The notes under the pieces: model-generated | What the model saw: only the letters and a program-made list of their open reading frames with translations | Databases searched by the model: none | What the model was told of the DNA's origin: nothing | Shown here: one piece after another, positions 1-64,000 of the stretch | Layout: each line of letters starts with the position of its first letter | How positions within the stretch are numbered: position 1 is the stretch's first letter | Made by a program: the position numbers and the translations under genes | Source of the DNA: Planctomycetaceae bacterium | GTDB lineage: Bacteria; Planctomycetota; Planctomycetia; Planctomycetales; Planctomycetaceae | Length of the DNA: 64,000 bases | Direction: 5' to 3' | Assembly: GCA_020850695.1 (NCBI GenBank) | Contig: JADZEF010000002.1 | Span: 1 to 64,000 of the forward strand

Positions 1-1
1 C

Positions 2-126
2 GCCATCGCCATCGCTCCGCGTGATGCCACTGTGTTCGGCCACACGGAACTTCTCTATCGCATCAACACCGCTCGCGCAAGCCTTCGCCAACCCCCCTAC
101 TCGACCCAAAGTGCGCGCCAGCCCTG
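2..126 (+). other. Open frame entering from the left edge, unrecognised
   Basis: One frame is open from base 2 to a stop at 124-126 and reads as about 41 plausible residues (AIAIAPRDATVFGHTELLYR and onward). It overlaps the 3' end of the McrB-like gene on the other strand. It could be the C-terminus of a gene lying mostly outside the window, perhaps of whatever replaced the missing McrB end, or chance. I do not recognise it. Confidence 0.2.
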
Positions 127-1971
127 AGGGTCCTGCACGTCAGCGTAGGTAAGCGGAATAGCATACTCGCTGCCACGTTTGTCGGACTCAATTAGCATCA
201 TCAGCTCGCCGAACACCTTGCTTAAGTTTCCGCGATTGATCTCATCGATAATGAAGACATAGGGGCGCCCGAGGTCTGTTCGTGCACGGTTGCAGAAGTC
301 ATAAAACAGTCCGTCGCGGCGATGAAACCCTCCTCCCTCTTTGGGACGATAACCTTGGACAAAATCTTCGTATGCATAGGATTGATGAAATTGCACCATT
401 CCGACGCGACTCGTGTCCTTCTGCTCAAGTATGGCATAAGCGATTCTTCGTGCGACAAACGTCTTTCCAACGCCAGGCGCGCCCTGAAGAATTACATTCT
501 TCTTGTGCCGCGTCGCAGCAATAATCGATTCAAACTCGCTTTTCGGCATGAAAAGCCCCGAAAGCGCGTCCGCAATCGTGAAAGGGGGCGCTTCGACCGT
601 CTTTGCCGGCGGGTCTGGTAATTCGAGAAGGTTCTCGGTGACGAAGGAGACGAAGGCCTGATAGTCGGTCGCGTCCGTTAGGGTCTTCGTCGGAACCCAC
701 GCGTCCTCAGGTAGTTCGAGGTTTACTGCTCTTAACCACTTTACTCGACGGATATGGTGATACTCACTTCGAGTAGGATCGTAGTTGTAGTCCGACTCTA
801 TGGTGCCGACGCCGAGAAGTTTGCTGCGTCCGATCTTCGCAACAACATAGTCACCCTTGTGCATCTTGTGAACGAATTCGAAGCATGCCCGCGAGTCGTT
901 ATGTGGTGCAGGCGTGTTTGGCCCACGTTGGCCGCTTAACGCGTTAAAGATGGCTGCTTGATCGGCAAACTGGCGCAGATCCCCGACGTCGTCCCAGCCG
1001 ATGGCGCATATCCCCTCTTCCTGGCACTTGTTCCAAAGCCGGCCACCTTCGCCGAGACTAATCGCCCAGAAATGAGGCGGAGTCCTTCGCAATTGGACTG
1101 GTCTTACGGGGTCGGGATACGTCGGAGTAGCGTTTCCGCTGTCGGCGTCGCCTGAGATACCTAACTGGCTTCGTATAAGTCCGAATAGTCGTTTTGTGCA
1201 TCGGTTGATATAGTTCTGGCTTTGATTGATTTTTCCCGAAGCTTCAAGCGCGAACGGATAACGCGTGGGCTTCGTCGACTGAATTTCTTCGCGAATGTCG
1301 TTTTCAAAGCGAATCCGGATTTCTGAAAGCGTGATTTGCTGCGGAAAGCTTTGGTAGCCTTCAAGGTCAATTCGATAATAGGGTGCCATCCCCGCCCATT
1401 GTCCTGGCTCGGGCGGTTCCTGCTGCACCTCGCGGTATTGAGCCCGAACGTACGAGAAGCCCGTCAAGGTCGCGTCCATGGAATGCAGAACCAGATCGCC
1501 CTTATGTGGTTCTCGCATCGTGTTGTACCAGTCGCGTCCATCTGATGCCTTTGACGGGCTCCAAAGGCATGTTCCAAACTCCCAGCCAGCGCCGCCGTGC
1601 TGAACACTCTTGGTGTTTTCGAGCCAGATAGAGCCTGTTGGACTTGCGGGAAGTTCCGGCACATTTCCTCTGCTTACTTTCGGCACGATTTCGAAGTCCA
1701 ACCCGCGGATTACAGCGAAGCACTTGGAATCTTCGCCGCCGGAGAACTCGTTCGGTTCTAGGATACGTCCAGTGATGCGACGCGCAGCAATTCCGAGCAC
1801 TGCTTTCGGGGGAAATCGCTTGCCTCGATAAAGCAGATCGTAGCCGGTGGAGTCGCGAAAGCGATGACTTGTGCCGCCCTGCTCCAGATCGGAAATCGCG
1901 GCCAGAACGTCGTCCCGAGTGACGCCGTCAGGTATGCCGGTAACGCCGTCAAGCTGGTGCTCAGATGGCAT
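97..1971 (-). CDS. McrB-like AAA+ NTPase of a type IV restriction system, C-terminally truncated
   Basis: Predicted motor subunit of a modification-dependent restriction system; McrB proteins bind modified DNA and drive an McrC nuclease. About residues 1-98 resemble the head domain of ScoMcrA-type enzymes (STGYDLLYRGKRFPPKAVLG). Two EVE/PUA-like segments follow, near 113-218 and 300-450 (AISLGEGGRLWNKCQEEGIC). The AAA+ core starts near 490 with Walker A GAPGVGKT, then FHQSYAYEDFVQGYRP and Walker B VFIIDEINRGNLSKVFGE. The protein stops at residue 624, before the sensor 1 motif (TMNTADRS in the family) and the arginine-rich end. No mcrC is seen. It starts at ATG 1969-1971. Probably a disabled remnant of a defence island; the domain calls are firm, activity is doubtful. 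Confidence 0.8.
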   Translation of the reverse strand: MPSEHQLDGVTGIPDGVTRDDVLAAISDLEQGGTSHRFRDSTGYDLLYRGKRFPPKAVLGIAARRITGRILEPNEFSGGEDSKCFAVIRGLDFEIVPKVSRGNVPELPASPTGSIWLENTKSVQHGGAGWEFGTCLWSPSKASDGRDWYNTMREPHKGDLVLHSMDATLTGFSYVRAQYREVQQEPPEPGQWAGMAPYYRIDLEGYQSFPQQITLSEIRIRFENDIREEIQSTKPTRYPFALEASGKINQSQNYINRCTKRLFGLIRSQLGISGDADSGNATPTYPDPVRPVQLRRTPPHFWAISLGEGGRLWNKCQEEGICAIGWDDVGDLRQFADQAAIFNALSGQRGPNTPAPHNDSRACFEFVHKMHKGDYVVAKIGRSKLLGVGTIESDYNYDPTRSEYHHIRRVKWLRAVNLELPEDAWVPTKTLTDATDYQAFVSFVTENLLELPDPPAKTVEAPPFTIADALSGLFMPKSEFESIIAATRHKKNVILQGAPGVGKTFVARRIAYAILEQKDTSRVGMVQFHQSYAYEDFVQGYRPKEGGGFHRRDGLFYDFCNRARTDLGRPYVFIIDEINRGNLSKVFGELMMLIESDKRGSEYAIPLTYADVQDPQGWRALWVE

Positions 1972-2607
1972 CGATTTCTACCGTTGGTTCGTGCGTGTGC
2001 CGTCCCGAATGCTGGATCTTCCCGTGCTCCGGACAGTGGCTCCAGCCTACGGAACATCTGCCACATCATCAACGGTGTCGCCGCCGCGTGCCAGTGAGTC
2101 TTTGCGCGTCTGCCGAATTCTGAGCTTTGACTGCGGCACGCGCGCGCCGTCGCGCCATACGGTCGCTTGGGTAATGACTCAACGCGTCCGGACCGAGTAC
2201 GTGCGCCTGTTTCCGCGCCACTCGACGGGAGAACCGGGGTGTTCGGCGGGAAAAACTGCTGCGTTTCGGCCCCGGCAATGAGTAGATCCCTAGCAACGGC
2301 GTTCGCAACGCCTGCCGGCGCGGTCGGCAGTCGTAAAACAGAGATCGCAGCTACTAACCATCATCAGGTGGTCACCGACCGTCCTTGAGATGCCTCGGAA
2401 GACCTGGCGCGAAATGACAATTGCTGGCAGCCTCCGTAATTCGAGGTGCTTCGGTGTCGGGGCTCACGAGCTACTCCGCGAGGCCCGTGAGATGTTCTGG
2501 AATCGCCGAGCGACTGGCATAAAAAGTGCTTTATTCGACAGTCCAATTCTCAATAGCAAGAACACTGCCAAAATGGCGGAGTCCTTGACGTTCAGGAAAC
2601 GCAAAGG
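1972..2607. other. Gene-poor stretch between divergent defence genes
   Basis: About 640 bases separate the McrB-like gene from the SLATT-like gene. Short open frames occur on both strands, but none shows a family motif or a convincing ribosome binding site. It should hold both divergent promoters; no clear sigma-70 boxes were found. Confidence 0.4.
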
Positions 2608-3315
2608 ATGCGGCGGAAAAATCCAGAAGTCCTAATTACGAAAGACCTTATGAGCACGGGAACCGGAAGGGGCGACGGCGCGCAACTGCTGTCGCCACGA
2701 ATTCAAGCTTTAGTGGATGAGGCGAGGAATCGAAGGCTGACGCTGGAAGCGATTGCCCATGGATACCGCAGCAATGTGTCGCGTGTGGAGTCATTACAGA
2801 AGCTCCTCGACGTCCTCAGTGTCCTGATCGCAATCTGGTTTGTCGCCGTTCTGTGGGGAATACAGGAAGCCGTCCCTGCTGCCCGGCTTGAGACAGTGAA
2901 GATCGCGGTCAACCTAGTCGGGACCGGGTTGTCGTTGGCGGTCGTTAGCTTGGTTATTCTCTCTTGGCGCGGAGAATGGAGAGGCATCACCGAACGGCAC
3001 CGCCAGCTCGCCGACTTCGCTGCCAAATTGGCAGGCCGCTACCGCAACATCTATGAGGCAGTGACATTCGATGAAGCGAAATTCCGAAAGGTCGAGGAGG
3101 AACGACAGGATTTTGAGAGCCAGCAGAACCTGCCGCTTGGGAGCATGCCGCCGTCGTGCGTGCCCGAGGGCTTCCGGCACGTCGGCAAGAGTTATCCGCA
3201 GCAGAATGTCCGCTGTCACGTTTGCAATCGAACGTGGAGTGAACTTCAGCTCGTGCCGTGGTGGCACACACGCGTGGTTTTTGGAAAATGTGAGAATTGT
3301 GGATTCGTGAAATGA
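2608..3315 (+). CDS. SLATT-like two-TM protein with C-terminal zinc ribbon
   Basis: Putative membrane effector. Two hydrophobic helices lie near residues 70-90 (VLSVLIAIWFVAVLWGI) and 100-122 (IAVNLVGTGLSLAVVSLVIL), inside long charged helices rich in Arg and Glu. This is the layout of SLATT domains, which are predicted pore-forming effectors of nucleotide-signal defence systems. Unlike a plain SLATT protein it ends in a Cys4 ribbon (CHVCNRTW ... CENCGFVK). The start is uncertain: ATG 2608, or ATG 2650, which gives 221 residues. Its stop overlaps the next ATG. No cyclase or SLOG sensor is seen beside it, so the trigger is unknown. The SLATT assignment is by architecture only. Confidence 0.6.
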   Translation: MRRKNPEVLITKDLMSTGTGRGDGAQLLSPRIQALVDEARNRRLTLEAIAHGYRSNVSRVESLQKLLDVLSVLIAIWFVAVLWGIQEAVPAARLETVKIAVNLVGTGLSLAVVSLVILSWRGEWRGITERHRQLADFAAKLAGRYRNIYEAVTFDEAKFRKVEEERQDFESQQNLPLGSMPPSCVPEGFRHVGKSYPQQNVRCHVCNRTWSELQLVPWWHTRVVFGKCENCGFVK

Positions 3316-3575
3316 AAAATGAAGTCAAGAAGGCCGCTTACAATCTCCTCAACACGCTTACCCCCGATGAGGTCGAGGAGTTGGTTGAAGTCCTCACGTA
3401 CTTCAATAGGAAGTGCCAGGAGGACCATCGCGCCGAGTGCCTGAATTCCGGTTGCGCGAAGAAAAAGGGAGAGGAACTCAGCCCGAGAGAAAAGGTTCTA
3501 ACCGAGAAGACCGCCGGTAGCAGTCAAATCTATCTCTCTGGAAGCAATTCCGTGTGCCCTTGCTGCAAGCGGTGA
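3312..3575 (+). CDS. Small Cys-containing protein coupled to the SLATT-like gene
   Basis: An 87-residue protein whose ATG shares the ATGA overlap with the upstream stop, so translation is probably coupled. The N-terminal half is a predicted helix (LTPDEVEELVEVLTYFNRKC). The middle holds spaced cysteines (C-x7-C-x4-C) and the end is CPCCKR, so it may bind a metal. I recognise no family. The tight coupling suggests it regulates or assembles with the two-TM protein; antitoxin-like and sensor roles are both possible. Confidence 0.6.
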   Translation: MKNEVKKAAYNLLNTLTPDEVEELVEVLTYFNRKCQEDHRAECLNSGCAKKKGEELSPREKVLTEKTAGSSQIYLSGSNSVCPCCKR

Positions 3576-3901
3576 TACCCCTCCAGCAAGGCAACGATGT
3601 CGCGCCGGATCGACTCAGAGAGCGTCGGCCAAAGGTCGACGATCAGTTGGAGTTGTGGGTCGGCGCAGGACCAACTAAGTGCCGTTTCCCCTGATGCGCC
3701 GGATTCTGCGCCGCTCCGAACATGAATCGCACGAAATTGCTCGGAATGACGGGTCGTTTCGGCCCCCTCCGTGGGCATCCTGTTCTCTGACCTCGCGCAA
3801 GAGGCAGCAAACCCCGGCAACCCCGGGGTTTTTTGATGCGCTGAACCCATTGGATACCGAGCGACTGCGTTCAACGCCGGCCGGACTGGTCGGGCGAGCA
3901 A
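3530..3901 (-). CDS. Short ORF with a planctomycete integrase-tail-like end; probably a fragment
   Basis: The last 45 or so residues (DPQLQLIVDLWPTLSESIRR followed by DIVALLEGYHRL) resemble a helical tail I associate with the C-termini of planctomycete integrases and related mobile genes. The upstream part is low complexity and unconvincing. It overlaps the end of the small Cys gene on the other strand. It is best read as a relic of a mobile gene at the edge of the accessory segment, not a working gene. Confidence 0.3.
   Translation of the reverse strand: MLARPVRPALNAVARYPMGSAHQKTPGLPGFAASCARSENRMPTEGAETTRHSEQFRAIHVRSGAESGASGETALSWSCADPQLQLIVDLWPTLSESIRRDIVALLEGYHRLQQGHTELLPER
3809..3834 (+). 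terminator. GC-rich hairpin with T-run
   Basis: AAACCCCGG at 3809-3817 pairs with CCGGGGTTT at 3823-3831 around a five-base loop and runs into a six-base T-tract. This is a canonical intrinsic terminator for plus-strand transcripts, and the SLATT-like/Cys pair is the nearest upstream unit. Confidence 0.7.
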
Positions 3902-3956
3902 AACGCATCGCTGCTGGTCGCATCGCCTGGAAGATTACTCAGGCAAACGAGCCCGG

Positions 3957-4538
3957 TCAGACGGGCATCGCACCGGGCGGTGCGGGATGGTGGGGAGAAT
4001 GCCGATCACGCAAGGACTTCAACCGCAGCGCCAGCGTCACCGACAGAATCCCCAAGGCCACGGCGTTCGCGCCGATCAGCCATGCAATCGTCACCAACCC
4101 GGCTTGAGGCCAGGCCAGCAGCGCGACGCCGAAAGCGACGGACGCGGCGCCGGCCAGTCCAAGCAGCCATTCGTTCTCAATGATTTTGCGAAGTCGGATC
4201 GCCGCGATGATCTCGAACACTCCGCGGGCGATGCACCACAGCGCCACGAACGCCAGCAGCACGCTCACGGTGATGTCCGGCCAGAAGAACGTTCCAATTC
4301 CGGCGAAGACACCAATAATTCCCACAATCAGCATCGCCCACCAGCCTTCCTGCTGATGGCGGCTGCCGATCGCCAGCGCGACGGCCGCCACCCCATCGAT
4401 GAGTGCATGGGCGGCGTACAGCATCACCAGGACAAGGATCGTCAGCCCCGGCCAGGCGAAGGCCGCGACGCCGAAGGCGATGGCACACAGCCCCCGGACC
4501 AGGAAGACCCACCAGTTCCGCGTCAAGGCGTCGCGCAT
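3957..4538 (-). CDS. HdeD/DUF308-family membrane protein
   Basis: A 193-residue inner-membrane protein with six hydrophobic helices arranged as repeated pairs (MLYAAHALIDGVAAVALAIG; FVALWCIARGVFEIIAAIRL; IAWLIGANAVALGILSV). The Gly-rich helices and the spacing 'ARGVFEIIAAIRLRK' match the HdeD family, whose E. coli member is linked to acid resistance; its molecular action is unknown. I chose ATG 4538 because GAGGAG sits seven bases upstream, in preference to a TTG two codons earlier. It is monocistronic as far as can be seen. Confidence 0.85.
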   Translation of the reverse strand: MRDALTRNWWVFLVRGLCAIAFGVAAFAWPGLTILVLVMLYAAHALIDGVAAVALAIGSRHQQEGWWAMLIVGIIGVFAGIGTFFWPDITVSVLLAFVALWCIARGVFEIIAAIRLRKIIENEWLLGLAGAASVAFGVALLAWPQAGLVTIAWLIGANAVALGILSVTLALRLKSLRDRHSPHHPAPPGAMPV

Positions 4539-4622
4539 GGCCAACTCCTCTGTGAAAGAGAGTCCGCTGCGATCATCTCCGGAGAACGCGCCCCGGTTGT
4601 CGTGGCCCGACTTTTCTCCCGC

Positions 4623-5366
4623 CTACTTCGTTGAAATCGCCTGCTGCAGGGGGCGAAGCACATTGTCGATCACATAGGTCTCAAGCAGGTTCTCGGCGTG
4701 CATCCGCAGCCGATCGAACGTCGCCTCGTAGGTCTGGTTCGGCTCGAGGCTGCCGTACTGCCGCACCGTGAAGTACACGCTGATCTGGTCTTCGGGGAAG
4801 TCCCCCTTGCGGACCTGATACGCGCTGGTCCGCGTTTCAATCATCAGCCGCGCCTGCAGCCGGCATGATTCTTCGAGAGCGATCGTGATCGACGGCTCAT
4901 AGTTGAGGATGTGAGCTCCCGGCGTGCTCGCGAGGCCATCCATCGCGTGGCTGGTCCCCAGCGCCTCGGCAACCAGCGCATCGTGGTTCCCGCGGTAGCT
5001 GAAGTCGAAGCCCAGCATGTAGTCGAGGGCTTCGCAATCGAGCGGGCTGACCGACAGCATGTAGGGGACGAGTTGCAGCACGAGCCGGTGCTGGTCGCAG
5101 GCGCCATCGGCTTGCGGGGGGTTGATGTAGCCGCTGCAGATCCGCCGCGCCTCGAGCGTCACCCACCGCTGCTGTCCCTGGTCCTTGTCTTCCTCGAGCA
5201 CGAAGTCGCCGGTCTCGCGGGTATGAAAGTTCCGCATCGTGGGATACTGTTTCTGCACCCGTTCGAAGAATCCCAGGATCGTCTCGCGGCTTCGCGGAAG
5301 TTCCATCTCCGTGTTGAGGTTCATGTTGATGTAGTAATCATCCGCGAGGGACTCGTACGCATTCAT
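4623..5366 (-). CDS. Conserved-looking planctomycete hypothetical protein
   Basis: A 247-residue soluble protein without signal peptide or TM helices. It is acidic and well balanced in composition, with three cysteines (RRICSGYINPP, GACDQH, LDCEAL) and a strongly patterned central region (QLVPYMLSVSPLDCEALDYM). It looks like a real single-domain protein, but I recognise no catalytic motif or family. The longer frame to 5522 adds a low-complexity leader, so the ATG at 5366 (MNAYESLADDYY) is preferred. It is divergent from the alkyltransferase gene with about 180 bases between. Confidence 0.65.
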   Translation of the reverse strand: MNAYESLADDYYINMNLNTEMELPRSRETILGFFERVQKQYPTMRNFHTRETGDFVLEEDKDQGQQRWVTLEARRICSGYINPPQADGACDQHRLVLQLVPYMLSVSPLDCEALDYMLGFDFSYRGNHDALVAEALGTSHAMDGLASTPGAHILNYEPSITIALEESCRLQARLMIETRTSAYQVRKGDFPEDQISVYFTVRQYGSLEPNQTYEATFDRLRMHAENLLETYVIDNVLRPLQQAISTK

Positions 5367-5545
5367 GGGCAGGCTTCCAATTAAGAACTCAGGTGCGAAG
5401 CGCAAGGATGGCACCGTTTCCCGGAAACATCCTGACCCTCCGCACCCAGCGCACTGGAAAGAGGAACGGGCCTCTTCCCGAACGGCTTCACCCCCGCAAC
5501 ACTTGGATCGTTGCGCTTCCAATGCATTCTATAGGGACAATTGAG

Positions 5546-6160
5546 ATGGGTCAAAGAACCACTTCGGTTACGCCGCGAAAGGCCGCGCCGAAGCGTTCCC
5601 GGTCGAGCGATTCCGCCAGCGGTCTCTGGCTGTCCACCTTCGCGACCGATCTCGGCTGGATGGGGATTCTAGGCCGCGACGGCCGCCTGATCCGACTGAC
5701 GTTAGGGCATTTCTCAGCCGAGAACGTGCGAAACGCGTTGACGTCAGTGGATGATGATGGCTGCGACGATCGTCTCGACGTCGAGTCCGCTTCGCCGTCG
5801 ATCACCGAGGGAGACTGGCACCCTGAGCTGCGGCGTCAGCTGGAGCAATTCGCGCTGGGCGAGCGTGTTGACTTCCGGAAGTGCCCGGTCGAACTCCCCG
5901 CGATGACGGCGTTCCAAAAGCGGATCATCGAGCAGACCCGCCGTATTCCTTACGGCAAGACGCTGAGCTATTCGGAGGTCGCCACGAGGGCGGGATCTCC
6001 CGGAGCCGCGCGGGCCGTCGGGAATGTGATGCGGTCGAACCGCATCCCACTCATCATTCCCTGCCACCGCGTCGTCGCGGCGTGTGGTTTGGGCGGTTAT
6101 TCCGCCCCGCAAGGTCTCGACCTCAAGCGCAAGCTGCTGGAACTGGAATCGCGCGGATGA
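5546..6160 (+). CDS. ogt: Methylated-DNA-[protein]-cysteine S-methyltransferase
   Basis: Suicide DNA repair enzyme that moves the alkyl group from O6-alkylguanine to its own cysteine. The C-terminal domain carries the active-site motif IPCHRVV and the helix-turn-helix segment YSEVATRAGSPGAARAVGNVMRSN, both typical of Ogt/MGMT. The residues after the active site are VAACGLGGYS, where many family members have a charged residue. About 90 poorly conserved N-terminal residues precede it. ATG 5546 is preferred to the upstream frame. The stop overlaps the DUF456 start, so the two are co-transcribed. Confidence 0.88.
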   Translation: MGQRTTSVTPRKAAPKRSRSSDSASGLWLSTFATDLGWMGILGRDGRLIRLTLGHFSAENVRNALTSVDDDGCDDRLDVESASPSITEGDWHPELRRQLEQFALGERVDFRKCPVELPAMTAFQKRIIEQTRRIPYGKTLSYSEVATRAGSPGAARAVGNVMRSNRIPLIIPCHRVVAACGLGGYSAPQGLDLKRKLLELESRG

Positions 6161-6702
6161 TGACCTACGCCGCCGCCACGTTGCTGTTCGTCGCGAACCT
6201 CGCGGCGTGGACAGCAACTCTCTTCGGACTTCCGGGCAACTGGTTCATCGTGCTGATGGCGGCAGGGTACGCGTACCTCATGCGCGACGCGGTTCCGCAA
6301 CTGACCTGGCATGTCGTCATCGCCACGCTTGCCCTGGCTGTCATTGGCGAAGGACTCGAATTGCTGGCCGGCGTGCTCGGAGTGAAGAAACTTGGCGGCA
6401 GCCGTCGCGGGATGATCTACTCCGTCATCGGAACCATCGCGGGAAGCATCGTCGGAGCAATGGTCGGGGTTCCGATTCCGGTTGTCGGTCCCATCGTTGG
6501 AGCGCTGGGTTGCGGGGCAGCCGGCGCCTTCGCCGGCGCCTACCTCGGCGAGGTCACTGCCGGCCGCCATCACGACGATCGCATGGCGATCGGGAAAGCG
6601 GCGCTGATCGGTCGTCTGCTGGGCACCGGCGGCAAGCTCGGCGTCGGCCTGCTCATGGTCATCCTGGTCGCGATCGACTCATTCTTCGACCGCGCAGTTT
6701 GA
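6157..6702 (+). CDS. DUF456-family membrane protein
   Basis: A 181-residue membrane protein with about four helices and a glycine-rich central pair (GMIYSVIGTIAGSIVGAMVG, VGPIVGALGCGAAGAFAGAY), the hallmark of DUF456. The family resembles glycine-zipper proteins; its function is not established. It starts at the ATG of an ATGA overlap with the repair gene. The pairing may be only transcriptional, since nothing in the protein points to DNA repair. Confidence 0.8.
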   Translation: MMTYAAATLLFVANLAAWTATLFGLPGNWFIVLMAAGYAYLMRDAVPQLTWHVVIATLALAVIGEGLELLAGVLGVKKLGGSRRGMIYSVIGTIAGSIVGAMVGVPIPVVGPIVGALGCGAAGAFAGAYLGEVTAGRHHDDRMAIGKAALIGRLLGTGGKLGVGLLMVILVAIDSFFDRAV

Positions 6703-6730
6703 TGCCGCTTCGTTGCCAAGGCGAGAAGAC

Positions 6731-6870
6731 ATTTCAACGCAAATACGCCAAGCCCGCAAAGTGTCGCAAAGGGAAAGCCAATCGATCTGGAATCGTTGCT
6801 GACTTCACCGATCTCGTCCTCTCTTTGCGTTCCAGCTTTGCGCCCTTCGCGTCTTTGCGTTAAGTGCTTT
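6731..6870. repeat. Imperfect inverted repeat built from GCAAAG words
   Basis: A left arm at about 6735-6772 and a right arm at about 6822-6861 are reverse complements with mismatches. Both consist of a degenerate word such as ACGCAAAG or GCGCAAAG recurring every 9-13 bases. It lies between convergent genes and could fold into a long hairpin that ends both transcripts. Confidence 0.7.
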
Positions 6871-6884
6871 TGACCTGAGATATC

Positions 6885-7964
6885 TCACGACTGCGGCGTC
6901 TGATTGCCCAGCCGTTCCTGGCGGTCGAACTCCAGGATTGCGGAGATCATTTCGTCCAGCTTTCCCTGCTGCATCACCTGGTCGAGCTTGTAGATCGTCA
7001 GTCCGATGCGGTGGTCGGTGATGCGATTCTGCGGAAAGTTGTAGGTGCGGATCCGTTCGCTGCGGTCGCCCGAGCCGATCAGCGTCCGCCGCTTCTCTGC
7101 CCGCTCCTTGTGAGCCTTCTCGATCTGCAGTTCCAGCAACCGGCTGCGGAGCACCCGCATCGCTTGCGCTTTGTTCTTGTGCTGGCTCTTTTCGTCCTGG
7201 CACTTCACGACTGTATTGGTCGGCAGGTGAGTGATGCGAACCGCCGACTCCGTCTTGTTCACCTTCTGCCCGCCGGGGCCGCCTGCACGCATCGTGTCGA
7301 TCTGCAAGTCTTCAGGGCGAATCACGACTTCGACTTCGCTTGCTTCGGGCATGACGGCCACCGTTGCGAGGCTGGTATGCACTCGCCCCTGCGTCTCCGT
7401 CTCGGGAACGCGCTGCACGCGGTGGCCGCCGCTCTCGAACTGCAGCTGATGAAAGGCCCCTTCCCCGGTGATCGAGAACGTCACATCCTTGATGCCCCCG
7501 AGCTCCGACGGGCTGAGGTCGAGCACTTCCGTCTTCCACCCGCGATCGGCGACGAACTTCGAATACATGTCATAGAGGTCCCGTACGAAGAGGGCGGCTT
7601 CATCGCCCCCCGTCCCCGCACGGATTTCCATGATCAGGCCGCCGCGGGTAATCGAATCACCCGCCGTCGCCAGATCTTCGAGCTCGCGAGCCATGGTCGC
7701 CCGCTGCGCCTGCAACCCTGTCAATTCTTCCTGGGCGTAGGCCCGCGCATCGGGGTCGCTCTCTTCGTCCCGCATCTGCGTCGCGACCGCAATCTCTTCC
7801 TCGAGCTTGTTCCATGCCCGTACCGCCGCCGCGACTTTCTGCAGGCCGCCATACTCACGCTGCACGGCCAGCAGCCGCGTGGTATCGGTGAGAATGGCCG
7901 GGTCCTGAAGCTGCAGCTCAAGTTCTTCGAACCGCTTCAGCTTGGTTTCGAGACTGGGAAACAT
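6885..7964 (-). CDS. prfA: Peptide chain release factor 1
   Basis: Recognises UAA/UAG in the ribosomal A site and triggers peptide release. The 359 residues are full length for RF1. The release loop is [20 protein letters not shown] (GGQ present) and is followed by [16 protein letters not shown]. The codon-reading loop, PAT or PVT in best-known RF1 proteins, reads PET here ([18 protein letters not shown]). The absence of an RF2-type SPF tripeptide supports RF1. There is no prmC (hemK) partner next door. It starts at ATG 7964. Confidence 0.95.
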
Positions 7965-8087
7965 GGATCAGACGCTTAGAAGGAGTGCGCAGGACACGAT
8001 GCGAAGCAGAGCCCAAATGGCGGTAGACTTTCGAAGGCGAAGGGTTGCAACCGGCTGACTTCACTCCACCGGCTGCCCTCGATCGGA

Positions 8088-8489
8088 TCACCGACTTTCG
8101 AGATCCGCGAAATCATCAGCTAGGCATGTGACTTGATCCGTTTCATGGTCCCACCAGAGCACATCATGACGGAGAGCGTTCGGCGTCGCGGACTGAGGAA
8201 GAAGAATCAGCAAGTCACCACAACCATTGGTGCCAATCGCTACGGCATCCGTTGGAAAACCAGGTCGTTTGCGGGCTGCCCGGGTCTCACGGACGATGTC
8301 GTTGCAGGTTCGCGAAATCCGCGTCCGGTCGGAAGTATCGAAGAATGTGAAGAGGTCCCAAGACTCTGCCCCACAGACCAACTCGCCTCCGTTCTGTCTG
8401 GTCATCCGGGTGACGAACGATGCCGGGAACTTCAGTCCAAGTTCCCGTTCCGCGGCTGTGATGAATGCGACATCGACGGGAAACGGCAT
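8088..8489 (-). CDS. SMI1/KNR4 (SUKH) family protein
   Basis: A 133-residue protein with the SUKH order: an N-terminal helix and LGLKFPASFVTRMTRQNGGEL, a middle strand segment (WDLFTFFDTSD), then AIGTNGCGDLLILLP and VLWWDHETDQV. The family includes immunity proteins that neutralise nuclease and other toxins, and also housekeeping members. No toxin gene is adjacent, so the role is open. It is a single gene between prfA and rpmE. Confidence 0.8.
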   Translation of the reverse strand: MPFPVDVAFITAAERELGLKFPASFVTRMTRQNGGELVCGAESWDLFTFFDTSDRTRISRTCNDIVRETRAARKRPGFPTDAVAIGTNGCGDLLILLPQSATPNALRHDVLWWDHETDQVTCLADDFADLESR

Positions 8490-8578
8490 GGCGGTTCTCC
8501 GAGGAATGGAACCTTGTCCGAAGGGCGTTCGGTCGGAGGGAAGAGAGTCTGTTGCCTTAGTCTCCTGATCCGATAGTC

Positions 8579-8626
8579 AAAAAAACGCCGCTCCGCGAGG
8601 CGTCGTAGACGCATCGCGGAGCGGCG
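8579..8626 (-). terminator. Terminator downstream of rpmE
   Basis: A 13-base arm at 8586-8598 (CGCCGCTCCGCGA) is perfectly mirrored at 8614-8626. On the minus strand it runs into seven T residues (8579-8585). It ends the rpmE transcript, about 100 bases after its stop. Confidence 0.8.
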
Positions 8627-8723
8627 GGATGTCGGACGTCAAAGAGTCCTGCGGATTGCGAACGATTCTCCAGTCGGAGAATAGCCGGCCCCGTAGGAAC
8701 AGGACGCCGACGCGGTCGCGACG

Positions 8724-9050
8724 CTATCGCGTCTTCTTCTTTGTGGGTTCCACGCCTTCGGCCGGCGGTGCAGCGTCGGCGGCTTCACCCGCAGGGGTTG
8801 TGCCGGTGGCCCACTTGTACTTCTTCTGGAACTTCTCGACGCGACCCGCCGCATCGATCAGCTTCATCTTGCCGGTGAAGTACGGGTGCGAGTACTGGCT
8901 GATGTCGACCTTGATGACCGGGTAGGTGTTCCCGTCTTCCCACTTGACCGTCTCTTTGGACGTCATGGTGGTGCGGGTGAGCCACTTGTGGCCGGTCGAC
9001 GTGTCGAGGAACACGACCGACTGGTAGTTGGGGTGGATGCCTTCTTTCAT
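8724..9050 (-). CDS. rpmE: 50S ribosomal protein L31, type B
   Basis: A large-subunit protein that bridges to the 30S head. [29 protein letters not shown] and [28 protein letters not shown] are diagnostic. The zinc-binding CxxC pair of type A L31 is absent, so this is the zinc-independent type B form, often used when zinc is scarce. It has an Ala/Pro/Lys-rich tail of about 25 residues beyond the usual end. ATG 9050 is chosen; a TTG at 9062 is possible. The 65-residue basic gene lies just upstream and may be co-transcribed. Confidence 0.93.
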
Positions 9051-9128
9051 GGCCTTGGTCAAATCCGTAAAGGCAATGCCGCGAGCGGCAAGAGAGAACA
9101 GGGAAAGGAACGAACGAACCGTCGGACG

Positions 9129-9326
9129 TCAGCCCTTGGCTGCCGCTGCGGCGGCCTTGGCTTCGGCTTCAAGATCGACCAACGGGCTGATCTTGCGCAT
9201 CTTCGCGACAATCGCCTCTCTGGCGGCGTTGTCCGAGGTCTTGGCAAAGCGTTCGCGGAGCTTCTTGACCTTCACCTTGCGAGTGCGGCGGCGAGCAAGT
9301 TCACGTTGACGTTCGATGCGTCCCAT
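9129..9326 (-). CDS. Small basic planctomycete protein
   Basis: A 65-residue protein, MGRIERQRELARRRTRKVKV and onward, with a very basic N-terminus and an Ala-rich C-terminus. It looks like a small conserved planctomycete family that I recall, without checking, as DUF6800. The Arg/Lys density suggests nucleic acid or ribosome binding, and so does its place just upstream of rpmE. It starts at ATG 9326; longer upstream starts add unconvincing residues. Confidence 0.75.
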   Translation of the reverse strand: MGRIERQRELARRRTRKVKVKKLRERFAKTSDNAAREAIVAKMRKISPLVDLEAEAKAAAAAAKG

Positions 9327-9679
9327 ACCGAGTTCGTTCCTGGCGATAAAATACGTAGGGCGCGACCGCCGCTCCATCCGTGGGTTGCCCAAAGAACAAT
9401 CCGGGCGCGGTGCGTCAGCCCGCAAGTTCTACCATCGCCCGCAGCCAACGTCAACCGGATGGAAGATCTCCATTTGCGGTGTTTCTTCAACCGAAGGCTG
9501 CTGCTCGAACACGAACCGACCGACACCCCATAGCTTCCGAGGCCGAAACGCCTCGGTCGTCCCGAGAATCTGACAGCGCAACGACTTACACCTCTCTTCC
9601 CTCTTTTCGCTCTTCGATTCTTCTGTCCTTTGCCTTCCATTCCTGGGAATAAACCCCCGCTCTGCCGCATCCTGACTGT

Positions 9680-10159
9680 ATGAACCTCGCAGCCCGCCTC
9701 GCGGCCGATTTCATCGTGGTTGTGCACTTCGCGTTCGTCGCGTTCGTGCTCTTCGGGCAGATTCTGATCGTGATCGGGGGCCTTTGCGGGTGGTCGTGGG
9801 TGCGTAACCGCTGGTTCCGGGGCATCCACTTCGCCAGCATCGGCGTCGTTGTGCTCGAGTCGTGGTGCGGGGTGACCTGCCCTCTCACGACCTGGGAATA
9901 CAATCTCCGGCAATCCGCGGGCGAAGGCACCTACGAAGGGGCCTTCATCGCCTACTGGGCTCATGAACTCCTCTTTTATGAGGGCGAACCCTGGGTTTTC
10001 ACGACCGCCTACTCGATTTTCGGAGCGACGGTGCTCCTTTCCCTGTGGTTGATTCCCCCGCGCTGGCGAACGGTCGCCGCGGCTCCCCTCTCATCCGGTG
10101 CCGCAGAGGTTTCTATTCCTCCCGTCAAAGCGAAAACCGACCCGGCAGAGCGAGGCTGA
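9680..10159 (+). CDS. DUF2784-family membrane protein
   Basis: A 159-residue protein with four membrane helices. The motif set HFAFVAFVLFGQ, NRWFRGIHFASIGVVVLESW, CPLTTWEYNLR and WVFTTAYSIFGATVL is that of DUF2784, a family of unknown function found in many phyla. Its stop is 41 bases from the end of the convergent hybrid kinase gene. Confidence 0.85.
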   Translation: MNLAARLAADFIVVVHFAFVAFVLFGQILIVIGGLCGWSWVRNRWFRGIHFASIGVVVLESWCGVTCPLTTWEYNLRQSAGEGTYEGAFIAYWAHELLFYEGEPWVFTTAYSIFGATVLLSLWLIPPRWRTVAAAPLSSGAAEVSIPPVKAKTDPAERG

Positions 10160-10200
10160 CGGAGCCCGCCGCTTCGGCCACCGGACGCAGCCTTGCCGCT

Positions 10201-13200
10201 TCAGGACGCTGTGGTGGTGCCATGGGAAGTCAGCCCGGCAATCAATCGTTCCGCTTCCGCCTGCACTTCGGGAACAAGACGCCGAGCCCCCTCGAGGTCC
10301 CCTTCCTTCGCGGCCGACTCCAGCTTCCACACCATCGAATCTCCCATCGGGCCCAGAAATACCGATTCGGACCCCTTCAGCGTGTGAGCCGCGCGTCGCG
10401 CCTTCGCGGCATCGCCGGACTCGAGCGCTTCATGGATCTCCCCCATCAATTGGGGATACTGGGTCACAAACAGCCCGGCCAGTTCTTCAAAAACCTCTTC
10501 GTTGAGAGCGCTCCGCTTCCGCGACTGCTCCCAATCGAATGACGGCGCCGCGGCACCGTCCACAGCGTGGTCGGGCGGCGGCGATTCGCGACGTTCGACG
10601 GCGCTGTCAGCCGCTCCATCCAGCGGGGCCTGCGCCGCGGGATTCTCGGAACCGTTTCCAGAGAATCCGGCGGATCGAGCATGCCCTCCCATTAATCGTT
10701 GCAGCAGCGAATAGAGCTCGCGCGGGCGCACCGGCTTGGCGATGTATTCATCCATCCCGGCTTCCAGGCACCGTTCCCGGTCTCCTTTAATCGCATGGGC
10801 CGTCATCGCCACGATCGGAATGTGCGTTCCCAAGGTCGCCTCGCGACGCCGGATCGTCCGCGTCGCGTCGAGACCGTCCATGGCGGGCATCTGGACGTCC
10901 ATGAGAATCAGGTCGAACGCCCCCGCCTCCCAGGCCCGCACCGCTTCCTCGCCATTCCCGACGATCGTCAGCAGATGTCCCCGCGGCTCGAGCAGCCCCT
11001 GAGCCAACCGCTGGTTCACGACGTTGTCCTCGGCCAGCAGGATGCGCAGCGGGGCAATACGATATTCATCCAGGTCGGGAATGGAGCTCTCGGGCTCGTT
11101 TGGAAGCCGCGCGGCCCCCAGGCAGTCGCACACCGCATCGAAGAGCTCCGACTGCTTCGCCGGCTTCGTCAGGCACGCTCCAATCCCCAGGCGCTGACAC
11201 CGTGCCGCGTCGCGGAAGCCGCTGGAGGTCAGCATCACCACGCCGATGTCGCTGAGTTCCGCGTCGCCGCGGATCTCCTCGACCACCGCGAATCCGTCCA
11301 TGTCCGGCATGTGCCCGTCCATCAGGACGAGGTCAAATGGCACCCCCGCCGCCCGCTCACGGCGCAATGCCTCAAGCGCTCCTTTGCCGCTTGTGGCGGT
11401 CACCGGTTTCATTTCCCAGGTTCGAAGCACTTCCTCGAGGATGCGGCAGTTCGTGCGGTTGTCATCAACGACCAGCGCCCGCACTCCATGCAACAGGGCT
11501 TCGCGTTCCGACCGAGCCGGCTCGGGGCGCGCGACGCCCACATCGAATTGAGCGGTGAAGTGGAACGTGCTGCCGTTCTGCCCGTCACTTTCGACCCAGA
11601 TCCGCCCTCCCATCAAATCGACGAGTCGCGCGCAGATCGCCAGGCCAAGCCCCGTTCCGTGGAATCGGCGCGTCGACGAATCGTCCGCCTGCTCGAAGGC
11701 CTGAAAGATGATCTTCTGCTTGTCTGGAGAAACTCCGATTCCCGTGTCCTGCACCAGGACATGCAGCGTGACGCGCTGTGGCGAACTCTCCTGGCACGAC
11801 ACGTCCAGCACGACCTCCCCGGCATCGGTAAACTTCACCGCATTGCCGACGAGATTGACGACGATCTGCCGCAATCGGTGTCGGTCGCCGATCAGAATCT
11901 TCGGGACGTTGGCGTCGACGTGACAAGCCAGTTCGAGTCCTTTGCGGTGGGCGCGGACCGCCAGGGCCTTCATCGTGTCTCCCAGCAGGTCGCGCAGGTC
12001 GAACGGCGCGTGGTCGAGGTCGAACCTCCCCGATTCGATCTTCGAAAAATCCAGGATGTCATTGATGACCGACAGCAGCGCCTCACCCGACTCCTGCACC
12101 ATCGTCAGGTATTCGCGCTGAGCGGGGTTCAGCGAGGTATCGAGCACCAGCTCGGTCATGCCGATGATGGCGTTCATCGGCGTCCGGATTTCGTGGCTCA
12201 TGTTGGCGAGGAACTCGCTCTTGGCGAGGCTGGCCGCTTCGGCCCTCTCCCGGGCGAGCTGCAACTCGCGCTGCGCCTGCTTCTGCTCGCTGATGTCATG
12301 CACGAATGCGGCAAACAGGTAGGAGTTGCCCAGCCAGACCGGCATGATCGTGATTTCGATCGGGAATTCTCGTCCATCCCGATGCCGCGCGGTCAGTTCA
12401 AGGCGCCGGTTCAGGACAGGTCCTTCTCCCGTCTGGTAGAACCTCTCGATGCCACGGCGATGCGCTTCCACGAACTCCGGCGGAATAATTGTCTCCGTCA
12501 GCGTCCGGCCGATCGCCTCGGCCGCCGGCCATCCGAACGTCCGCTCGGCCTGCTCGTTCCACTGCCGGATGACGCTGTCACGATCGATGGTCACAAAGGC
12601 TTCATGCGCCGTCGCCAGGATGGCACGGTTCATCTCCTCGCGGAGCTGTATCTCTTCATTGGCCTTCCGAGCCGCCGTGACGTCGCGAAAAACGGCCACG
12701 CCGCCGCGCAGCTCTCCGCTGCTGTTCCGCAGCGGGGCCGCATTGACGCTGATCCATACTCCTTCGGGGACGGCAGGATTACGGATGAACAATTCGAAAT
12801 CGGTCAAAGTCGTCCCGCGGATGGCCTGGACGAGCGGCAGTTCGTCGGCAGGGCACACCGTCATCCCGTCACTGAGAAAACAGCCGTAAACCAGCGGCCA
12901 CTCGCCCAGGTCGAGGTCCTGCGGACCGACGCCGATGATCCGGTCCGCCGCGGCGTTCCACACCAGGAACTTTCCGCCTGGATCGGCCACGATGACACCG
13001 TCCGACATGCTGTCCAGCACCGACCGCAGAATCCGTGTCTGGCGCTTCAACTCCGTCTGCGATTCGTTTAGCTCGGCCGTGCGCAACTCGACCCGGCGTT
13101 CCAGCTCGTTCTTCGATTCCACGAGTTGCTCGGTCATCTGATTGAAGGACGCCGCCATCACACCGAGCTCGTCCTGCGTCCCCACATCCGCCCGGTGCGT

Positions 13201-14292
13201 CAGATTTCCGGCCGCGATCGACGATGCGGTCGACGCCAGGCGAATGATGGGCCGCGTGAGGCGACGGGCGACAAGGTACGACGCCGCCACTCCGGAGATG
13301 AGCAACAGGACCTGCAACACCAGCAGGTTTCGCCGCAACGAAGCGACCGGGGCATAGGCCTCCACGTCGTCGATCATGGCCAGCAGCCCGCACGATTGTC
13401 CTTGTCCGACCGGGTAATGCAGCGGCTGCATCGCCACCACCCTCTCGTCGCCGGCAATCTCTTCCACTCCCGTGGAGTACCTTCCAGACGACGCGCTTTG
13501 CAGGAGACCGTCGACGTCTCTGGAGAGGGGTGACGTGACGACCGAAGTCTCTGTCCGTGTGACGTGTCGAATGCCGTCTTCGGTCGGCCAGCCAATGACG
13601 ATCTGTCCCGTCGCGCCGAGGTCCCCCGGATCGAGGGCCGCCTTCAGCAGCTTCGTCAGGTCGAGTTCCACCATCAGGACGGCGGCGGGCTTTTCGCTTC
13701 CCACGTCGATCGGCGCCGCGGCCCAATCGACAAAACGATCCCCTTCCTGCCGAGGCATGCTGATCGTGCTGTCCTCGAGGCCGGCCCGAAACACAGGGTC
13801 CGCCCGGAACGATGCCGGTCGCCGCAGATTCGGCTCCATGCCGACCACGGCCAGCGTCGAGCCGTCCGCATCCACGACGCAGATCTGCCGCAACCCCTCG
13901 CTGGTCCGCAGAATGGCCGAAAGGATCCGCTCGACTTTCCTTTGCAGCTCCTTGTCATCGACCGGTTGGCTGGCGCGCTCTCGCAGCAGAAGCGCCACTT
14001 CGGTCCGGCTGGCGATCAGCGTCACCTGCTGAAGCCGCATCGCAATGTTCGTTTCCACGAGTCGCGAACGCTCGGCCGCCACCAGAGTCAGCCGGTCGTG
14101 AATGTTTCGCTGCAACATCCCGCGGGCCAGCACATACGCCAGATGCCCCAGCGCGCCGGCCGTCACTGTCACGACAATCGCGACGAAGACCGCATGCTTG
14201 AACAGCAGAGAACGATGGAAGGCGATCGCGAACGTCCCACTCGCCGGCGGCGTTGAGGGAAGTGCGGGAGGCTGGGGATGCGATTCGGACAT
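10201..14292 (-). CDS. Hybrid sensor histidine kinase with two receivers and Hpt
   Basis: A 1363-residue multistep phosphorelay protein. In order: TM helix (about 30-57), a periplasmic dCache-like sensor region (60-315), TM (322-345), HAMP (345-398), two PAS domains (about 428-540 and 550-670), HisKA with [16 protein letters not shown] (about 690-755), HATPase with [15 protein letters not shown] and GTGLGLAI, receiver 1 ([19 protein letters not shown]), receiver 2 ([19 protein letters not shown]) and a C-terminal Hpt (AHTLKGSE). All phosphoacceptor residues look intact. The sensed ligand and any output regulator are not evident from the neighbours. It is transcribed alone. Confidence 0.92.
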
Positions 14293-14501
14293 GCGAGAAG
14301 GCCCGTGGCATGCGATGGCACGAGATCAACGCGGCAGCTTCATTGTACGGCGAGACCGTCGGGGCACGAGGTCTTGTTGCGGGAATCAGCCTTTTCTCGA
14401 CGGGGCCTCTAAGACCTGACCATGGGAATCGATGCGCGGGGTGGATCATTTTGTCCTGCCCTGCGGCGTCACGAGACGAGGGCTCGTGGCACCATCGCCG
14501 G

Positions 14502-15545
14502 CTAAGAGATCGGCGACTTGCTCGGCTCGCCGGCGATTTCTCGGACGTACCGCGGGACGAGATATCCCGGAAGCCTGCGACGAAGTTCGTCGATGAGTTT
14601 GAGTCCGGTGGCTTCCGCGACCTCGAAGTGAGCTGCTCCAGAAACGCGGTCGAGTTGATGCAGATAGTAGGGGATCACGCCGCACTCGATCAGACGCTCG
14701 CTCAGCGCCGCCAGTGTGTCGGCGGCGTCGTTCACGCCGCGCAGCAGGACCGACTGGTTGAGCGTCGGAATGCCGCTCTGGACCAGACGCTGCAATGCGG
14801 CCGCGCAATCGCCGACGATCTCGTTGGGATGGTTGGCGTGGACCACCATCACGGCCGCTGGACCGATCTCGTGAAGCAGATTCAACAAGTCGTCGTTCAC
14901 ACGGTCGGGGAGGACGATCGGCAGTCGCGAATGGATCCGCAGTCGGGTTACGTGGGGAATCGCCGCGATTCGCTCGACCATTTCGCGTAGCCGGTGGTCG
15001 GTGAGCATGAGCGGGTCGCCGCCGCTCAGGATAACCTCATGCAGCGTCGGATCCCCCGCGATAGCATCCAAAGCGGGTTGCCAGTCGTCCAGCCGCCGCG
15101 GTTCCTCGCCGTAGGGATAATGGCGGCGGAAGCAGTATCGGCAGTTGACGGCGCAACTTCCGGCGGCAATCAACAGGGCTCGGCCTTCATATTTCTGAAG
15201 GAGGCCGGGGATCGCCCGGGCGTTGCCATCTCCCACAGCATCCGCCGCAAACCCTTCCGCGATAATCTCTTCCGCGCCGACGGGAAGAACCTGTCGCAGC
15301 AGCGGATCGTGCGGATTGCCCGGCTCCATGCGGGCCAGGAAGCTGACCGGCACCATCAGCGGGAAGGTCTCGGCCGCGCGGCGGGCGGGTTCGCGGAGGC
15401 TGTCGTGAAGCTCCAGCCGGGTGATCAACTCGTCGGGGTCGCGGACGGCTTGGGCGAGGGAGCGACGCCAGTCGCTGCTCCCTGAGTGAGCGTCAATGGC
15501 TGGACTGACAGCCGGGCAGGATATCCCACGGGGGGAGGTCGGCAT
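14502..15545 (-). CDS. epmB: EF-P beta-lysylation protein EpmB (lysine 2,3-aminomutase-like)
   Basis: Radical SAM enzyme that converts L-alpha-lysine to (R)-beta-lysine for attachment to EF-P. The cluster motif CAVNCRYCFRRHYPY binds the 4Fe-4S centre. Downstream come EVILSGGDPLMLTDHRL, LRIHSRLPIVLP and a short C-terminus, the compact EpmB layout rather than long fermentative aminomutases. The frame extends to 15599; I prefer ATG 15545. It is divergent from efp, which supports the assignment. The ligase EpmA is not in this window. Confidence 0.88.
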   Translation of the reverse strand: MPTSPRGISCPAVSPAIDAHSGSSDWRRSLAQAVRDPDELITRLELHDSLREPARRAAETFPLMVPVSFLARMEPGNPHDPLLRQVLPVGAEEIIAEGFAADAVGDGNARAIPGLLQKYEGRALLIAAGSCAVNCRYCFRRHYPYGEEPRRLDDWQPALDAIAGDPTLHEVILSGGDPLMLTDHRLREMVERIAAIPHVTRLRIHSRLPIVLPDRVNDDLLNLLHEIGPAAVMVVHANHPNEIVGDCAAALQRLVQSGIPTLNQSVLLRGVNDAADTLAALSERLIECGVIPYYLHQLDRVSGAAHFEVAEATGLKLIDELRRRLPGYLVPRYVREIAGEPSKSPIS

Positions 15546-15812
15546 GAAGGGGGCGGACCGGGAATTCGGGAAAAGGACGCGGGATTTTTGGGCTGCCATT
15601 CCCGACCTGTCGGGCGTGTGGTATCTTCCCCCACCTTCGCTGCCACGTCAAATGGCCGCGCAGGGACGGAAAATCCGTTGTGATGGCATCCGTCACAACC
15701 TCGCGGTGATCAGCGGGAAGATGGTCCGAGCGGGCATTGGGCTCGACAACAAAGAATCCTCGGCGTCCCGATTTTTCATTCATCCAACGATTGCACGGTC
15801 GGAACACGAGTC

Positions 15813-16382
15813 ATGCCGCATATCAACACGGGCGACTTCAAGAAGGGCATCAAGGTCATCGTCGAGAACGAGCCCTATGAAATGCTCGAAGTCAACTTCG
15901 TCAAGCCGGGCAAAGGCCAGGCCCTCTACCGCACCCGTCTTCGCAACCTGCTGAAGGGGACCCTGCTCGACCGCACCTACAAGAGCGGCGACGGCCTCGA
16001 AGGGGCCGACGTCCACCGGGCCGACGCCCAGTACCTCTACCGCGATTCGCAGGGGTACGTCTTCATGGACAATGAGAGCTTCGAGCAGCACACCGTCGCG
16101 GGGGAAATCCTCGGCGACGGGGCCGATTTCCTGCTCGACAACATGGTCTGCGAGCTTCTCTACTGGAACGGCCAGGTCATCGGCGTGACCCCGCCGGCCC
16201 AGGTCATCATGGAAGTGACGTATACCGAGCCAGCCGCCCGCGGCAACACCGCGACGAACGTGACCAAGCCCGCGACGGTCACCAGCGGGGCGACGATTCA
16301 GGTGCCGTCGTTCATCAACGTCGGCGACAAGGTGAAAATCGACACGGCCGAAGCGCGGTACATCGAACGGATTCGCGACTGA
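15813..16382 (+). CDS. efp: Elongation factor P
   Basis: Rescues ribosomes stalled at polyproline. The 189 residues are standard length with three beta-barrel domains. The tip loop reads KPGKGQA, placing Lys at position 34, the residue that EpmA/EpmB beta-lysylate in E. coli. The C-terminal signature VPSFINVGDKVKIDTAEARYIERI is intact. The divergent epmB suggests the Lys34 pathway is used here. A word-repeat hairpin follows the gene. Confidence 0.96.
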   Translation: MPHINTGDFKKGIKVIVENEPYEMLEVNFVKPGKGQALYRTRLRNLLKGTLLDRTYKSGDGLEGADVHRADAQYLYRDSQGYVFMDNESFEQHTVAGEILGDGADFLLDNMVCELLYWNGQVIGVTPPAQVIMEVTYTEPAARGNTATNVTKPATVTSGATIQVPSFINVGDKVKIDTAEARYIERIRD

Positions 16383-16419
16383 GGCCGTCGATGGTCGTCT
16401 TTCGCCCCGAGGATGTGGA

Positions 16420-16560
16420 AGAGCCGAATTCCGAAGTTCAAATGTCGAAGGAAATGTCAAAAAGGCCAAATTCAAAAAGCTCGAATCGAAGCCTTTTGTC
16501 ATTTTGAGATTTCGACTTTCCTTAGACATTTGAGTTTCGACCTTCGGATTTCTTTCGGCC
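16420..16560. repeat. Imperfect inverted repeat built from GTCGAA / AAATGTC words
   Basis: The left arm (about 16421-16467) and right arm (about 16492-16558) are imperfect reverse complements made of recurring words such as CCGAAGTTC, AAATGTC and GTCGAAGG. The block is AT-richer than its surroundings. It lies between efp and a small membrane-protein gene on the same strand. Confidence 0.7.
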
Positions 16561-16647
16561 TCTCACGAAAGACAGCCTAGTGAAATGGCCTGCGGCGGGA
16601 TCGCCGCAGGCCCGCACCATGGAAACAAACCAGGGAAAGGGGACCCC

Positions 16648-16812
16648 ATGGATCTGTGGCACATCGCGGTATTTGCCGGAGCCTCGCTCCTGGCGTTGCG
16701 ATCGTTCGTCACCCTGACGCAGCATCACCAGCGGCTGACGCTGCGTCAGATGCTCAAGGATCACCAGGAGAAGGTGCAGGCGGCCGCGAACTCGTCGAAC
16801 GTCGCTGCCTGA
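16648..16812 (+). CDS. Small single-TM protein
   Basis: A 54-residue protein with an N-terminal hydrophobic helix (LWHIAVFAGASLLALRSFV) and a polar, helical C-terminus ending in Ala/Asn/Ser. A strong AAAGGGGA ribosome site lies six bases before ATG 16648, the main reason for accepting so short a gene. No family is recognised. The roughly 250 bases after it, up to the next kinase, hold nothing I can name. Confidence 0.6.
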   Translation: MDLWHIAVFAGASLLALRSFVTLTQHHQRLTLRQMLKDHQEKVQAAANSSNVAA

Positions 16813-17063
16813 CCTTCCGAATTGTCTCTGTCACATTTCCGGCGATCGCGGTGCGCTTCGGCGCTCCGATCCAGACCGGATAAAGCGTACAACCCCACCG
16901 GTTCTCACGGTGGGAAGTCGTCCGACTCGAGCGCAACGGAGGGAATTGACCTAGGTTTTCAGGACGTGGACCGGCGCAACCCGGCGAATCCCCATCGCTG
17001 CGCCTCTACTCCCCGACACTGGAAGCATGGTGAATTCCCAGCGTACGCTTGTCGAGACGATTC

Positions 17064-19376
<2,313 letters not shown>

Positions 19377-19511
19377 ACGGAAAGCCAAGACTTTTTCCCG
19401 GCTCGCGCTCTGTTCGTGACCTACACTTCCTCAGGCGTCGCAAAGCGCTTCCAGGGGGGGAACGCTCCGTGTGTGCGAAGGATCCGCCATCCTGCAAGCG
19501 GCGGATGTGTG

Positions 19512-20738
19512 ATGACGACGTCGGCTTTCCTCGGAAACGCCGCTGAGGCGAGTGGAACGGCAACGAACCTGTTCCCGTTTCACTCGTCGTTCGCAACAGC
19601 GGGAGCACTCGCCTCGGATGCGGCCGGCGAAGTGCCGAAGATCCTGATCGTCGACGATGAAGAGCTCAACATCCGCGTGGCCCGCAAATATCTTCGAGGC
19701 GCCGGCTTCACGCAGGTGGCGTCGACGACGAACCCCGCGGAGACATTGGACGTCGCCCATCGCGAGCAGCCCGATCTGATTCTGCTCGACGTGATGATGC
19801 CGAACGTGAGCGGGTTCGACGTGCTGCAATCGCTCCGCAGCGATTTCACGATGGCCCACGTCCCCGTCGTCATTCTGACGGCCCACCTGGAAGACGATAT
19901 CCGCTACAAGGCCCTGTCGCTCGGGGCGAATGACTTTCTGACGAAGCCGATTGATCCGCTCGAACTTTTGCCGCGGGTTCGCAATCTCACGGCGCTGCGG
20001 CAGCACCAGAAAACGCTCGAACGAACGGCGGAGCACCTGGAACTCGAAGTCCGTCGCCGCACCAAAGCGCTGATCGCCGCACAGCATCACGTCATTCATT
20101 GCCTCGCGCGGGCCGCCGAGTTTCGCGACAACGATACCGGCCGGCATATCGTGCGCGTCGGGCTGTATTCGGCGCTCATCGCCCGGGCTCTGGGTTTCGA
20201 CGAAGACTATGCGGAGATGATCGAGCAGGCGGCCAAGCTCCACGATGTGGGGAAGATCGGCATCCCGGATTCGATTCTGCTGAAGTCCGGATCGCTCGAC
20301 CCAAGCGAATACGAGATGATGAGGGCTCACTGCCAGCTCGGCCTGCACGTCATCGAGGAGCCGTCGGCCGTCGACGATTCGGTGTTCCGCAGCCATCCCG
20401 AAATCGGGGCACAGATCCTGAATGTCGATTCGCCCCTCCTTTCAATGGCCTCTCAGATCGCAATGACGCATCATGAGCGCTGGGACGGCACGGGCTATCC
20501 GTTGGGTCTCAAAGGGGATCAGATCCCGCTCGAAGGCCGCATTGTGGCCGTGGCGGATGTGTTCGACGCCCTCAGCATGCAGCGTCCCTACAAGCCCGCG
20601 TTCCCGTTGGAGCGTTGCTTCGCGATCCTCAAGGAAGGTCGCGGGACGCACTTCGACCCTGCGGTGCTCGACGCCTTCCTCGCGAACCGCGTCGAAGCGG
20701 CGGCCATCCAGAGGCAGCACAGCGACCTGCTGCCGTAG
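19512..20738 (+). CDS. Response regulator with HD-GYP phosphodiesterase domain
   Basis: A 408-residue protein. The receiver domain (about 40-155) has ILIVDDEELN and the phospho-acceptor in LLDVMMPNVSG. A short coiled coil leads to an HD-GYP domain with LHDVGKIGIPD and HHERWDGTGYP, the metal and GYP motifs of cyclic-di-GMP phosphodiesterases. The metal ligands visible by eye are present, so it should be active. The upstream hybrid kinase is its likely phosphate donor, linking a periplasmic signal to cyclic-di-GMP turnover. ATG 19512 is preferred to upstream frames. Confidence 0.9.
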   Translation: MTTSAFLGNAAEASGTATNLFPFHSSFATAGALASDAAGEVPKILIVDDEELNIRVARKYLRGAGFTQVASTTNPAETLDVAHREQPDLILLDVMMPNVSGFDVLQSLRSDFTMAHVPVVILTAHLEDDIRYKALSLGANDFLTKPIDPLELLPRVRNLTALRQHQKTLERTAEHLELEVRRRTKALIAAQHHVIHCLARAAEFRDNDTGRHIVRVGLYSALIARALGFDEDYAEMIEQAAKLHDVGKIGIPDSILLKSGSLDPSEYEMMRAHCQLGLHVIEEPSAVDDSVFRSHPEIGAQILNVDSPLLSMASQIAMTHHERWDGTGYPLGLKGDQIPLEGRIVAVADVFDALSMQRPYKPAFPLERCFAILKEGRGTHFDPAVLDAFLANRVEAAAIQRQHSDLLP

Positions 20739-20812
20739 TCACATGCGGCGCCGTTGCGGCTCGAACGTCAAATCCATCAATAGAGAATGACTTCGACGGC
20801 GCGCAACGGAAA

Positions 20813-20847
20813 AAGGACCGCGCGACTCGGTGAGTCGCGCGGTCCTT
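20813..20847. terminator. Bidirectional terminator between convergent genes
   Basis: A 16-base arm at 20813-20828 is mirrored perfectly at 20832-20847 around a three-base loop. The arms start with AA and end with TT, so either strand gives a GC-rich hairpin with a short U-tract. It separates the HD-GYP gene from the convergent secreted-protein gene. Confidence 0.85.
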
Positions 20848-20901
20848 CTGATTGTCTTCCGCTCTCGGCGATGACAGGCTGGAAGCCTATCCGACGGAGC
20901 G

Positions 20902-21927
20902 TCACGGGATGATGAAGAACAGTCCCGTCACGACGCCCGCCTGGGCCAGTCCGCCACGCACGCTGAGAGGCGGCTGATAGCAGAGCTTGGGAGCACAGTC
21001 GCCCGGCCGGTAGTAGCCCAGGGCATACTCCTTCTTGCAGGGCGGATCCATCGCGATCTGGTAAGGCAGGAACAGGAACTGCACGCCGAACTTGCCCACC
21101 GAGACGGCCGGCTGAATGAGCGGGCAATAGGTGTGGCCGTAGCGTTCGAGTTGGACGTCCTCAAAATAGAGCGGGTTGTACCAGAGGTTCGTGGCCGTCC
21201 AGGTGAAACAGCTCGGGTCGAACATCCGCGGAACATAGGCCCCCCCCTCCCAGAGTTCTTCCGGACAGAGGTGCGCTTCGTTCGGCCCACAGTCGCCGGG
21301 CCGCGGGCACAGATTGCGGCACGGATCGAGCCGGGCAATTTCCGGATCGGGCTCGTAATCCTGGAAGGGGAGAATGGCCGTCACCCGCTTCAGCTGCGCC
21401 GGCGACGTCACCTTCTTGTAAGGATTGGCCGCGGCCGGGTCGGACTTCCCTTCGTTCGGAAGCGTCTCGGGAACGTTTTCCGGGAGCTTCTCGTCGGGCT
21501 TCGCTTCCGGTTTAGGTTCCGGTTTCTCGTTGTCGTCCTCGACCTTGGCCTGAACCTGCCGAACGCGAGAACCGGCGCTCGTCCGGGGAGCCGGCTTCTT
21601 CGCCTTCGGCACGAGATTCTCGCTGCCATAGGGAGTCGGCGGCTCGGACATCTCGTCGATGATCACGCGGGCCGGACGGTCCTCGCTGTTGACCATGTCG
21701 GCGCGTTCGACCTTCGACCCGCTGCGCCTTGTTGCGCTCGATTCCGACGAACCGTGCGCCCACCGGTCGGACGACGTCCGCACGTTGCGCTTCCCCGTCT
21801 CGGCGAGCGAGCGATTCTTCGGCGTTGTCTCATAGCGGGACGAGACGTCGCCGTCGTCCCGCGCCTGAAGCGCCGAGCCTCCCAGCAGCATCAGCGCTGC
21901 CAGGCCGGCGGTGAGCCGCTCAGCCAT
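20902..21927 (-). CDS. Secreted Cys/Pro-rich planctomycete protein
   Basis: A 341-residue protein with a signal peptide ([22 protein letters not shown]), a disordered middle rich in Lys, Glu and Pro ([20 protein letters not shown]), and an ordered C-terminal domain with about eight cysteines ([55 protein letters not shown]). I take it for an exported planctomycete envelope family of unknown function. ATG 21927 is chosen because it starts the signal peptide and overlaps the guaB stop by eight bases. The longer frame from 21984 buries the signal. Confidence 0.7.
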
Positions 21928-23404
21928 CGGCCGGGCGATGCTCCGCCGTGTAGTTCGGTGATTCTTGTGTGATGACGATGTCATGCGGGTGGTTCTCCCT
22001 CACCGTCGCCGCAGAAACCTGGATAAACCGCGCCTTCGTGCGCAGCTCCGCAATCGTACGGACACCCAGGTAGCCCATGCCGCCGCGCAGACCGCCGATG
22101 AGCTGATAGATCAGCCCGTGCAGCGGTCCCTTGTACGGCACGCGTCCCTCGACCCCTTCCGGGACCAGCTTGGACGCGGCTTTTCCGTCCGCATCGAGGC
22201 CACTTTGACGGTAGCGCTCGCTGCTTCCCTTCACCATCGCTCCGAGCGAGCCCATTCCCCGATACCGCTTGAAGCTGCGGCCCTGGAACAGGATCATCTC
22301 GCCGGGGCTTTCATCGACTCCGGCCAATAGCCCGCCGAGCATCACCGTGGTGCCGCCCGCAGCCAAAGCCTTCGTCACGTCTCCGCTGTACCTGATGCCG
22401 CCGTCGGCAATGATGGGCACGCCCGCCGGTTCGGCGGCGCGTGAGGCATGAGCGATGGCGGAGAGCTGCGGCACTCCCACGCCCGACACAATGCGTGTCG
22501 TGCAGATGGAACCCGGGCCGATGCCCACCTTGACGGCGTCGGCACCCGCTCGGATCAGATCGCGGGCGCCGGCCTCGGTGGCCACGTTGCCTGCGATCAC
22601 ATCAATCGCCCACTTCCGCTTGATCTCGCGGACCGTCTCGATGACGTTCTTCGAGTGCCCATGAGCACTGTCCACCGTCAGAACGTCGACCCCCTTCTCG
22701 ATCAGGGCTTCCACGCGTTCATAGTCGTAGACACCGACTGCCGCCCCCACCCTCAGTCGTCCGCGGGCGTCTTTCGAAGCCCTTGGGAACCGAAGGTTCT
22801 TGTCGATGTCCTTGATCGTGATCAACCCCTTCAAACGGTATTCTTCGTCCACAAGGAGCAGTTTCTCGACTTTATTTTCACGCAGGATCCGCTGCGCGGT
22901 TTCGAGATTCGTGTCCTCATGTGCTGTCACCAGCTTGTCTTTCGTCATCACGTCCGCGACGCGGGTCTGCGGCGACTCCAGAAATCGCAGGTCGCGGCGC
23001 GTCAGGATTCCCTTGAGTTTCCCATTTTGCGTGATGGGAACACCCCCGATATTCCGCTCATCCATGATGCGGACCGCCTCGCCGACGGAAGCCTCGGGAG
23101 GCAGGGTGCCGGGGTCGACAATGACGCCATGCTCGCTCCGCTTGACCCGGTCGACCTCGAGCGACTGCTGTTCCAGCGACATGTTCTTATGAACGATGCC
23201 GATCCCCCCTTCCTGAGCCATGGCGATCGCCATTTCGCTCTCGGTGACGGTGTCCATCGGGCTGCTGATGATGGGCACGTGGAGCGAGATCGACCGCGTG
23301 AGACGTGACGACGTGTCGACTTCGCTGGGCATCACCTCGCTGTACGCGGGCTCCAGCAGAACGTCGTCGAAGGTCAGTCCCTGGTATGAAATGCGGTCGT
23401 GCAT
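21920..23404 (-). CDS. guaB: Inosine-5'-monophosphate dehydrogenase
   Basis: Oxidises IMP to XMP with NAD+, the committed step to GMP. The 494 residues have the usual split: catalytic barrel start ([18 protein letters not shown]), two CBS domains (about 95-210; [30 protein letters not shown]), and the catalytic loop [15 protein letters not shown] with its nucleophilic Cys, then the flap Arg-Tyr segment (SSERYRQ). It starts at ATG 23404. There is no purine-rich ribosome site; the bases upstream are a pyrimidine heptamer repeat. It overlaps the secreted-protein gene downstream. Confidence 0.95.
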
Positions 23405-23453
23405 GGGAGGGAGGGTTGAGGGTGGAAGGTTGAGGGTTGAGGGTTGAGGGCAA
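23405..23453 (-). repeat. Pyrimidine heptamer repeat abutting the guaB start
   Basis: Read on the minus strand, the bases just before the guaB ATG are about six consecutive 7-nt units of CCCTCAA type (one CCTTCCA and one CCCTCCC variant), then TCCC and ATG. The spacing is exactly seven. No Shine-Dalgarno sequence remains in the space it occupies. Confidence 0.8.
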
Positions 23454-23527
23454 GACTCAACGGGCAAACGGGCGATGCTCGCGGCAACGGTCGTCGCTTG
23501 CGGGTTCGCAATGCCTTTAGTTCTTCG

Positions 23528-24439
23528 CTACGTTTCGACAGGGATCGCTTTGCGAAACCGGTTCGCGAGCCGCACGAATTCTTCAGGCGTCAGCTGCTCG
23601 GCACGCGTCTTGTCGACCAGTCCCGGCTCCGCCAGAATCGCATCGACTTCCGGCTTCTGCAACTGATCTCGATACATGCTCGCCAGCGTGCTGCGAAGCA
23701 CCTTGCGGCGCTGATTGAACAGCCCGCGAACGAACTCGTGGAAGAAGTGACGGTCGTTGATCGTCGCCTTGAGTGCTTCGTCGGGCTTGATCTTCACGAT
23801 CGCCGAATCGACCTTGGGCCGCGGCCAGAAGACGTTCGGCCCGAGCTTGCGAATGATCTTTACGCGGCACTGGGCCTGCAGCCAGACCGACAGCGCTCCG
23901 TACGCATCACTTCCCGGCCCGGCCACCATCCGCTCGGCGAGTTCGTACTGGATCGTGACGACCATCCGCTCCCACGGCAGGTCCGTCGCCACCAGGTTCG
24001 AGACGACCGGCGTCGCCACCGCATACGGCAGGTTCGCGACGAGCTTGAAGTTCCCTTCCGGAAACTCGGCTCGCTTCTCGGCTATCGCCGCCAGCACCTC
24101 GGGCGCGATGGTGTTCTTGTTCTTCAGCGCGTCGCGATTGAGGAGCGTCACGCGTCGATACGAGGCGGTCGCCTCCGACGCGAGGGCATACATATTCGAA
24201 TCAATCTCGACCGACACGACCGCACCCGCTTCGCGCGCGAGGTGCGTCGTCATGCTGCCCGTTCCCGCCCCGATCTCCAGCACCACGTCGTCCAGGTCGA
24301 TCTCGGCTTCGCGGACGACGAACTCGATCAGGTTCAGATCGATCAGGAAGTTCTGGCCCAGATCATGGCGCGGATGGAACCCCTGCTGTGCGAACAGCTC
24401 CATCAAGTGCGACCGCGTCTGTCGATCCGAGTCGTGCAT
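23528..24439 (-). CDS. rsmA: 16S rRNA dimethyladenosine transferase
   Basis: KsgA/RsmA dimethylates two adjacent adenines near the 3' end of 16S rRNA late in 30S assembly, using SAM. The 303 residues contain the N-terminal GQNFL motif (HDLGQNFLIDLN), the SAM loop EIGAGTGSMT, the acidic VEID that follows it, and the catalytic NLPY (LVANLPYAVATP). The C-terminal helical domain includes LFNQRRKVLRSTL. It lies upstream of guaB on the same strand with 123 bases between. Confidence 0.95.
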   Translation of the reverse strand: MHDSDRQTRSHLMELFAQQGFHPRHDLGQNFLIDLNLIEFVVREAEIDLDDVVLEIGAGTGSMTTHLAREAGAVVSVEIDSNMYALASEATASYRRVTLLNRDALKNKNTIAPEVLAAIAEKRAEFPEGNFKLVANLPYAVATPVVSNLVATDLPWERMVVTIQYELAERMVAGPGSDAYGALSVWLQAQCRVKIIRKLGPNVFWPRPKVDSAIVKIKPDEALKATINDRHFFHEFVRGLFNQRRKVLRSTLASMYRDQLQKPEVDAILAEPGLVDKTRAEQLTPEEFVRLANRFRKAIPVET

Positions 24440-24653
24440 TCAGAAAGGGAAGGAGAGGACCTGGGCCGCGTCGGCAGCATGCCGGGGGGAATCCCGAATT
24501 GTCACACCCTTCCCTCTGTCCGACAAGTCTTCCAACACACATTCATGTCGTGAGTGTCTTCTGTCGTCAGTGACGCCGGATGCCATTCAATCACCTCTGG
24601 CATGAAGGCTCAGGGATCGAAAGAACCGACGGCCCAGTCTGAAAGCGGTTCGC

Positions 24654-24682
24654 TTGCCGGTCCTTGGGGAGCGCGATACACT
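24654..24682 (+). promoter_or_regulatory. Probable sigma-70 promoter for rplY
   Basis: TTGCCG at 24654-24659 and TACACT at 24677-24682 are separated by 17 bases and lie about 115 bases before the rplY ATG. The whole 24440-24797 gap between divergent rsmA and rplY has no gene that I can see. Confidence 0.5.
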
Positions 24683-24797
24683 CTCCCGCTTCCCGTACGA
24701 GCGAGGCGATTCGGCCCTCGTCGCGGAATGGATGTTTTGGCGCGACGGCGTCCGCGGATTGCGGTCGTCCCTGTGGTTTGAGGAAGGTCTGGCAGAT

Positions 24798-25430
24798 ATG
24801 GCTGACGAAGCGAAGCTTATCGCGGTCAAGCGGGCGGAGAACGGGACGGCGGCTTGCCGTCGTCTGCGTCAGCGCGGACTGATTCCCGGGAATGTCTACG
24901 GTCACAAACAGGCGGCCGTCCCCATTACCGTCCCCGCGGAAGGCTTGTCGGCCGCGCTTGCCACCGGCCATCGCCTCATCCACCTCGACGTCGACGGCAC
25001 GCCCGACACCGTGATGATCCGCGAGCTCCAGTGGGACGCTTTCGGACGTGAGATGCATCACGTCGACCTCCTTCGGATCGATCCGAACGAGAAGATCACG
25101 CTGGACGTTCCGCTGGAAACTCGCGGGCAGGCCCCGGGAACGCTGACCGGCGGCCACCTCGAGCAGCCCGTCCGAACAGTCTCGGTCGAGTGCCTCGTCG
25201 CCAAGATTCCGGACAAGATCTTCGTCCGCATCGGCAATCTGCAGATCGGCGGGTCGATCTACGCCCGCGATCTGGAGCTTCCTGATGGCGTGAAGCTGCT
25301 GACGCCGGGCGACCTCTTGATTCTGCACGTCGTCCAGACCAAGGCCCCGCTGCCGGAAGAACTGGCCGCCGCCGCCGGCGCCGAGCCGGAACTGATTCGC
25401 AAGCCGACCGAGAAGGGTGAGGAAGAGTGA
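24798..25430 (+). CDS. rplY: 50S ribosomal protein L25, long (Ctc) form
   Basis: Binds 5S rRNA. The N-terminal L25 domain (residues 1 to about 92) has GTAACRRLRQRGLIPGNVYG and the MIRELQWDAFGREMHHVDLL segment. The C-terminal beta domain of the Ctc/TL5 form follows (about 95-180), then an acidic tail. The 210-residue length fits the long form. ATG 24798 has GAGGAAGG upstream. It is the first gene of an rplY-pth pair, an arrangement seen in many bacteria. Confidence 0.94.
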   Translation: MADEAKLIAVKRAENGTAACRRLRQRGLIPGNVYGHKQAAVPITVPAEGLSAALATGHRLIHLDVDGTPDTVMIRELQWDAFGREMHHVDLLRIDPNEKITLDVPLETRGQAPGTLTGGHLEQPVRTVSVECLVAKIPDKIFVRIGNLQIGGSIYARDLELPDGVKLLTPGDLLILHVVQTKAPLPEELAAAAGAEPELIRKPTEKGEEE

Positions 25431-25477
25431 TCGGCGGCCGCGAGGCCCCGGCCGTCTTCCTGTCATGAGGCCGATCG

Positions 25478-26101
25478 ATGAAAATCGTGGTCGGACTCGG
25501 AAACCCTGGCGACCGCTATCGCCGCACCCGGCACAACGTCGGGTTCGACGTGCTGGACGAGCTGGTCGCGCGGAACGGCAACCCCGTTCCGCGCACGAAG
25601 TTCGAGGCCCTGATCGCCGACATCATGGTCGGATCGGAAAAGGTTCTGCTGGTCTGGCCGCAGACCTTCATGAATCTTTCCGGACAGTCGGTCCAGCCGC
25701 TCCTGGCCTTTCATCAGGCCGCACTGGCGGATCTGCTGGTGGTCTGCGACGACCTCAATCTGGATCTCGGTCGATTGAGATTCCGGGCCAACGGTTCGGC
25801 CGGCGGCCAGAAGGGTCTGGCCGACATCATCCGACGGCTCGGATCGGAAGAATTCCCGCGGCTGCGGATCGGCATCGACCGCCCTCCGCCCCGAATGGAC
25901 GCCGCCGATTACGTTCTGGGCAAATTCGCCCCGCACCAGGTCGACACGATTCGCGATGCGGTGATGCGCGCCGCCGATGCCGTCGAACTCTGGGTTCGCG
26001 AAGGAACGACCGCCGCCAGTAACCGGTTCAATGCGGCGGAGCCTGACGACAAACGCAAGGCGAGTCCCAGGCCGCCGAAGCCCACTCGGGACGCGGAATA
26101 A
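25478..26101 (+). CDS. pth: Peptidyl-tRNA hydrolase
   Basis: Releases tRNA from peptidyl-tRNA that drops off the ribosome. GLGNPGDRYRRTRHNVGFDV holds the substrate-binding Asn and catalytic His. WPQTFMNLSGQSV and CDDLNLDLGRLRFRANGSAG follow, then GGQKGLADIIRRLGSEEFPR. The 207 residues include a Pro/Lys-rich tail of about 20 beyond the core. It is 47 bases downstream of rplY. Confidence 0.95.
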   Translation: MKIVVGLGNPGDRYRRTRHNVGFDVLDELVARNGNPVPRTKFEALIADIMVGSEKVLLVWPQTFMNLSGQSVQPLLAFHQAALADLLVVCDDLNLDLGRLRFRANGSAGGQKGLADIIRRLGSEEFPRLRIGIDRPPPRMDAADYVLGKFAPHQVDTIRDAVMRAADAVELWVREGTTAASNRFNAAEPDDKRKASPRPPKPTRDAE

Positions 26102-26252
26102 GCGAGTCGGTCCAGGAAAAGTCCGCCGCCCAAAGATCGGTTCGGCGACTGAAACGCATCCTGCTTCCCTTCACCGCAAGACCTTGCAGTGAATAATGTT
26201 TCGGATCAGGCGACCAGTCCGGCGGCGTCCCGAAATGTTGCGTCGGCCGTGA

Positions 26253-26946
26253 CTACAACACGGTCAGCGATTCGCCGTTGTCGCGTGCCGACAGAAGGAG
26301 CAGAAACGGGACCGCCGTTCGAGCCCATTCTTCGGCGGTTGGATAATGATGGGCCTGCTTGCCGAAGCAGGACCGGAGCATGTCGGTGTTGATGATTCCA
26401 GGATTCAAAGGAATCGCCGCCATTCCTTTTGGCAGTTCCTGGGAGAGGGCCTGAGTCAGCCCTTCGATGGCATATTTCGTGGCGCAATAGGGAGCGACTT
26501 CCGGCGAAGTCGAACGTCCCCAGCCAGAGCTGAAGTTGACGATAATTCCTTTTTGTCGGGCAATCATCGCGGGGACGAAATGACGGACGATGTTCGCCGT
26601 CCCCTTGATGTTCACGTCGATGACCATGTCGAACTCGTCTGCCGTCAGTTCCCATAATGCGGCGTTTCGATTGACGATCGCCGCATTGTTGAGCAGCAGG
26701 TCGGGGGGGGGACGAGGCCTCGAGCACTTCGCGAGCCCACTTTCCCACCTGCACGTCGTCGGCGACGTCAAGGGCGTCGAATCGATGCGGGGCAGGCCAT
26801 TGGGACGCCAACCGTTTCACGTCCGTCGCGCTCCGCCCGCAGCCGATGACGGTGTGCCCCTGGGAGATGAACCTTTCCGCCATTGCTCGACCCAACCCGC
26901 GCGTGACGCCGGTGATCAAGACGATCCGAGGCTCGGATTTCGACAT
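26253..26946 (-). pseudogene. Short-chain dehydrogenase/reductase split by a frameshift
   Basis: The first frame (from ATG 26946) gives the NAD(P)-binding start IVLITGVTRGLGRAMAERF and runs to about EVLEASSPP. The rest of the SDR fold is in another frame: PPDLLLNNAAIVNRNAALWE, NIKGTANIV, FSSGWGRSTSPEVAPYCATK (the catalytic YxxxK), NPGIINTDML, ending at 26253. The switch falls at nine consecutive G residues (26703-26711). The gene is either inactivated, prone to slippage, or misread in a homopolymer. With one base corrected the product would be a normal SDR of about 230 residues; its substrate is unknown. Confidence 0.8.
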
Positions 26947-27586
26947 GATGGACGGTCATCCTTGTGGCGGGATACAGCTCACCCCGCGTTGGCGGCACGT
27001 GCTGGTTCAATGAAATGTCGACAGAAGCAGCTTCCCAGAAAGCGAAGGACCCCATCGCGGGACGACTCGTGGTCGTGCTGCGATGGGGTCCTGGATGGCG
27101 CTGAATAGACTTGGGGGGAAAACGGGCCATCCGTGGCCGCTTGTCTCCTTCCTGGATCAGGCGCCGTGGCGCACGGCGAAGGAGACGCAATCGAATTTGA
27201 AGAACCCTCGGAAAGAAGACCGCATGACGACAGAGAATCACGAGTTCGCGAAGGGGAATTCTGATTTGCAGAGTGGGTCGAACTGCAAGCCAGGGGACTT
27301 TCCTTTCTCTACCGCTTTGCTTGTCTCCTTTCCGAGGGTCAGGCTGGGCAGATTGATGAGCGAGTGCTACTCGTCAAGTGATCTCAACGCCGGACTTATA
27401 TTGCACGGCGCATGCCAGAGAAGCGCCGAAGACAGAAAATTCCGGATTCCGACGCGAACGACTTGGAAAGTCCCCGGATAGATTGGCGTTAGTCATTCAC
27501 AGAAAATGGGTTATTGCTATTGACTTGATTGTTCCACTCTTCAGGATCAAGTACTTGAATTCACAGTTAGGGAATTCTAGGATGGG
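26947..27586. other. Gene-poor, partly AT-rich stretch
   Basis: I see no convincing gene. A matching pair, ACCCTCGGAAAG near 27204 and CTTTCCGAGGGT near 27331, could form a long-range stem. From about 27480 the sequence becomes AT-richer (TTGCTATTGACTTGATTGTT) just before the TTCGGCGCTG array, so this is likely the upstream control region of the sigma-54 activator gene. Confidence 0.4.
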
Positions 27587-27692
27587 TTCGGCGCTGATTT
27601 CGGCGCAGTCGAAAGTTTCTCGGCGCTGACGCAATCCTCGTGTTCGGCGCTGAAACCTGCCGATTCGGCGCTGCATCCTACTTTCGGCGCTT
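27587..27692 (+). repeat. Six direct copies of TTCGGCGCTG
   Basis: Copies start at 27587, 27599 (ending CAG), 27619 (starting CTC), 27643, 27664 and 27683 (ending CTT). The last five are 19-24 bases apart, near two helical turns, and all point the same way. They lie directly upstream of the sigma-54 activator start at 27715. This looks like an operator array or a repeated leader element. Confidence 0.75.
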
Positions 27693-27714
27693 CGCGACGT
27701 CATGGGAGGTCTTG

Positions 27715-30700
27715 GTGGAACTTCGTGGCCGCTGGATCTTGACGCTCTTCGGTGCGCTGGCGGTCCTCTACTCGGTCGCTGTCCTTGGGTATGTTGCTAC
27801 CAGCCCGGATCTGCGCGTCCGTGCCCTGCTCGTCGATGAAGATGGTCGGCCTTCGGGAGTGCAGGTGCGGGCGCTTCCGGACGCCATCATCAGTATCCGT
27901 CCCTCGAAGGTGCCTCCCGCATCGGGAGACACGCTCCTTCGAGTCGGAGACCGACGCACACGCAACTTCCTCGAGTTCGCCACGTACCTCCGAGATCTTC
28001 GCAACGCATCGACGCCGCCGGGGGGACTGCTGGATCGCTCGGACGACCCCGCATCGCTGGAACATCTCGATCTGCCGCCGCTGGTGGAGAACAATGGAAT
28101 CGGTCGACGCTGGGTCCAGATCGAATATGTCTCGCAACGCGACGAATCGACTCAGACCGCGTGGCTTCAGATTCAGGATCAGCCACTCCCCGATCTTCTC
28201 CTGACATTTGTCTGGCTGCTGTTTCAGCTCGCCATCTGTGCGGTCGCCACGCTGGCATGGTGGCACCGGCCGTTCGACCGGGTCGCGCGTCTGTTTTTTG
28301 GAATGTCGACCGTCACGCTCGCGGCGTTCATCGGCGGATACCACTGGCATACGATTGCTGGCAACCTTCTGTTGTCGCTGCCGCTGATTCTCGTCGCATC
28401 CCTGCTGCCGGCGGTGATGCTCCACTTCTTTCTCAACTTTCCCCGCCCCAAGAGTTTTGTCGTCTCGTGGCCGCGGGGCGTGACGTCGGCGCTTTATCTT
28501 CCTCCGGTCGCCGCCATCATCGGGACGATCTACCTGGTGGCGGTCACCTGGTGGCGAGCGCGGAGTGCACTGCCGGAGGCAGCTGCCCCGCTCATCGAGA
28601 CGGCCCTCGCCTGGCTGCGAAGCGGTGTGTACTTCTACATGGATCTGGGGATTGCGTACTTCGCCCTGACGTTGCTGGCACTGCTCGACAGCGTGCTGAC
28701 CACCCGCAATCCCATCGAAACCAAGCAGGTGAAGGGGATTTTGATTGCGGCGTTTTTCGCCGCAGCCCTGGTGGTCGGCGCGTTCTCGGTCGCTCTCACC
28801 GATCAGGTGGAATTCGCCCTGGGTTGGAAAGTTCGACTGGCTCTTTTCACTGCCAGCATCTCGCTGAACCTCGCGTATGCGGTGGCGATTGTCCGCCACA
28901 AGCTCATGCTGCTTGACCAACTGGTGTCCAAAGGAGTCTGGTACTGGATTGTCAGCAGCGCCCTCACGCTGGCTGTCAGCCTGACGATTGCCGCCAGCAG
29001 CCTGCTCGACCAGTTCCTGCGGGTGACGCTCTCCCCTCAGCAGGCGTTTGCGGCGGCGGCCGTGCTGGTGCTGGCCGTGCTGCTGCTGCTCTGGCTGCGC
29101 GATTTCGGACAGCAGGCCATCGACCAGAAATTCTTCCGCGAGAAGTATCAGCTCGACCGGGCTCTCCAGCAGATGAACCAGGCGATCGGCCACCTGGGCG
29201 ACCCCGAGTCCCTCGCCCAGATGATGCTCGGATCGTGTTGCGACGTGCTGCGAGTCGACGGAGCGGCGCTTTATTTGAGAGGCTCGGCTTCGGGACCATT
29301 TCACCTGATCGCCTCCCGGGGAGCGACACGTCGACCGCTGGAGTTCAACGCGGAGGACGAGTTTCTCACATCGCTCAAGACCGAGGGCTCTCTGCAGCGC
29401 ATCGCGGTCTCGACGCGAGCCGAGATGACGTCCGCGCAAAACGCGCTGCGGGTGCTGGACGCGGACCTCGTCCATGCGATGGAGACCGGCCAGGGGATCG
29501 ATGGGCTCGTCGTGCTGGGAGAAAAACCGGCGGGGGGCGCCTTCACGGCCGAGGACGTCACCTACCTTCAGGCACTGACTCAGATCACGCACGTCGCGTT
29601 GCAGACGGCGCGTGTCCGTCACGAGATGGCGCGCCTCAACGAAGATCTGCAGCACAAGACCGAGCGACTCACCGATCAGGGACGACAAATCGCCATCCTG
29701 CAGGCGGAACTGACCAGCGCGGCGGCTCCGCCGCCAAGTCCCTCGGGAGAGATTGCCGTCGGCGAAGCCCCGGCGTTTCGCCGCGACGCGCTGCGAGGCA
29801 ACAGCCCGGCGATCATTCGCGTCCTGGACACCGCGCGCAAGGTGGCTTCCAGCGAGTCGACGGTCCTTATTCGCGGGGAGAGCGGGACGGGAAAGGAGCT
29901 TCTGGCGCAGGTCCTTCACGACAACAGTCCGCGCCGCGACGGGCCGATGGTCCGCGTGCACTGTGCAGCGTTGTCGCAGGGGCTTCTCGAGAGCGAACTC
30001 TTCGGGCACACAAAGGGGGCTTTCACGGGCGCTCACAAGGACCGCGTCGGCCGGTTCGAAGCGGCAAACGGCGGGACGCTGTTCCTCGACGAAATCGGCG
30101 ACATTTCTCTCGAGACGCAGATCAAGTTGTTGCGGGTCCTGCAGGAGCGGACTTTCGAGCCGGTCGGCAGCACCCGCACCGTGGAGGTCGACGTCCGTCT
30201 TGTCACGGCGACACACCAGGATCTCGAAAAGCTAATCGCCCAGGGACGCTTTCGCGAAGACCTTTATTATCGCCTGAACGTCATCAGCATGACGCTCCCG
30301 CCGCTTCGCGAGCGTCGAGAAGACATTCTCGAGCTGTCCTTGTACTTCCTTGGCCGGGCCGCCGCCCAGCAGTCGAAGCGCGTGACACACCTTGAGGAAG
30401 CGGCCCTCGGTGCTCTCGAAAATCATCGTTGGCCGGGCAACATCCGCGAACTGGAGAACGTCATCGAGCGGGCGGTTGTCCTGGCCGAAGGAGAGCAAAT
30501 CACGTTGCGCGAGCTGCCGCCGGAAATCGGAGGGGCCAAACCCGTCTGGCCGGATCGGGTGATCGAAGCGAAGCCCACGACGCCCACGATTGCGACGGCG
30601 GCCGGCGAGTTTCTGCGGTCGCGATCAGAATCAAAACCCCCGGCGGGAACCGGCGTTGACCGCCCCTCTCCTGCGGGCGAGGATTCGCACCCGCGCCCGA

Positions 30701-30963
30701 ACCCTTCGAAGCCCGCATCCGCCTCTTCGCCGCGAGCCGCCGAGCCGGAGGCTGCGTTGCCGACGCCAGCGACCCCACAGTCGACGCCTTTCGCACCGGT
30801 CGTTCCCACTCCCGCCACACTGGCGAACGAAGCTCAGGCCGAGAGGCTGGCGTTGATTGATGCGCTTCGAATGTGCAATGGGAATAAGGCGCAGGCTGCC
30901 CGACGACTGGGCATCCCGCGCAGCACGCTCTTCAGTCGGTTGAAGAAGCACGGGATTGAGTAG
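27715..30963 (+). CDS. Membrane-embedded sigma-54-dependent activator with GAF domain
   Basis: A 1082-residue protein. N-terminal TM helix, a PDZ-like extracytoplasmic segment (about 45-130; SGDTLLRVGDRRTRNFLEFA), a nine-helix membrane region (about 165-455), a GAF-like domain (about 480-610), a coiled coil, an AAA+ domain with GESGTGKE, GAFTGA and FLDEIGD, a long Pro/Ala/Ser linker and a Fis-type HTH (ALRMCNGNKAQAARRLGIPR). GAFTGA contacts sigma-54, so it should activate sigma-54 promoters from the membrane. The start is GTG 27715, five bases after GGGAGG. Starts at 27640 would run through the repeat array and are rejected. Confidence 0.88.
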   Translation: MELRGRWILTLFGALAVLYSVAVLGYVATSPDLRVRALLVDEDGRPSGVQVRALPDAIISIRPSKVPPASGDTLLRVGDRRTRNFLEFATYLRDLRNASTPPGGLLDRSDDPASLEHLDLPPLVENNGIGRRWVQIEYVSQRDESTQTAWLQIQDQPLPDLLLTFVWLLFQLAICAVATLAWWHRPFDRVARLFFGMSTVTLAAFIGGYHWHTIAGNLLLSLPLILVASLLPAVMLHFFLNFPRPKSFVVSWPRGVTSALYLPPVAAIIGTIYLVAVTWWRARSALPEAAAPLIETALAWLRSGVYFYMDLGIAYFALTLLALLDSVLTTRNPIETKQVKGILIAAFFAAALVVGAFSVALTDQVEFALGWKVRLALFTASISLNLAYAVAIVRHKLMLLDQLVSKGVWYWIVSSALTLAVSLTIAASSLLDQFLRVTLSPQQAFAAAAVLVLAVLLLLWLRDFGQQAIDQKFFREKYQLDRALQQMNQAIGHLGDPESLAQMMLGSCCDVLRVDGAALYLRGSASGPFHLIASRGATRRPLEFNAEDEFLTSLKTEGSLQRIAVSTRAEMTSAQNALRVLDADLVHAMETGQGIDGLVVLGEKPAGGAFTAEDVTYLQALTQITHVALQTARVRHEMARLNEDLQHKTERLTDQGRQIAILQAELTSAAAPPPSPSGEIAVGEAPAFRRDALRGNSPAIIRVLDTARKVASSESTVLIRGESGTGKELLAQVLHDNSPRRDGPMVRVHCAALSQGLLESELFGHTKGAFTGAHKDRVGRFEAANGGTLFLDEIGDISLETQIKLLRVLQERTFEPVGSTRTVEVDVRLVTATHQDLEKLIAQGRFREDLYYRLNVISMTLPPLRERREDILELSLYFLGRAAAQQSKRVTHLEEAALGALENHRWPGNIRELENVIERAVVLAEGEQITLRELPPEIGGAKPVWPDRVIEAKPTTPTIATAAGEFLRSRSESKPPAGTGVDRPSPAGEDSHPRPNPSKPASASSPRAAEPEAALPTPATPQSTPFAPVVPTPATLANEAQAERLALIDALRMCNGNKAQAARRLGIPRSTLFSRLKKHGIE

Positions 30964-31077
30964 CGGCCCCGCCGCTTCGTAATGTGCATAGCCCGTATCC
31001 CCTCACCGCGTCACCGGGTTACGGAGTTGGCTCAGCAACGGGCCGTCGAGCTTCGTTCGGACGAGTGCGATCGCCCT

Positions 31078-32511
31078 TCAGGTCGTCTGCGGGGCGAGGA
31101 GACCCTGAATTGCCTTCGTCATGAAGGCGTCCGACTGATCCGACGAGAACGCGACCGAAACTTCGTAGCCGCCTTGCGGATAGGCCTCTTTGACGGGGAT
31201 GTACCAGGGGCCTCCATCGCCATAGGCGGCCGTGGCGACGAAACGCTTGGGAGCCGCTTCCTGCGCCCGCAGTTGGTACTCGAGGAACGACTCGGCGGGG
31301 AGATGCAGCAGCGAGACGTCGTTGAGATGCAGGGCGCTCAGCACGATCGGGATCCGTTGTTCGCATCGCTTTTGAAAGGCGATCACGAAAGCGGGGCGGC
31401 TGCGACCGGCGGCGCCCGCTTTTTTGTCGTGGATCTGTGCTTCGGTACGGGCTGCGTCAAAGGCCGGATTGGGAACCAGGTGCAGGTCGGCAGTCTGCCA
31501 GGCAAACGTTTCGACGGCCTGAGGAGTGAGGCTTTGCTCGGATGCGGTGATCGCTTCGAAGATGCGGTCGGTCAGGCGTCGCCGTGACTCGGGGGTTCCC
31601 TCGTTGTATTTCCCCGCGGCAATGTTGCCGGCCGCGCCCGTGAAGTAAATGTGGAGCGCCCCCGGATCGTCCTGCTGCCGGCGGCGACGGGCAAGGCCCG
31701 GGAAATCGGCCGTGACGCGACCGTCTCCGTAGTAACTCATCGGGTGGCAGGCGTAGTAGTGCAGCGCCGCCAGCTTCCGTTCGCCGCTGTAGAAGGCCAC
31801 GGTCTTGAGGAACGGATCGATGAGTCCTTCAGGCAGGGCCTGTAGTTTTGCGTCCTTTGTCGCGCTGCCGCGCCAGGACGAGATCTTTCCGTCCTCCCCA
31901 AGAAAGCGGCGGTTCGACGCGACTTCCTTAACGCGTGCCTGCCCGTGTGCGACATGCGTCACTGGCTTCACCTGGCCGAGCGCCGATTTGACCGCCGAGG
32001 CGGCGGCGGCGATGGTGCGGCGGAAGAAGTCGACGTCGAGAGTGGCCGGGAGATCCCCCTCGGCGGTGAGGATTTTCTGAGTATCGGGACAAGCGAAGGG
32101 CGCGTTGTGCTGATGCACGCACTGGAGGGCGACGCGATCGGGCGTCGTTCCCGCCGCATCGGCGAGGGCTTGTCGAAATTCCACATGACCCGAGTTGAGG
32201 ATTCCCGTCCAATCGATCGTACACACGACGACCGGCTTCCCCGCTCCGACCAGCACGAACCCCAGTCCCTCCTGCGGATCGTCAACGGCCTCGACGGGCT
32301 TGATCCAACCCCCGCAACAGCCATGCCCCTTCGGGGGCGTGGCGTCGAAGCGGAACGTCGCCATCTGGAGCCCGCGAGCCGAGATCGTGGGCGAATCGCT
32401 CCAGGCAATCCGGTCCCACAAAGCGACGACGCCGGCCCCACCGGCCACCGCCGAGGCATGGGTTAGAAAATCACGACGCGAAAAGAGCGGGTTTGCGGAG
32501 TCGAATGTCAT
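31078..32511 (-). CDS. Tat-exported neutral ceramidase-like protein
   Basis: A 477-residue protein with a twin-arginine leader (SRRDFLTHASAVAGGAGVVA). It resembles the N-terminal domain of neutral/alkaline non-lysosomal ceramidases: VALQCVHQHNAPF, LHYYACHPMSYYGDGRVTAD, YFTGAAGNIAAGKYN and AAYGDGGPWYIP. Histidines in the first two motifs would bind the catalytic metal. Ceramidases cleave N-acyl-sphingosine, but planctomycete members are numerous and their substrate is unproven. It is convergent with the sigma-54 activator. ATG 32511 starts the Tat signal. Confidence 0.82.
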   Translation of the reverse strand: MTFDSANPLFSRRDFLTHASAVAGGAGVVALWDRIAWSDSPTISARGLQMATFRFDATPPKGHGCCGGWIKPVEAVDDPQEGLGFVLVGAGKPVVVCTIDWTGILNSGHVEFRQALADAAGTTPDRVALQCVHQHNAPFACPDTQKILTAEGDLPATLDVDFFRRTIAAAASAVKSALGQVKPVTHVAHGQARVKEVASNRRFLGEDGKISSWRGSATKDAKLQALPEGLIDPFLKTVAFYSGERKLAALHYYACHPMSYYGDGRVTADFPGLARRRRQQDDPGALHIYFTGAAGNIAAGKYNEGTPESRRRLTDRIFEAITASEQSLTPQAVETFAWQTADLHLVPNPAFDAARTEAQIHDKKAGAAGRSRPAFVIAFQKRCEQRIPIVLSALHLNDVSLLHLPAESFLEYQLRAQEAAPKRFVATAAYGDGGPWYIPVKEAYPQGGYEVSVAFSSDQSDAFMTKAIQGLLAPQTT

Positions 32512-33217
32512 GCAAGAACTGCCTGTCGTGAGAAGATCGATTTGCCACTGCTGACCGTAGTCGACGGCCCCGTGGGTTTCAACGGCATCGAGCGATTCGT
32601 TGACGCTTGCCGCCGGAGAACATGCCCTCAACGACTGGAACAATCGCAACGCCGAACTTGTCAAGACGATCGTCGGAATCGTCATTCGGTCTCCGGTATG
32701 CCGTGCGCTTCGAAACAGGAGTTCGGAATACCCGTGGAGTCGTTCGACCGAAGCGGCTTGTCAGCAGGACCGACTCGCGGCGATCGAATCGGAATGACTT
32801 TTCAAATCTCACAGTCCCCCTCAGATGCCGTTTGCCGAAATCGCCCGCGAGCGTTTTTCGAGAAGTGCGACACGCATCATCCCTTCGATCGGAACGAACA
32901 TCAGTCACGCCTTCCGAGAAACCACTCTCACGGCTGACGGGTCCGGTGCGCGGTGACAACAGTCGTAGGGGCCGGAGCATCCGGGAGCATGGGAAGAATT
33001 TCGGAGGCAATCGCCCTTGCGTCCTGATGACTGCAAGCTTGCGGCACCGCTGATCGGTGTGCTAACGCATTTTTTGACAATGAGTTGTGGCCGTCGCGGT
33101 GCTCCACCACAGCCCACAGGATGTAGGGAAAACCCCAAGAGCATTCCGGTCGCAATTCCCCCGGACGATGAGACTTTGGTGAAACTGGATAGGTCGTAAA
33201 AATTGGGGGCTTTTTGT
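32512..33217. other. Long stretch with no supported gene
   Basis: Several open frames of 60-148 codons occur, but they are Arg/Ser-rich, lack ribosome sites and show no family motif. I see nothing else that I can name before the promoter at 33218. Confidence 0.4.
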
Positions 33218-33245
33218 TTGACAAGGCGTCTATCCGCGATATTCT
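33218..33245 (+). promoter_or_regulatory. Near-consensus sigma-70 promoter of the CCP/CCAP gene
   Basis: A perfect -35 TTGACA at 33218-33223 is followed after 16 bases by TATTCT at 33240-33245. Transcription would start near 33252, leaving a leader of about 145 bases before ATG 33397. The leader has GC-rich, possibly structured stretches. This is the best promoter match that I found in the window. Confidence 0.7.
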
Positions 33246-33396
33246 GTCATTCGCATGCTACCCACGTTTCTCAAACCCCCCAGAATCACATTGGGGTGAG
33301 GCTGGGGTCATGCTGGTCCGGCGTCCGAGTGTGCGACCACTCGGGTGACCAGTGTTTCTGGCGTTCCGTGTTCTGTTTTCGCGAAGGAGAACAAAG

Positions 33397-33852
33397 ATGA
33401 GTCGTAAGTTCATGGGTCTCGTGGCGATGAGTGCCTGTGCGTTGCTGCTGTCGGTCATCGGCAGCGCCTCGCTGGCCGGCCATCACGGCAACAAGTGCGG
33501 CAAGGCCGAGTGCGACGACGACGACTACTGTTGTCCGTCGGTCTGCTGCCCGACCGTCTGCTGCCCCACCGTTTGCTGCCCGACTGAGTGCTGCGCTCCG
33601 GTTCACAGCTGCTGCGCTCCCGCTCCGTCGTGCTGCGCTCCCGTGGCCTCGTGCTGCGCTCCGGCTCCGGCCTGCTGCGCTCCGGTGGCCTCGTGCTGCG
33701 CTCCGGCCCCGGCCTGCTCGAGCTGCGGAATCGGCGGCGGAGTGATCCACGGTGGTGAAGCGGCCCCGGCCGCTGCCCCGGCTCCGGCTCCGGCCCCCGC
33801 TCCGGCTCCGGCCCCCGCGCCGGCTCCGGCTCCGGCCCCGAAGAACGGCTGA
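33397..33852 (+). CDS. Secreted cysteine-pair repeat protein with Pro-Ala tail
   Basis: A 151-residue protein: signal peptide (MSRKFMGLVAMSACALLLSV, cleaved near SLAG), a short acidic stretch (AECDDDDYCC), a run of five-residue CCPTV units, then CCAPV/CCAPAP units, and a tail of repeated Ala-Pro. About 24 cysteines, mostly in pairs, lie after the signal. GAAGGAGA precedes the ATG. The design suggests a disulfide-cross-linked envelope or wall component, or a metal-binding protein. I recognise no named family. The strong promoter and downstream terminator imply a highly expressed single gene. Confidence 0.8.
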   Translation: MSRKFMGLVAMSACALLLSVIGSASLAGHHGNKCGKAECDDDDYCCPSVCCPTVCCPTVCCPTECCAPVHSCCAPAPSCCAPVASCCAPAPACCAPVASCCAPAPACSSCGIGGGVIHGGEAAPAAAPAPAPAPAPAPAPAPAPAPAPKNG

Positions 33853-33924
33853 TCGCACTTGTGCGATCGGTGGGCGTTCTTCCATCTCTTGATGCCTGAA
33901 TGTTCCACCGGCCGAAGATGATTC

Positions 33925-33960
33925 ACCGAGCCCGGCCGTCGCAAGACGTCCGGGCTCGGT
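33925..33960 (+). terminator. Terminator after the CCP/CCAP gene
   Basis: ACCGAGCCCGG at 33925-33935 is mirrored at 33950-33960 and followed by a T-rich stretch (CGCTTCTTT). A smaller hairpin, GATCGCAC-TT-GTGCGATC, overlaps the stop codon at 33851-33868. The roughly 330 bases from here to the next ATG contain no gene; TATACT at 34179-34184 may be a -10 box. Confidence 0.7.
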
Positions 33961-34287
33961 CGCTTCTTTGGATCATCGACGCCAAGCTCCGTCAGCGCGC
34001 GTGTCGGGCGTGAAGCTCGCCGTGGATCGACCGCATGGGAACGTCCGGATGATCATGCGGGCGTTGCGTGGAGGATCTCCTTTTTGTGTGACGGAAGATC
34101 GCCTCCCCTGCGTGTGAAGAGCATCATGCACCGGTGTTCCGCGGCACTGCTGCACTCTGTTTTTTCAGCGCGGAGCCGTATACTCGTGCTGCCTGCCTTC
34201 GATCATCGGCCAAACCCTCCTGATGGTGCGAAGGCTCCCGCCTTGACTCCCCCCGCCGATCGCGCTTCTCCTGCCGGGCCGCTCGCC

Positions 34288-34995
34288 ATGTCGTACGATT
34301 GCTTTAACCTCGACGAACTTGCCGAGCAACTCGGCCGCGATCGACGCGAAATCGAGAAGCTGGCCAACCGCGGGCGATTGCCCGGCCGAAAGGTGGGCGG
34401 GGAATGGCAGTTCCACCAGGCCGAAATCACGCATTGGCTGGAACGCGAGATGCGCGAATTCACCGATCGCGAGCTCGCTCACGTCGAACAACGGCAGTGC
34501 TCTGATCAGGTGGATTCGGAGGTTCCGGTCAGCAGCCTGCTTCAGGTGGAGACGGTGCAGATTCCTCTCAATGCCCGCACCAAGCGGTCGGTTCTCGAAA
34601 GCCTGGTGGAAGTCGCGGGACGCACATGGCAGATCTGGGAGCCGGCCACGGTCCTGCAGGCCGTCCAGGAGCGTGAAGAGTTGATGTCGACGGCCTTCGA
34701 CAATGGGGTCGCCATCCCGCACCCCCGCAATCCGCTTCCCGAGTCGATTGGCCAGCCGGTCCTCGCATTCGGCCGCACACTCTCGGGGATTCCCTTCGGC
34801 TCGCCGAATCAGGGACTGACCGATCTCTTCTTCCTGATCCTCTGCCGTGACTCGCGAACGCACCTGCACGTCCTCGCCCGGCTCGGACGCCTGCTGCAAC
34901 TGACGGGATTCGTCGACAGCCTCCGGAAGGCGGAGAGCGCGCAGATCGCTCATGGAATCATCTGCGCGGCGGACGAGTCGATCGGCAAGGGCTGA
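34288..34995 (+). CDS. Excisionase-type HTH fused to a PTS EIIA (fructose/mannitol-type) domain
   Basis: A 235-residue protein. Residues 1 to about 60 form a MerR/excisionase-like HTH (FNLDELAEQLGRDRREIEKL, GRLPGRKVGGEWQFHQAEIT). From about 85 on it is an EIIA domain of the fructose/nitrogen type, with the phosphorylated His in NGVAIPHPR and FFLILCRDSRTHLHVLARLG after it. No sugar permease or EI/HPr gene is nearby. It is probably a regulator that reads PTS phosphorylation and binds DNA, rather than a transporter subunit. The frame extends upstream, but ATG 34288 begins the HTH. Confidence 0.82.
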   Translation: MSYDCFNLDELAEQLGRDRREIEKLANRGRLPGRKVGGEWQFHQAEITHWLEREMREFTDRELAHVEQRQCSDQVDSEVPVSSLLQVETVQIPLNARTKRSVLESLVEVAGRTWQIWEPATVLQAVQEREELMSTAFDNGVAIPHPRNPLPESIGQPVLAFGRTLSGIPFGSPNQGLTDLFFLILCRDSRTHLHVLARLGRLLQLTGFVDSLRKAESAQIAHGIICAADESIGKG

Positions 34996-35077
34996 CCGAT
35001 AAGGTTTGCAGTCGGCGGCGAGATCGTCAAAATGGCTTCCAGCAAGTACACGGAATTCGCGCGGCGGGAACACACGG

Positions 35078-36043
35078 ATGGCGTGGCTCCTCGGGGTGGA
35101 TGAAGCCGGGTACGGTCCGAATCTCGGGCCGTTGGTCGTGACGGCCACGTTGTGGGCGACTGACGAGAATCCCGCGCGGTGCAATCCCTGGAAACGGCTT
35201 GCTTCGACGGTCACTTCGGCCCCCGAGCAAGACGACGACCGCTTCCACATTGCCGATTCCAAGCAGGTCTACAATCCATCGATCGGGACGGCTGCTCTCG
35301 AAAGAGGCGTTCTCGCCGCGCTGCACGCTTTGGGATTTCCCACGTCGTCGTTCGGAACGCTGTGCGGGCGGCTCATGAGTTCCCGGCTCTCCTTCGATGA
35401 CGACGTTCCGAGCGACACCGTCGAGCCGTGGTTCACCAACCTCGAAGAATCGCTCCCTCTGGACGGCGCCGCCGAAGATGTCGGCATCAACGCCCGACGC
35501 TGGCAAACGGCGTTCGAGACTTCCGGACTTCGACTCGCGGGGGTCGCCAGCGAGATCGTCTATGCCCCGAGGTTCAATCGCCTGATCGATGCCTGGGGCA
35601 ACAAAAGCGCCGTCCTGTCGCGCATCACGTTGCGACTGGTCCGCTCGTTGTGGAACCCCGACGACGCCACCCCCTGCGTTGTCCTGTGCGACAAGCACGG
35701 GGGGCGGAATCGCTACCAGGAGCTGTTGCTCGAGGTGTCGAACGGCGCCATGGTGCTGACGCTGGCCGAGAGTCGCGAAGTCAGTCGATATCGGGTCGGC
35801 TCGACCGAATTCCGATTCCAGGTCGGGTGCGAAGAGCACCTGCCGACCGCCCTGGCGTCCATGGTCAGCAAGTACATCCGCGAGGTGGCAATGCGGCGGT
35901 TCAACCGGTGGTGGTCTGAACGGCTGCCGGACATTCGGCCGACGGCCGGCTACCCGGGAGACGCCCGCCGGTTTCGAGAAGACATCGCCGCGCACCTGGC
36001 GACGCTGGGACTGGCCGAGGACGACTTCTGGCGAAAACGTTGA
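35078..36043 (+). CDS. Ribonuclease HII-like protein
   Basis: A 321-residue RNase H-fold protein. GVDEAGYGPNLGPLVVTA matches the RNase HII start (usually GxDEAGRGPLAGP) with the Asp-Glu pair, DSKQVY matches the DSK motif, and a later Asp lies in VVLCDKHGGRNRY. It is about 100 residues longer than typical RNase HII, with an inserted central region. It may cleave RNA in RNA/DNA hybrids or act in a related way. The Arg of DEAGRGP is replaced by Tyr, so specificity may differ. It lies upstream of trpA, 86 bases away. Confidence 0.75.
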   Translation: MAWLLGVDEAGYGPNLGPLVVTATLWATDENPARCNPWKRLASTVTSAPEQDDDRFHIADSKQVYNPSIGTAALERGVLAALHALGFPTSSFGTLCGRLMSSRLSFDDDVPSDTVEPWFTNLEESLPLDGAAEDVGINARRWQTAFETSGLRLAGVASEIVYAPRFNRLIDAWGNKSAVLSRITLRLVRSLWNPDDATPCVVLCDKHGGRNRYQELLLEVSNGAMVLTLAESREVSRYRVGSTEFRFQVGCEEHLPTALASMVSKYIREVAMRRFNRWWSERLPDIRPTAGYPGDARRFREDIAAHLATLGLAEDDFWRKR

Positions 36044-36129
36044 TCGTTCGATCGTTCGGATCGGGGGAGCGAGTATGGTACGATGCAGCCCGTCGATCGA
36101 CCGTTTTCTCTCCCTTGAAGACCCCCGCG

Positions 36130-36951
36130 ATGTCCTCCCGGATTTCTGAAGCGTTCTCGCGTGTCCAGGCCGATCGGCGCATGGCCTTCATGCCGTTCAT
36201 CACGGCGGGAGATCCGGACCTCGCAACGACGCAGAATCTGGTGCGGGAACTGGCGGCCCGCGGCGTCGATCTGATCGAAGTCGGGTTTCCTTACAGCGAC
36301 CCGATCGCCGACGGCCCCGTCATCCAGGCGTCCTACACTCGTGTTCTCGACCGCAAGCTGCACGTTCGCGACATCTTCGCATCGTTCGCCGAACTGACGC
36401 AGGGCGCCAACGAGAAACTTCCGCCGCTCGTCGCGATGGTTGCGTATTCGATCATCTTCCGGACGGGGCCCGAGGCGTTCGTTCGGAAGGCGAAGGAGTC
36501 GGGGTTCTCGGGCCTGATCGTCCCAGACCTTCCCGGGGATGAAGCGGACGATCTGGCGGCGCTTGCCCGCAAGCACGACCTCGACCTGGTTCAACTGGTG
36601 GCTCCCACCACGCCGCCGGCGCGGGCCGAACGCATTCTGAAGTCGTGCAGCGGGTTCGTGTATTGCATCTCGGTGGCCGGGACGACCGGCGTCCGACAGG
36701 AGCTTCCCGAAGAACTTCGCGAGCAGTTGAAGTGGCTGCGGACGAAGACGAACCTTCCGTTGGCCGTGGGATTCGGCATCAGCCGCCCCGAGCAGGTGGG
36801 ATCGCTGCGCGGGACGGCGGATGGAGTGATTGTCGGTTCGGCGATCGTGCGGCACCTCGAGCCGCTGTCGAAGCCGAATGCCGACCGGTCAGCGACGCTC
36901 CGGCAGATCGGTGAGTTTGCGGGAAGAATGGTTGACGCCTGCCGCGGATAA
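36130..36951 (+). CDS. trpA: Tryptophan synthase alpha chain
   Basis: Cleaves indole-3-glycerol phosphate to indole, which is passed to TrpB. The 273-residue TIM barrel shows FITAGDPDL, the catalytic Glu and Asp in LIEVGFPYSDPIADGPVIQ, YCISVAGTTGVR for phosphate, and VGFGISRPEQV. trpB is not adjacent; the gene sits between an RNase HII-like and a cytochrome gene, so the trp genes are dispersed. ATG 36130 is preferred to the upstream frame. Confidence 0.95.
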   Translation: MSSRISEAFSRVQADRRMAFMPFITAGDPDLATTQNLVRELAARGVDLIEVGFPYSDPIADGPVIQASYTRVLDRKLHVRDIFASFAELTQGANEKLPPLVAMVAYSIIFRTGPEAFVRKAKESGFSGLIVPDLPGDEADDLAALARKHDLDLVQLVAPTTPPARAERILKSCSGFVYCISVAGTTGVRQELPEELREQLKWLRTKTNLPLAVGFGISRPEQVGSLRGTADGVIVGSAIVRHLEPLSKPNADRSATLRQIGEFAGRMVDACRG

Positions 36952-36995
36952 CCCGGTCCGGTCGATGGCTTCCCGCCCTCCGTGGGATACGTTCC

Positions 36996-38795
36996 ATGTT
37001 GCGACGTGCGATACTTCCAGCGGTCCTTGCGATCCTGACCATCGTGCCGGCGTGGTTGGGGACGGCGGGCGCGGCGAAAGAATTGCCTTTGCCTCTCGAC
37101 CGGCGCGAGAACGCCGATTTGCGTCGTCCGGTGGCGGCCGTCCTTCTGGACCAGGACGAGACGGTCGCCGTCGCCAACGGCCGGTCGGGGAGCATCTCGA
37201 TCGTCTCGCTGGTCGAGGGCAAGGTGCTCCGCGAGACGAACATCGCCAAAGAACTGGGAGGGCTGGCCTCTCTTGCCGACGGGAAGACGCTGCTGGCGAC
37301 CGACCCGCTTCGTCACGAGTTGCTGATTCTGCGGCGCGACACCAATGCCGCACTGCAAATCGTCGCGCGTCAGGCGACGTCACGTCACCCGCGCACGGTG
37401 GCCACAACCGCCGATGGCCGATGGGCGGCGATTGCCGCACAATGGGCCCATCGCGTGGACCTCTTCGACCTGACGTCGGCACGGACCATCCCGGAAACCG
37501 GCGAACTTCCGCGCCGCACCATCGATCTCCCCTTCGCGCCTCTCGAATTGCTTTGGCTTCCGACTGGGCGACATTTGCTGGCGGCGGATACGTTCTCGGC
37601 GCGAATTGCGGTGATTGATGCGGAGAGTGCGCGGGTCGCGTCGGTTCGCGAGTTGAGCGGCCACAACATTCGCGGGATGGCACTCGATGCCACGGGCCAG
37701 AACGTGTATATCGCTCATCAGGTTCTGGACGAGTGGGCGACGATCAACTGGCAGACGGTGCACAGTGGGACGCTGATGAGCAACGTCGCCTCGCGCGTTG
37801 CGGTAGCGCAATTGCTCGAAGGCAAGGGAAGCCTCGATGACGTCGCGGAACAGGTGCGGCTGAGCGACACCGGGCATGGCGGGGGAGATCCGGCGGGGCT
37901 GCTTGTGAAGGCGGATGGAAGCATTGCGGCGTGCCTGGCCGGCACCAGCGAGGTGATCCTCGTCAACCGTTTCGGCGTGCTGACGCAGCGGTACAACGCG
38001 GGACCGCGACCGACGCAGATCCTCCCGCTGAGAGACGGGAAGTCGCTCGTGGTGAATCGCAACGGCGATTCGCTGACGCTGATCGATTGGACTCGGGATG
38101 TCCCCGCGGCGACCCTCTCTCTCGGACCGCAACGACCTCTGAAGTCGGCCGATCGCGGAGAACTTTTGTTTTACGACTCGCGGCTCTCGCATGATGGCTG
38201 GCTGAGCTGTCATAGTTGTCACACCGATGGACACACCAACGGTTTGCGGGCCGACACGCAGGGGGACGGCACGAACGGTGCGCCAAAGCGCATTCTCGGC
38301 CTGGGCCATGTCGCCTTCACCGATAAGTGGGCGTGGAACGGACAGGTGCAGGAGCTGTATGACCAGGTTCGCAAATCGCTGTTGACATCCATGCTGAGCG
38401 ACGACGTGAGGGAGCAGGACATCAACGATCTGGTCGCGTTTCTGCAGACGTTGCTCCCGCCGCCGCCGTCGCGGCCCTCCGAAGCAGAGGCTGCCGACCG
38501 GGCCGCGATCGCTCGCGGCCGGGAGGTGTTCCTCGGACATCAATGCCAGGGTTGTCACGTGCCGCCGCTGACCTACACCGCGTCCGACGTCTATGACGTC
38601 GGCCTGCAGGATGAGAACGGCCGGCGAAAGTTCAACCCTCCGTCGCTGCGGGGCGTGGGGCATGCCCGGCGGCTGTTCCATGACAACCGGGCCGAATCGC
38701 TCGAGGACGTGTTCCAGGGGCACGGCCATCCTTCGGACACGACGCTGTCCGACAAGGAACTGGCGGATCTGGTGCGGTTCCTGCGGAGCCTTTGA
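36996..38795 (+). CDS. Exported YVTN-propeller/c-type cytochrome fusion
   Basis: A 599-residue protein: signal peptide (MLRRAILPAVLAILTIVPAW), a beta-propeller of YVTN/YncE style (about 40-370; VAVANGRSGSISIVSLVEGK, HNIRGMALDATGQNVYIAHQ), then a di-heme peroxidase-like C-terminal half with two heme motifs, CHSCHTDGH and CQGCHVPP. Met/His ligands and a final helix (LADLVRFLRSL) fit the cytochrome c peroxidase/MauG superfamily. It should act outside the cytoplasmic membrane. Substrate unknown; electron transfer and surface oxidation are both plausible. Confidence 0.85.
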   Translation: MLRRAILPAVLAILTIVPAWLGTAGAAKELPLPLDRRENADLRRPVAAVLLDQDETVAVANGRSGSISIVSLVEGKVLRETNIAKELGGLASLADGKTLLATDPLRHELLILRRDTNAALQIVARQATSRHPRTVATTADGRWAAIAAQWAHRVDLFDLTSARTIPETGELPRRTIDLPFAPLELLWLPTGRHLLAADTFSARIAVIDAESARVASVRELSGHNIRGMALDATGQNVYIAHQVLDEWATINWQTVHSGTLMSNVASRVAVAQLLEGKGSLDDVAEQVRLSDTGHGGGDPAGLLVKADGSIAACLAGTSEVILVNRFGVLTQRYNAGPRPTQILPLRDGKSLVVNRNGDSLTLIDWTRDVPAATLSLGPQRPLKSADRGELLFYDSRLSHDGWLSCHSCHTDGHTNGLRADTQGDGTNGAPKRILGLGHVAFTDKWAWNGQVQELYDQVRKSLLTSMLSDDVREQDINDLVAFLQTLLPPPPSRPSEAEAADRAAIARGREVFLGHQCQGCHVPPLTYTASDVYDVGLQDENGRRKFNPPSLRGVGHARRLFHDNRAESLEDVFQGHGHPSDTTLSDKELADLVRFLRSL

Positions 38796-38923
38796 CGGAT
38801 TCAGCCGGAGCGGGGTGCCATGCCACGACAAGGTATGGAAAGTCCCGCAAGGACTCGCATGCTCTAGTCAAGACCATGTGTCATGGTCCTCTGACGCTGA
38901 GCGACCTTATCCGTGCATTTCGC

Positions 38924-39622
38924 CTACGCGAGATCGAAAAGCAGCAAGTCGGCGGTCTCCGCGGCTGTCAGTTCCACCTTCTGCTCGTCGCTCAGCGCGG
39001 CTCCATCGCCGGCCGTCAACGTCTGTCCTCCCAGCGTGACGCGCCCGCTCATCACTTGCAGCCATGCGTGGCGCTGAGGCGGAATCTCGTAGGTGTTCGA
39101 ACCGCCGGCCGGAAGCGACGCGCGATAGACCCGCGCATCCTGCGAGATCTTGAGAGACCCGTCACGGGCGTCGTCGGACGCCACCACACGCCACGCTCCC
39201 GACGTCGGAATGTCGTCGAAGCGCTTCTGCTCGTATGACGGCGTCAGTCCGCGGCGCTCGGGCAGGATCCAGATCTGGTAGAGATGGACCGGTTCCGTCG
39301 AGGACGGATTGAACTCGCTGTGGCGAATACCGGAGCCTGCCGACATCCGCTGGAACTCGCCGGGACGCAGAATCTCGCCGTTTCCGAGGCTGTCCTTGTG
39401 CTCGAGAGCACCCGACAGGACACACGTCAGAATCTCCATGTCGCGGTGGCCGTGCATGCCGAAGCCTTCGCCGGGCGCGACGCGGTCTTCGTTCATCACG
39501 CGCAACGTGCGGACGCCCATGTGCCGCGGGTCGTGATATTCCGAAAAGGAGAATGTGTGAAACGTGTCGAGCCAGCCGTGATTGAAATGCCCTCGTTCGC
39601 CCGACTTGCGGATCTGGATCAT
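38924..39622 (-). CDS. Pirin family protein
   Basis: A 232-residue bicupin. GWLDTFHTFSFSEYHDPRHM, then GMHGHRDMEILTCVLSGALE with the metal-binding His/Glu set, and RMSAGSGIRHSEFNPS are the pirin signature. Some pirins oxidise quercetin, others bind partner proteins; which applies here cannot be told. ATG 39622 gives the normal pirin N-terminus (MIQIRKSGERGH). Confidence 0.92.
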   Translation of the reverse strand: MIQIRKSGERGHFNHGWLDTFHTFSFSEYHDPRHMGVRTLRVMNEDRVAPGEGFGMHGHRDMEILTCVLSGALEHKDSLGNGEILRPGEFQRMSAGSGIRHSEFNPSSTEPVHLYQIWILPERRGLTPSYEQKRFDDIPTSGAWRVVASDDARDGSLKISQDARVYRASLPAGGSNTYEIPPQRHAWLQVMSGRVTLGGQTLTAGDGAALSDEQKVELTAAETADLLLFDLA

Positions 39623-39759
39623 CGCCTGACGCTCCCGGGACGACGCAGAAGGGATCGGCCACGCCACCGGTCCTTCGCGTCCGATTGGTCACGCAGGATT
39701 ATGTCCACCGTCTTGATGTCCGGCGACTGGGACACGTGTCCCGAGTTGCATCCCTTGCG

Positions 39760-39806
39760 GCAAAGAACGTCGCCCTCATGCGGAGCACGAGGGCGACGTT
39801 CTTTGC
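39760..39806 (-). terminator. Perfect 18-bp hairpin after the M48 operon
   Basis: The arm at 39760-39777 is perfectly mirrored at 39789-39806 around 11 bases. It begins 22 bases beyond the stop of the YbjN-like gene. There is no clear T-run, so it may act as an RNA-stabilising 3' end as well as a terminator. Its apex resembles the hairpin at 42421-42441. Confidence 0.6.
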
Positions 39807-39828
39807 ACACTGCCGATGGCAGTCGCCT

Positions 39829-40278
39829 TCAGAACTTGTCCGCCCCCTGCGACTTCTCGAACGCGTCGGCGGCGATCGCCGTATACCAGACCAGCGAATG
39901 GAAGTCGGTGTGGTCCATCGCGTCGACAAGGCGGTCGGCGCTGGCCACAACCATGTCGTTCCCTTCCAGCGACCACACGCCATACCGCGCGAACATCACC
40001 TGCTCGTTCCGCTTGAGCAGGTCGAGCGCGCTTTGCTTCGAGAGCCCTTTGAGGAAGCCTGTCGAGACGACATGGCAGGGAGAGAAAATCGAGACAACGG
40101 TCCCGCCGGTCATCGTCTTGCCGGCGACGCGGACAAACACCATCTGCGAGCGGTTCTCAGGCAGATTGAACCCGCACTCGAAGTGCATCCGCTCCTCGTT
40201 CACGCGGCCGCGGATGCCCGCGAGCATCGCGATGTCTTCAATCTTCTTCAGCACGCTCAGCGTTTCGGCAGGGTCCAT
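39829..40278 (-). CDS. YbjN-like protein, partner of the M48 protease
   Basis: A 149-residue soluble alpha/beta protein. MHFECGFNLPENRSQMVFVR and LLKRNEQVMFARYGVWSLEG resemble the YbjN / secretion-chaperone-like fold, used for protein-protein contacts. The family match is by pattern only. Its start is four bases after the M48 stop, so the two are translated together; it may be an adaptor for the protease. It starts at ATG 40278. Confidence 0.6.
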   Translation of the reverse strand: MDPAETLSVLKKIEDIAMLAGIRGRVNEERMHFECGFNLPENRSQMVFVRVAGKTMTGGTVVSIFSPCHVVSTGFLKGLSKQSALDLLKRNEQVMFARYGVWSLEGNDMVVASADRLVDAMDHTDFHSLVWYTAIAADAFEKSQGADKF

Positions 40279-40282
40279 CGAT

Positions 40283-41509
40283 TCATCCTTCGATTGGGAA
40301 TTTCGTGATCATCATCTCGACGGCCAGGGGCATCACACCCAGCGTCCCAGCGACGTTGATGAGCGCCTGCTTCTCGTTTGCGTCCATCTGGCCGTCGGCG
40401 TTCGCGATGTGCAGAAGCCCTTCCATGATTTTGTGAATCTCGAGGGGCTTCAACCGCTGGTCGCGCCGCTTCAGGCAGTCGACGAAGCGCTCGAGCGTCG
40501 AATCGACCGTCGGCCGGGTGTTGATGGCCGCATTCATCCTGTCATCAGATACGATGTGAGCCAGCCGATCTTTCTCGCGCGGGGTCAACTCGCCGTTGGA
40601 AAGCGCGATGTGCAGGCCCCCCCACTGGAAAAAGTCGACCAGCAACGGGTTGCCGGTGTTGCGGTCATCGCGGGCCAGGGGGTCCATCATCGCCAGGAGC
40701 TTCGCCGTTTCCTGATCAATCGACGCCAGCGAAGGACGCGACCCTTCAAGACGAAGTCCCACAGCGTCCTCGAAATAATCCGACCGCCAGAAGAGCTGCA
40801 TCGCCTTGATCCGCAGCGGCGGGAACGGGTGCGTCACCTGCCAGTGCCCGTCCGCATCGCCGCTCTGCACCACTTCCGCCATCAGGTGGTCCCACTGCTC
40901 GGCGAACGCCGCCACGTCGATTGCCACGCCATCCAGCCGCAGGCCGGACAGCGTTTTGAACATGGCGGTGGCGGCGATTTCGAGCGACCCGCAGAAAATC
41001 AGCCCCATGCGGTCAGCGGAGATTTCGGCGGCCCGCTTCCAGGCGAACATCTGCATCCGGTCGCGAGGCTCGATGCTGTTGTCTTCGAGCAGATGACCGA
41101 CGGTGAAATCGACGTGATCGAACATCGCATGGCCGAGTTCGTGACCGATGACGAATTCGAGCTCGCGCTCGGTCAGAATATTGATGGCTCCGCTACTGAG
41201 GGCGACGAACAAATGCGAACGACCGCGGGTAATGAACGCGTTGACCGCCGACGACTCGAAGACATACATCTCGATGGCGTCGGCCAGCCCCGCAGCCGTC
41301 TGCAGCCGTTCCATCGAGCGCGCGATTTGCGGAAGCAGGCGGGCGTCGACACGCACCATGCTGTGCAGGAGCTGCGAACGGATGGTCCGGCGGAGAATGG
41401 CCGACTTCGCGTCTTCGATCCGTTTCCCGAGACGGGGGTGGGTCTTCAGCGCGTGGTAGAGGTCGAGGTCGCCGCGGTAACGGGACGACTCCAGCTTTTC
41501 TGCTTCCAT
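40283..41509 (-). CDS. M48-type metalloprotease with C-terminal TerB-like domain
   Basis: A 408-residue protein. The zinc motif is FVIGHELGHAMFDH (HExxH), with a downstream Glu in RAAEISADRMGLIF as third ligand. The strand VNAFITRGRSHLFVALSSG is typical of M48. Unlike HtpX it has no obvious TM helices. Residues about 285-408 form an all-helical region with NADGQMDANEKQALINVAGT, as in TerB/DjlA-like domains. It is probably a cytosolic or membrane-associated quality-control protease. Coupled to the YbjN-like gene. Confidence 0.8.
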   Translation of the reverse strand: MEAEKLESSRYRGDLDLYHALKTHPRLGKRIEDAKSAILRRTIRSQLLHSMVRVDARLLPQIARSMERLQTAAGLADAIEMYVFESSAVNAFITRGRSHLFVALSSGAINILTERELEFVIGHELGHAMFDHVDFTVGHLLEDNSIEPRDRMQMFAWKRAAEISADRMGLIFCGSLEIAATAMFKTLSGLRLDGVAIDVAAFAEQWDHLMAEVVQSGDADGHWQVTHPFPPLRIKAMQLFWRSDYFEDAVGLRLEGSRPSLASIDQETAKLLAMMDPLARDDRNTGNPLLVDFFQWGGLHIALSNGELTPREKDRLAHIVSDDRMNAAINTRPTVDSTLERFVDCLKRRDQRLKPLEIHKIMEGLLHIANADGQMDANEKQALINVAGTLGVMPLAVEMMITKFPIEG

Positions 41510-41631
41510 GAGTTCGCACCGTCAGACAGGAGAGCGATCGCCACCGGGGCCGTTCGCCAGTCAAAAGATTCGCCGGCCCATCCTCGCTGCGTGGCAGTGT
41601 ATTCGAGTCCAGATCGAATGTCGAACGGCAG

Positions 41632-42363
41632 TCAAAGTTCCTCGCCGCCGGTCACGGCCACGATCTGGCCGGTGACGAAGTCGGACCGCAACAGGTAGAG
41701 CATCGTCTGCACGATGTCGCCCGGATTGCCGCGCCGCCGGAGAGGGATCTTGGCCTCGGCCCGCCGCAGATGATCCTCTGAGGTCCCTTCGGGGGGGAGA
41801 ATTGCGCCGGGAGCGATGCCGTTCACCTGGACGTCGGGGGCCAGTTCCTGTGCCAGAATGCGAGCCAGCGAGGCGAGTGCACACTTCGAGACGGCGTAGG
41901 CGAGGTGCCCCGGCCCCGGGCGCAGCACGCGGCCGTCAAGCATCATCAAAATGTGCTGCCGTTTGCCGGGAGCGCGAGTTCGCACAAACTCGCGGCAGAG
42001 CGCCGCGGGGGCCTTGAGATGAATGGCGAGGTAGCGGTCCCACTCGTCGTCGAACGTTGTCGTCAGTTCCCCGGGTTCGAAGATCGATGCGGAGCAGATG
42101 AGGACATCTGGTGGTCCCAAAGTCTGCAGGCAATGATCGACGATTTTGACGGCCGACGCGTCCGATTCGCGCAAGTCGGCCGAAACCGTCGTGACTTTAG
42201 CCCCCGTTGCGGCGAGTCGAACGGCCAGCTCTTCGGCGGCTTCCCGGCTGCGTCCGTAATGAATACAGACCGGCATTCCCTCATCGGCCAGCGCCGAGAC
42301 CATGGCCGCTCCGATGCGGGCCGCGCCCCCCGTCACGATGGCGACTCGTCCCTTCAGCGACAT
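41632..42363 (-). CDS. SDR oxidoreductase of the pteridine-reductase/FolM type
   Basis: A 243-residue NADPH-type SDR. The cofactor loop TGGAARIGAA matches pteridine reductases better than generic SDRs. CSASIFEPGEL replaces the usual NNA(G/S) motif, and the catalytic YAVSK is present (HLAYAVSKCALASLARILAQ). The end is VTGQIVAVTGGEEL. It could reduce dihydromonapterin or dihydrofolate. Folate genes are not adjacent, so the substrate is inferred. Confidence 0.82.
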   Translation of the reverse strand: MSLKGRVAIVTGGAARIGAAMVSALADEGMPVCIHYGRSREAAEELAVRLAATGAKVTTVSADLRESDASAVKIVDHCLQTLGPPDVLICSASIFEPGELTTTFDDEWDRYLAIHLKAPAALCREFVRTRAPGKRQHILMMLDGRVLRPGPGHLAYAVSKCALASLARILAQELAPDVQVNGIAPGAILPPEGTSEDHLRRAEAKIPLRRRGNPGDIVQTMLYLLRSDFVTGQIVAVTGGEEL

Positions 42364-42420
42364 GGACGGGCCTCGTCAGGGTGCCGTTTGACGTGGATCG
42401 CGGGAACTACCAACGGCTTG

Positions 42421-42441
42421 CCCTCATGCAGAACATGAGGG
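42421..42441 (-). terminator. Hairpin after the FAD-subunit gene
   Basis: CCCTCATG and CATGAGGG flank a five-base loop, 19 bases beyond the stop at 42461. The whole hairpin nearly repeats the apex of the one at 39760-39806. Confidence 0.55.
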
Positions 42442-42460
42442 CTGCTTTCAAGGCCTGCTT

Positions 42461-43333
42461 TCAGCGACCGCGCGCCCGGAAGACCGCTTCGCGGAGCACA
42501 CGTTCTGTCAGCACGCCCGAGATATGCTTGCGGAACTCGGCCGTGCCCCGCATGTCGTCGATGGGCTTAGCCGCCGCACGGGCGATCTCCGCCGCCTTGG
42601 CGAATGTCGCGTCGTTGACGGGCTGGCCGGCCAGGGCTTCGCCGATGGCCGGAACATACAGCGGGGTCGGCGCCACGGCCCCGAGGGCGACGCGGGCCGA
42701 GACGAACTTCTCTCCGGTTGGATCGAGTGTGACCGACGCCCCGACCCCCACCACTGCGATATCCATTTCGTTCCGTGGGATGAAGCGGCGGTAGTGCGAC
42801 CCGCTGTTCGCGGGACGTGCGGGGAACTTCAACTCGACGAGGATTTCCCCTGGTTCGAGAACGTTTTTGCCCGGAGCGGTGCAGAATTGCTCGGCGGGGA
42901 TCTCACGGCGTCCTTTCGGACCGGCGATCACGCAGACGGCCCCCAGGGCGATCAGCGAAGGGGTGCTGTCGGCCGCTGGTCCCGAGTTGCACAAGTTGCC
43001 TCCGACCGACGCTCGGCTCTGGATCTGAATTCCGCCGATGATGTGGCAGCTGTCGGCCAAGGCCGAGTACTTCGAGACGATTCCCTCGTGGCCGTAGACC
43101 TTCCAGCACGGAACCGCCGCCCCCAACCGCAATCCGGACGCACTCAACTCGAGGATGTTGAGGTCCGGAATCTTTTTGATGTCGATGACGACATTCGGAG
43201 TGAGCCGGCCGGTCCGGATGTGGTCGACGAGGTCGGTCCCTCCCGCCAGGCAGCGGGCGGCACCGTTCGTCTTCGACAGAACGGAGACAGCTTCATCGAG
43301 CGTCGCGGGAGACTCAAAGTCAAAGTCGCGCAT
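42461..43333 (-). CDS. FAD-binding subunit of a molybdenum hydroxylase (xanthine dehydrogenase family)
   Basis: A 290-residue medium subunit. LAGGTDLVDHIRTGRLTPNV and GGIQIQSRASVGGNLCNSGP AADS bind FAD, and the C-terminal CODH-type domain is complete. Such subunits pass electrons between a 2Fe-2S subunit and FAD in xanthine, CO or aldehyde oxidoreductases. Neither the molybdopterin nor the Fe-S subunit is adjacent (the next upstream genes are mla). ATG 43333 gives the usual MRDFDFESP start. Confidence 0.88.
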   Translation of the reverse strand: MRDFDFESPATLDEAVSVLSKTNGAARCLAGGTDLVDHIRTGRLTPNVVIDIKKIPDLNILELSASGLRLGAAVPCWKVYGHEGIVSKYSALADSCHIIGGIQIQSRASVGGNLCNSGPAADSTPSLIALGAVCVIAGPKGRREIPAEQFCTAPGKNVLEPGEILVELKFPARPANSGSHYRRFIPRNEMDIAVVGVGASVTLDPTGEKFVSARVALGAVAPTPLYVPAIGEALAGQPVNDATFAKAAEIARAAAKPIDDMRGTAEFRKHISGVLTERVLREAVFRARGR

Positions 43334-43797
43334 CGGCAAACCGTGGGGCGATGGAGGGAACGGTAGGATCGTCCGATGGATCGGAGTCTCATGAGCGTAC
43401 CAATCCCGACCGGGGGAGCAAGCGAACGCGGCGAATGGGGGTGTTTGGGCGCAGGAGCGGCTCTCTGCATTGCCTGTCGTGGTGGACTTGAGAGACGCGG
43501 CGAGCATGACTACGCCTTCGGCGTACAGAGCACTTGCGTTCCCCCTCGCATCTTAACGCACGACTTCGGCAATTCCTGCAACGAAAACTTACTACGCCCA
43601 GGTGTTTGAATCGCAACAACGGATGCGCCGCTGATCCTGCGAAAGAACTGTTGTTCTCCACCGCACCATAACGGGCTGTACGCCCGCTCGAACTGCTCTC
43701 GCCTCGCTTTTCCTCTTCCGATACCTTCCGCCCCGCGCACAGGATGGCGCGCTCCGGAGAGAGTCCGGACCGGTGGGCACCCAGACGGAGGGATCCG
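43334..43797. other. Divergent intergenic region, no gene seen
   Basis: It lies between the FAD-subunit gene and mlaE. Frames here are interrupted or low complexity. It should carry both promoters; I could not assign boxes with confidence. Confidence 0.4.
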
Positions 43798-44637
43798 ATG
43801 TCGAGCGGGGCGGTCATGCAACCCGGAGGCGGATTGATCGAATCCGTCGGCCGGTTCACGCTGACCTCGGTGTCGGCCATCGGCGATCTGGCGCTGTTCG
43901 CCGCGCGGATGCTCCGCTGGATGTGTGCGGGGATTCCGTCTCGGCGCGTCATGCTGCCGACCCTTTTCCAGATCGGCGTGCAGAGCATCCCCGTGGTGAT
44001 GATCACCGGGGGATTCATCGGGATGGTGCTGGCGGTCCAGTCGTACGAGCAGTTCCGGCTGATGAAGCTCGAAACGCGGCTCGGATCGATCATCAACATT
44101 TCACTGGTCCGCGAACTCGGCCCGGTGCTGGCCGCGACCATGCTGGCGGGACGAGTCGGCAGTGCCATCGCCGCCGAGCTGGGGACCATGCGCGTGACCG
44201 AGCAGATCGACGCGCTGCGGGCGCTGGGGGCGAACCCCGTGCAATACCTGGTCGTCCCGCGGTTTCTGGCGTGCGTGCTGCTGATTCCGCTGCTGACGGC
44301 GATTGCCGATGCGGTGGGGATCCTCGGCGGATGGTTCTTCAGCACGAAGATCCTTGGAATCAACAGTTTCCATTACTGGTACCACTCGAGCAACTACGTC
44401 GGCGCTTACGACGTTCTGAGCGGTCTCTTCAAGAGCATCTTCTTCGGCGCCTCGATCGCCGTCATCTCATGCCACCGCGGGTTCCACTGCGGGGCAGGGG
44501 CCGAAGGGGTGGGGCAGGCGGCGACCGACTCGTTCGTCTATTCGTTCATCGTGATCCTGATTCTCGACTTCTTCCTCGGCGTCTTCATCAGCACGTTGTA
44601 TTACCTGCTGTGGCCGGCGCCCGTGGGGCTGATGTGA
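43798..44637 (+). CDS. mlaE: MlaE-type ABC transporter permease
   Basis: A 279-residue inner-membrane permease of a phospholipid transport system. [60 protein letters not shown] and [17 protein letters not shown] are the MlaE signature. GGAGGGA lies four bases before ATG 43798. Its stop overlaps the start region of the ATPase gene. It is first in an mlaE-mlaF-mlaD operon. Confidence 0.92.
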
Positions 44638-44639
44638 GC

Positions 44640-45455
44640 ATGCAGCCGATCTCCGTCAATCTCGGTGAGCCGGTGATTGAGCTGCGGGACGTCGATGTGA
44701 CGTTCGGCAGCCAGGCGGTGCTGCGCCGGGTCAATCTCGAGGTGCGGCGGGGCGAGACGCTGGTGATCATCGGCGAGAGCGGGTGCGGGAAAAGCGTGAC
44801 GATGAAGCTGATGAGCGCCCTGCTGCAACCGACGGCCGGCGAGGTGTGGTGGTCGGGACGGCCGGTGACCGAGCGGACCGAGCGGGAACTCAATCGCGAG
44901 CGTCTGAAGTACGGATACCTTTTCCAGGGGGCGGCCCTCTTCGACAGCCTCGACGTCTTCGAGAACGTCGCCTTCGGCCTGCGGCAGAATACGCCTCTCG
45001 ACGAGGCCGCCATCCAGCACATCGTTCACGAGCGGCTGCGGGAAGTCGGCCTCCCCGAAAGCTCCTGCCGCAAGAAGCCGGCGATGCTGTCGGGCGGAAT
45101 GCGGAAGCGCGTCGGACTGGCGCGAGCCCTCGCAATGGCGCCGGAAGTGATGTTCTACGACGAGCCCACGACGGGGCTCGACCCGATCATGACCGATGTG
45201 ATCAACGAACTGATTCTCATGACGCGGCAGCGGCAGCCGGTGACGAGCGTGGTCGTCACCCACGAGATGTCGACCGTCCGCAAAGTCGCCGACCGGATCC
45301 TGATGTTCTATCCCGTCTCACGGCTTGGCTCCGACGAACCGCAGATCATCTTCGAAGGGACCGCCGACGAAGCCTTCGCGTCCGAAGACCCGCGCGTCGC
45401 CCAGTTCGTCACCGGCAACGCCGGCGAACGGCTACAGGAACTGGCGGTCGCGTGA
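44640..45455 (+). CDS. mlaF: MlaF-type ABC transporter ATPase
   Basis: A 271-residue ATPase that powers the MlaE permease. Walker A GESGCGKS, signature [15 protein letters not shown], Walker [14 protein letters not shown], and the switch His in VVTHEMST are intact. The start is ATG 44640, or GTG 44634 overlapping the mlaE stop. The long frame running back to 43773 is a shadow of mlaE. Direction of lipid flow cannot be told from sequence. Confidence 0.92.
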
Positions 45456-45603
45456 AGAAGGAGACAGGAGTCAGGAGACAGGAGAGGAAAGCCTCAAAAA
45501 GCTCGATCACTGAAGTGTCGTCGCGAAGTTCGAAAGGCGTCTGTCGCCAGTCCACGAAGAATCGTTCCATAGTCATCATCTCACGGAGTCAGCCAGGATT
45601 TCG

Positions 45604-45658
<55 letters not shown>

Positions 45659-45664
45659 CCCCCC

Positions 45665-46828
45665 ATGACCGAACGCCAGCTTCAATTCCGCGTCGGACTG
45701 TTCGTGATTGTCGCACTGGCGGTCACGGGCGTCATGGTGTTCCATTTCGGATCGCTGAAGTCGCTGTGGGAACCTCGATACAAGATGGCCCTGCGGTTCG
45801 ACACGGCTCCCGGGGTGTTCCCCGCGACGCCCGTGCGGCGAAATGGAATCACGATTGGAGCGGTCACCGACGTCGTTCTCGACGATGAGCAGGGAGGCGT
45901 CCTCGTGATTGTCGAGGTGCGGCAGGATGTGCGGCTGCGCGAAGACTGCGAGCCGCGACTGATCCGCACGCTGCTGGGAGACTCGAGCATCGAATTCTCC
46001 GGAGGCAAGAGCCCGCGATTCCTGAAAGGGGGCGTGACGCTCCGGGGAGAACCTCCCGCCGATCCGATGGAACTTGTTTCGCGGATGGAGGAGCGGGTGG
46101 CCGTCTCGCTCGAGACGTTCAATGCCGTGGCCCGCGAATGGCAGAAGGTGGGAAAGAACTTCAATGGGCTGGTCGAGACCAACCGCGGCAACATGGACGA
46201 CATCATCGAGCGGACGGCCGTGGCGCTCGATCAATTCACGACGACGATGAAGAAGGCCGAAGTGGCGATGGTCAACACATCGGCGATCCTCGGCGACGAA
46301 GAGAACCAGGCGAACATGAAGCGGACGCTGGCCGAGATGCCGGCGCTGGTGGCGCAAACCAAGGAGGCGATTGCGGCAGTCCAGTCGGCGGTGGGCAAGG
46401 CGGATGAGACGCTCGGGAACATCAAGGACGCCACCGAGCCGATGGCCAAGAAAAGCGCGTCGATCTTCACGAAGCTCGATTCGACCCTCGCCAACCTCGA
46501 AGTCGTCTCGAAGGATATGAGCAGCTTCACGCAACTGGTGATGCAGGAAGACGGACCTGCGAAGCAGTTCGCGTCCGATCCGGAACTTTACCGCAACCTG
46601 AATCAATCCGCCGAGACGCTGTCGCTGCTGCTGCAGAACATGGAGCCGATCCTCCGCGACGCCCGGATCTTCTCCGACAAGATCGCTCGTCATCCCGAAC
46701 TGATGGGAGCGGGCGGCGTAATGCGTCCGAGCAATGGCCTGAAGGATCCCGTCCCGTCCGGTTTGCCCACGATGAATAACCCGCCCGCCCGCCAGGCCGT
46801 CGGCCCGGAGCGGACGCGTCTGAAGTGA
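45665..46828 (+). CDS. mlaD: MlaD-family (MCE domain) substrate-binding protein
   Basis: A 387-residue protein anchored by one N-terminal helix (VGLFVIVALAVTGVMVFHF). The MCE domain follows (about 38-125; PATPVRRNGITIGAVTDVVL, RTLLGDSSIEF). A long helical C-terminal region comes next (about 140-340), rich in Ala, Glu and Thr, ending in a Pro-rich tail. It should form the periplasmic lipid-carrying ring that works with MlaE and MlaF. The long C-terminus is like the tube-forming MCE proteins. Confidence 0.9.
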   Translation: MTERQLQFRVGLFVIVALAVTGVMVFHFGSLKSLWEPRYKMALRFDTAPGVFPATPVRRNGITIGAVTDVVLDDEQGGVLVIVEVRQDVRLREDCEPRLIRTLLGDSSIEFSGGKSPRFLKGGVTLRGEPPADPMELVSRMEERVAVSLETFNAVAREWQKVGKNFNGLVETNRGNMDDIIERTAVALDQFTTTMKKAEVAMVNTSAILGDEENQANMKRTLAEMPALVAQTKEAIAAVQSAVGKADETLGNIKDATEPMAKKSASIFTKLDSTLANLEVVSKDMSSFTQLVMQEDGPAKQFASDPELYRNLNQSAETLSLLLQNMEPILRDARIFSDKIARHPELMGAGGVMRPSNGLKDPVPSGLPTMNNPPARQAVGPERTRLK

Positions 46829-46920
46829 CGGAGACTGCGCCTCAAAAAATGAGGTCGCCACTGGCGCGGATGACGCGAAGTCAGCGTGCCGATTTCAAGA
46901 AGCGTTGAAAGCAGAAGTCT

Positions 46921-47076
46921 TGCCCGCGAATGGCGCGAATCCGCGCGAATGAAGGCAAGATCCGAACAGAAGCCATTCGGCCAGTGCTTTTTGAATCGCC
47001 CCCTCTCGCCCGTCTTGCTCGAATCCAACGTTTCTTCATTCGCGAATTCTCGCCTCATTCGCGTCATTCGCGGGCC
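46921..47076. repeat. Imperfect inverted repeat built from GCGAAT words
   Basis: The left arm (about 46923-46960) and right arm (about 47032-47075) are imperfect reverse complements. Both consist of CGCGAAT-type words spaced 8-11 bases. It sits in the 588-base gap between mlaD and the C39-like gene, where I see no gene. Confidence 0.7.
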
Positions 47077-47253
47077 GGCTTTCTCAGTCCGACCCCTGCC
47101 CTCGCGTTCGAGTGACTGGCCAGCGCATTGTGCCATAGAGCCCGAGCCATCCCCTCACCAGTGACGGGGAACTGGGGGCTCTGCATGAGTCCTGTGAAAA
47201 TTCACAAAACAAGGTCGTGACAGAAACCGGGGTCACGATTAGGATTCGGGAGA

Positions 47254-47278
47254 GATGCGGGTGTTCGCCGCATCTTTT
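47254..47278 (+). terminator. Short hairpin with T-run
   Basis: GATGCGG at 47254-47260 pairs with CCGCATC at 47268-47274, followed by TTTT. It precedes the C39-like gene by about 140 bases, so it may end the mla transcript or a small RNA. Confidence 0.55.
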
Positions 47279-47416
47279 AGCCGATTCGATTGATGAAGTT
47301 TTGGAGAAGATTCCGAGAAATCTTGTATTGGCATTCGCCAATTCTCGCTTCTCCGTCGCTCGACGCTGGATCTCCGATCGCATCGCCCCGAAATGACTTC
47401 GGGGGGAGGTTTGCCG

Positions 47417-48313
47417 ATGGTTGATCTGTATTTTGGGCTGGCGATACTCGTCCTGCTCGCGATTGCGGCATTCTGGGCGGCTCGCCGGCTCACTCGCAAT
47501 GGCCCGGGTTATCGGTGCGAACTGCTGGCCATCCAGGTCATGCTCTTGATGGGATGGTACACACTCCACCTCTGGCACCAGTTCTCGATGGCCCGTCTGC
47601 TCCCGTTCGCCAACCTCATCATCATCGGCAACTGGTTTCTCCCGTTCTCGGGCTTCATGGCGGGACTCGCCTGGCATCGCGTCCATGGGCATCCCGTCCG
47701 CCGACTGTTCGTCGTGCTGGCTCTTCCGGGGGCGGCGTTCTACTCGGCGATCTACCCAATACTGGGAGACAAGCCGGCCTGCGCCGACCATTGGCATGAC
47801 GGCATCTGCCTGCAAACGACGTCGCACACCTGCAGCCCCGCCAGCGCGGCCACGCTGCTCCGCAGCCACGGCATCCCAGCCACCGAACAGGAGATGGTCG
47901 ATCTCTGCCTGACGCGCGGCGGCACCACGTGGGCGGGACTTTACCGCGGACTGAAGTACAAGACGGCGGATACCCCCTGGGACGTCGAATTCTTCGAGTG
48001 TTCGATCGAGGACCTGCGACTCCAGTGGGAACGCGACCGGCGCCCGATGATTCTGAGCGTGGGGATCGAACAAGGTGAGGTGACGCGGCCCGAGTACGTC
48101 ACCGAGTGGGGCCTGATCCCCGGCCTGCCGCACTCCGTCGTCCTGTTCCGGGTCGTCCCGAACAACGTCGTGGTCATTGGCGATCCGGCTCAAGGCCGAG
48201 AGGTCTGGGCGTGGCGCGACATGCTCAACCTCTGGCATGGCCAGGGAATCCGCCTCGTGCCGCGCGACCGCGATGCGGCCTCGGTGGCGGCCGTCACGCC
48301 GGCCCATCACTGA
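47417..48313 (+). CDS. Membrane protein with C39-like peptidase domain
   Basis: A 298-residue protein with about four N-terminal helices (residues 1-120), then a papain-like domain. HTCSPASAATLLRSHGIPAT carries the candidate nucleophile Cys, and LPHSVVLFRVVPNNVVVIGD PAQGR holds the His and Asp. This resembles peptidase C39, the leader-cleaving domain of bacteriocin exporters, but no ABC transporter is fused or adjacent. GGGGAGG precedes ATG 47417. Its end overlaps the convergent lutC by 20 bases. Confidence 0.75.
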   Translation: MVDLYFGLAILVLLAIAAFWAARRLTRNGPGYRCELLAIQVMLLMGWYTLHLWHQFSMARLLPFANLIIIGNWFLPFSGFMAGLAWHRVHGHPVRRLFVVLALPGAAFYSAIYPILGDKPACADHWHDGICLQTTSHTCSPASAATLLRSHGIPATEQEMVDLCLTRGGTTWAGLYRGLKYKTADTPWDVEFFECSIEDLRLQWERDRRPMILSVGIEQGEVTRPEYVTEWGLIPGLPHSVVLFRVVPNNVVVIGDPAQGREVWAWRDMLNLWHGQGIRLVPRDRDAASVAAVTPAHH

Positions 48314-48896
48314 CGAGGAAGACGGTCATCGACCGGGCTCCGTGAGCACCGATGACGAGCGACTGTTCGATGTCGGCGGTTTTCGACGGACCCGAAATGA
48401 AGGCTCCAAACCGCTTTTCTCCGAGACTGATCCGCTCGTACGCCGCATGCATGGTGTCGACCATCTCGCGGCGCGGAACGACCAGCGCGAGATGCTGCGT
48501 CAGAAAGTAAATGACGCGGTGCCTCACATTGGCATCGGTGATCCAGACGGCCCCGTTCTCGGCGACTGCGAACTCCCCCGGCAGGACGGCGAAGTCGACA
48601 TCCTGCAGGGCATGCGGGTCCTGGGTCTGACTCAGATCGACTGTCGAACTCCCGACGCCTGGGACCGCCGAGAATGTCTGCTTCGCGTTGCTCCAGGCCG
48701 GCAGTTCGCGCAGTGCGAAGTCCGCGGCCGAAACGCTGTCGACGACCACTCCGCGTCCGCCGACAAACGCCAGCGATTCGAGAAACTGCGCTTCGCGATC
48801 GGGGTAGCGAATCCAGTCCCTGTCGAGCGAAGGAAGTTCGGCCGATTGCGGGAGGCGTCGGCGGACGTTTCGCAGAATCTCGTCGCGTGAGGTCAT
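48294..48896 (-). CDS. lutC: LutC/YkgG-type LUD-domain protein
   Basis: A 200-residue LUD-domain protein. VDSVSAADFALRELPAWSNA, FAVLPGEFAVAENGAVWITD and HLALVVPRREMVDTMHAAYE match LutC, one of three proteins for lactate oxidation (LutABC). lutA and lutB are not in the window, so it is either dispersed or used otherwise. ATG 48896 is preferred to a longer frame. Confidence 0.85.
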   Translation of the reverse strand: MTSRDEILRNVRRRLPQSAELPSLDRDWIRYPDREAQFLESLAFVGGRGVVVDSVSAADFALRELPAWSNAKQTFSAVPGVGSSTVDLSQTQDPHALQDVDFAVLPGEFAVAENGAVWITDANVRHRVIYFLTQHLALVVPRREMVDTMHAAYERISLGEKRFGAFISGPSKTADIEQSLVIGAHGARSMTVFLVSDGPA

Positions 48897-49156
48897 GTCG
48901 TGAGTCGAGGCCGTCGGAGGGATCGAAAGGCACACGGCAACGGATCGAGCTGTTGCGCGGGTTCGTGCGGTCCAAGGTAGTCCTTGTGCCGCGCCATCGG
49001 AAGTCCGCCGCTGTCCGTCGTTGCACTCCTCGACAGTCAGCGGCAGGGATGTGGTTTCCGAGGCAGACCGACGGTTCCTCCCCCGGTAGGATTGAGGGGG
49101 AGCCGAACGAACGAGCGTCGGCGCGAATACCCTGTACTCCGAGGAAGTCGAATTCG

Positions 49157-49723
49157 ATGCGGGAGGACGTTCGCCGAGGACGCCGGATCATCTCGAGGCT
49201 GGCCGCTCTGCATTTCGTGATTACGGCGCTGATTGCGTTCTTCAGTTATCGTCGCGGATCCCCTGTGACGAACGTCGTGCTGCGGGCGCTGTCGCAGGGC
49301 TACCTCATCCATTCCCTTTGGAAAGGGAGCCGCTTTTCACAGTGGATGCACGTCGCGGGGTGCTTCGGCTGGGCCGTCCTGGCGTTGGCTTTGGGGGCGA
49401 AACGTCCCTCGCCCGTCATGTGGTGCGTCTGCGGCGGCATCGCGACGTTCTGGCTGTGGATGGCCTGGTTGCTCGGATTCTCGCCCAGCGTGCGGGCGTT
49501 TCTGGCCTCGCAACGGGGCGAGCTTGCGGAGACGGCCGACCTGTGCGAACCGATCGAAGGCCGCGTCCGCGCTGATGAGGGAGTGCCGTCTCAACGGCTC
49601 GCGGAGAGCGAACCGTCGTGGTTGGAATCGGACGGCCTGGTGGCCTGCGCACGGTGTGACAACCGCATGAAGAGCTTCGTCGTCGTGTGTCCGGCGTGCG
49701 GAACTCGACGCCGAAGCGACTGA
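49157..49723 (+). CDS. Membrane protein with C-terminal zinc ribbon
   Basis: A 188-residue protein with about four hydrophobic helices (IISRLAALHFVITALIAFFS; VAGCFGWAVLALALGA; WCVCGGIATFWLWMAWLLGF), a polar linker and a C-terminal Cys4 ribbon (CARCDNRMKSF, CPACGTRRR). GAGGAAG lies before ATG 49157. No family is recognised. The ribbon is on the opposite end from the helices, as in the SLATT-like gene at 2.6 kb, but the helix pattern differs. Confidence 0.65.
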   Translation: MREDVRRGRRIISRLAALHFVITALIAFFSYRRGSPVTNVVLRALSQGYLIHSLWKGSRFSQWMHVAGCFGWAVLALALGAKRPSPVMWCVCGGIATFWLWMAWLLGFSPSVRAFLASQRGELAETADLCEPIEGRVRADEGVPSQRLAESEPSWLESDGLVACARCDNRMKSFVVVCPACGTRRRSD

Positions 49724-49788
49724 CGGTTCGATCGACGTCCCCGCCGATGCCGTACGGATTCCGTCAGGTCCGGAGGACGCACGCTGAG

Positions 49789-50565
49789 TCATTTCGGCAG
49801 TTCGCCGTCGAGAGGAACCTCGTTGCGCGGGGCGCGGCGCTCATCGGATCCATCCCGGATCGACAGCTTTTCGCGCGGAGCGGGACCGATGACTTCCAGT
49901 CCGCCTTTCACCACCGCAGGAGTTGCCTCGCCGGCGGGCTTCTCGGGCGCCGTCGAAACGTCGAAATCCCTCACGCGTTCGATCGAGTAGCTCGACGGAT
50001 AAGCGCCCCATTCGGTGGTGGTCACTCCGTTTCGCGTCGACGAGAGATAATTGTTGCGGCCGGGGAGAATCGTCACCCGGACGACCGCCGTCTCGCCGGA
50101 CTTCACCACGCCGGCGTGCACAGCCATCGTGGCGAGCGTCGAGTCGGTGGTGTAGACGTCGGTCCCATAGCCGTGGCCGGTGAGGTGGCCCGTAATCCGA
50201 AAATGCATCCGCGCCCCGACTTGAACCGCGAAATTCGTCAGCGTGCCGGGGTCGGCTGCCGTGCGCACATCGCCTTCCCCCAGCAGGCGGATTTTGTCTC
50301 GGATGGCGACGGCTTCGTCGAGCTTTGCCGCCCTGCAATAGGCGTCCTGCAGTTCCTTCAGCTTCGCCGCCAACTCTCTCCGCTGCCGGGCGATCTTCGC
50401 CTCGGCTTCCTTCCGGATCGCGTCCGCATCCTCTTCGAACGCCGCCACAAGTCGGGCCGCGTCTTCTGGCAGCGGTTCGTCGCCGAAGACTTCACTGCAC
50501 GTGGCGGAGGGGATCAGGCTTCCGACAATCATTCCGACAGCAAGAAGGGAGGCAATGCGCGGCAT
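49789..50565 (-). CDS. Secreted LCCL-domain protein
   Basis: A 258-residue protein with signal peptide (MPRIASLLAVGMIVGSLIPS), a coiled coil of about 60 residues rich in Glu, Lys and Arg (DADAIRKEAEAKIARQRREL), then an LCCL-like domain with YGTDVYTTDSTLATMAVHAG, VVRVTILPGRNNY and NGVTTTEWGAYPSSYSI. LCCL domains occur in animal and apicomplexan extracellular proteins and in some planctomycetes; they bind ligands such as lipids. It is likely a periplasmic or surface protein. The start is ATG 50565. Confidence 0.78.
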   Translation of the reverse strand: MPRIASLLAVGMIVGSLIPSATCSEVFGDEPLPEDAARLVAAFEEDADAIRKEAEAKIARQRRELAAKLKELQDAYCRAAKLDEAVAIRDKIRLLGEGDVRTAADPGTLTNFAVQVGARMHFRITGHLTGHGYGTDVYTTDSTLATMAVHAGVVKSGETAVVRVTILPGRNNYLSSTRNGVTTTEWGAYPSSYSIERVRDFDVSTAPEKPAGEATPAVVKGGLEVIGPAPREKLSIRDGSDERRAPRNEVPLDGELPK

Positions 50566-50802
50566 GGGAGACCTCGACACCAAGGTTTAGTGCGATCCAT
50601 CTGCCGCTCGACGATGGTCATTGAGGCCGCCGTCAAAGTGGCGTCAATGGAATGAGACGCGAGCCACCTCCTCAAAGTTCCCGCCGGCAACCGACAAAGT
50701 CAACAAGCATCCGGATTCGGTCGGCGCAAAAGAAAAAGCAGGAGGCGCGAACGCGCATCCTGCCGTGGGAATCTTTATTTGGTTTGCCGTGCGATCCGAC
50801 CG

Positions 50803-51657
50803 TCAGGCCGCACGCGACATCGGAATGGCGGCCGGCGCATCCGCTTCATCGCACGCTTCCATTTCCTTCTCCTGCTGCAGCACTTCCTCCACCAGCGAGC
50901 CATAGTCCTGGGCTCCCGGGCAGTTGGCGGCATACGAGAAGATCGATTGTCCGAAGCTCGGGGCTTCGGCCAGCTTGATGTTGCGGCGGATCCGCGACTT
51001 GAAGATCGTGGCGTCGGCCCACGGGCAGTTCGGATCGCTGCGATTGAGGAACGTGTTGAGGTCGTCGGCGATGTCCGCGGCGAGCCGCGTCCCGGTCTCG
51101 TACAGGCAGAGGAGAATGCCTGACACCCGCAGATCGCGGTTGAGGCGGCGGTTCACCAGCGCGGTCGTCTCGAAGAGCTTTGACAGGCCCTGCAGCGCGA
51201 AGAAGTGGGGCTGAAGCGGGATGAAGACTTCGGTCGCCGCCGTGAGGGCGTTGACCGTCAGCACGCCGAGCGACGGCGGGCAGTCCATCACGATGTAGTC
51301 GAACGGCTGCTCGGCCGTCATCGCCTTCACCGCCTGCCGCAGAATCACTTCGCGGTCGGGCGAGTCGACGAGTTCCATCTCGGCCGCGGCCAGGTCGAGG
51401 TTCGACGGCACCAGCCACAGATTCTTGCCGACGATCTGCCGGACCTGGGCGAGCGTGTGCGTTCCCGAGAAAACCTGGTAGACGGTCGGCGTATCGTCAT
51501 AAGCCTCGACGCCGAAGTGGAGCGACGCGTGCCCCTGCGGGTCGAGGTCCATCAGGCAGACGCGGCGGCCGGCGTTCGCCAGTCCGGCGGCCAGGTTGAC
51601 GCTGGAGGTCGTCTTGCCGACGCCCCCCTTCTGATTCATGACACAGATGATGCGCAT
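50803..51657 (-). CDS. ParA/Soj-type ATPase without a ParB neighbour
   Basis: A 284-residue Walker-type ATPase. The deviant Walker A is [18 protein letters not shown], followed by [17 protein letters not shown] and Walker [19 protein letters not shown]. It fits chromosome-partition or cargo-positioning ATPases. No parB, rsmG or mnmG lies nearby, unlike the usual chromosomal par locus, so a role in placing another complex is possible. It is divergent from the TrkA/RyR gene. Confidence 0.85.
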
Positions 51658-52026
51658 GGGGCATCCTTTCCCGCGCGAGGACGAGCCGGCACGTCGACCG
51701 CCCGGCTGATTCGATTCGGGGGGGGACTCTAGCAAAGGCGGGAGAGGACGAACAGGGGAAAACCACACATTCCCGCGAGGGGGCCCGGGACCGAAATTCG
51801 CCGCGGGGAACGCGGCGAATTCCGCAGCCACTCGATGCTTGCGTCGACAACCGATGGCCGTCGCCACGAGTGCGTCAGAAACATCAAGGCTCCGTTCCCA
51901 CCAACGGGTCTCGGTTCCGCTCGCTTGTCACCCGTGCCGTTGCTCAGTGTAATCCCGGCTTCATGGCGTGTGGGGATCCTTTGAGCAGTACGTCGCTCCG
52001 CTCGCGACGCACGAGGAAGGTGGCCA
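51658..52026. other. Divergent intergenic region, no gene seen
   Basis: The 369 bases between parA and the TrkA/RyR gene include a G-run near 51719 and several short frames without motifs. Promoters for both genes are expected here but not assigned. Confidence 0.4.
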
Positions 52027-54372
52027 ATGAACTTGCTTGAAACAATTTCCTCGCTGCCCGGAGTGGTGCTGGACCACATGGGCACCTGGAGTTTCCTGTT
52101 GATTGTGGCGGTCGTCGCCGTCTTTCTCACCCTGGTCACTCTGTCGTTGTTCCGACCGCATCGCGCCGTCTCGATCCGCCGGCAATTCGAGCGGAAGGCC
52201 CCCTTCGTCCTCCTCGGCCTGGGTCTGCTGATCTTCCTCTTCAGCAGCCTGGCGTTCGGTCTTCAGGAGGAAGACAACCTTCTCTCGTTTGCCGTCACCG
52301 CGTACGAAACGACGCAGATCTTCTCCCTGAATACCGATCCGGATCGAATCTCGAAGAAGGACGAAACTCCGCCAGGACCACCCGCGAAAGCGCTTTCCCC
52401 GGAAGAACGCAAAAAGCGGGACGTCTCCAGTCTCCTGCTCGTCGGGGCGATGTTCTGTTCGTCGCTGTTCGTCCTGATCCTCGGCTTCAGCGCCATCGCG
52501 ACCCTGTTCCGCCACGCGTTCGATAATCTGTTGCTCATGACGATTTCGCGGCACGTCGTCATCTGCGGCCTGGGACGAATCGGCCGCGAGATCTTCAGCG
52601 ACCTGATCAAGACGGAGAAGAAACGCTGGATCGTCGTAATCGAACCGGACGCCGAAAACGACTACATCGAATGGGTGCGTCAGCAGGGGGGACTCGTCGT
52701 GATCGGCGACGCGACGCGCGAGGAGGTCCTCGTTGCGGCCAGCATCCGGGCGGCCGACGAAATCTTCCTGGTGATGGGGCACGACGAGACGAACATCGAG
52801 GCGGCGATCGAGGCGCGGGATCTGCTGAAGTCGAAAGGACGAAGCCAGGGGATTGCCTTCTGGCGCAAGCCGTCCGCACTGCGCTGCAGCCTCCACATCC
52901 TGAATCGTGATCTCGCGTCGATCGTGAGGATCCAGTCGAACGACATGGAGACCGATGACCAGATCATTCGGATTGACGTCTTCAACGCCCTCGAGCGAAC
53001 CGCACGTCGCCTCATCGAGGACATCGTCGGACTAGACGTCGGCGAGCAGCGACATCCGCTGCGTCCCACGCGGCACGACGAAGTCTCCCACTTCGTGATT
53101 CTGGGATTCGAGGAGTTCGGCCAGACGCTGGCCCTGCAACTCGCCGAGCAGGCGCACTTCGAGAATCTCAAGCGATTGCGGATGACGATCCTCGATCACG
53201 ATATCGCGAAGAAGGCGAAGCCGTTCCAGTCGCGCTATCCTCGGTTTGCGCCGGAATCCACCGGTCTCGATCCCTGGCATTTCGACCCCGCGGCCGACAG
53301 CTGGAGTTCGAGAAGCCTGCGGCCGGCCCCCCTGGCCTGTTCCGACGATCCGACGGCGATCGAATACGTGACCAATGCCCGGTTCTGCGAAGTCTACGAC
53401 GAGATCACCGACGACGAGTTCATCGCCAATCTTCGCCGGGCCTTTGAACGCCCCGCCGGCGCGCTGCCGGACGTTCCCTTCGTCCGACCCGCGATCCTGA
53501 TCTGTTTCGCGGAGGACGGAAAGAACTTCGCGCTCGCCGAACGCCTTCGCCAGAAGCTCCGAATCGAAGGGATCGTGGACTGGCCGATTTTCGTGTGGAT
53601 TCCCGAGCAGCAGGAGTTGTCGCGGCTGCTGCTCGACCAGATGGACTCGGCGAGTCAGGGGGACTCTGCCAGCCGCGCTGCCGAGAAGGCGCCGCTCATC
53701 CCGTTCGGCCAGTGTTCCGACAGCACGTCGTATCACGAAATCACCGATTCGTGGAGCGACTGGCTCGCGCGTTACATCAATCTGGCGTGGGATCAGGATT
53801 ACAGGAAAAAGACGAACCAGCCGACTGACCCGGACTGGAATGAACTGATGCAGGCCTTCGACCTGGCGAAAAACGGCCGTGTTCCACCGGCCAAGCTCCC
53901 TCTGTCCAGGTTGGACCGTCTGAGCGAAAAACTTTGGAAAGGCGAGCGGCGCGAAGCCATGCGGGCGTCAAACCGCTCGGCCGCCATCCATTCGGTGTCC
54001 AAGCTGGCCGTCTACGGCCTTGAATTCGACGAGAACTGCCACACGTCCGAACTGCGTCATCACGCAATTCCCGACGACCCAAGCAAGAACGACGTGCTGC
54101 GACAGATGGAGCACAACCGCTGGATCGCCGAACGGCTGCTGGGAGGCTGGCGGTTCGGTCCGGTCGAACCACCGGCGAAGCCAGGCGGCGATCCCATCAC
54201 CAAGAATGTCGCCCGGCAAACCCATTCCATGATCATTCCGTGGGAGCATGTCCCGCCAGAGTTCCGCTACAAGGACGAGACGATTGTGACCGTCGTGCTC
54301 GGGCTTTGCCGACTCGGCATTCTCCGGACGCAGCCGTCGGACGGAAAGCCGCGGCGCGCGACCCACCGATGA
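52027..54372 (+). CDS. Membrane protein with TrkA-N-type Rossmann domains and C-terminal RyR domain
   Basis: A 781-residue protein. Three hydrophobic helices (about 19-42, 59-79, 133-160) lead to a TrkA-N/RCK-like Rossmann domain (HVVICGLGRIGREIFSDLIK, with VVIGDATREEVL). A second Rossmann-like domain follows (SHFVILGFEEFGQTLALQLA, about 355-440). The C-terminus (about 690-770) has MEHNRWIAERLLGGWRFGPV and IPWEHVPPEFRYKDE, the prokaryotic RyR domain pattern. No canonical potassium-filter motif is visible. It is probably a ligand-gated membrane channel or transporter regulator. ATG 52027 is the start. Confidence 0.82.
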   Translation: MNLLETISSLPGVVLDHMGTWSFLLIVAVVAVFLTLVTLSLFRPHRAVSIRRQFERKAPFVLLGLGLLIFLFSSLAFGLQEEDNLLSFAVTAYETTQIFSLNTDPDRISKKDETPPGPPAKALSPEERKKRDVSSLLLVGAMFCSSLFVLILGFSAIATLFRHAFDNLLLMTISRHVVICGLGRIGREIFSDLIKTEKKRWIVVIEPDAENDYIEWVRQQGGLVVIGDATREEVLVAASIRAADEIFLVMGHDETNIEAAIEARDLLKSKGRSQGIAFWRKPSALRCSLHILNRDLASIVRIQSNDMETDDQIIRIDVFNALERTARRLIEDIVGLDVGEQRHPLRPTRHDEVSHFVILGFEEFGQTLALQLAEQAHFENLKRLRMTILDHDIAKKAKPFQSRYPRFAPESTGLDPWHFDPAADSWSSRSLRPAPLACSDDPTAIEYVTNARFCEVYDEITDDEFIANLRRAFERPAGALPDVPFVRPAILICFAEDGKNFALAERLRQKLRIEGIVDWPIFVWIPEQQELSRLLLDQMDSASQGDSASRAAEKAPLIPFGQCSDSTSYHEITDSWSDWLARYINLAWDQDYRKKTNQPTDPDWNELMQAFDLAKNGRVPPAKLPLSRLDRLSEKLWKGERREAMRASNRSAAIHSVSKLAVYGLEFDENCHTSELRHHAIPDDPSKNDVLRQMEHNRWIAERLLGGWRFGPVEPPAKPGGDPITKNVARQTHSMIIPWEHVPPEFRYKDETIVTVVLGLCRLGILRTQPSDGKPRRATHR

Positions 54373-54560
54373 TGGAAGCGGAAGTCGGATTGCCGAGAGC
54401 GGGCTTCGCACTCGACAGAGAGCTTTCGCGACCTGGGAGTACGCGGCTCTGACGGAGATTTCAGCACGCTCGCTTTCGTTGTTCGACGATCTTGGGGTGC
54501 GTCCATCAAAAACGTGGCCGTGCGTGTGGTCACAGGCTGTTGTCATTTCGTAATTCATTT

Positions 54561-54710
54561 TCTCACCACGGAGTCACGGAGAGAGGCGGGAGAACAGCGT
54601 CTGAGACGCGGTTGAAAGCTCTTCGCGGAGCGGCGCGATGCCCAGCGGACTCGCGGGTCCTATCGGCTCTTATTCTCCTTTCTCCGTGTCGCCGCGTCTC
54701 CGTGGTGAGA
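54561..54710. repeat. Imperfect inverted repeat built from CACGGAG words
   Basis: TCTCACCACGGAGTCACGGA at 54561-54580 is mirrored by the block at 54681-54710, which ends CGTGGTGAGA. Both arms repeat a CACGGAG-like word. It lies in the 509-base gap between the TrkA/RyR gene and panB, where I see no gene. Confidence 0.75.
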
Positions 54711-54881
54711 GTTGATCTGGATCTCATGTCCGTTCCGATCCTCGTCAACGGCTGACGCTCCGCCGAATTGAGGATGCGCCTGTGATCATGCACTTCCCTT
54801 CGGCGGCTTGTGAGACAATGGTTCGTCCACGATACTGAGCGTGCTGCAGATCACTCCGACGCGTCCTCAACCCAATCACCG

Positions 54882-55718
54882 ATGGCCGGCAAGCCCCGGG
54901 ACAAACAACCCTCGTCCCCGCAATCCTCCCCCGTCATGACGGTTCCGCGGTTCGTCGCCGCGAAGCGCGAGGGGCGGAAGCTCTCGATGCTGACGGCTTA
55001 CGACTTCCTCTGGGCCGGGTTGTTCGATGCGGCGGGCGTCGACAGCATCCTCGTCGGCGACACGCTGGGGATGGTCGTGCAGGGGCACCCCACGACGCTC
55101 CCCGTCACGCTCGACGAGATGATCTATCATGCCCGCATGGTCATGCGGGGCGTGCGGCGGGCGCTGGTCGTCGTCGATCTTCCATTCCTGACCTACCAGG
55201 TCTCTCCGGAGCAGGCCGTTGCGAATGCCGGCCGGATTCTGAAAGAGAGCGGCGCCGCCGCGGTGAAGCTCGAAGGGGGCGTCAACCAGGCGAATACCAT
55301 CCGGGCCCTGTCCGCGGCCGATATCCCGGTGATGGCTCACATCGGCATGAAACCTCAATCGGTGCGGAAGCTTGGCGGCATGGGGAAGGTTCAGCGCGAC
55401 GCGGACCGACTGCTCGCCGATGCGTTGGCGGCCGAAGAGGCGGGAGCCTTCTCGATCGTGCTGGAACTCATTCCGCGTTCGATTTCCCAGACGATCACGA
55501 GCCGCCTCTCCATTCCGACCATTGGCATCGGCGCCGGGCCGGAATGCGACGGGCAGGTCCTGGTCAGCTGCGACATGCTGGGGCTGACGGAAGGCTTCCA
55601 TCCCAAGTTTCTCAAGCACTACGCCGATCTGCGGACGGTCGCGACCGAAGCCGTAACGCGTTATGTCCAGGAAGTCCGGGACGGCCAGTTTCCGGACGAC
55701 GCTCACAGCCACGAATAG
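54882..55718 (+). CDS. panB: 3-methyl-2-oxobutanoate hydroxymethyltransferase
   Basis: Makes ketopantoate from alpha-ketoisovalerate and methylene-tetrahydrofolate, the first step to pantothenate. The 278 residues show MLTAYDFLWAGLFDAAGVDS, ILVGDTLGMVVQGHPTTLPV, AAVKLEGG, IPVMAHIGMKPQSV and PTIGIGAGPECDGQVLV. A 20-residue Pro/Ser-rich N-terminus precedes the core; a shorter start is possible. It is followed closely by an ATP-grasp gene. Confidence 0.94.
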   Translation: MAGKPRDKQPSSPQSSPVMTVPRFVAAKREGRKLSMLTAYDFLWAGLFDAAGVDSILVGDTLGMVVQGHPTTLPVTLDEMIYHARMVMRGVRRALVVVDLPFLTYQVSPEQAVANAGRILKESGAAAVKLEGGVNQANTIRALSAADIPVMAHIGMKPQSVRKLGGMGKVQRDADRLLADALAAEEAGAFSIVLELIPRSISQTITSRLSIPTIGIGAGPECDGQVLVSCDMLGLTEGFHPKFLKHYADLRTVATEAVTRYVQEVRDGQFPDDAHSHE

Positions 55719-55743
55719 CCCCGCAGACAGTTCTACTCCTGAC

Positions 55744-56763
55744 GTGCGACTCTTCATCTCCGAATACGTGTGTGGCGGGGGTTGGTCGAACGGGGCTCCG
55801 CCCGGTTCGCTCCGTCGCGAAGGGGAGGCGATGCTGCGTGCGATCGCCGAGGACTTCTGCCGCATTCCGGACTGTGTGGTCACCGTCAGTTGGGATGCCC
55901 GCCTCGGCACATTTCCGGTGGAAGGAGTGCGGGTGGTTTCTCCCGCTACTCCGGCCGAGGAACTGGAACTCCTGACTCGCGAGTCTGCCGCGGCCGATGC
56001 AGCGCTGATGATCGCTCCCGAGTTCCACGACCTGCTCACCAGCCGCGCAGAAGCCGTGTTGCGAAATGGGGGTCGACTCCTCGGCAGCGATCCCGCGACG
56101 CTGCGACTGTGCGGCGACAAACTCGCACTGTCACGGCATCTGGGGCAAGCGTCGGAGGTCGCTCACCTTCGAACGGAGCTTCTTCCCCCCGCGCCCTCCG
56201 CGGACGGATGCGCCGCACTTCCCTTCCCGGTCGTCATCAAGCCACGCTTTGGAGCGGGGTCGACGAACACGTTCCTTATCCGGGATGCCGTCCAGTTGGA
56301 CCAACTGTTTTCCGAGCCCTTCGATCCGCCGGATCTCCCGCCGGACACCTGGCAATCCTATGTCTCGGGGCGGCCACTCTCGATCGCCGCTCTGGTCCAT
56401 GGTCCCGGAATGTTTGATCTCTTCCCCGTCGGCGAGCAGCGGCTGACCGACGACGGACGGTTCCAGTATCGGGGCGGAATCATTCCCGCTCGCAATGTCG
56501 ATACCGCAGCGCTGGAAGGACTTGTTCGACGAGTCATCGGGTTTCTTCCGGGATTGCGGGGCTACATCGGATTCGATGTCCTCGTCCCCGACCGCGCTCC
56601 ACACCATCCGGTGCTGGTCGAGATCAATCCGCGTCTCACCACCAGCTACCTGGGGTATCGCCGATTGGCAAAGGAGAACCTCGCCGCCCGGTGGCTCAGT
56701 TCGAATCGTCCAAAGGCCGCAATTGACTGGAGATCGATCCCGGTGCAGTTCACCGTGGAATGA
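55744..56763 (+). CDS. ATP-grasp ligase of the COG1821 / MfnD type
   Basis: A 339-residue ATP-grasp enzyme. It opens with LFISEYVCGGGWSNGAPPGS LRREGEAML, which resembles proteins linked to methanofuran synthesis (MfnD, tyramine-glutamate ligase) in methylotrophs. FPVVIKPRFGAGSTNTFLIR binds ATP and VLVEINPRLTTSYLGYR the metal. It would support tetrahydromethanopterin-dependent formaldehyde oxidation, known in planctomycetes, but no other gene of that pathway lies here. GTG 55744 is chosen, 25 bases after panB. The specific substrate is inferred. Confidence 0.7.
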   Translation: MRLFISEYVCGGGWSNGAPPGSLRREGEAMLRAIAEDFCRIPDCVVTVSWDARLGTFPVEGVRVVSPATPAEELELLTRESAAADAALMIAPEFHDLLTSRAEAVLRNGGRLLGSDPATLRLCGDKLALSRHLGQASEVAHLRTELLPPAPSADGCAALPFPVVIKPRFGAGSTNTFLIRDAVQLDQLFSEPFDPPDLPPDTWQSYVSGRPLSIAALVHGPGMFDLFPVGEQRLTDDGRFQYRGGIIPARNVDTAALEGLVRRVIGFLPGLRGYIGFDVLVPDRAPHHPVLVEINPRLTTSYLGYRRLAKENLAARWLSSNRPKAAIDWRSIPVQFTVE

Positions 56764-57053
56764 GCATCAGCAACTCCAGGCATCGCCACGACCGTCCACA
56801 AACGTCGCGAGTGGGGAGACGAATGCGTTGGCCATGCCGCATTCGAGGAATGCTCTTCCATCATTCTTTGACCAGGAAAAGATACCTGTTGAAACAGGGA
56901 ATTCTCTGCTGCTTCCCCGAGAAATGGCACGATTGAACGGGACAATGGAGAATTCGCCTTTCGACTGTACTTCGATTGAACCGTTTGTTAGATTCCCGCC
57001 ATCTCCCGTCTCGTCATTCGTTCTCACAATCTGGCACGGCAAGGAGGCCCCCC

Positions 57054-57593
57054 GTGAGTCTGGGACAGGCACAACACAAGGATGTGAAGGTGCAGATCCG
57101 CTGGCTGATCCGCCGGGACATGTCGCAAGTCCTGGAAATCGAACGCGCCAGCTTTCGGCAAGCCTGGTCGGAAGAAGACTTCCTCACCTGCCTTCGCCAG
57201 CGCAACTGCATCGGCATGGTCGCCGAACACGATCACCAGATCGTCGGCTTCATGGTCTACGAACTCCATAAGTCGCGTCTGCGGATCCTCAACTTCGCCG
57301 TCGCCCCCTGGCTTCGCCGCTGCAACGTTGGCCAGCAGATGGTGCAGCGGCTCGTTGACAAGCTCTCGCAGCAGCGCCGCAAGGAAATCGGCCTCGAAGT
57401 CCGCGAATCGAACCTCGACGCTCAGCTCTTCTTCCAGAAGCAGGGCTTCCGCGCGGTCCAGGTCATCCGCAGCCACTATGAAGACACGGCCGAAGACGCT
57501 TACGTCCTGAATTTCCGGCTTTACGACGAGGACGATGCGGTGGTCCTGCCATTCGCTCCGAAGAACCGGATCTCCGAGTTCGACGCCGCCTGA
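57054..57593 (+). CDS. rimI: GNAT N-acetyltransferase, RimI-like
   Basis: A 179-residue acetyltransferase. The core has IRRDMSQVLEIERASFRQAW, FMVYELHKSRLRILNFAVAP, the acetyl-CoA loop in WLRRCNVGQQMVQRLV, and VRESNLDAQLFFQKQGFRAV. RimI acetylates the N-terminus of ribosomal protein S18. AAGGAGG lies six bases before GTG 57054, which fixes the start. A Pro/Asp-rich tail extends beyond the fold. The 290 bases upstream contain no other gene. Confidence 0.88.
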   Translation: MSLGQAQHKDVKVQIRWLIRRDMSQVLEIERASFRQAWSEEDFLTCLRQRNCIGMVAEHDHQIVGFMVYELHKSRLRILNFAVAPWLRRCNVGQQMVQRLVDKLSQQRRKEIGLEVRESNLDAQLFFQKQGFRAVQVIRSHYEDTAEDAYVLNFRLYDEDDAVVLPFAPKNRISEFDAA

Positions 57594-57648
57594 AGACGCC
57601 AGGACACGATCGCGAGCATGACCTGTCCGCGATCTGCGAACCCACTTG

Positions 57649-57684
57649 AAAGGCCGCCCGCGAGTCATTCGCGGCCGGCCTTTT
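57649..57684 (+). terminator. Terminator after rimI
   Basis: AAAGGCCG and the following bases (57649-57663) pair with 57669-57683 (ending CCGGCCTTT), and four T residues close the stem. It is 55 bases past the rimI stop. Confidence 0.75.
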
Positions 57685-57795
57685 CGTCTTCATTGAAGCG
57701 AATTGCTAACCTCCCCTGCCTGCCGATACGGTGACAAACAAGACCTGTGCCGTGATCGCTGAGGATGCAACTGCCGGAGATTACACCCCATCTGT

Positions 57796-58047
57796 TCAAC
57801 CACGGCGTCGATGCCGCGGCGGCTGGTAGACGAAGAACGCGGGCTGACCCCAGACGTCGAGATCGCGAATGACCTGGATCTTGTCGCCATGCTTCACGCA
57901 GGTCTTATGACGGCGGCGGCATTTTTCGCAGGTCGTGGTCTCGGGGAGATCCCATTCGACTTCGAACGCATGGCCGTCGCCGACGCGTTCAAAACCGCGG
58001 ATCTTGACCCCCTCAGGCATATCAAGATCCATTTCCACCGTGGCCAC
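57796..58047 (-). pseudogene. Remnant of an ISL3-family transposase (N-terminal zinc-finger part)
   Basis: The 83 codons read ATVEMDLDMPEGVKIRGFER, then CEKCRRRHKTCVKHGDKIQV, IRDLDVWGQPAFFVYQPPRH, and a stop. The Cys pairs and the xVRDLDxWGxPAFxxYxPPxHR pattern are those of the N-terminal domain of ISL3 transposases. The HTH and DDE domains are absent. The flanking 58048-58449 has no gene that I recognise. Confidence 0.7.
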
Positions 58048-58662
58048 CGCCGTCTCCCTCCCTGGAACGCGAAGATCTGAAGTCCTTCAAGGAGTACCAG
58101 CAGGCAGCGCTGGGGGTCCAGGAGTCGAAGCGGAAACCGAATCGCCGGGCGACAACCGACCCATGTCCTGCGAACCGCAAAAGCCACCCCACCTCAAGAC
58201 CACCGAGCCCGGCACCCAGAAACGGTAGAGCCGCTTTCATGTCCGCCACCAACAGTGGTGGGGGACATAAAAGCTGTCACGCCGCGCGTTATCGAATCAG
58301 GACTTGCGACGACGTGAGACACATTCGCTGGCCAGGCTGAGACGTAAGAGTTGGCCAACGGACTCGATTGAGACACAAGAGTTGGCCAATCTGCGACGTG
58401 TTCGTCCGCCAACTATGCAACTCGAACTTCCGGTGGCGGACCTCGCGGGTGAGGTGGTCCCCATTTGGTGGACCATTTTCGGGTCAAGTTAAGCTCGGCG
58501 TCATACGCCGCCTGCTGCCTTTCAGCCCCTGGAACGAGGGACCCGGAGCCCCGTTCGTCTCGCCGTCGCGTCGGCCTTCACACACCAGGACGATGCGACG
58601 GCTCAACGAATCGGGCGAACCCCGTTTCGTTGAGCCCGAGCCGAGGTCCCCTCCAGCCATCC

Positions 58663-59484
58663 TCACTTCCCAAAGTACACCGATTCCGGAGTCCGGCTGT
58701 TCAATGACTGGTGCGGTCGCTCCCGTCCATAAAAATCGAAGTACGCCCGCAATCCCTGCTCCGTCTCCTCGCCCGTCGCGTAGTCCTGCAAATAGACGTT
58801 CTCGTACTTCACCGTCCGCCACAGTCGCTCCACGAACACGTTGTCCAGCGCTCGTCCCTTCCCATCCATGCTGATCCGGATTCCCGCCTCCTCCAATCGG
58901 CTCGTCCAGGCCCGGCTCGTGAACTGACTCCCCTGGTCCGTATTGAATATCTCCGGCCTCCCCACCCGCAGCGCCTCGTCCAGCGCCTCCAGGCAAAATT
59001 CCACATCCAGCGTGTTCGACAGCCGCCAACTCAGCACATGGCGGCTGTGCCAGTCCAGCACCGCCGTCAAATACAAGAAGCCCCTCCGCAGCGGCACGTA
59101 GGTGATGTCGGTCGACCACACCTGATTCACCCCATCCATCGTGATCTCCCGCAAAAGATAGGGGAAAACGCGGTGCTCCCCGTCCCGCTCCGACAGCCGC
59201 GGCTTCGGATAAAGCGACTCGATCCCCATCACCCGCATCAGCCGAGACACCCGCTTCCGATTGATCGGACTCCCTTCCTGAATCCCCAGCGCCACCGCCA
59301 TCCGACGCGACCCATAGAACGGAGTCTTCAGATACTGCTCGTCGATCAGCCGCATCAACCGCAGGTTCTCTTCGCTCTCTCCAACCGGCTCCAGATACCA
59401 GCTCGAACGGTTCAACCCCAGCAACTCGCACTGACGCCGCACGCTCAACTTCCGATGCTTCGCATCCACCAGGCCCCGCTTCAC
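58663..59484 (-). CDS. IS3-family transposase OrfB (DDE catalytic part)
   Basis: The 273 residues cover the rve-type catalytic core: first Asp in QVWSTDITYVPLRRG, second in IFNTDQGSQFTSRAW, Glu in DNVFVERLWRTVKYE. The N-terminal HTH_21 region (YGSRRMAVALGIQEGSPINR) is present. It is in the -1 frame relative to OrfA and open back to the A9 tract, so it is most likely made as an OrfAB fusion, not from the GTG at 59484. The frame ends normally before the left inverted repeat. Confidence 0.92.
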   Translation of the reverse strand: MKRGLVDAKHRKLSVRRQCELLGLNRSSWYLEPVGESEENLRLMRLIDEQYLKTPFYGSRRMAVALGIQEGSPINRKRVSRLMRVMGIESLYPKPRLSERDGEHRVFPYLLREITMDGVNQVWSTDITYVPLRRGFLYLTAVLDWHSRHVLSWRLSNTLDVEFCLEALDEALRVGRPEIFNTDQGSQFTSRAWTSRLEEAGIRISMDGKGRALDNVFVERLWRTVKYENVYLQDYATGEETEQGLRAYFDFYGRERPHQSLNSRTPESVYFGK

Positions 59485-59485
59485 G

Positions 59486-59776
59486 CTAGCCGAGCCCGGC
59501 AGATTTTTTTTTCAACCACTCCAGTTCCACCTGGAGCTTCCCGATCTGCTCGTACAACGCCGACTCCTTCCTCTCCACGTCCTCCCTACGCGAACTCCCC
59601 TCCCGCTCGAAGAGCATCGACGCCTCCGCCAGAAGCCGCTTCTTCCACTGCGCAATCAGCGTCGGATGAACCCCGTGCTCAGCCGCCAGCTCGCTCACCG
59701 TCTTCAACCCCCGGACCGCCGCAAGGGCGACCTTCGCCTTCAGATCCGCTCCGTAAACCTTCCGCTTCCGTGACAT
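59486..59776 (-). CDS. IS3-family transposase OrfA (HTH)
   Basis: The 96 residues contain an IS3-type helix-turn-helix (KAKVALAAVRGLKTVSELAA EHGVHPTLIAQWKKRLL) and a leucine-zipper-like C-terminus (YEQIGKLQVELEWLKKK). Nine A residues on the minus strand (59504-59512) encode the Lys run just before the stop. A -1 slip there joins OrfA to OrfB. ATG 59776 is the start. Confidence 0.9.
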   Translation of the reverse strand: MSRKRKVYGADLKAKVALAAVRGLKTVSELAAEHGVHPTLIAQWKKRLLAEASMLFEREGSSRREDVERKESALYEQIGKLQVELEWLKKKSAGLG

Positions 59777-59852
59777 CCACAAAACCCCTTCAGTGTCCAG
59801 AAGAAACCCGGTCACCCGAGCTTAACCCCTGGTCCACTTTTCGGGGACCACC

Positions 59853-60779
59853 TCACGGGTTCACAGCGATGAGTTCCAGCAAATTTCCGGGTGGGGGTAT
59901 CAAACTCGCGAAACTTCGTTCGAGGTTGCCTCGACCCGCGCTGCCCCGCATGGCTGGTTTCCTGCGGACTTGGCAGTGGCTCGCGATTTCATCTCGAGCT
60001 GGGCGAGTCGGTCGATCTGCCGGGTAAGCCTCAGTTGGGTTTCGATCGACGGCAGCACCCCCGTCATCGTTTCCGGGTTGTGCGCGAGCGATCGGGCGAT
60101 AGATTCCCCCAGTTGAAGAGCGATCCGCATCAGGTCGCTGTTGACCGTTCCGAGCACCGCCTTCAGGGAATTCTTCCGAGAGAGGGCTTTCAATTCGTAT
60201 TCTCGCACCTTCTGCATGCGGGCCGCCGAAGTCTCCTCGTCGATCGGACGCTCGCCGTGGCGAGGCTTCTCCCCGTTCTCCATCAAGTCGTTCTGCATCG
60301 TCCAGTTCCTCTTGTGTACTCGAGTTCAAGTTAAGCATTTCTTGCGCTGGCACGCTGCCTGACGCAAGAACCATGGTTCTCGGTCGTCGGATCTCATGCC
60401 CGTGAAACATAAGGCCCGCGGCTTCCAATGCAGGTCGCAGAGTTTGCTTCGCCTTGCGCAGGATCTGCCTTGCCAGTTTGGTCGCTTTCGACACCTCCCG
60501 TTCGTCCCTTCTCGACTGCTGCAGGGCTTTCAAGTCCTCACGCAGCTGATCCGCGAGCTTCGAATCCGTGCCGATGTATCGGACGATCTGCCTGTTCTCA
60601 CGCCGGAATCGCAACTTGTAATGTCGTCGCGCCGAGCCCCGGAGTTCCTCGGCAATGAACCCCTGACGGGAAAGCGCCGCCATATCGTCCGCCGTCAGCC
60701 GCAGTCGGGAGAGCCCCTCAGCCTTTTCAGCGGAAGCACCGAAGCCGGGATCGTCCGAACCTGGGTTGCCTGTCCGCAT
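59853..60779 (-). CDS. Unrecognised protein of the right-end cassette; only the first half convincing
   Basis: The first 160 or so residues look real (LRLTADDMAALSRQGFIAEE, YKLRFRRENRQIVRYIGTDS, KLARQILRKAKQTLRPALEA). They resemble a family I associate with planctomycete mobile DNA. From about NSSTQEELDDAE on, the frame is Arg/Gly/Pro-rich and runs opposite the 59900-60298 gene, so the true end may be lost to a frameshift or the rest is fortuitous. The start overlaps the 477-residue gene by 85 bases. Confidence 0.5.
   Translation of the reverse strand: MRTGNPGSDDPGFGASAEKAEGLSRLRLTADDMAALSRQGFIAEELRGSARRHYKLRFRRENRQIVRYIGTDSKLADQLREDLKALQQSRRDEREVSKATKLARQILRKAKQTLRPALEAAGLMFHGHEIRRPRTMVLASGSVPAQEMLNLNSSTQEELDDAERLDGERGEASPRRASDRRGDFGGPHAEGARIRIESPLSEEFPEGGARNGQQRPDADRSSTGGIYRPIARAQPGNDDGGAAVDRNPTEAYPADRPTRPARDEIASHCQVRRKPAMRGSAGRGNLERSFASLIPPPGNLLELIAVNP
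59900..60298 (-). CDS. Unrecognised protein of the right-end cassette
   Basis: The 132 residues are mostly helical and charged (AARMQKVREYELKALSRKNS, ATMTGVLPSIETQLRLTRQI in pattern). AGAGGAA lies eight bases before ATG 60298. It lies wholly inside the longer frame 59853-60779, but this frame has the more protein-like composition here. The IS3 element is inserted 45 bases beyond its stop. It is the last gene of the minus-strand cassette; no function is suggested. Confidence 0.55.
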   Translation of the reverse strand: MQNDLMENGEKPRHGERPIDEETSAARMQKVREYELKALSRKNSLKAVLGTVNSDLMRIALQLGESIARSLAHNPETMTGVLPSIETQLRLTRQIDRLAQLEMKSRATAKSAGNQPCGAARVEATSNEVSRV

Positions 60780-62128
60780 CGGTCAATCTCCCGTGACAAG
60801 TCGACGACCCGATCCACCGTCGCGAGCAGTTTGTCGAAGGACTTCAGAGCCATCGGCTCGGAGTTCTCCGCCGACCGGTCCACGGTGCTCCTGGACAACC
60901 TCTGGTTCAATTGGGCGGCGCGAAGGTGGAAGGCATGACTGACATCGGCCAGCGCCAACCGCAGCACGCGTTCCCGGGGGTCAGGAATGAGCAGGGCATC
61001 GTCCTTCAGCGGGCGGATCACCTGTTCGTCCAGGAGTCGCAGCCAATCGTTCCATGTGCGCTGCTGTTCCTCGGCGGTGGGTCGGCCGGCTGCGGAATTC
61101 GCGGCGGGATGGCAGAGTCGCGCGAGCGTCGTGGCGACGTCCAGCGGTGCCGTGATCGGTTGCGGTCGCGGTTTTCCGACATCCATCAGCATGCCCGTCG
61201 ACTCGTACAAGCTATCGCGCACACCCTCCCGAAAATGTTCTGCATCGCGATGCTCGAGGAAATAGCTCAACCTGTCGCGCTCTTTCTCTGACGGCTCCCA
61301 CGCACTGATGTCGAAAGTCTCCAGCCCGAGGTATTCGTCAAGCCGTTCGAAGTGCCGGGCAATTGCTTTCAGCGGAGTCGGCGGTTCGATGGCGAGCGCG
61401 GCGGGGGACCAGCCCACGAAGATCATGCGCCATTCGATCTCGTCGTCGAGCTGGTCAACCTCGAGTTCGGAGACCGGTGGGATGGGATGGGCGTCGACGC
61501 CCGGGAACGGGTGAACGGACACAATTGGCGGCGACTGATCCGTCGTGGGCGAGTGAGCCTCGAGCTCCTCGTCTTGATGACGATGACTCAGGCGCAGCGC
61601 CAAACCGAAATTCTCGGCGAGTTTCTTGCACTGAGACGGGTTCAGGTTCTCCAGCCCCGTCGCAAGCGTCGCCGCCAGTCCACAGGCCCGCAGAACGGCA
61701 ACGTCGCGCGTCGAGAAGGCGATGAGCAGTTCCCCGCCCCGGGCTCGAGCCGCCGCACGTGTTGGTCCATCGTCGAGAATGGCGAAAATCGGCAGTTCCC
61801 GGCCGGAAAGACTGCCCCTGTCCGTCATGAGGTCAGAGATGCGTCCGGTTGCGGACTCCCGAATCGCAATCAGTATTCCGATCGGGTCGGTCAGAACCTG
61901 AGCGAGGCTCAATGTTCCGTCGCTGCCTCGGTCGACAACTCCGGCCTGGTGGAGTGCCTCGACGGAATGTTCTGCGGTGAGATTCGCGATCGTCGTGGCG
62001 GGATCTCGAGGATTGCGGAACGCGCCCGGAGCGGCCGCCAGAAACGACAACGGATCCTCTATCGCATCGGGTTCGCAGTTCTGGATCAAACTCTCATAGA
62101 CGCGGCTCAGAGAGTCATCCGTTGTCAT
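60695..62128 (-). CDS. Unrecognised 477-residue protein of the right-end cassette
   Basis: A soluble protein without signal or TM helices. The N-terminal half has an ordered look (SFLAAAPGAFRNPRDPATTI, LTDPIGILIAIRESATGRIS, ELLIAFSTRDVAVLRACGLA). The acidic middle is followed by WPxA-like WSPAALAIEPPTPLKAIARH and a helical C-terminus. I see no nuclease, ATPase, HTH or zinc motif. It is central to the four-gene minus-strand cassette and overlaps the next gene. It may be a transposition accessory or cargo protein. Confidence 0.65.
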   Translation of the reverse strand: MTTDDSLSRVYESLIQNCEPDAIEDPLSFLAAAPGAFRNPRDPATTIANLTAEHSVEALHQAGVVDRGSDGTLSLAQVLTDPIGILIAIRESATGRISDLMTDRGSLSGRELPIFAILDDGPTRAAARARGGELLIAFSTRDVAVLRACGLAATLATGLENLNPSQCKKLAENFGLALRLSHRHQDEELEAHSPTTDQSPPIVSVHPFPGVDAHPIPPVSELEVDQLDDEIEWRMIFVGWSPAALAIEPPTPLKAIARHFERLDEYLGLETFDISAWEPSEKERDRLSYFLEHRDAEHFREGVRDSLYESTGMLMDVGKPRPQPITAPLDVATTLARLCHPAANSAAGRPTAEEQQRTWNDWLRLLDEQVIRPLKDDALLIPDPRERVLRLALADVSHAFHLRAAQLNQRLSRSTVDRSAENSEPMALKSFDKLLATVDRVVDLSREIDRCGQATQVRTIPASVLPLKRLRGSPDCG

Positions 62129-62211
62129 GACTAACCTCTCTCAATAACTGGTCGACGGACAACGAACTCAGTAGCGGGCCCGCGGAAAGACTCCTCGGGG
62201 TGTGGGGTGTC

Positions 62212-62682
62212 TCACGCCGCCGACTCATGGGTGTTCAAAGGACATCGGGAAGTGGCGTGGACGGGCTTCTCGATCGACGCTCCCGCATGCGACGCTGAGG
62301 GCAGGTCGTCCTCTCCCCTGATTGATCTCAGCTGCAGCATTTCCAGGTCATGGGTCCGAATGTCTTGAGCGCGCTGATGTTCGAACTTTTCACGCTCGAG
62401 TTGCAGTTCGGCTTTCCGGGTCTCGTAGTCCAAGGCCAACTTCAGGAAATCGGCTGCGTCCTCGGGACTTCCAAGCGGAGCACTCAATACCCCGAGCATC
62501 TTGACGTGTAGCAGCATCTCCCTGTCGAACAGCCGATCCGCTTCCTCGAGCGGGAGCCGGGCCTTGGCATCAAGCAGGCTCTCGGCAACAATCGCACCCC
62601 CGTAGTACGCCAGCTTCAGGCCCGCGGTGAACTCCGCCTTCCCGCGGAAATCTGGGGCTCGATGACACGTGCCGCGATCCAA
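62212..62682 (-). CDS. C-terminal part of a frameshift-split cassette gene
   Basis: The frame uses a TTG start. The convincing part begins at KAEFTAGLKLAYYGGAIVAE and continues DRLFDREMLLHVKMLGVLSA, then a coiled coil (ALDYETRKAELQLEREKFEH). It joins smoothly to the upstream frame (RVIEPQISAG) if one G is restored at about 62638-62646. It is therefore probably the second half of one protein, not a separate gene. Confidence 0.55.
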   Translation of the reverse strand: MDRGTCHRAPDFRGKAEFTAGLKLAYYGGAIVAESLLDAKARLPLEEADRLFDREMLLHVKMLGVLSAPLGSPEDAADFLKLALDYETRKAELQLEREKFEHQRAQDIRTHDLEMLQLRSIRGEDDLPSASHAGASIEKPVHATSRCPLNTHESAA

Positions 62683-63062
62683 CTCGTGGCGCGCAGGCAG
62701 GTCCGAACGTCGAAGAATAGGGATTCCGTGAGCGTGACGGTGGCTTCCAACACCCCCAGATATTCCGCGATGTCGGATGCGCCGCAGTCTGCCACCGCCA
62801 GGATCATCAGGCGTTCGGCCGTCGACTCATCCGCCCACAGTCGGTATGCGTCGGCGATGTCGGGATGTTTCCGATCAGCGATCGACTTTCCCGAGTCTCC
62901 TCGGTTCCGGAGCCCAATGAAGTCGGCCACGCGGCTGACCAAGGCGTCCTGGCCACCCACTCGCGAGTGCTGGCCCAAGGCTTGACGTGCCGCAACGGCG
63001 ACTCGCCCCCCGGGCCCGTCAAGGTTGCGGTAGATATCTGCGACGATATCAGACGGTTGCAT
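62616..63062 (-). CDS. N-terminal part of a frameshift-split cassette gene
   Basis: From ATG 63062 (SD-like GGAAGGGA seven bases upstream) it reads MQPSDIVADIYRNLDGPGGR, RLWADESTAERLMILAVADC and LFFDVRTCLRATSWIAARVI, then leaves frame near QISAG. The frame is also open upstream to 63191. Together with the 62212-62682 part it would make about 280 residues. It looks like a planctomycete mobile-DNA family of unknown function. The gene faces the MerR-like gene across a 255-base divergent region. Confidence 0.6.
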   Translation of the reverse strand: MQPSDIVADIYRNLDGPGGRVAVAARQALGQHSRVGGQDALVSRVADFIGLRNRGDSGKSIADRKHPDIADAYRLWADESTAERLMILAVADCGASDIAEYLGVLEATVTLTESLFFDVRTCLRATSWIAARVIEPQISAGRRSSPRA

Positions 63063-63317
63063 CGCGATTCCCTTCCGTGGTCTTGCTACGAGCGAATCCC
63101 TCGCTGGCCGATGTCCCCGCGGGCAAACCACCGTTGTTTTGATTGATCCCGAGCGGCTCCGCCTTTTGCCCTTATTTGGGCTATATGTCAAGGGTCACGG
63201 AAACAGTGAGCAACAAATCAATCAAGTCCAGTAAGAGATCGGCCGAAAGCATACCTCGGACGCGGTACCTGCCCCGCAGATGATGGTATTTGGCCCGACT
63301 TTGGATACAGTCATGGA

Positions 63318-63647
63318 ATGGACATCTCCCAATTGCATGCCGCCACCGGAATCAGCCGAAGGAAACTCCGGTACGTTCTGGATCATCGCTTGGTCCCGGG
63401 GCTGGACATCGAGATTGTTCCGGATGAGGTCGGGCGTCCGCGAAAATTCGCGGTGGACGTCGGACTAGCCATCGTCAGCGCCGCGACACTTTTGGAGCTC
63501 GGACTGTCTCATGAAATGATCCGCAGTGCTATTTGCCACGACATTCTGGAGTTTTCTGCGCGAGTTCTCGCCATTTCCGACTCGGATTTCAACTGGTCGC
63601 CCATCGGGATTGTTCTGCAAGCCATGTTGACCATGATTGAGGCATGA
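63318..63647 (+). CDS. MerR-like small DNA-binding protein
   Basis: The 109 residues begin with a MerR-type HTH (DISQLHAATGISRRKLRYVL), a wing-like segment (VPDEVGRPRKFAVDVGLAIV) and a helical C-terminus (LELGLSHEMIRSAICHDILE). It has no metal-site cysteines. Its stop overlaps the next ATG (ATGA), so it is co-translated with the transposase-type gene. It probably controls the element or the divergent cassette. Confidence 0.7.
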   Translation: MDISQLHAATGISRRKLRYVLDHRLVPGLDIEIVPDEVGRPRKFAVDVGLAIVSAATLLELGLSHEMIRSAICHDILEFSARVLAISDSDFNWSPIGIVLQAMLTMIEA

Positions 63648-64000
63648 GCTCCGCAACTCGAACTCAGCGCACGTACGACCATCGCCTGCGCGATCTCGTC
63701 CGATCAACGGGCGACATCCATCAGGCCATCGGACGAGGTATTCCACGCTCCACCGCGCGGGGCTGGCTATCCTCGCGCCGGGCCGAAGTGGTCACCGTTG
63801 ACGGGGTCGACCGGGACGTCGTCAAGCTTCAAAAGGAGTTGCTCGCACTTCGCAGACGCTTGGAACGGCTCATCGCGTTGCTGCGGCTCGTCATCCTGCT
63901 GTGGAAGTTCTCCGGGTTCTCGCTCATCAACCTTCGGATTCCCGACCGAGAAAGGAAGCTCAGGCTGCTTCGAGCCATCGATCGGTCTCATTCCGTCCTT
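63644..64000 (+). CDS. DDE-transposase/integrase-type protein, N-terminal part, runs off the right edge
   Basis: The 119 residues run to the window end without a stop: MSSATRTQRTYDHRLRDLVR, STGDIHQAIGRGIPRSTARG WL, then a coiled coil (VVKLQKELLALRRRLERLIA LLRL), ERKLRLLRAIDRSHSVL. The HTH plus coiled coil followed by RLLRAI(D/E)RS matches planctomycete transposases with an rve catalytic domain, which would lie outside the window. The ATG overlaps the MerR-like stop. It is probably the mobility gene for the right-end element. Confidence 0.7.
   Translation, partial: MSSATRTQRTYDHRLRDLVRSTGDIHQAIGRGIPRSTARGWLSSRRAEVVTVDGVDRDVVKLQKELLALRRRLERLIALLRLVILLWKFSGFSLINLRIPDRERKLRLLRAIDRSHSVL

Follow-up and report, generated by a model that had tools for sequence, protein, structure and literature searches.

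Right arm of a probable divergent Tn7-like transposon in a member of the Planctomycetaceae

In the Tn7 scheme of transposition, TniQ chooses the insertion site, TnsC relays this choice, TnsA cuts and TnsB joins. Tn7-like elements recruit new targeting modules such as TnsE, TnsF and several CRISPR systems, and they form the basis of programmable insertion tools. The Tn7 core, insertion sites of the parE type and modular target selectors are well known (PMC11406308, PMC10293859), surveys of the cargo of Tn7-like elements exist (PMC8649781), and a branch of the I-F3 CASTs with a parE-targeting TnsD inserts beside this gene for a type II topoisomerase subunit (PMC11406308). In the literature that we searched, with incomplete coverage, no Tn7-like element is described with a gyrB site, 4-bp duplications, a Ku partner or a terminase module, and planctomycete members were found in passing mentions only.

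We have analyzed a 64,000-nt stretch of DNA from a Planctomycetaceae bacterium (assembly GCA_020850695.1, contig JADZEF010000002.1, positions 1 to 64,000), termed the window below, and are confident that a minus-strand gene cassette near its end forms the right arm of a transposon of the Tn7-like kind, with the right end at position 58256. Our naming follows the convention by which the right end is the one upstream of the tns genes (PMC11406308). With Tn7 and Tn7-like elements the transposon shares TnsB (rve and Mu-transpos_C domains), TnsC (TniB) and TniQ, with TnsA present in its relatives, as well as ends that comprise several sites, four of them closely spaced at the right end, and that differ between right and left. 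The relatives, but not the copy in the window's own genome, also share insertion in one orientation downstream of a conserved gene. The differences lie in target site duplications of 4 rather than 5 bp in four pairs of ends, in the use of the gyrB 3' end as the target, next to which lies the left end and not the right, in a Ku-like gene that precedes tnsA, and in right-arm modules that either lack a known family or include a large terminase subunit (TerL).

Genes of the cassette and the adjoining insertion sequence

A preliminary description of positions 59853-64000 had depicted unknown minus-strand genes diverging from a MerR-like gene that was coupled to a transposase gene. ORF calling reproduces this arrangement, with a minus-strand run of genes at 59900-63191, a divergent MerR-like ORF at 63318-63647 and an overlapping DDE-type ORF that starts at 63644. 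The unknown genes are not chance ORFs either, as A, B, C, D/E and the MerR-like gene have homologues in other genomes with the order preserved. In relatives of the same family the gene order M, X, A', DE, C, A, B, or a slight variant of it, was found at L018 (G016), L041 (G457), L042 (G502) and L043 (G500), and L017 (G014) has DE-C-A.

The transposase itself has a different origin. In a search of the window's own genome the right-hand ~470 bp of 59853-64000 recur in about eight further places, and 50 bp at 63523-63576 recur in many more, often inverted at the far side of a copy. Comparison of the copies by BLAST revealed an element of ~1.65 kb with inverted terminal repeats of ~50 bp and nothing similar to the left of 63523/63527, and a sister copy gave a Pfam match to rve. 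Given the unrelated left flanks and the terminal repeats, the 63644 transposase is that of a multicopy rve-type insertion sequence (IS), whose left part occupies 63527-64000 on the plus strand. The left boundary of this IS falls within the MerR-like ORF. The rightward extension of the contig that had been proposed was possible for only 188 bp past the window, with the contig ending at 64188 within the same IS, and the search for further copies did define the boundary and terminal repeats of the IS, but the cassette is not part of it.

The earlier model had united the cassette and the MerR/DDE pair in one transposon mobilized by the 63644 transposase, and it drew on the adjacency of the genes and on the ATGA overlap, taken as a sign of one unit. 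This overlap was created by insertion of the IS into the MerR-like ORF; other copies of the IS have unrelated flanks and no accessory genes, and homologous cassettes are found without the IS. The model, to which we give practically no credence, is thereby already refuted by the criterion set with it, a lack of linkage between homologues of the accessory genes and this transposase elsewhere. What stands in outline is the notion of a transposon equipped with a regulator and accessory proteins of its own, although the cassette belongs to the Tn7-like element and not to the transposon originally named.

Native sequence of the MerR-like ORF extends only to ~63526, and the remainder with the stop codon stems from the IS. 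The actual gene M (63318-63526, plus strand) has thus been cut to ~70 codons, with 64% identity over 69 amino acids to M of L024 and L018; intact relatives have 165-187 residues. Matches to MerR models in Pfam all remained below the gathering score (E 0.11 for the window, 0.0081 for L024, 0.01 with MerR_1 for L073). M, or an Xre protein that takes the same place, may repress the divergent operons. A MerR-type regulator, CvkR, is known from V-K CASTs, and M may be comparable to it as a MerR-like regulator within a Tn7-like element.

Gene DE (62212-63191, minus strand) is interrupted by a 1-nt frameshift near 62620-62630, so that the ORFs 62616-63191 and 62212-62682 are the two parts of one gene. 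In relatives DE comprises ~280 residues, and at L017 a single ORF (11101-11943) spans both parts. Programmed frameshifting was considered and rejected, as a 1-nt shift is needed in the window, an 8-bp repeat has lost one of its copies at L018, and at L017 the two parts are fused. Gene C (60695-62128, minus strand, 477 residues) has homologues in the same position at L041 (33%), L018 (33%), L017 (29%) and L043 (29%). Gene A (60378-60779, minus strand) lies within a 308-residue ORF at 59853-60779 that is real for its first ~135 codons only. This part is conserved, with 44% identity to A of L017 over residues 22-134. The tail is a run-through that overlaps gene B in another frame and extends into the end of an IS3-type element, from which the stop codon comes; this is the reason why the feature was originally seen to start at 59853. 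Gene B (59900-60298, minus strand, 132 residues) is the last cassette gene before the right end and has homologues at L041 (6183-6722) and L042 (3631-3990).

No significant family match in Pfam, PHROGs, NCBIfam or PADLOC was obtained for DE, C, A or B of the window, and the cassettes of the relatives likewise matched no family there. The best hits in PDB profile searches (E 0.014 for C, 0.42 for DE) were unrelated fragments and were rejected, gene C had no match in viral, phage and plasmid collections, and its structure prediction from the single sequence gave a pLDDT of 34 and no usable fold.

Transposon ends, core machinery and target site

The right end of the transposon (58256-58386, minus strand) consists of a terminus that begins 5'-TGG, in the window's form 5'-TGGTGGGGGACATAAAAGCTGTCA at 58256, and of four GMCAN7TGTC sites at 58372-58386, 58341-58355, 58318-58332 and 58264-58278 (minus strand), spaced by 31, 23 and 54 bp. 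The same array with identical spacing is found past the cassette at L018, L041 and L042. As a search pattern the right end gave 16 matches in 13 of 170 genomes of the family and none with the reversed control; one match, in G031, has three mismatches and is probably due to chance, leaving 15 of the 16. Among 392 genomes sampled from the phylum as a whole, only the window's own genome had the pattern. That genome contains exactly one right end and one left end by pattern search, and protein search shows its TnsB to be single-copy.

Immediately adjacent, and separated from the right end by the 4-bp spacer CTGT, lies an older left-end remnant (58229-58251, minus strand; TGGTGGCGGACATGAAAGC) that is nearly identical to the left end on contig C259 of the same genome. 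Right ends abutting a left end were also observed at L042, L065, L066, L068 and L072, and this succession of a right end and, after ~4 bp, another left end fits repeated insertion at one site. Abutting ends of the IS21-like kind had been considered, and were replaced by serial insertion at one site as the explanation.

The left-end pattern has a single match in the window's genome (C259, 8399-8442) and further ones in ten relatives, corresponding to 11 of 14 genomes, with none for the control. At both ends the sequence pattern is that of arrays of transposase-binding-like sites with terminal TG..CA. Beside the left end on C259, and reading towards it, are genes for a TnsB-type transposase, a TniB/TnsC protein and TniQ. 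The tnsB gene, on a contig other than that of the window, is cut by the contig start but retains Pfam matches to rve (8.2e-9) and Mu-transpos_C (4.6e-7). The AAA+ ATPase TnsC/TniB matches TniB with 2.8e-25 on C259 and 5e-27 at L114, and the TniQ/TnsD protein matches TniQ with 4.4e-12 and 2.4e-12, respectively. In the relative G458 a single contig (C181) carries first the right end and then, in this order, the genes for TerL, a small protein, proteins of the ZnR/HTH and Xre kinds, the Ku-like protein, TnsA (PF08722, 4.6e-8) and TnsB; past an insert these are followed by TnsC and TniQ and by two further proteins, an AAA ATPase and one of 319 residues. The tns genes beside the left end and those on one contig in G458 therefore identify the element as Tn7-like. 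TerL, which had been a candidate for the transposase of these ends, was dropped once tnsA, tnsB, tnsC and tniQ were found.

Note that TnsA was sought in the window's genome and not found; the element has an assembly gap at this place, in which the gene has possibly been lost. The assembly does not join the window contig to C259. The left flank on C259 (..GGCTG|TGGTGG) yields a CTGT duplication with the flank in the window only if one terminal T is missing, and judged by their sequences the two contigs are likely parts of one element.

In eight relatives (G457, G016, G467, G492, G500, G501, G502 and G494) the left end lies 10-11 bp past the gyrB stop codon. Paired ends are flanked by duplications of 4 bp in four of these, CCGG in G457, CAGG in G016, GTGG in G502 and GTCA in G494, where both ends are on one contig. 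Published relatives of Tn7 have target duplications of 5 bp (PMC11406308), and on account of this departure we class the element as a divergent variant rather than a standard Tn7-like member. The site recalls the parE branch of the I-F3 CASTs in that a gene for a type II topoisomerase subunit is used, here gyrB instead of parE; the right arms studied contain no CRISPR genes. In the window's own genome the left end is not beside gyrB, and the gyrB 3' end is empty. By analogy to Tn7, TniQ would recognize the 3' end of gyrB, TnsB would bind the arrays at the ends, and TnsA and TnsB would cut and join the element through TnsC.

Right-arm modules and their possible roles

Two kinds of module occupy the slot between regulator and right end. 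DE-C-A-B or parts of it adjoin the right end in the window, L018, L041 and L042, with C only at L075 and A only at L071, and a module of ZnR/HTH protein, small protein and TerL, or parts of it, does so at L065, L068, L072, L073 and L074. At L087, L088 and L089 the genes of the TerL module lie at the end of a contig; L088 has a right end in diverged form, and at the other two none was found. Among the relatives compared, no element has both modules in this slot, and profile comparisons of C with TerL, of DE with the ZnR/HTH protein and of B with the small protein detected no relation.

The TerL protein of the sister elements resembles GpA-type phage TerL over its full length (GpA_ATPase, 5.5e-19) with 24-27% identity to phage terminases, and as evidenced by the alignment its Walker A (RQVEKTT), Walker B (LFLDEFQD) and acidic nuclease motifs are intact. 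Unlike its phage counterparts it is located in a transposon arm beside the end, where it is found in at least five elements, and in G458 it shares a contig with the tns genes. These features would suit phage-satellite functions, in which a helper phage would package the transposon by means of TerL and proteins like the small terminase, or of their replacements. We nevertheless consider this unlikely, as capsid genes and further packaging genes are missing from the annotated arms, neither C and TerL nor DE and the ZnR/HTH protein are homologous, and a TerL of this type was sought in the window's genome and is absent from it, including the window element.

From its position, DE-C-A-B may be an accessory module for targeting or transfer. 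Like TnsE and the Cas modules of Tn7 and the CASTs it is a second module in a modular slot beside the core machinery, but C, DE, A and B have no detectable sequence relation to any known family. Such a module might serve a second pathway, either the choice of mobile targets or the transfer from cell to cell. We tentatively propose, as a possibility well short of a probable one, that a divergent Tn7-like branch with a gyrB site, 4-bp duplications and a Ku-like partner employs, as a new targeting or transfer device, a right-arm module that can be exchanged, a phage terminase motor in one lineage and, in that of the window, a DE-C-A-B set unlike anything known. A branch of this kind, whose one slot holds either a terminase or proteins without known relatives, would add to the modularity known for Tn7-like elements and would present a concrete, testable case of a DNA-packaging motor borrowed by a transposon.

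It is also quite conceivable, if not quite probable, that the DE-C-A-B genes are plain cargo, such as a defence system yet to be described, and take no part in transposition or transfer. Many defence and other cargo genes without assigned roles are known from Tn7-like elements (PMC8649781), the families have no known match, and remnant copies occur without nearby ends (L017, L019). Against this, the position between regulator and right end is fixed although the C proteins are only ~30-40% identical, the module alternates with the TerL module in one slot, never with both present, and PADLOC gave no match. On balance, a second-pathway module and plain cargo are about equally likely.

Decay of the window copy

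Between gene B and the right end lies the IS3-type element that terminates the run-through of gene A (58450-59855, minus strand). Its orfA (59486-59815) and orfB (58663-59484) have Pfam matches to HTH_Tnp_1, HTH_21 and rve, its boundaries were derived from other copies, and its inverted ends are flanked by the duplication CGGG. The orfA/orfB arrangement with HTH_Tnp_1 and rve, the inverted ends and a duplication within the range of 3-5 bp assign it to the IS3 family. With this insertion, the IS in M, the frameshift in DE and the run-through of A, the window copy of the transposon is decaying, and for these reasons it is probably no longer autonomous.

Gene content of the Tn7-like elements

The reading frame of the right-arm gene DE is likewise broken in a second element besides that of the window, at 7160-7260 of the related locus L018. 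There an 8-bp direct repeat, CTGGTGGC, has lost one of its copies, which explains the disruption. In the Tn7-like elements of three loci, the core transposition genes tnsA/tnsB are immediately preceded by a Ku-like gene (L088 11451-12287; L111 6849-7895; L113 8420-9484), which in L088 matches PF02735 with an E value of 2.8e-22 and in L111 appears to be joined to the C-terminal part of TnsA as a fusion.

The cargo between the right end and gene B is a Fic-family-like gene in two loci from one genus (L042 4107-5108; L069 17458-18459). A complete mini-element of 2.1 kb, comprising right end, left end and a 4-bp duplication, lies after gyrB in L067 (928-3073). It contains only a Fic-gene fragment and lacks tns genes, and would therefore rely on another element.

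Neighbors of the element ends

Directly outside the right end of the window transposon lies a truncated ORF (57796-58047, minus strand) similar to the N-terminus of an ISL3-type transposase. In L072 an old left end abuts the right end of an element with a TerL-type (phage large terminase) module, and beside this left end is the beginning of a putative Cas9-like protein (1-385, minus strand), whose N-terminus resembles RuvC-I by eye.

Homologs of the MerR-like gene M

M homologs lead a second conserved set, distinct from that of the window, whose other members encode a protein of 164 aa and a large serine recombinase (L025 8001-11034; L026 2205-4713; L027 1590-4622). Immediately ahead of this module in L025 (2-7417), inspection by eye suggested a candidate type I CRISPR-Cas set with a helicase and Csb1/Csb2-like genes. 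Copies of the insertion sequence that truncates M in the window from 63527 carry additional terminal-repeat copies in tandem at one end in L021 (10795-10966 and 12489-12542).
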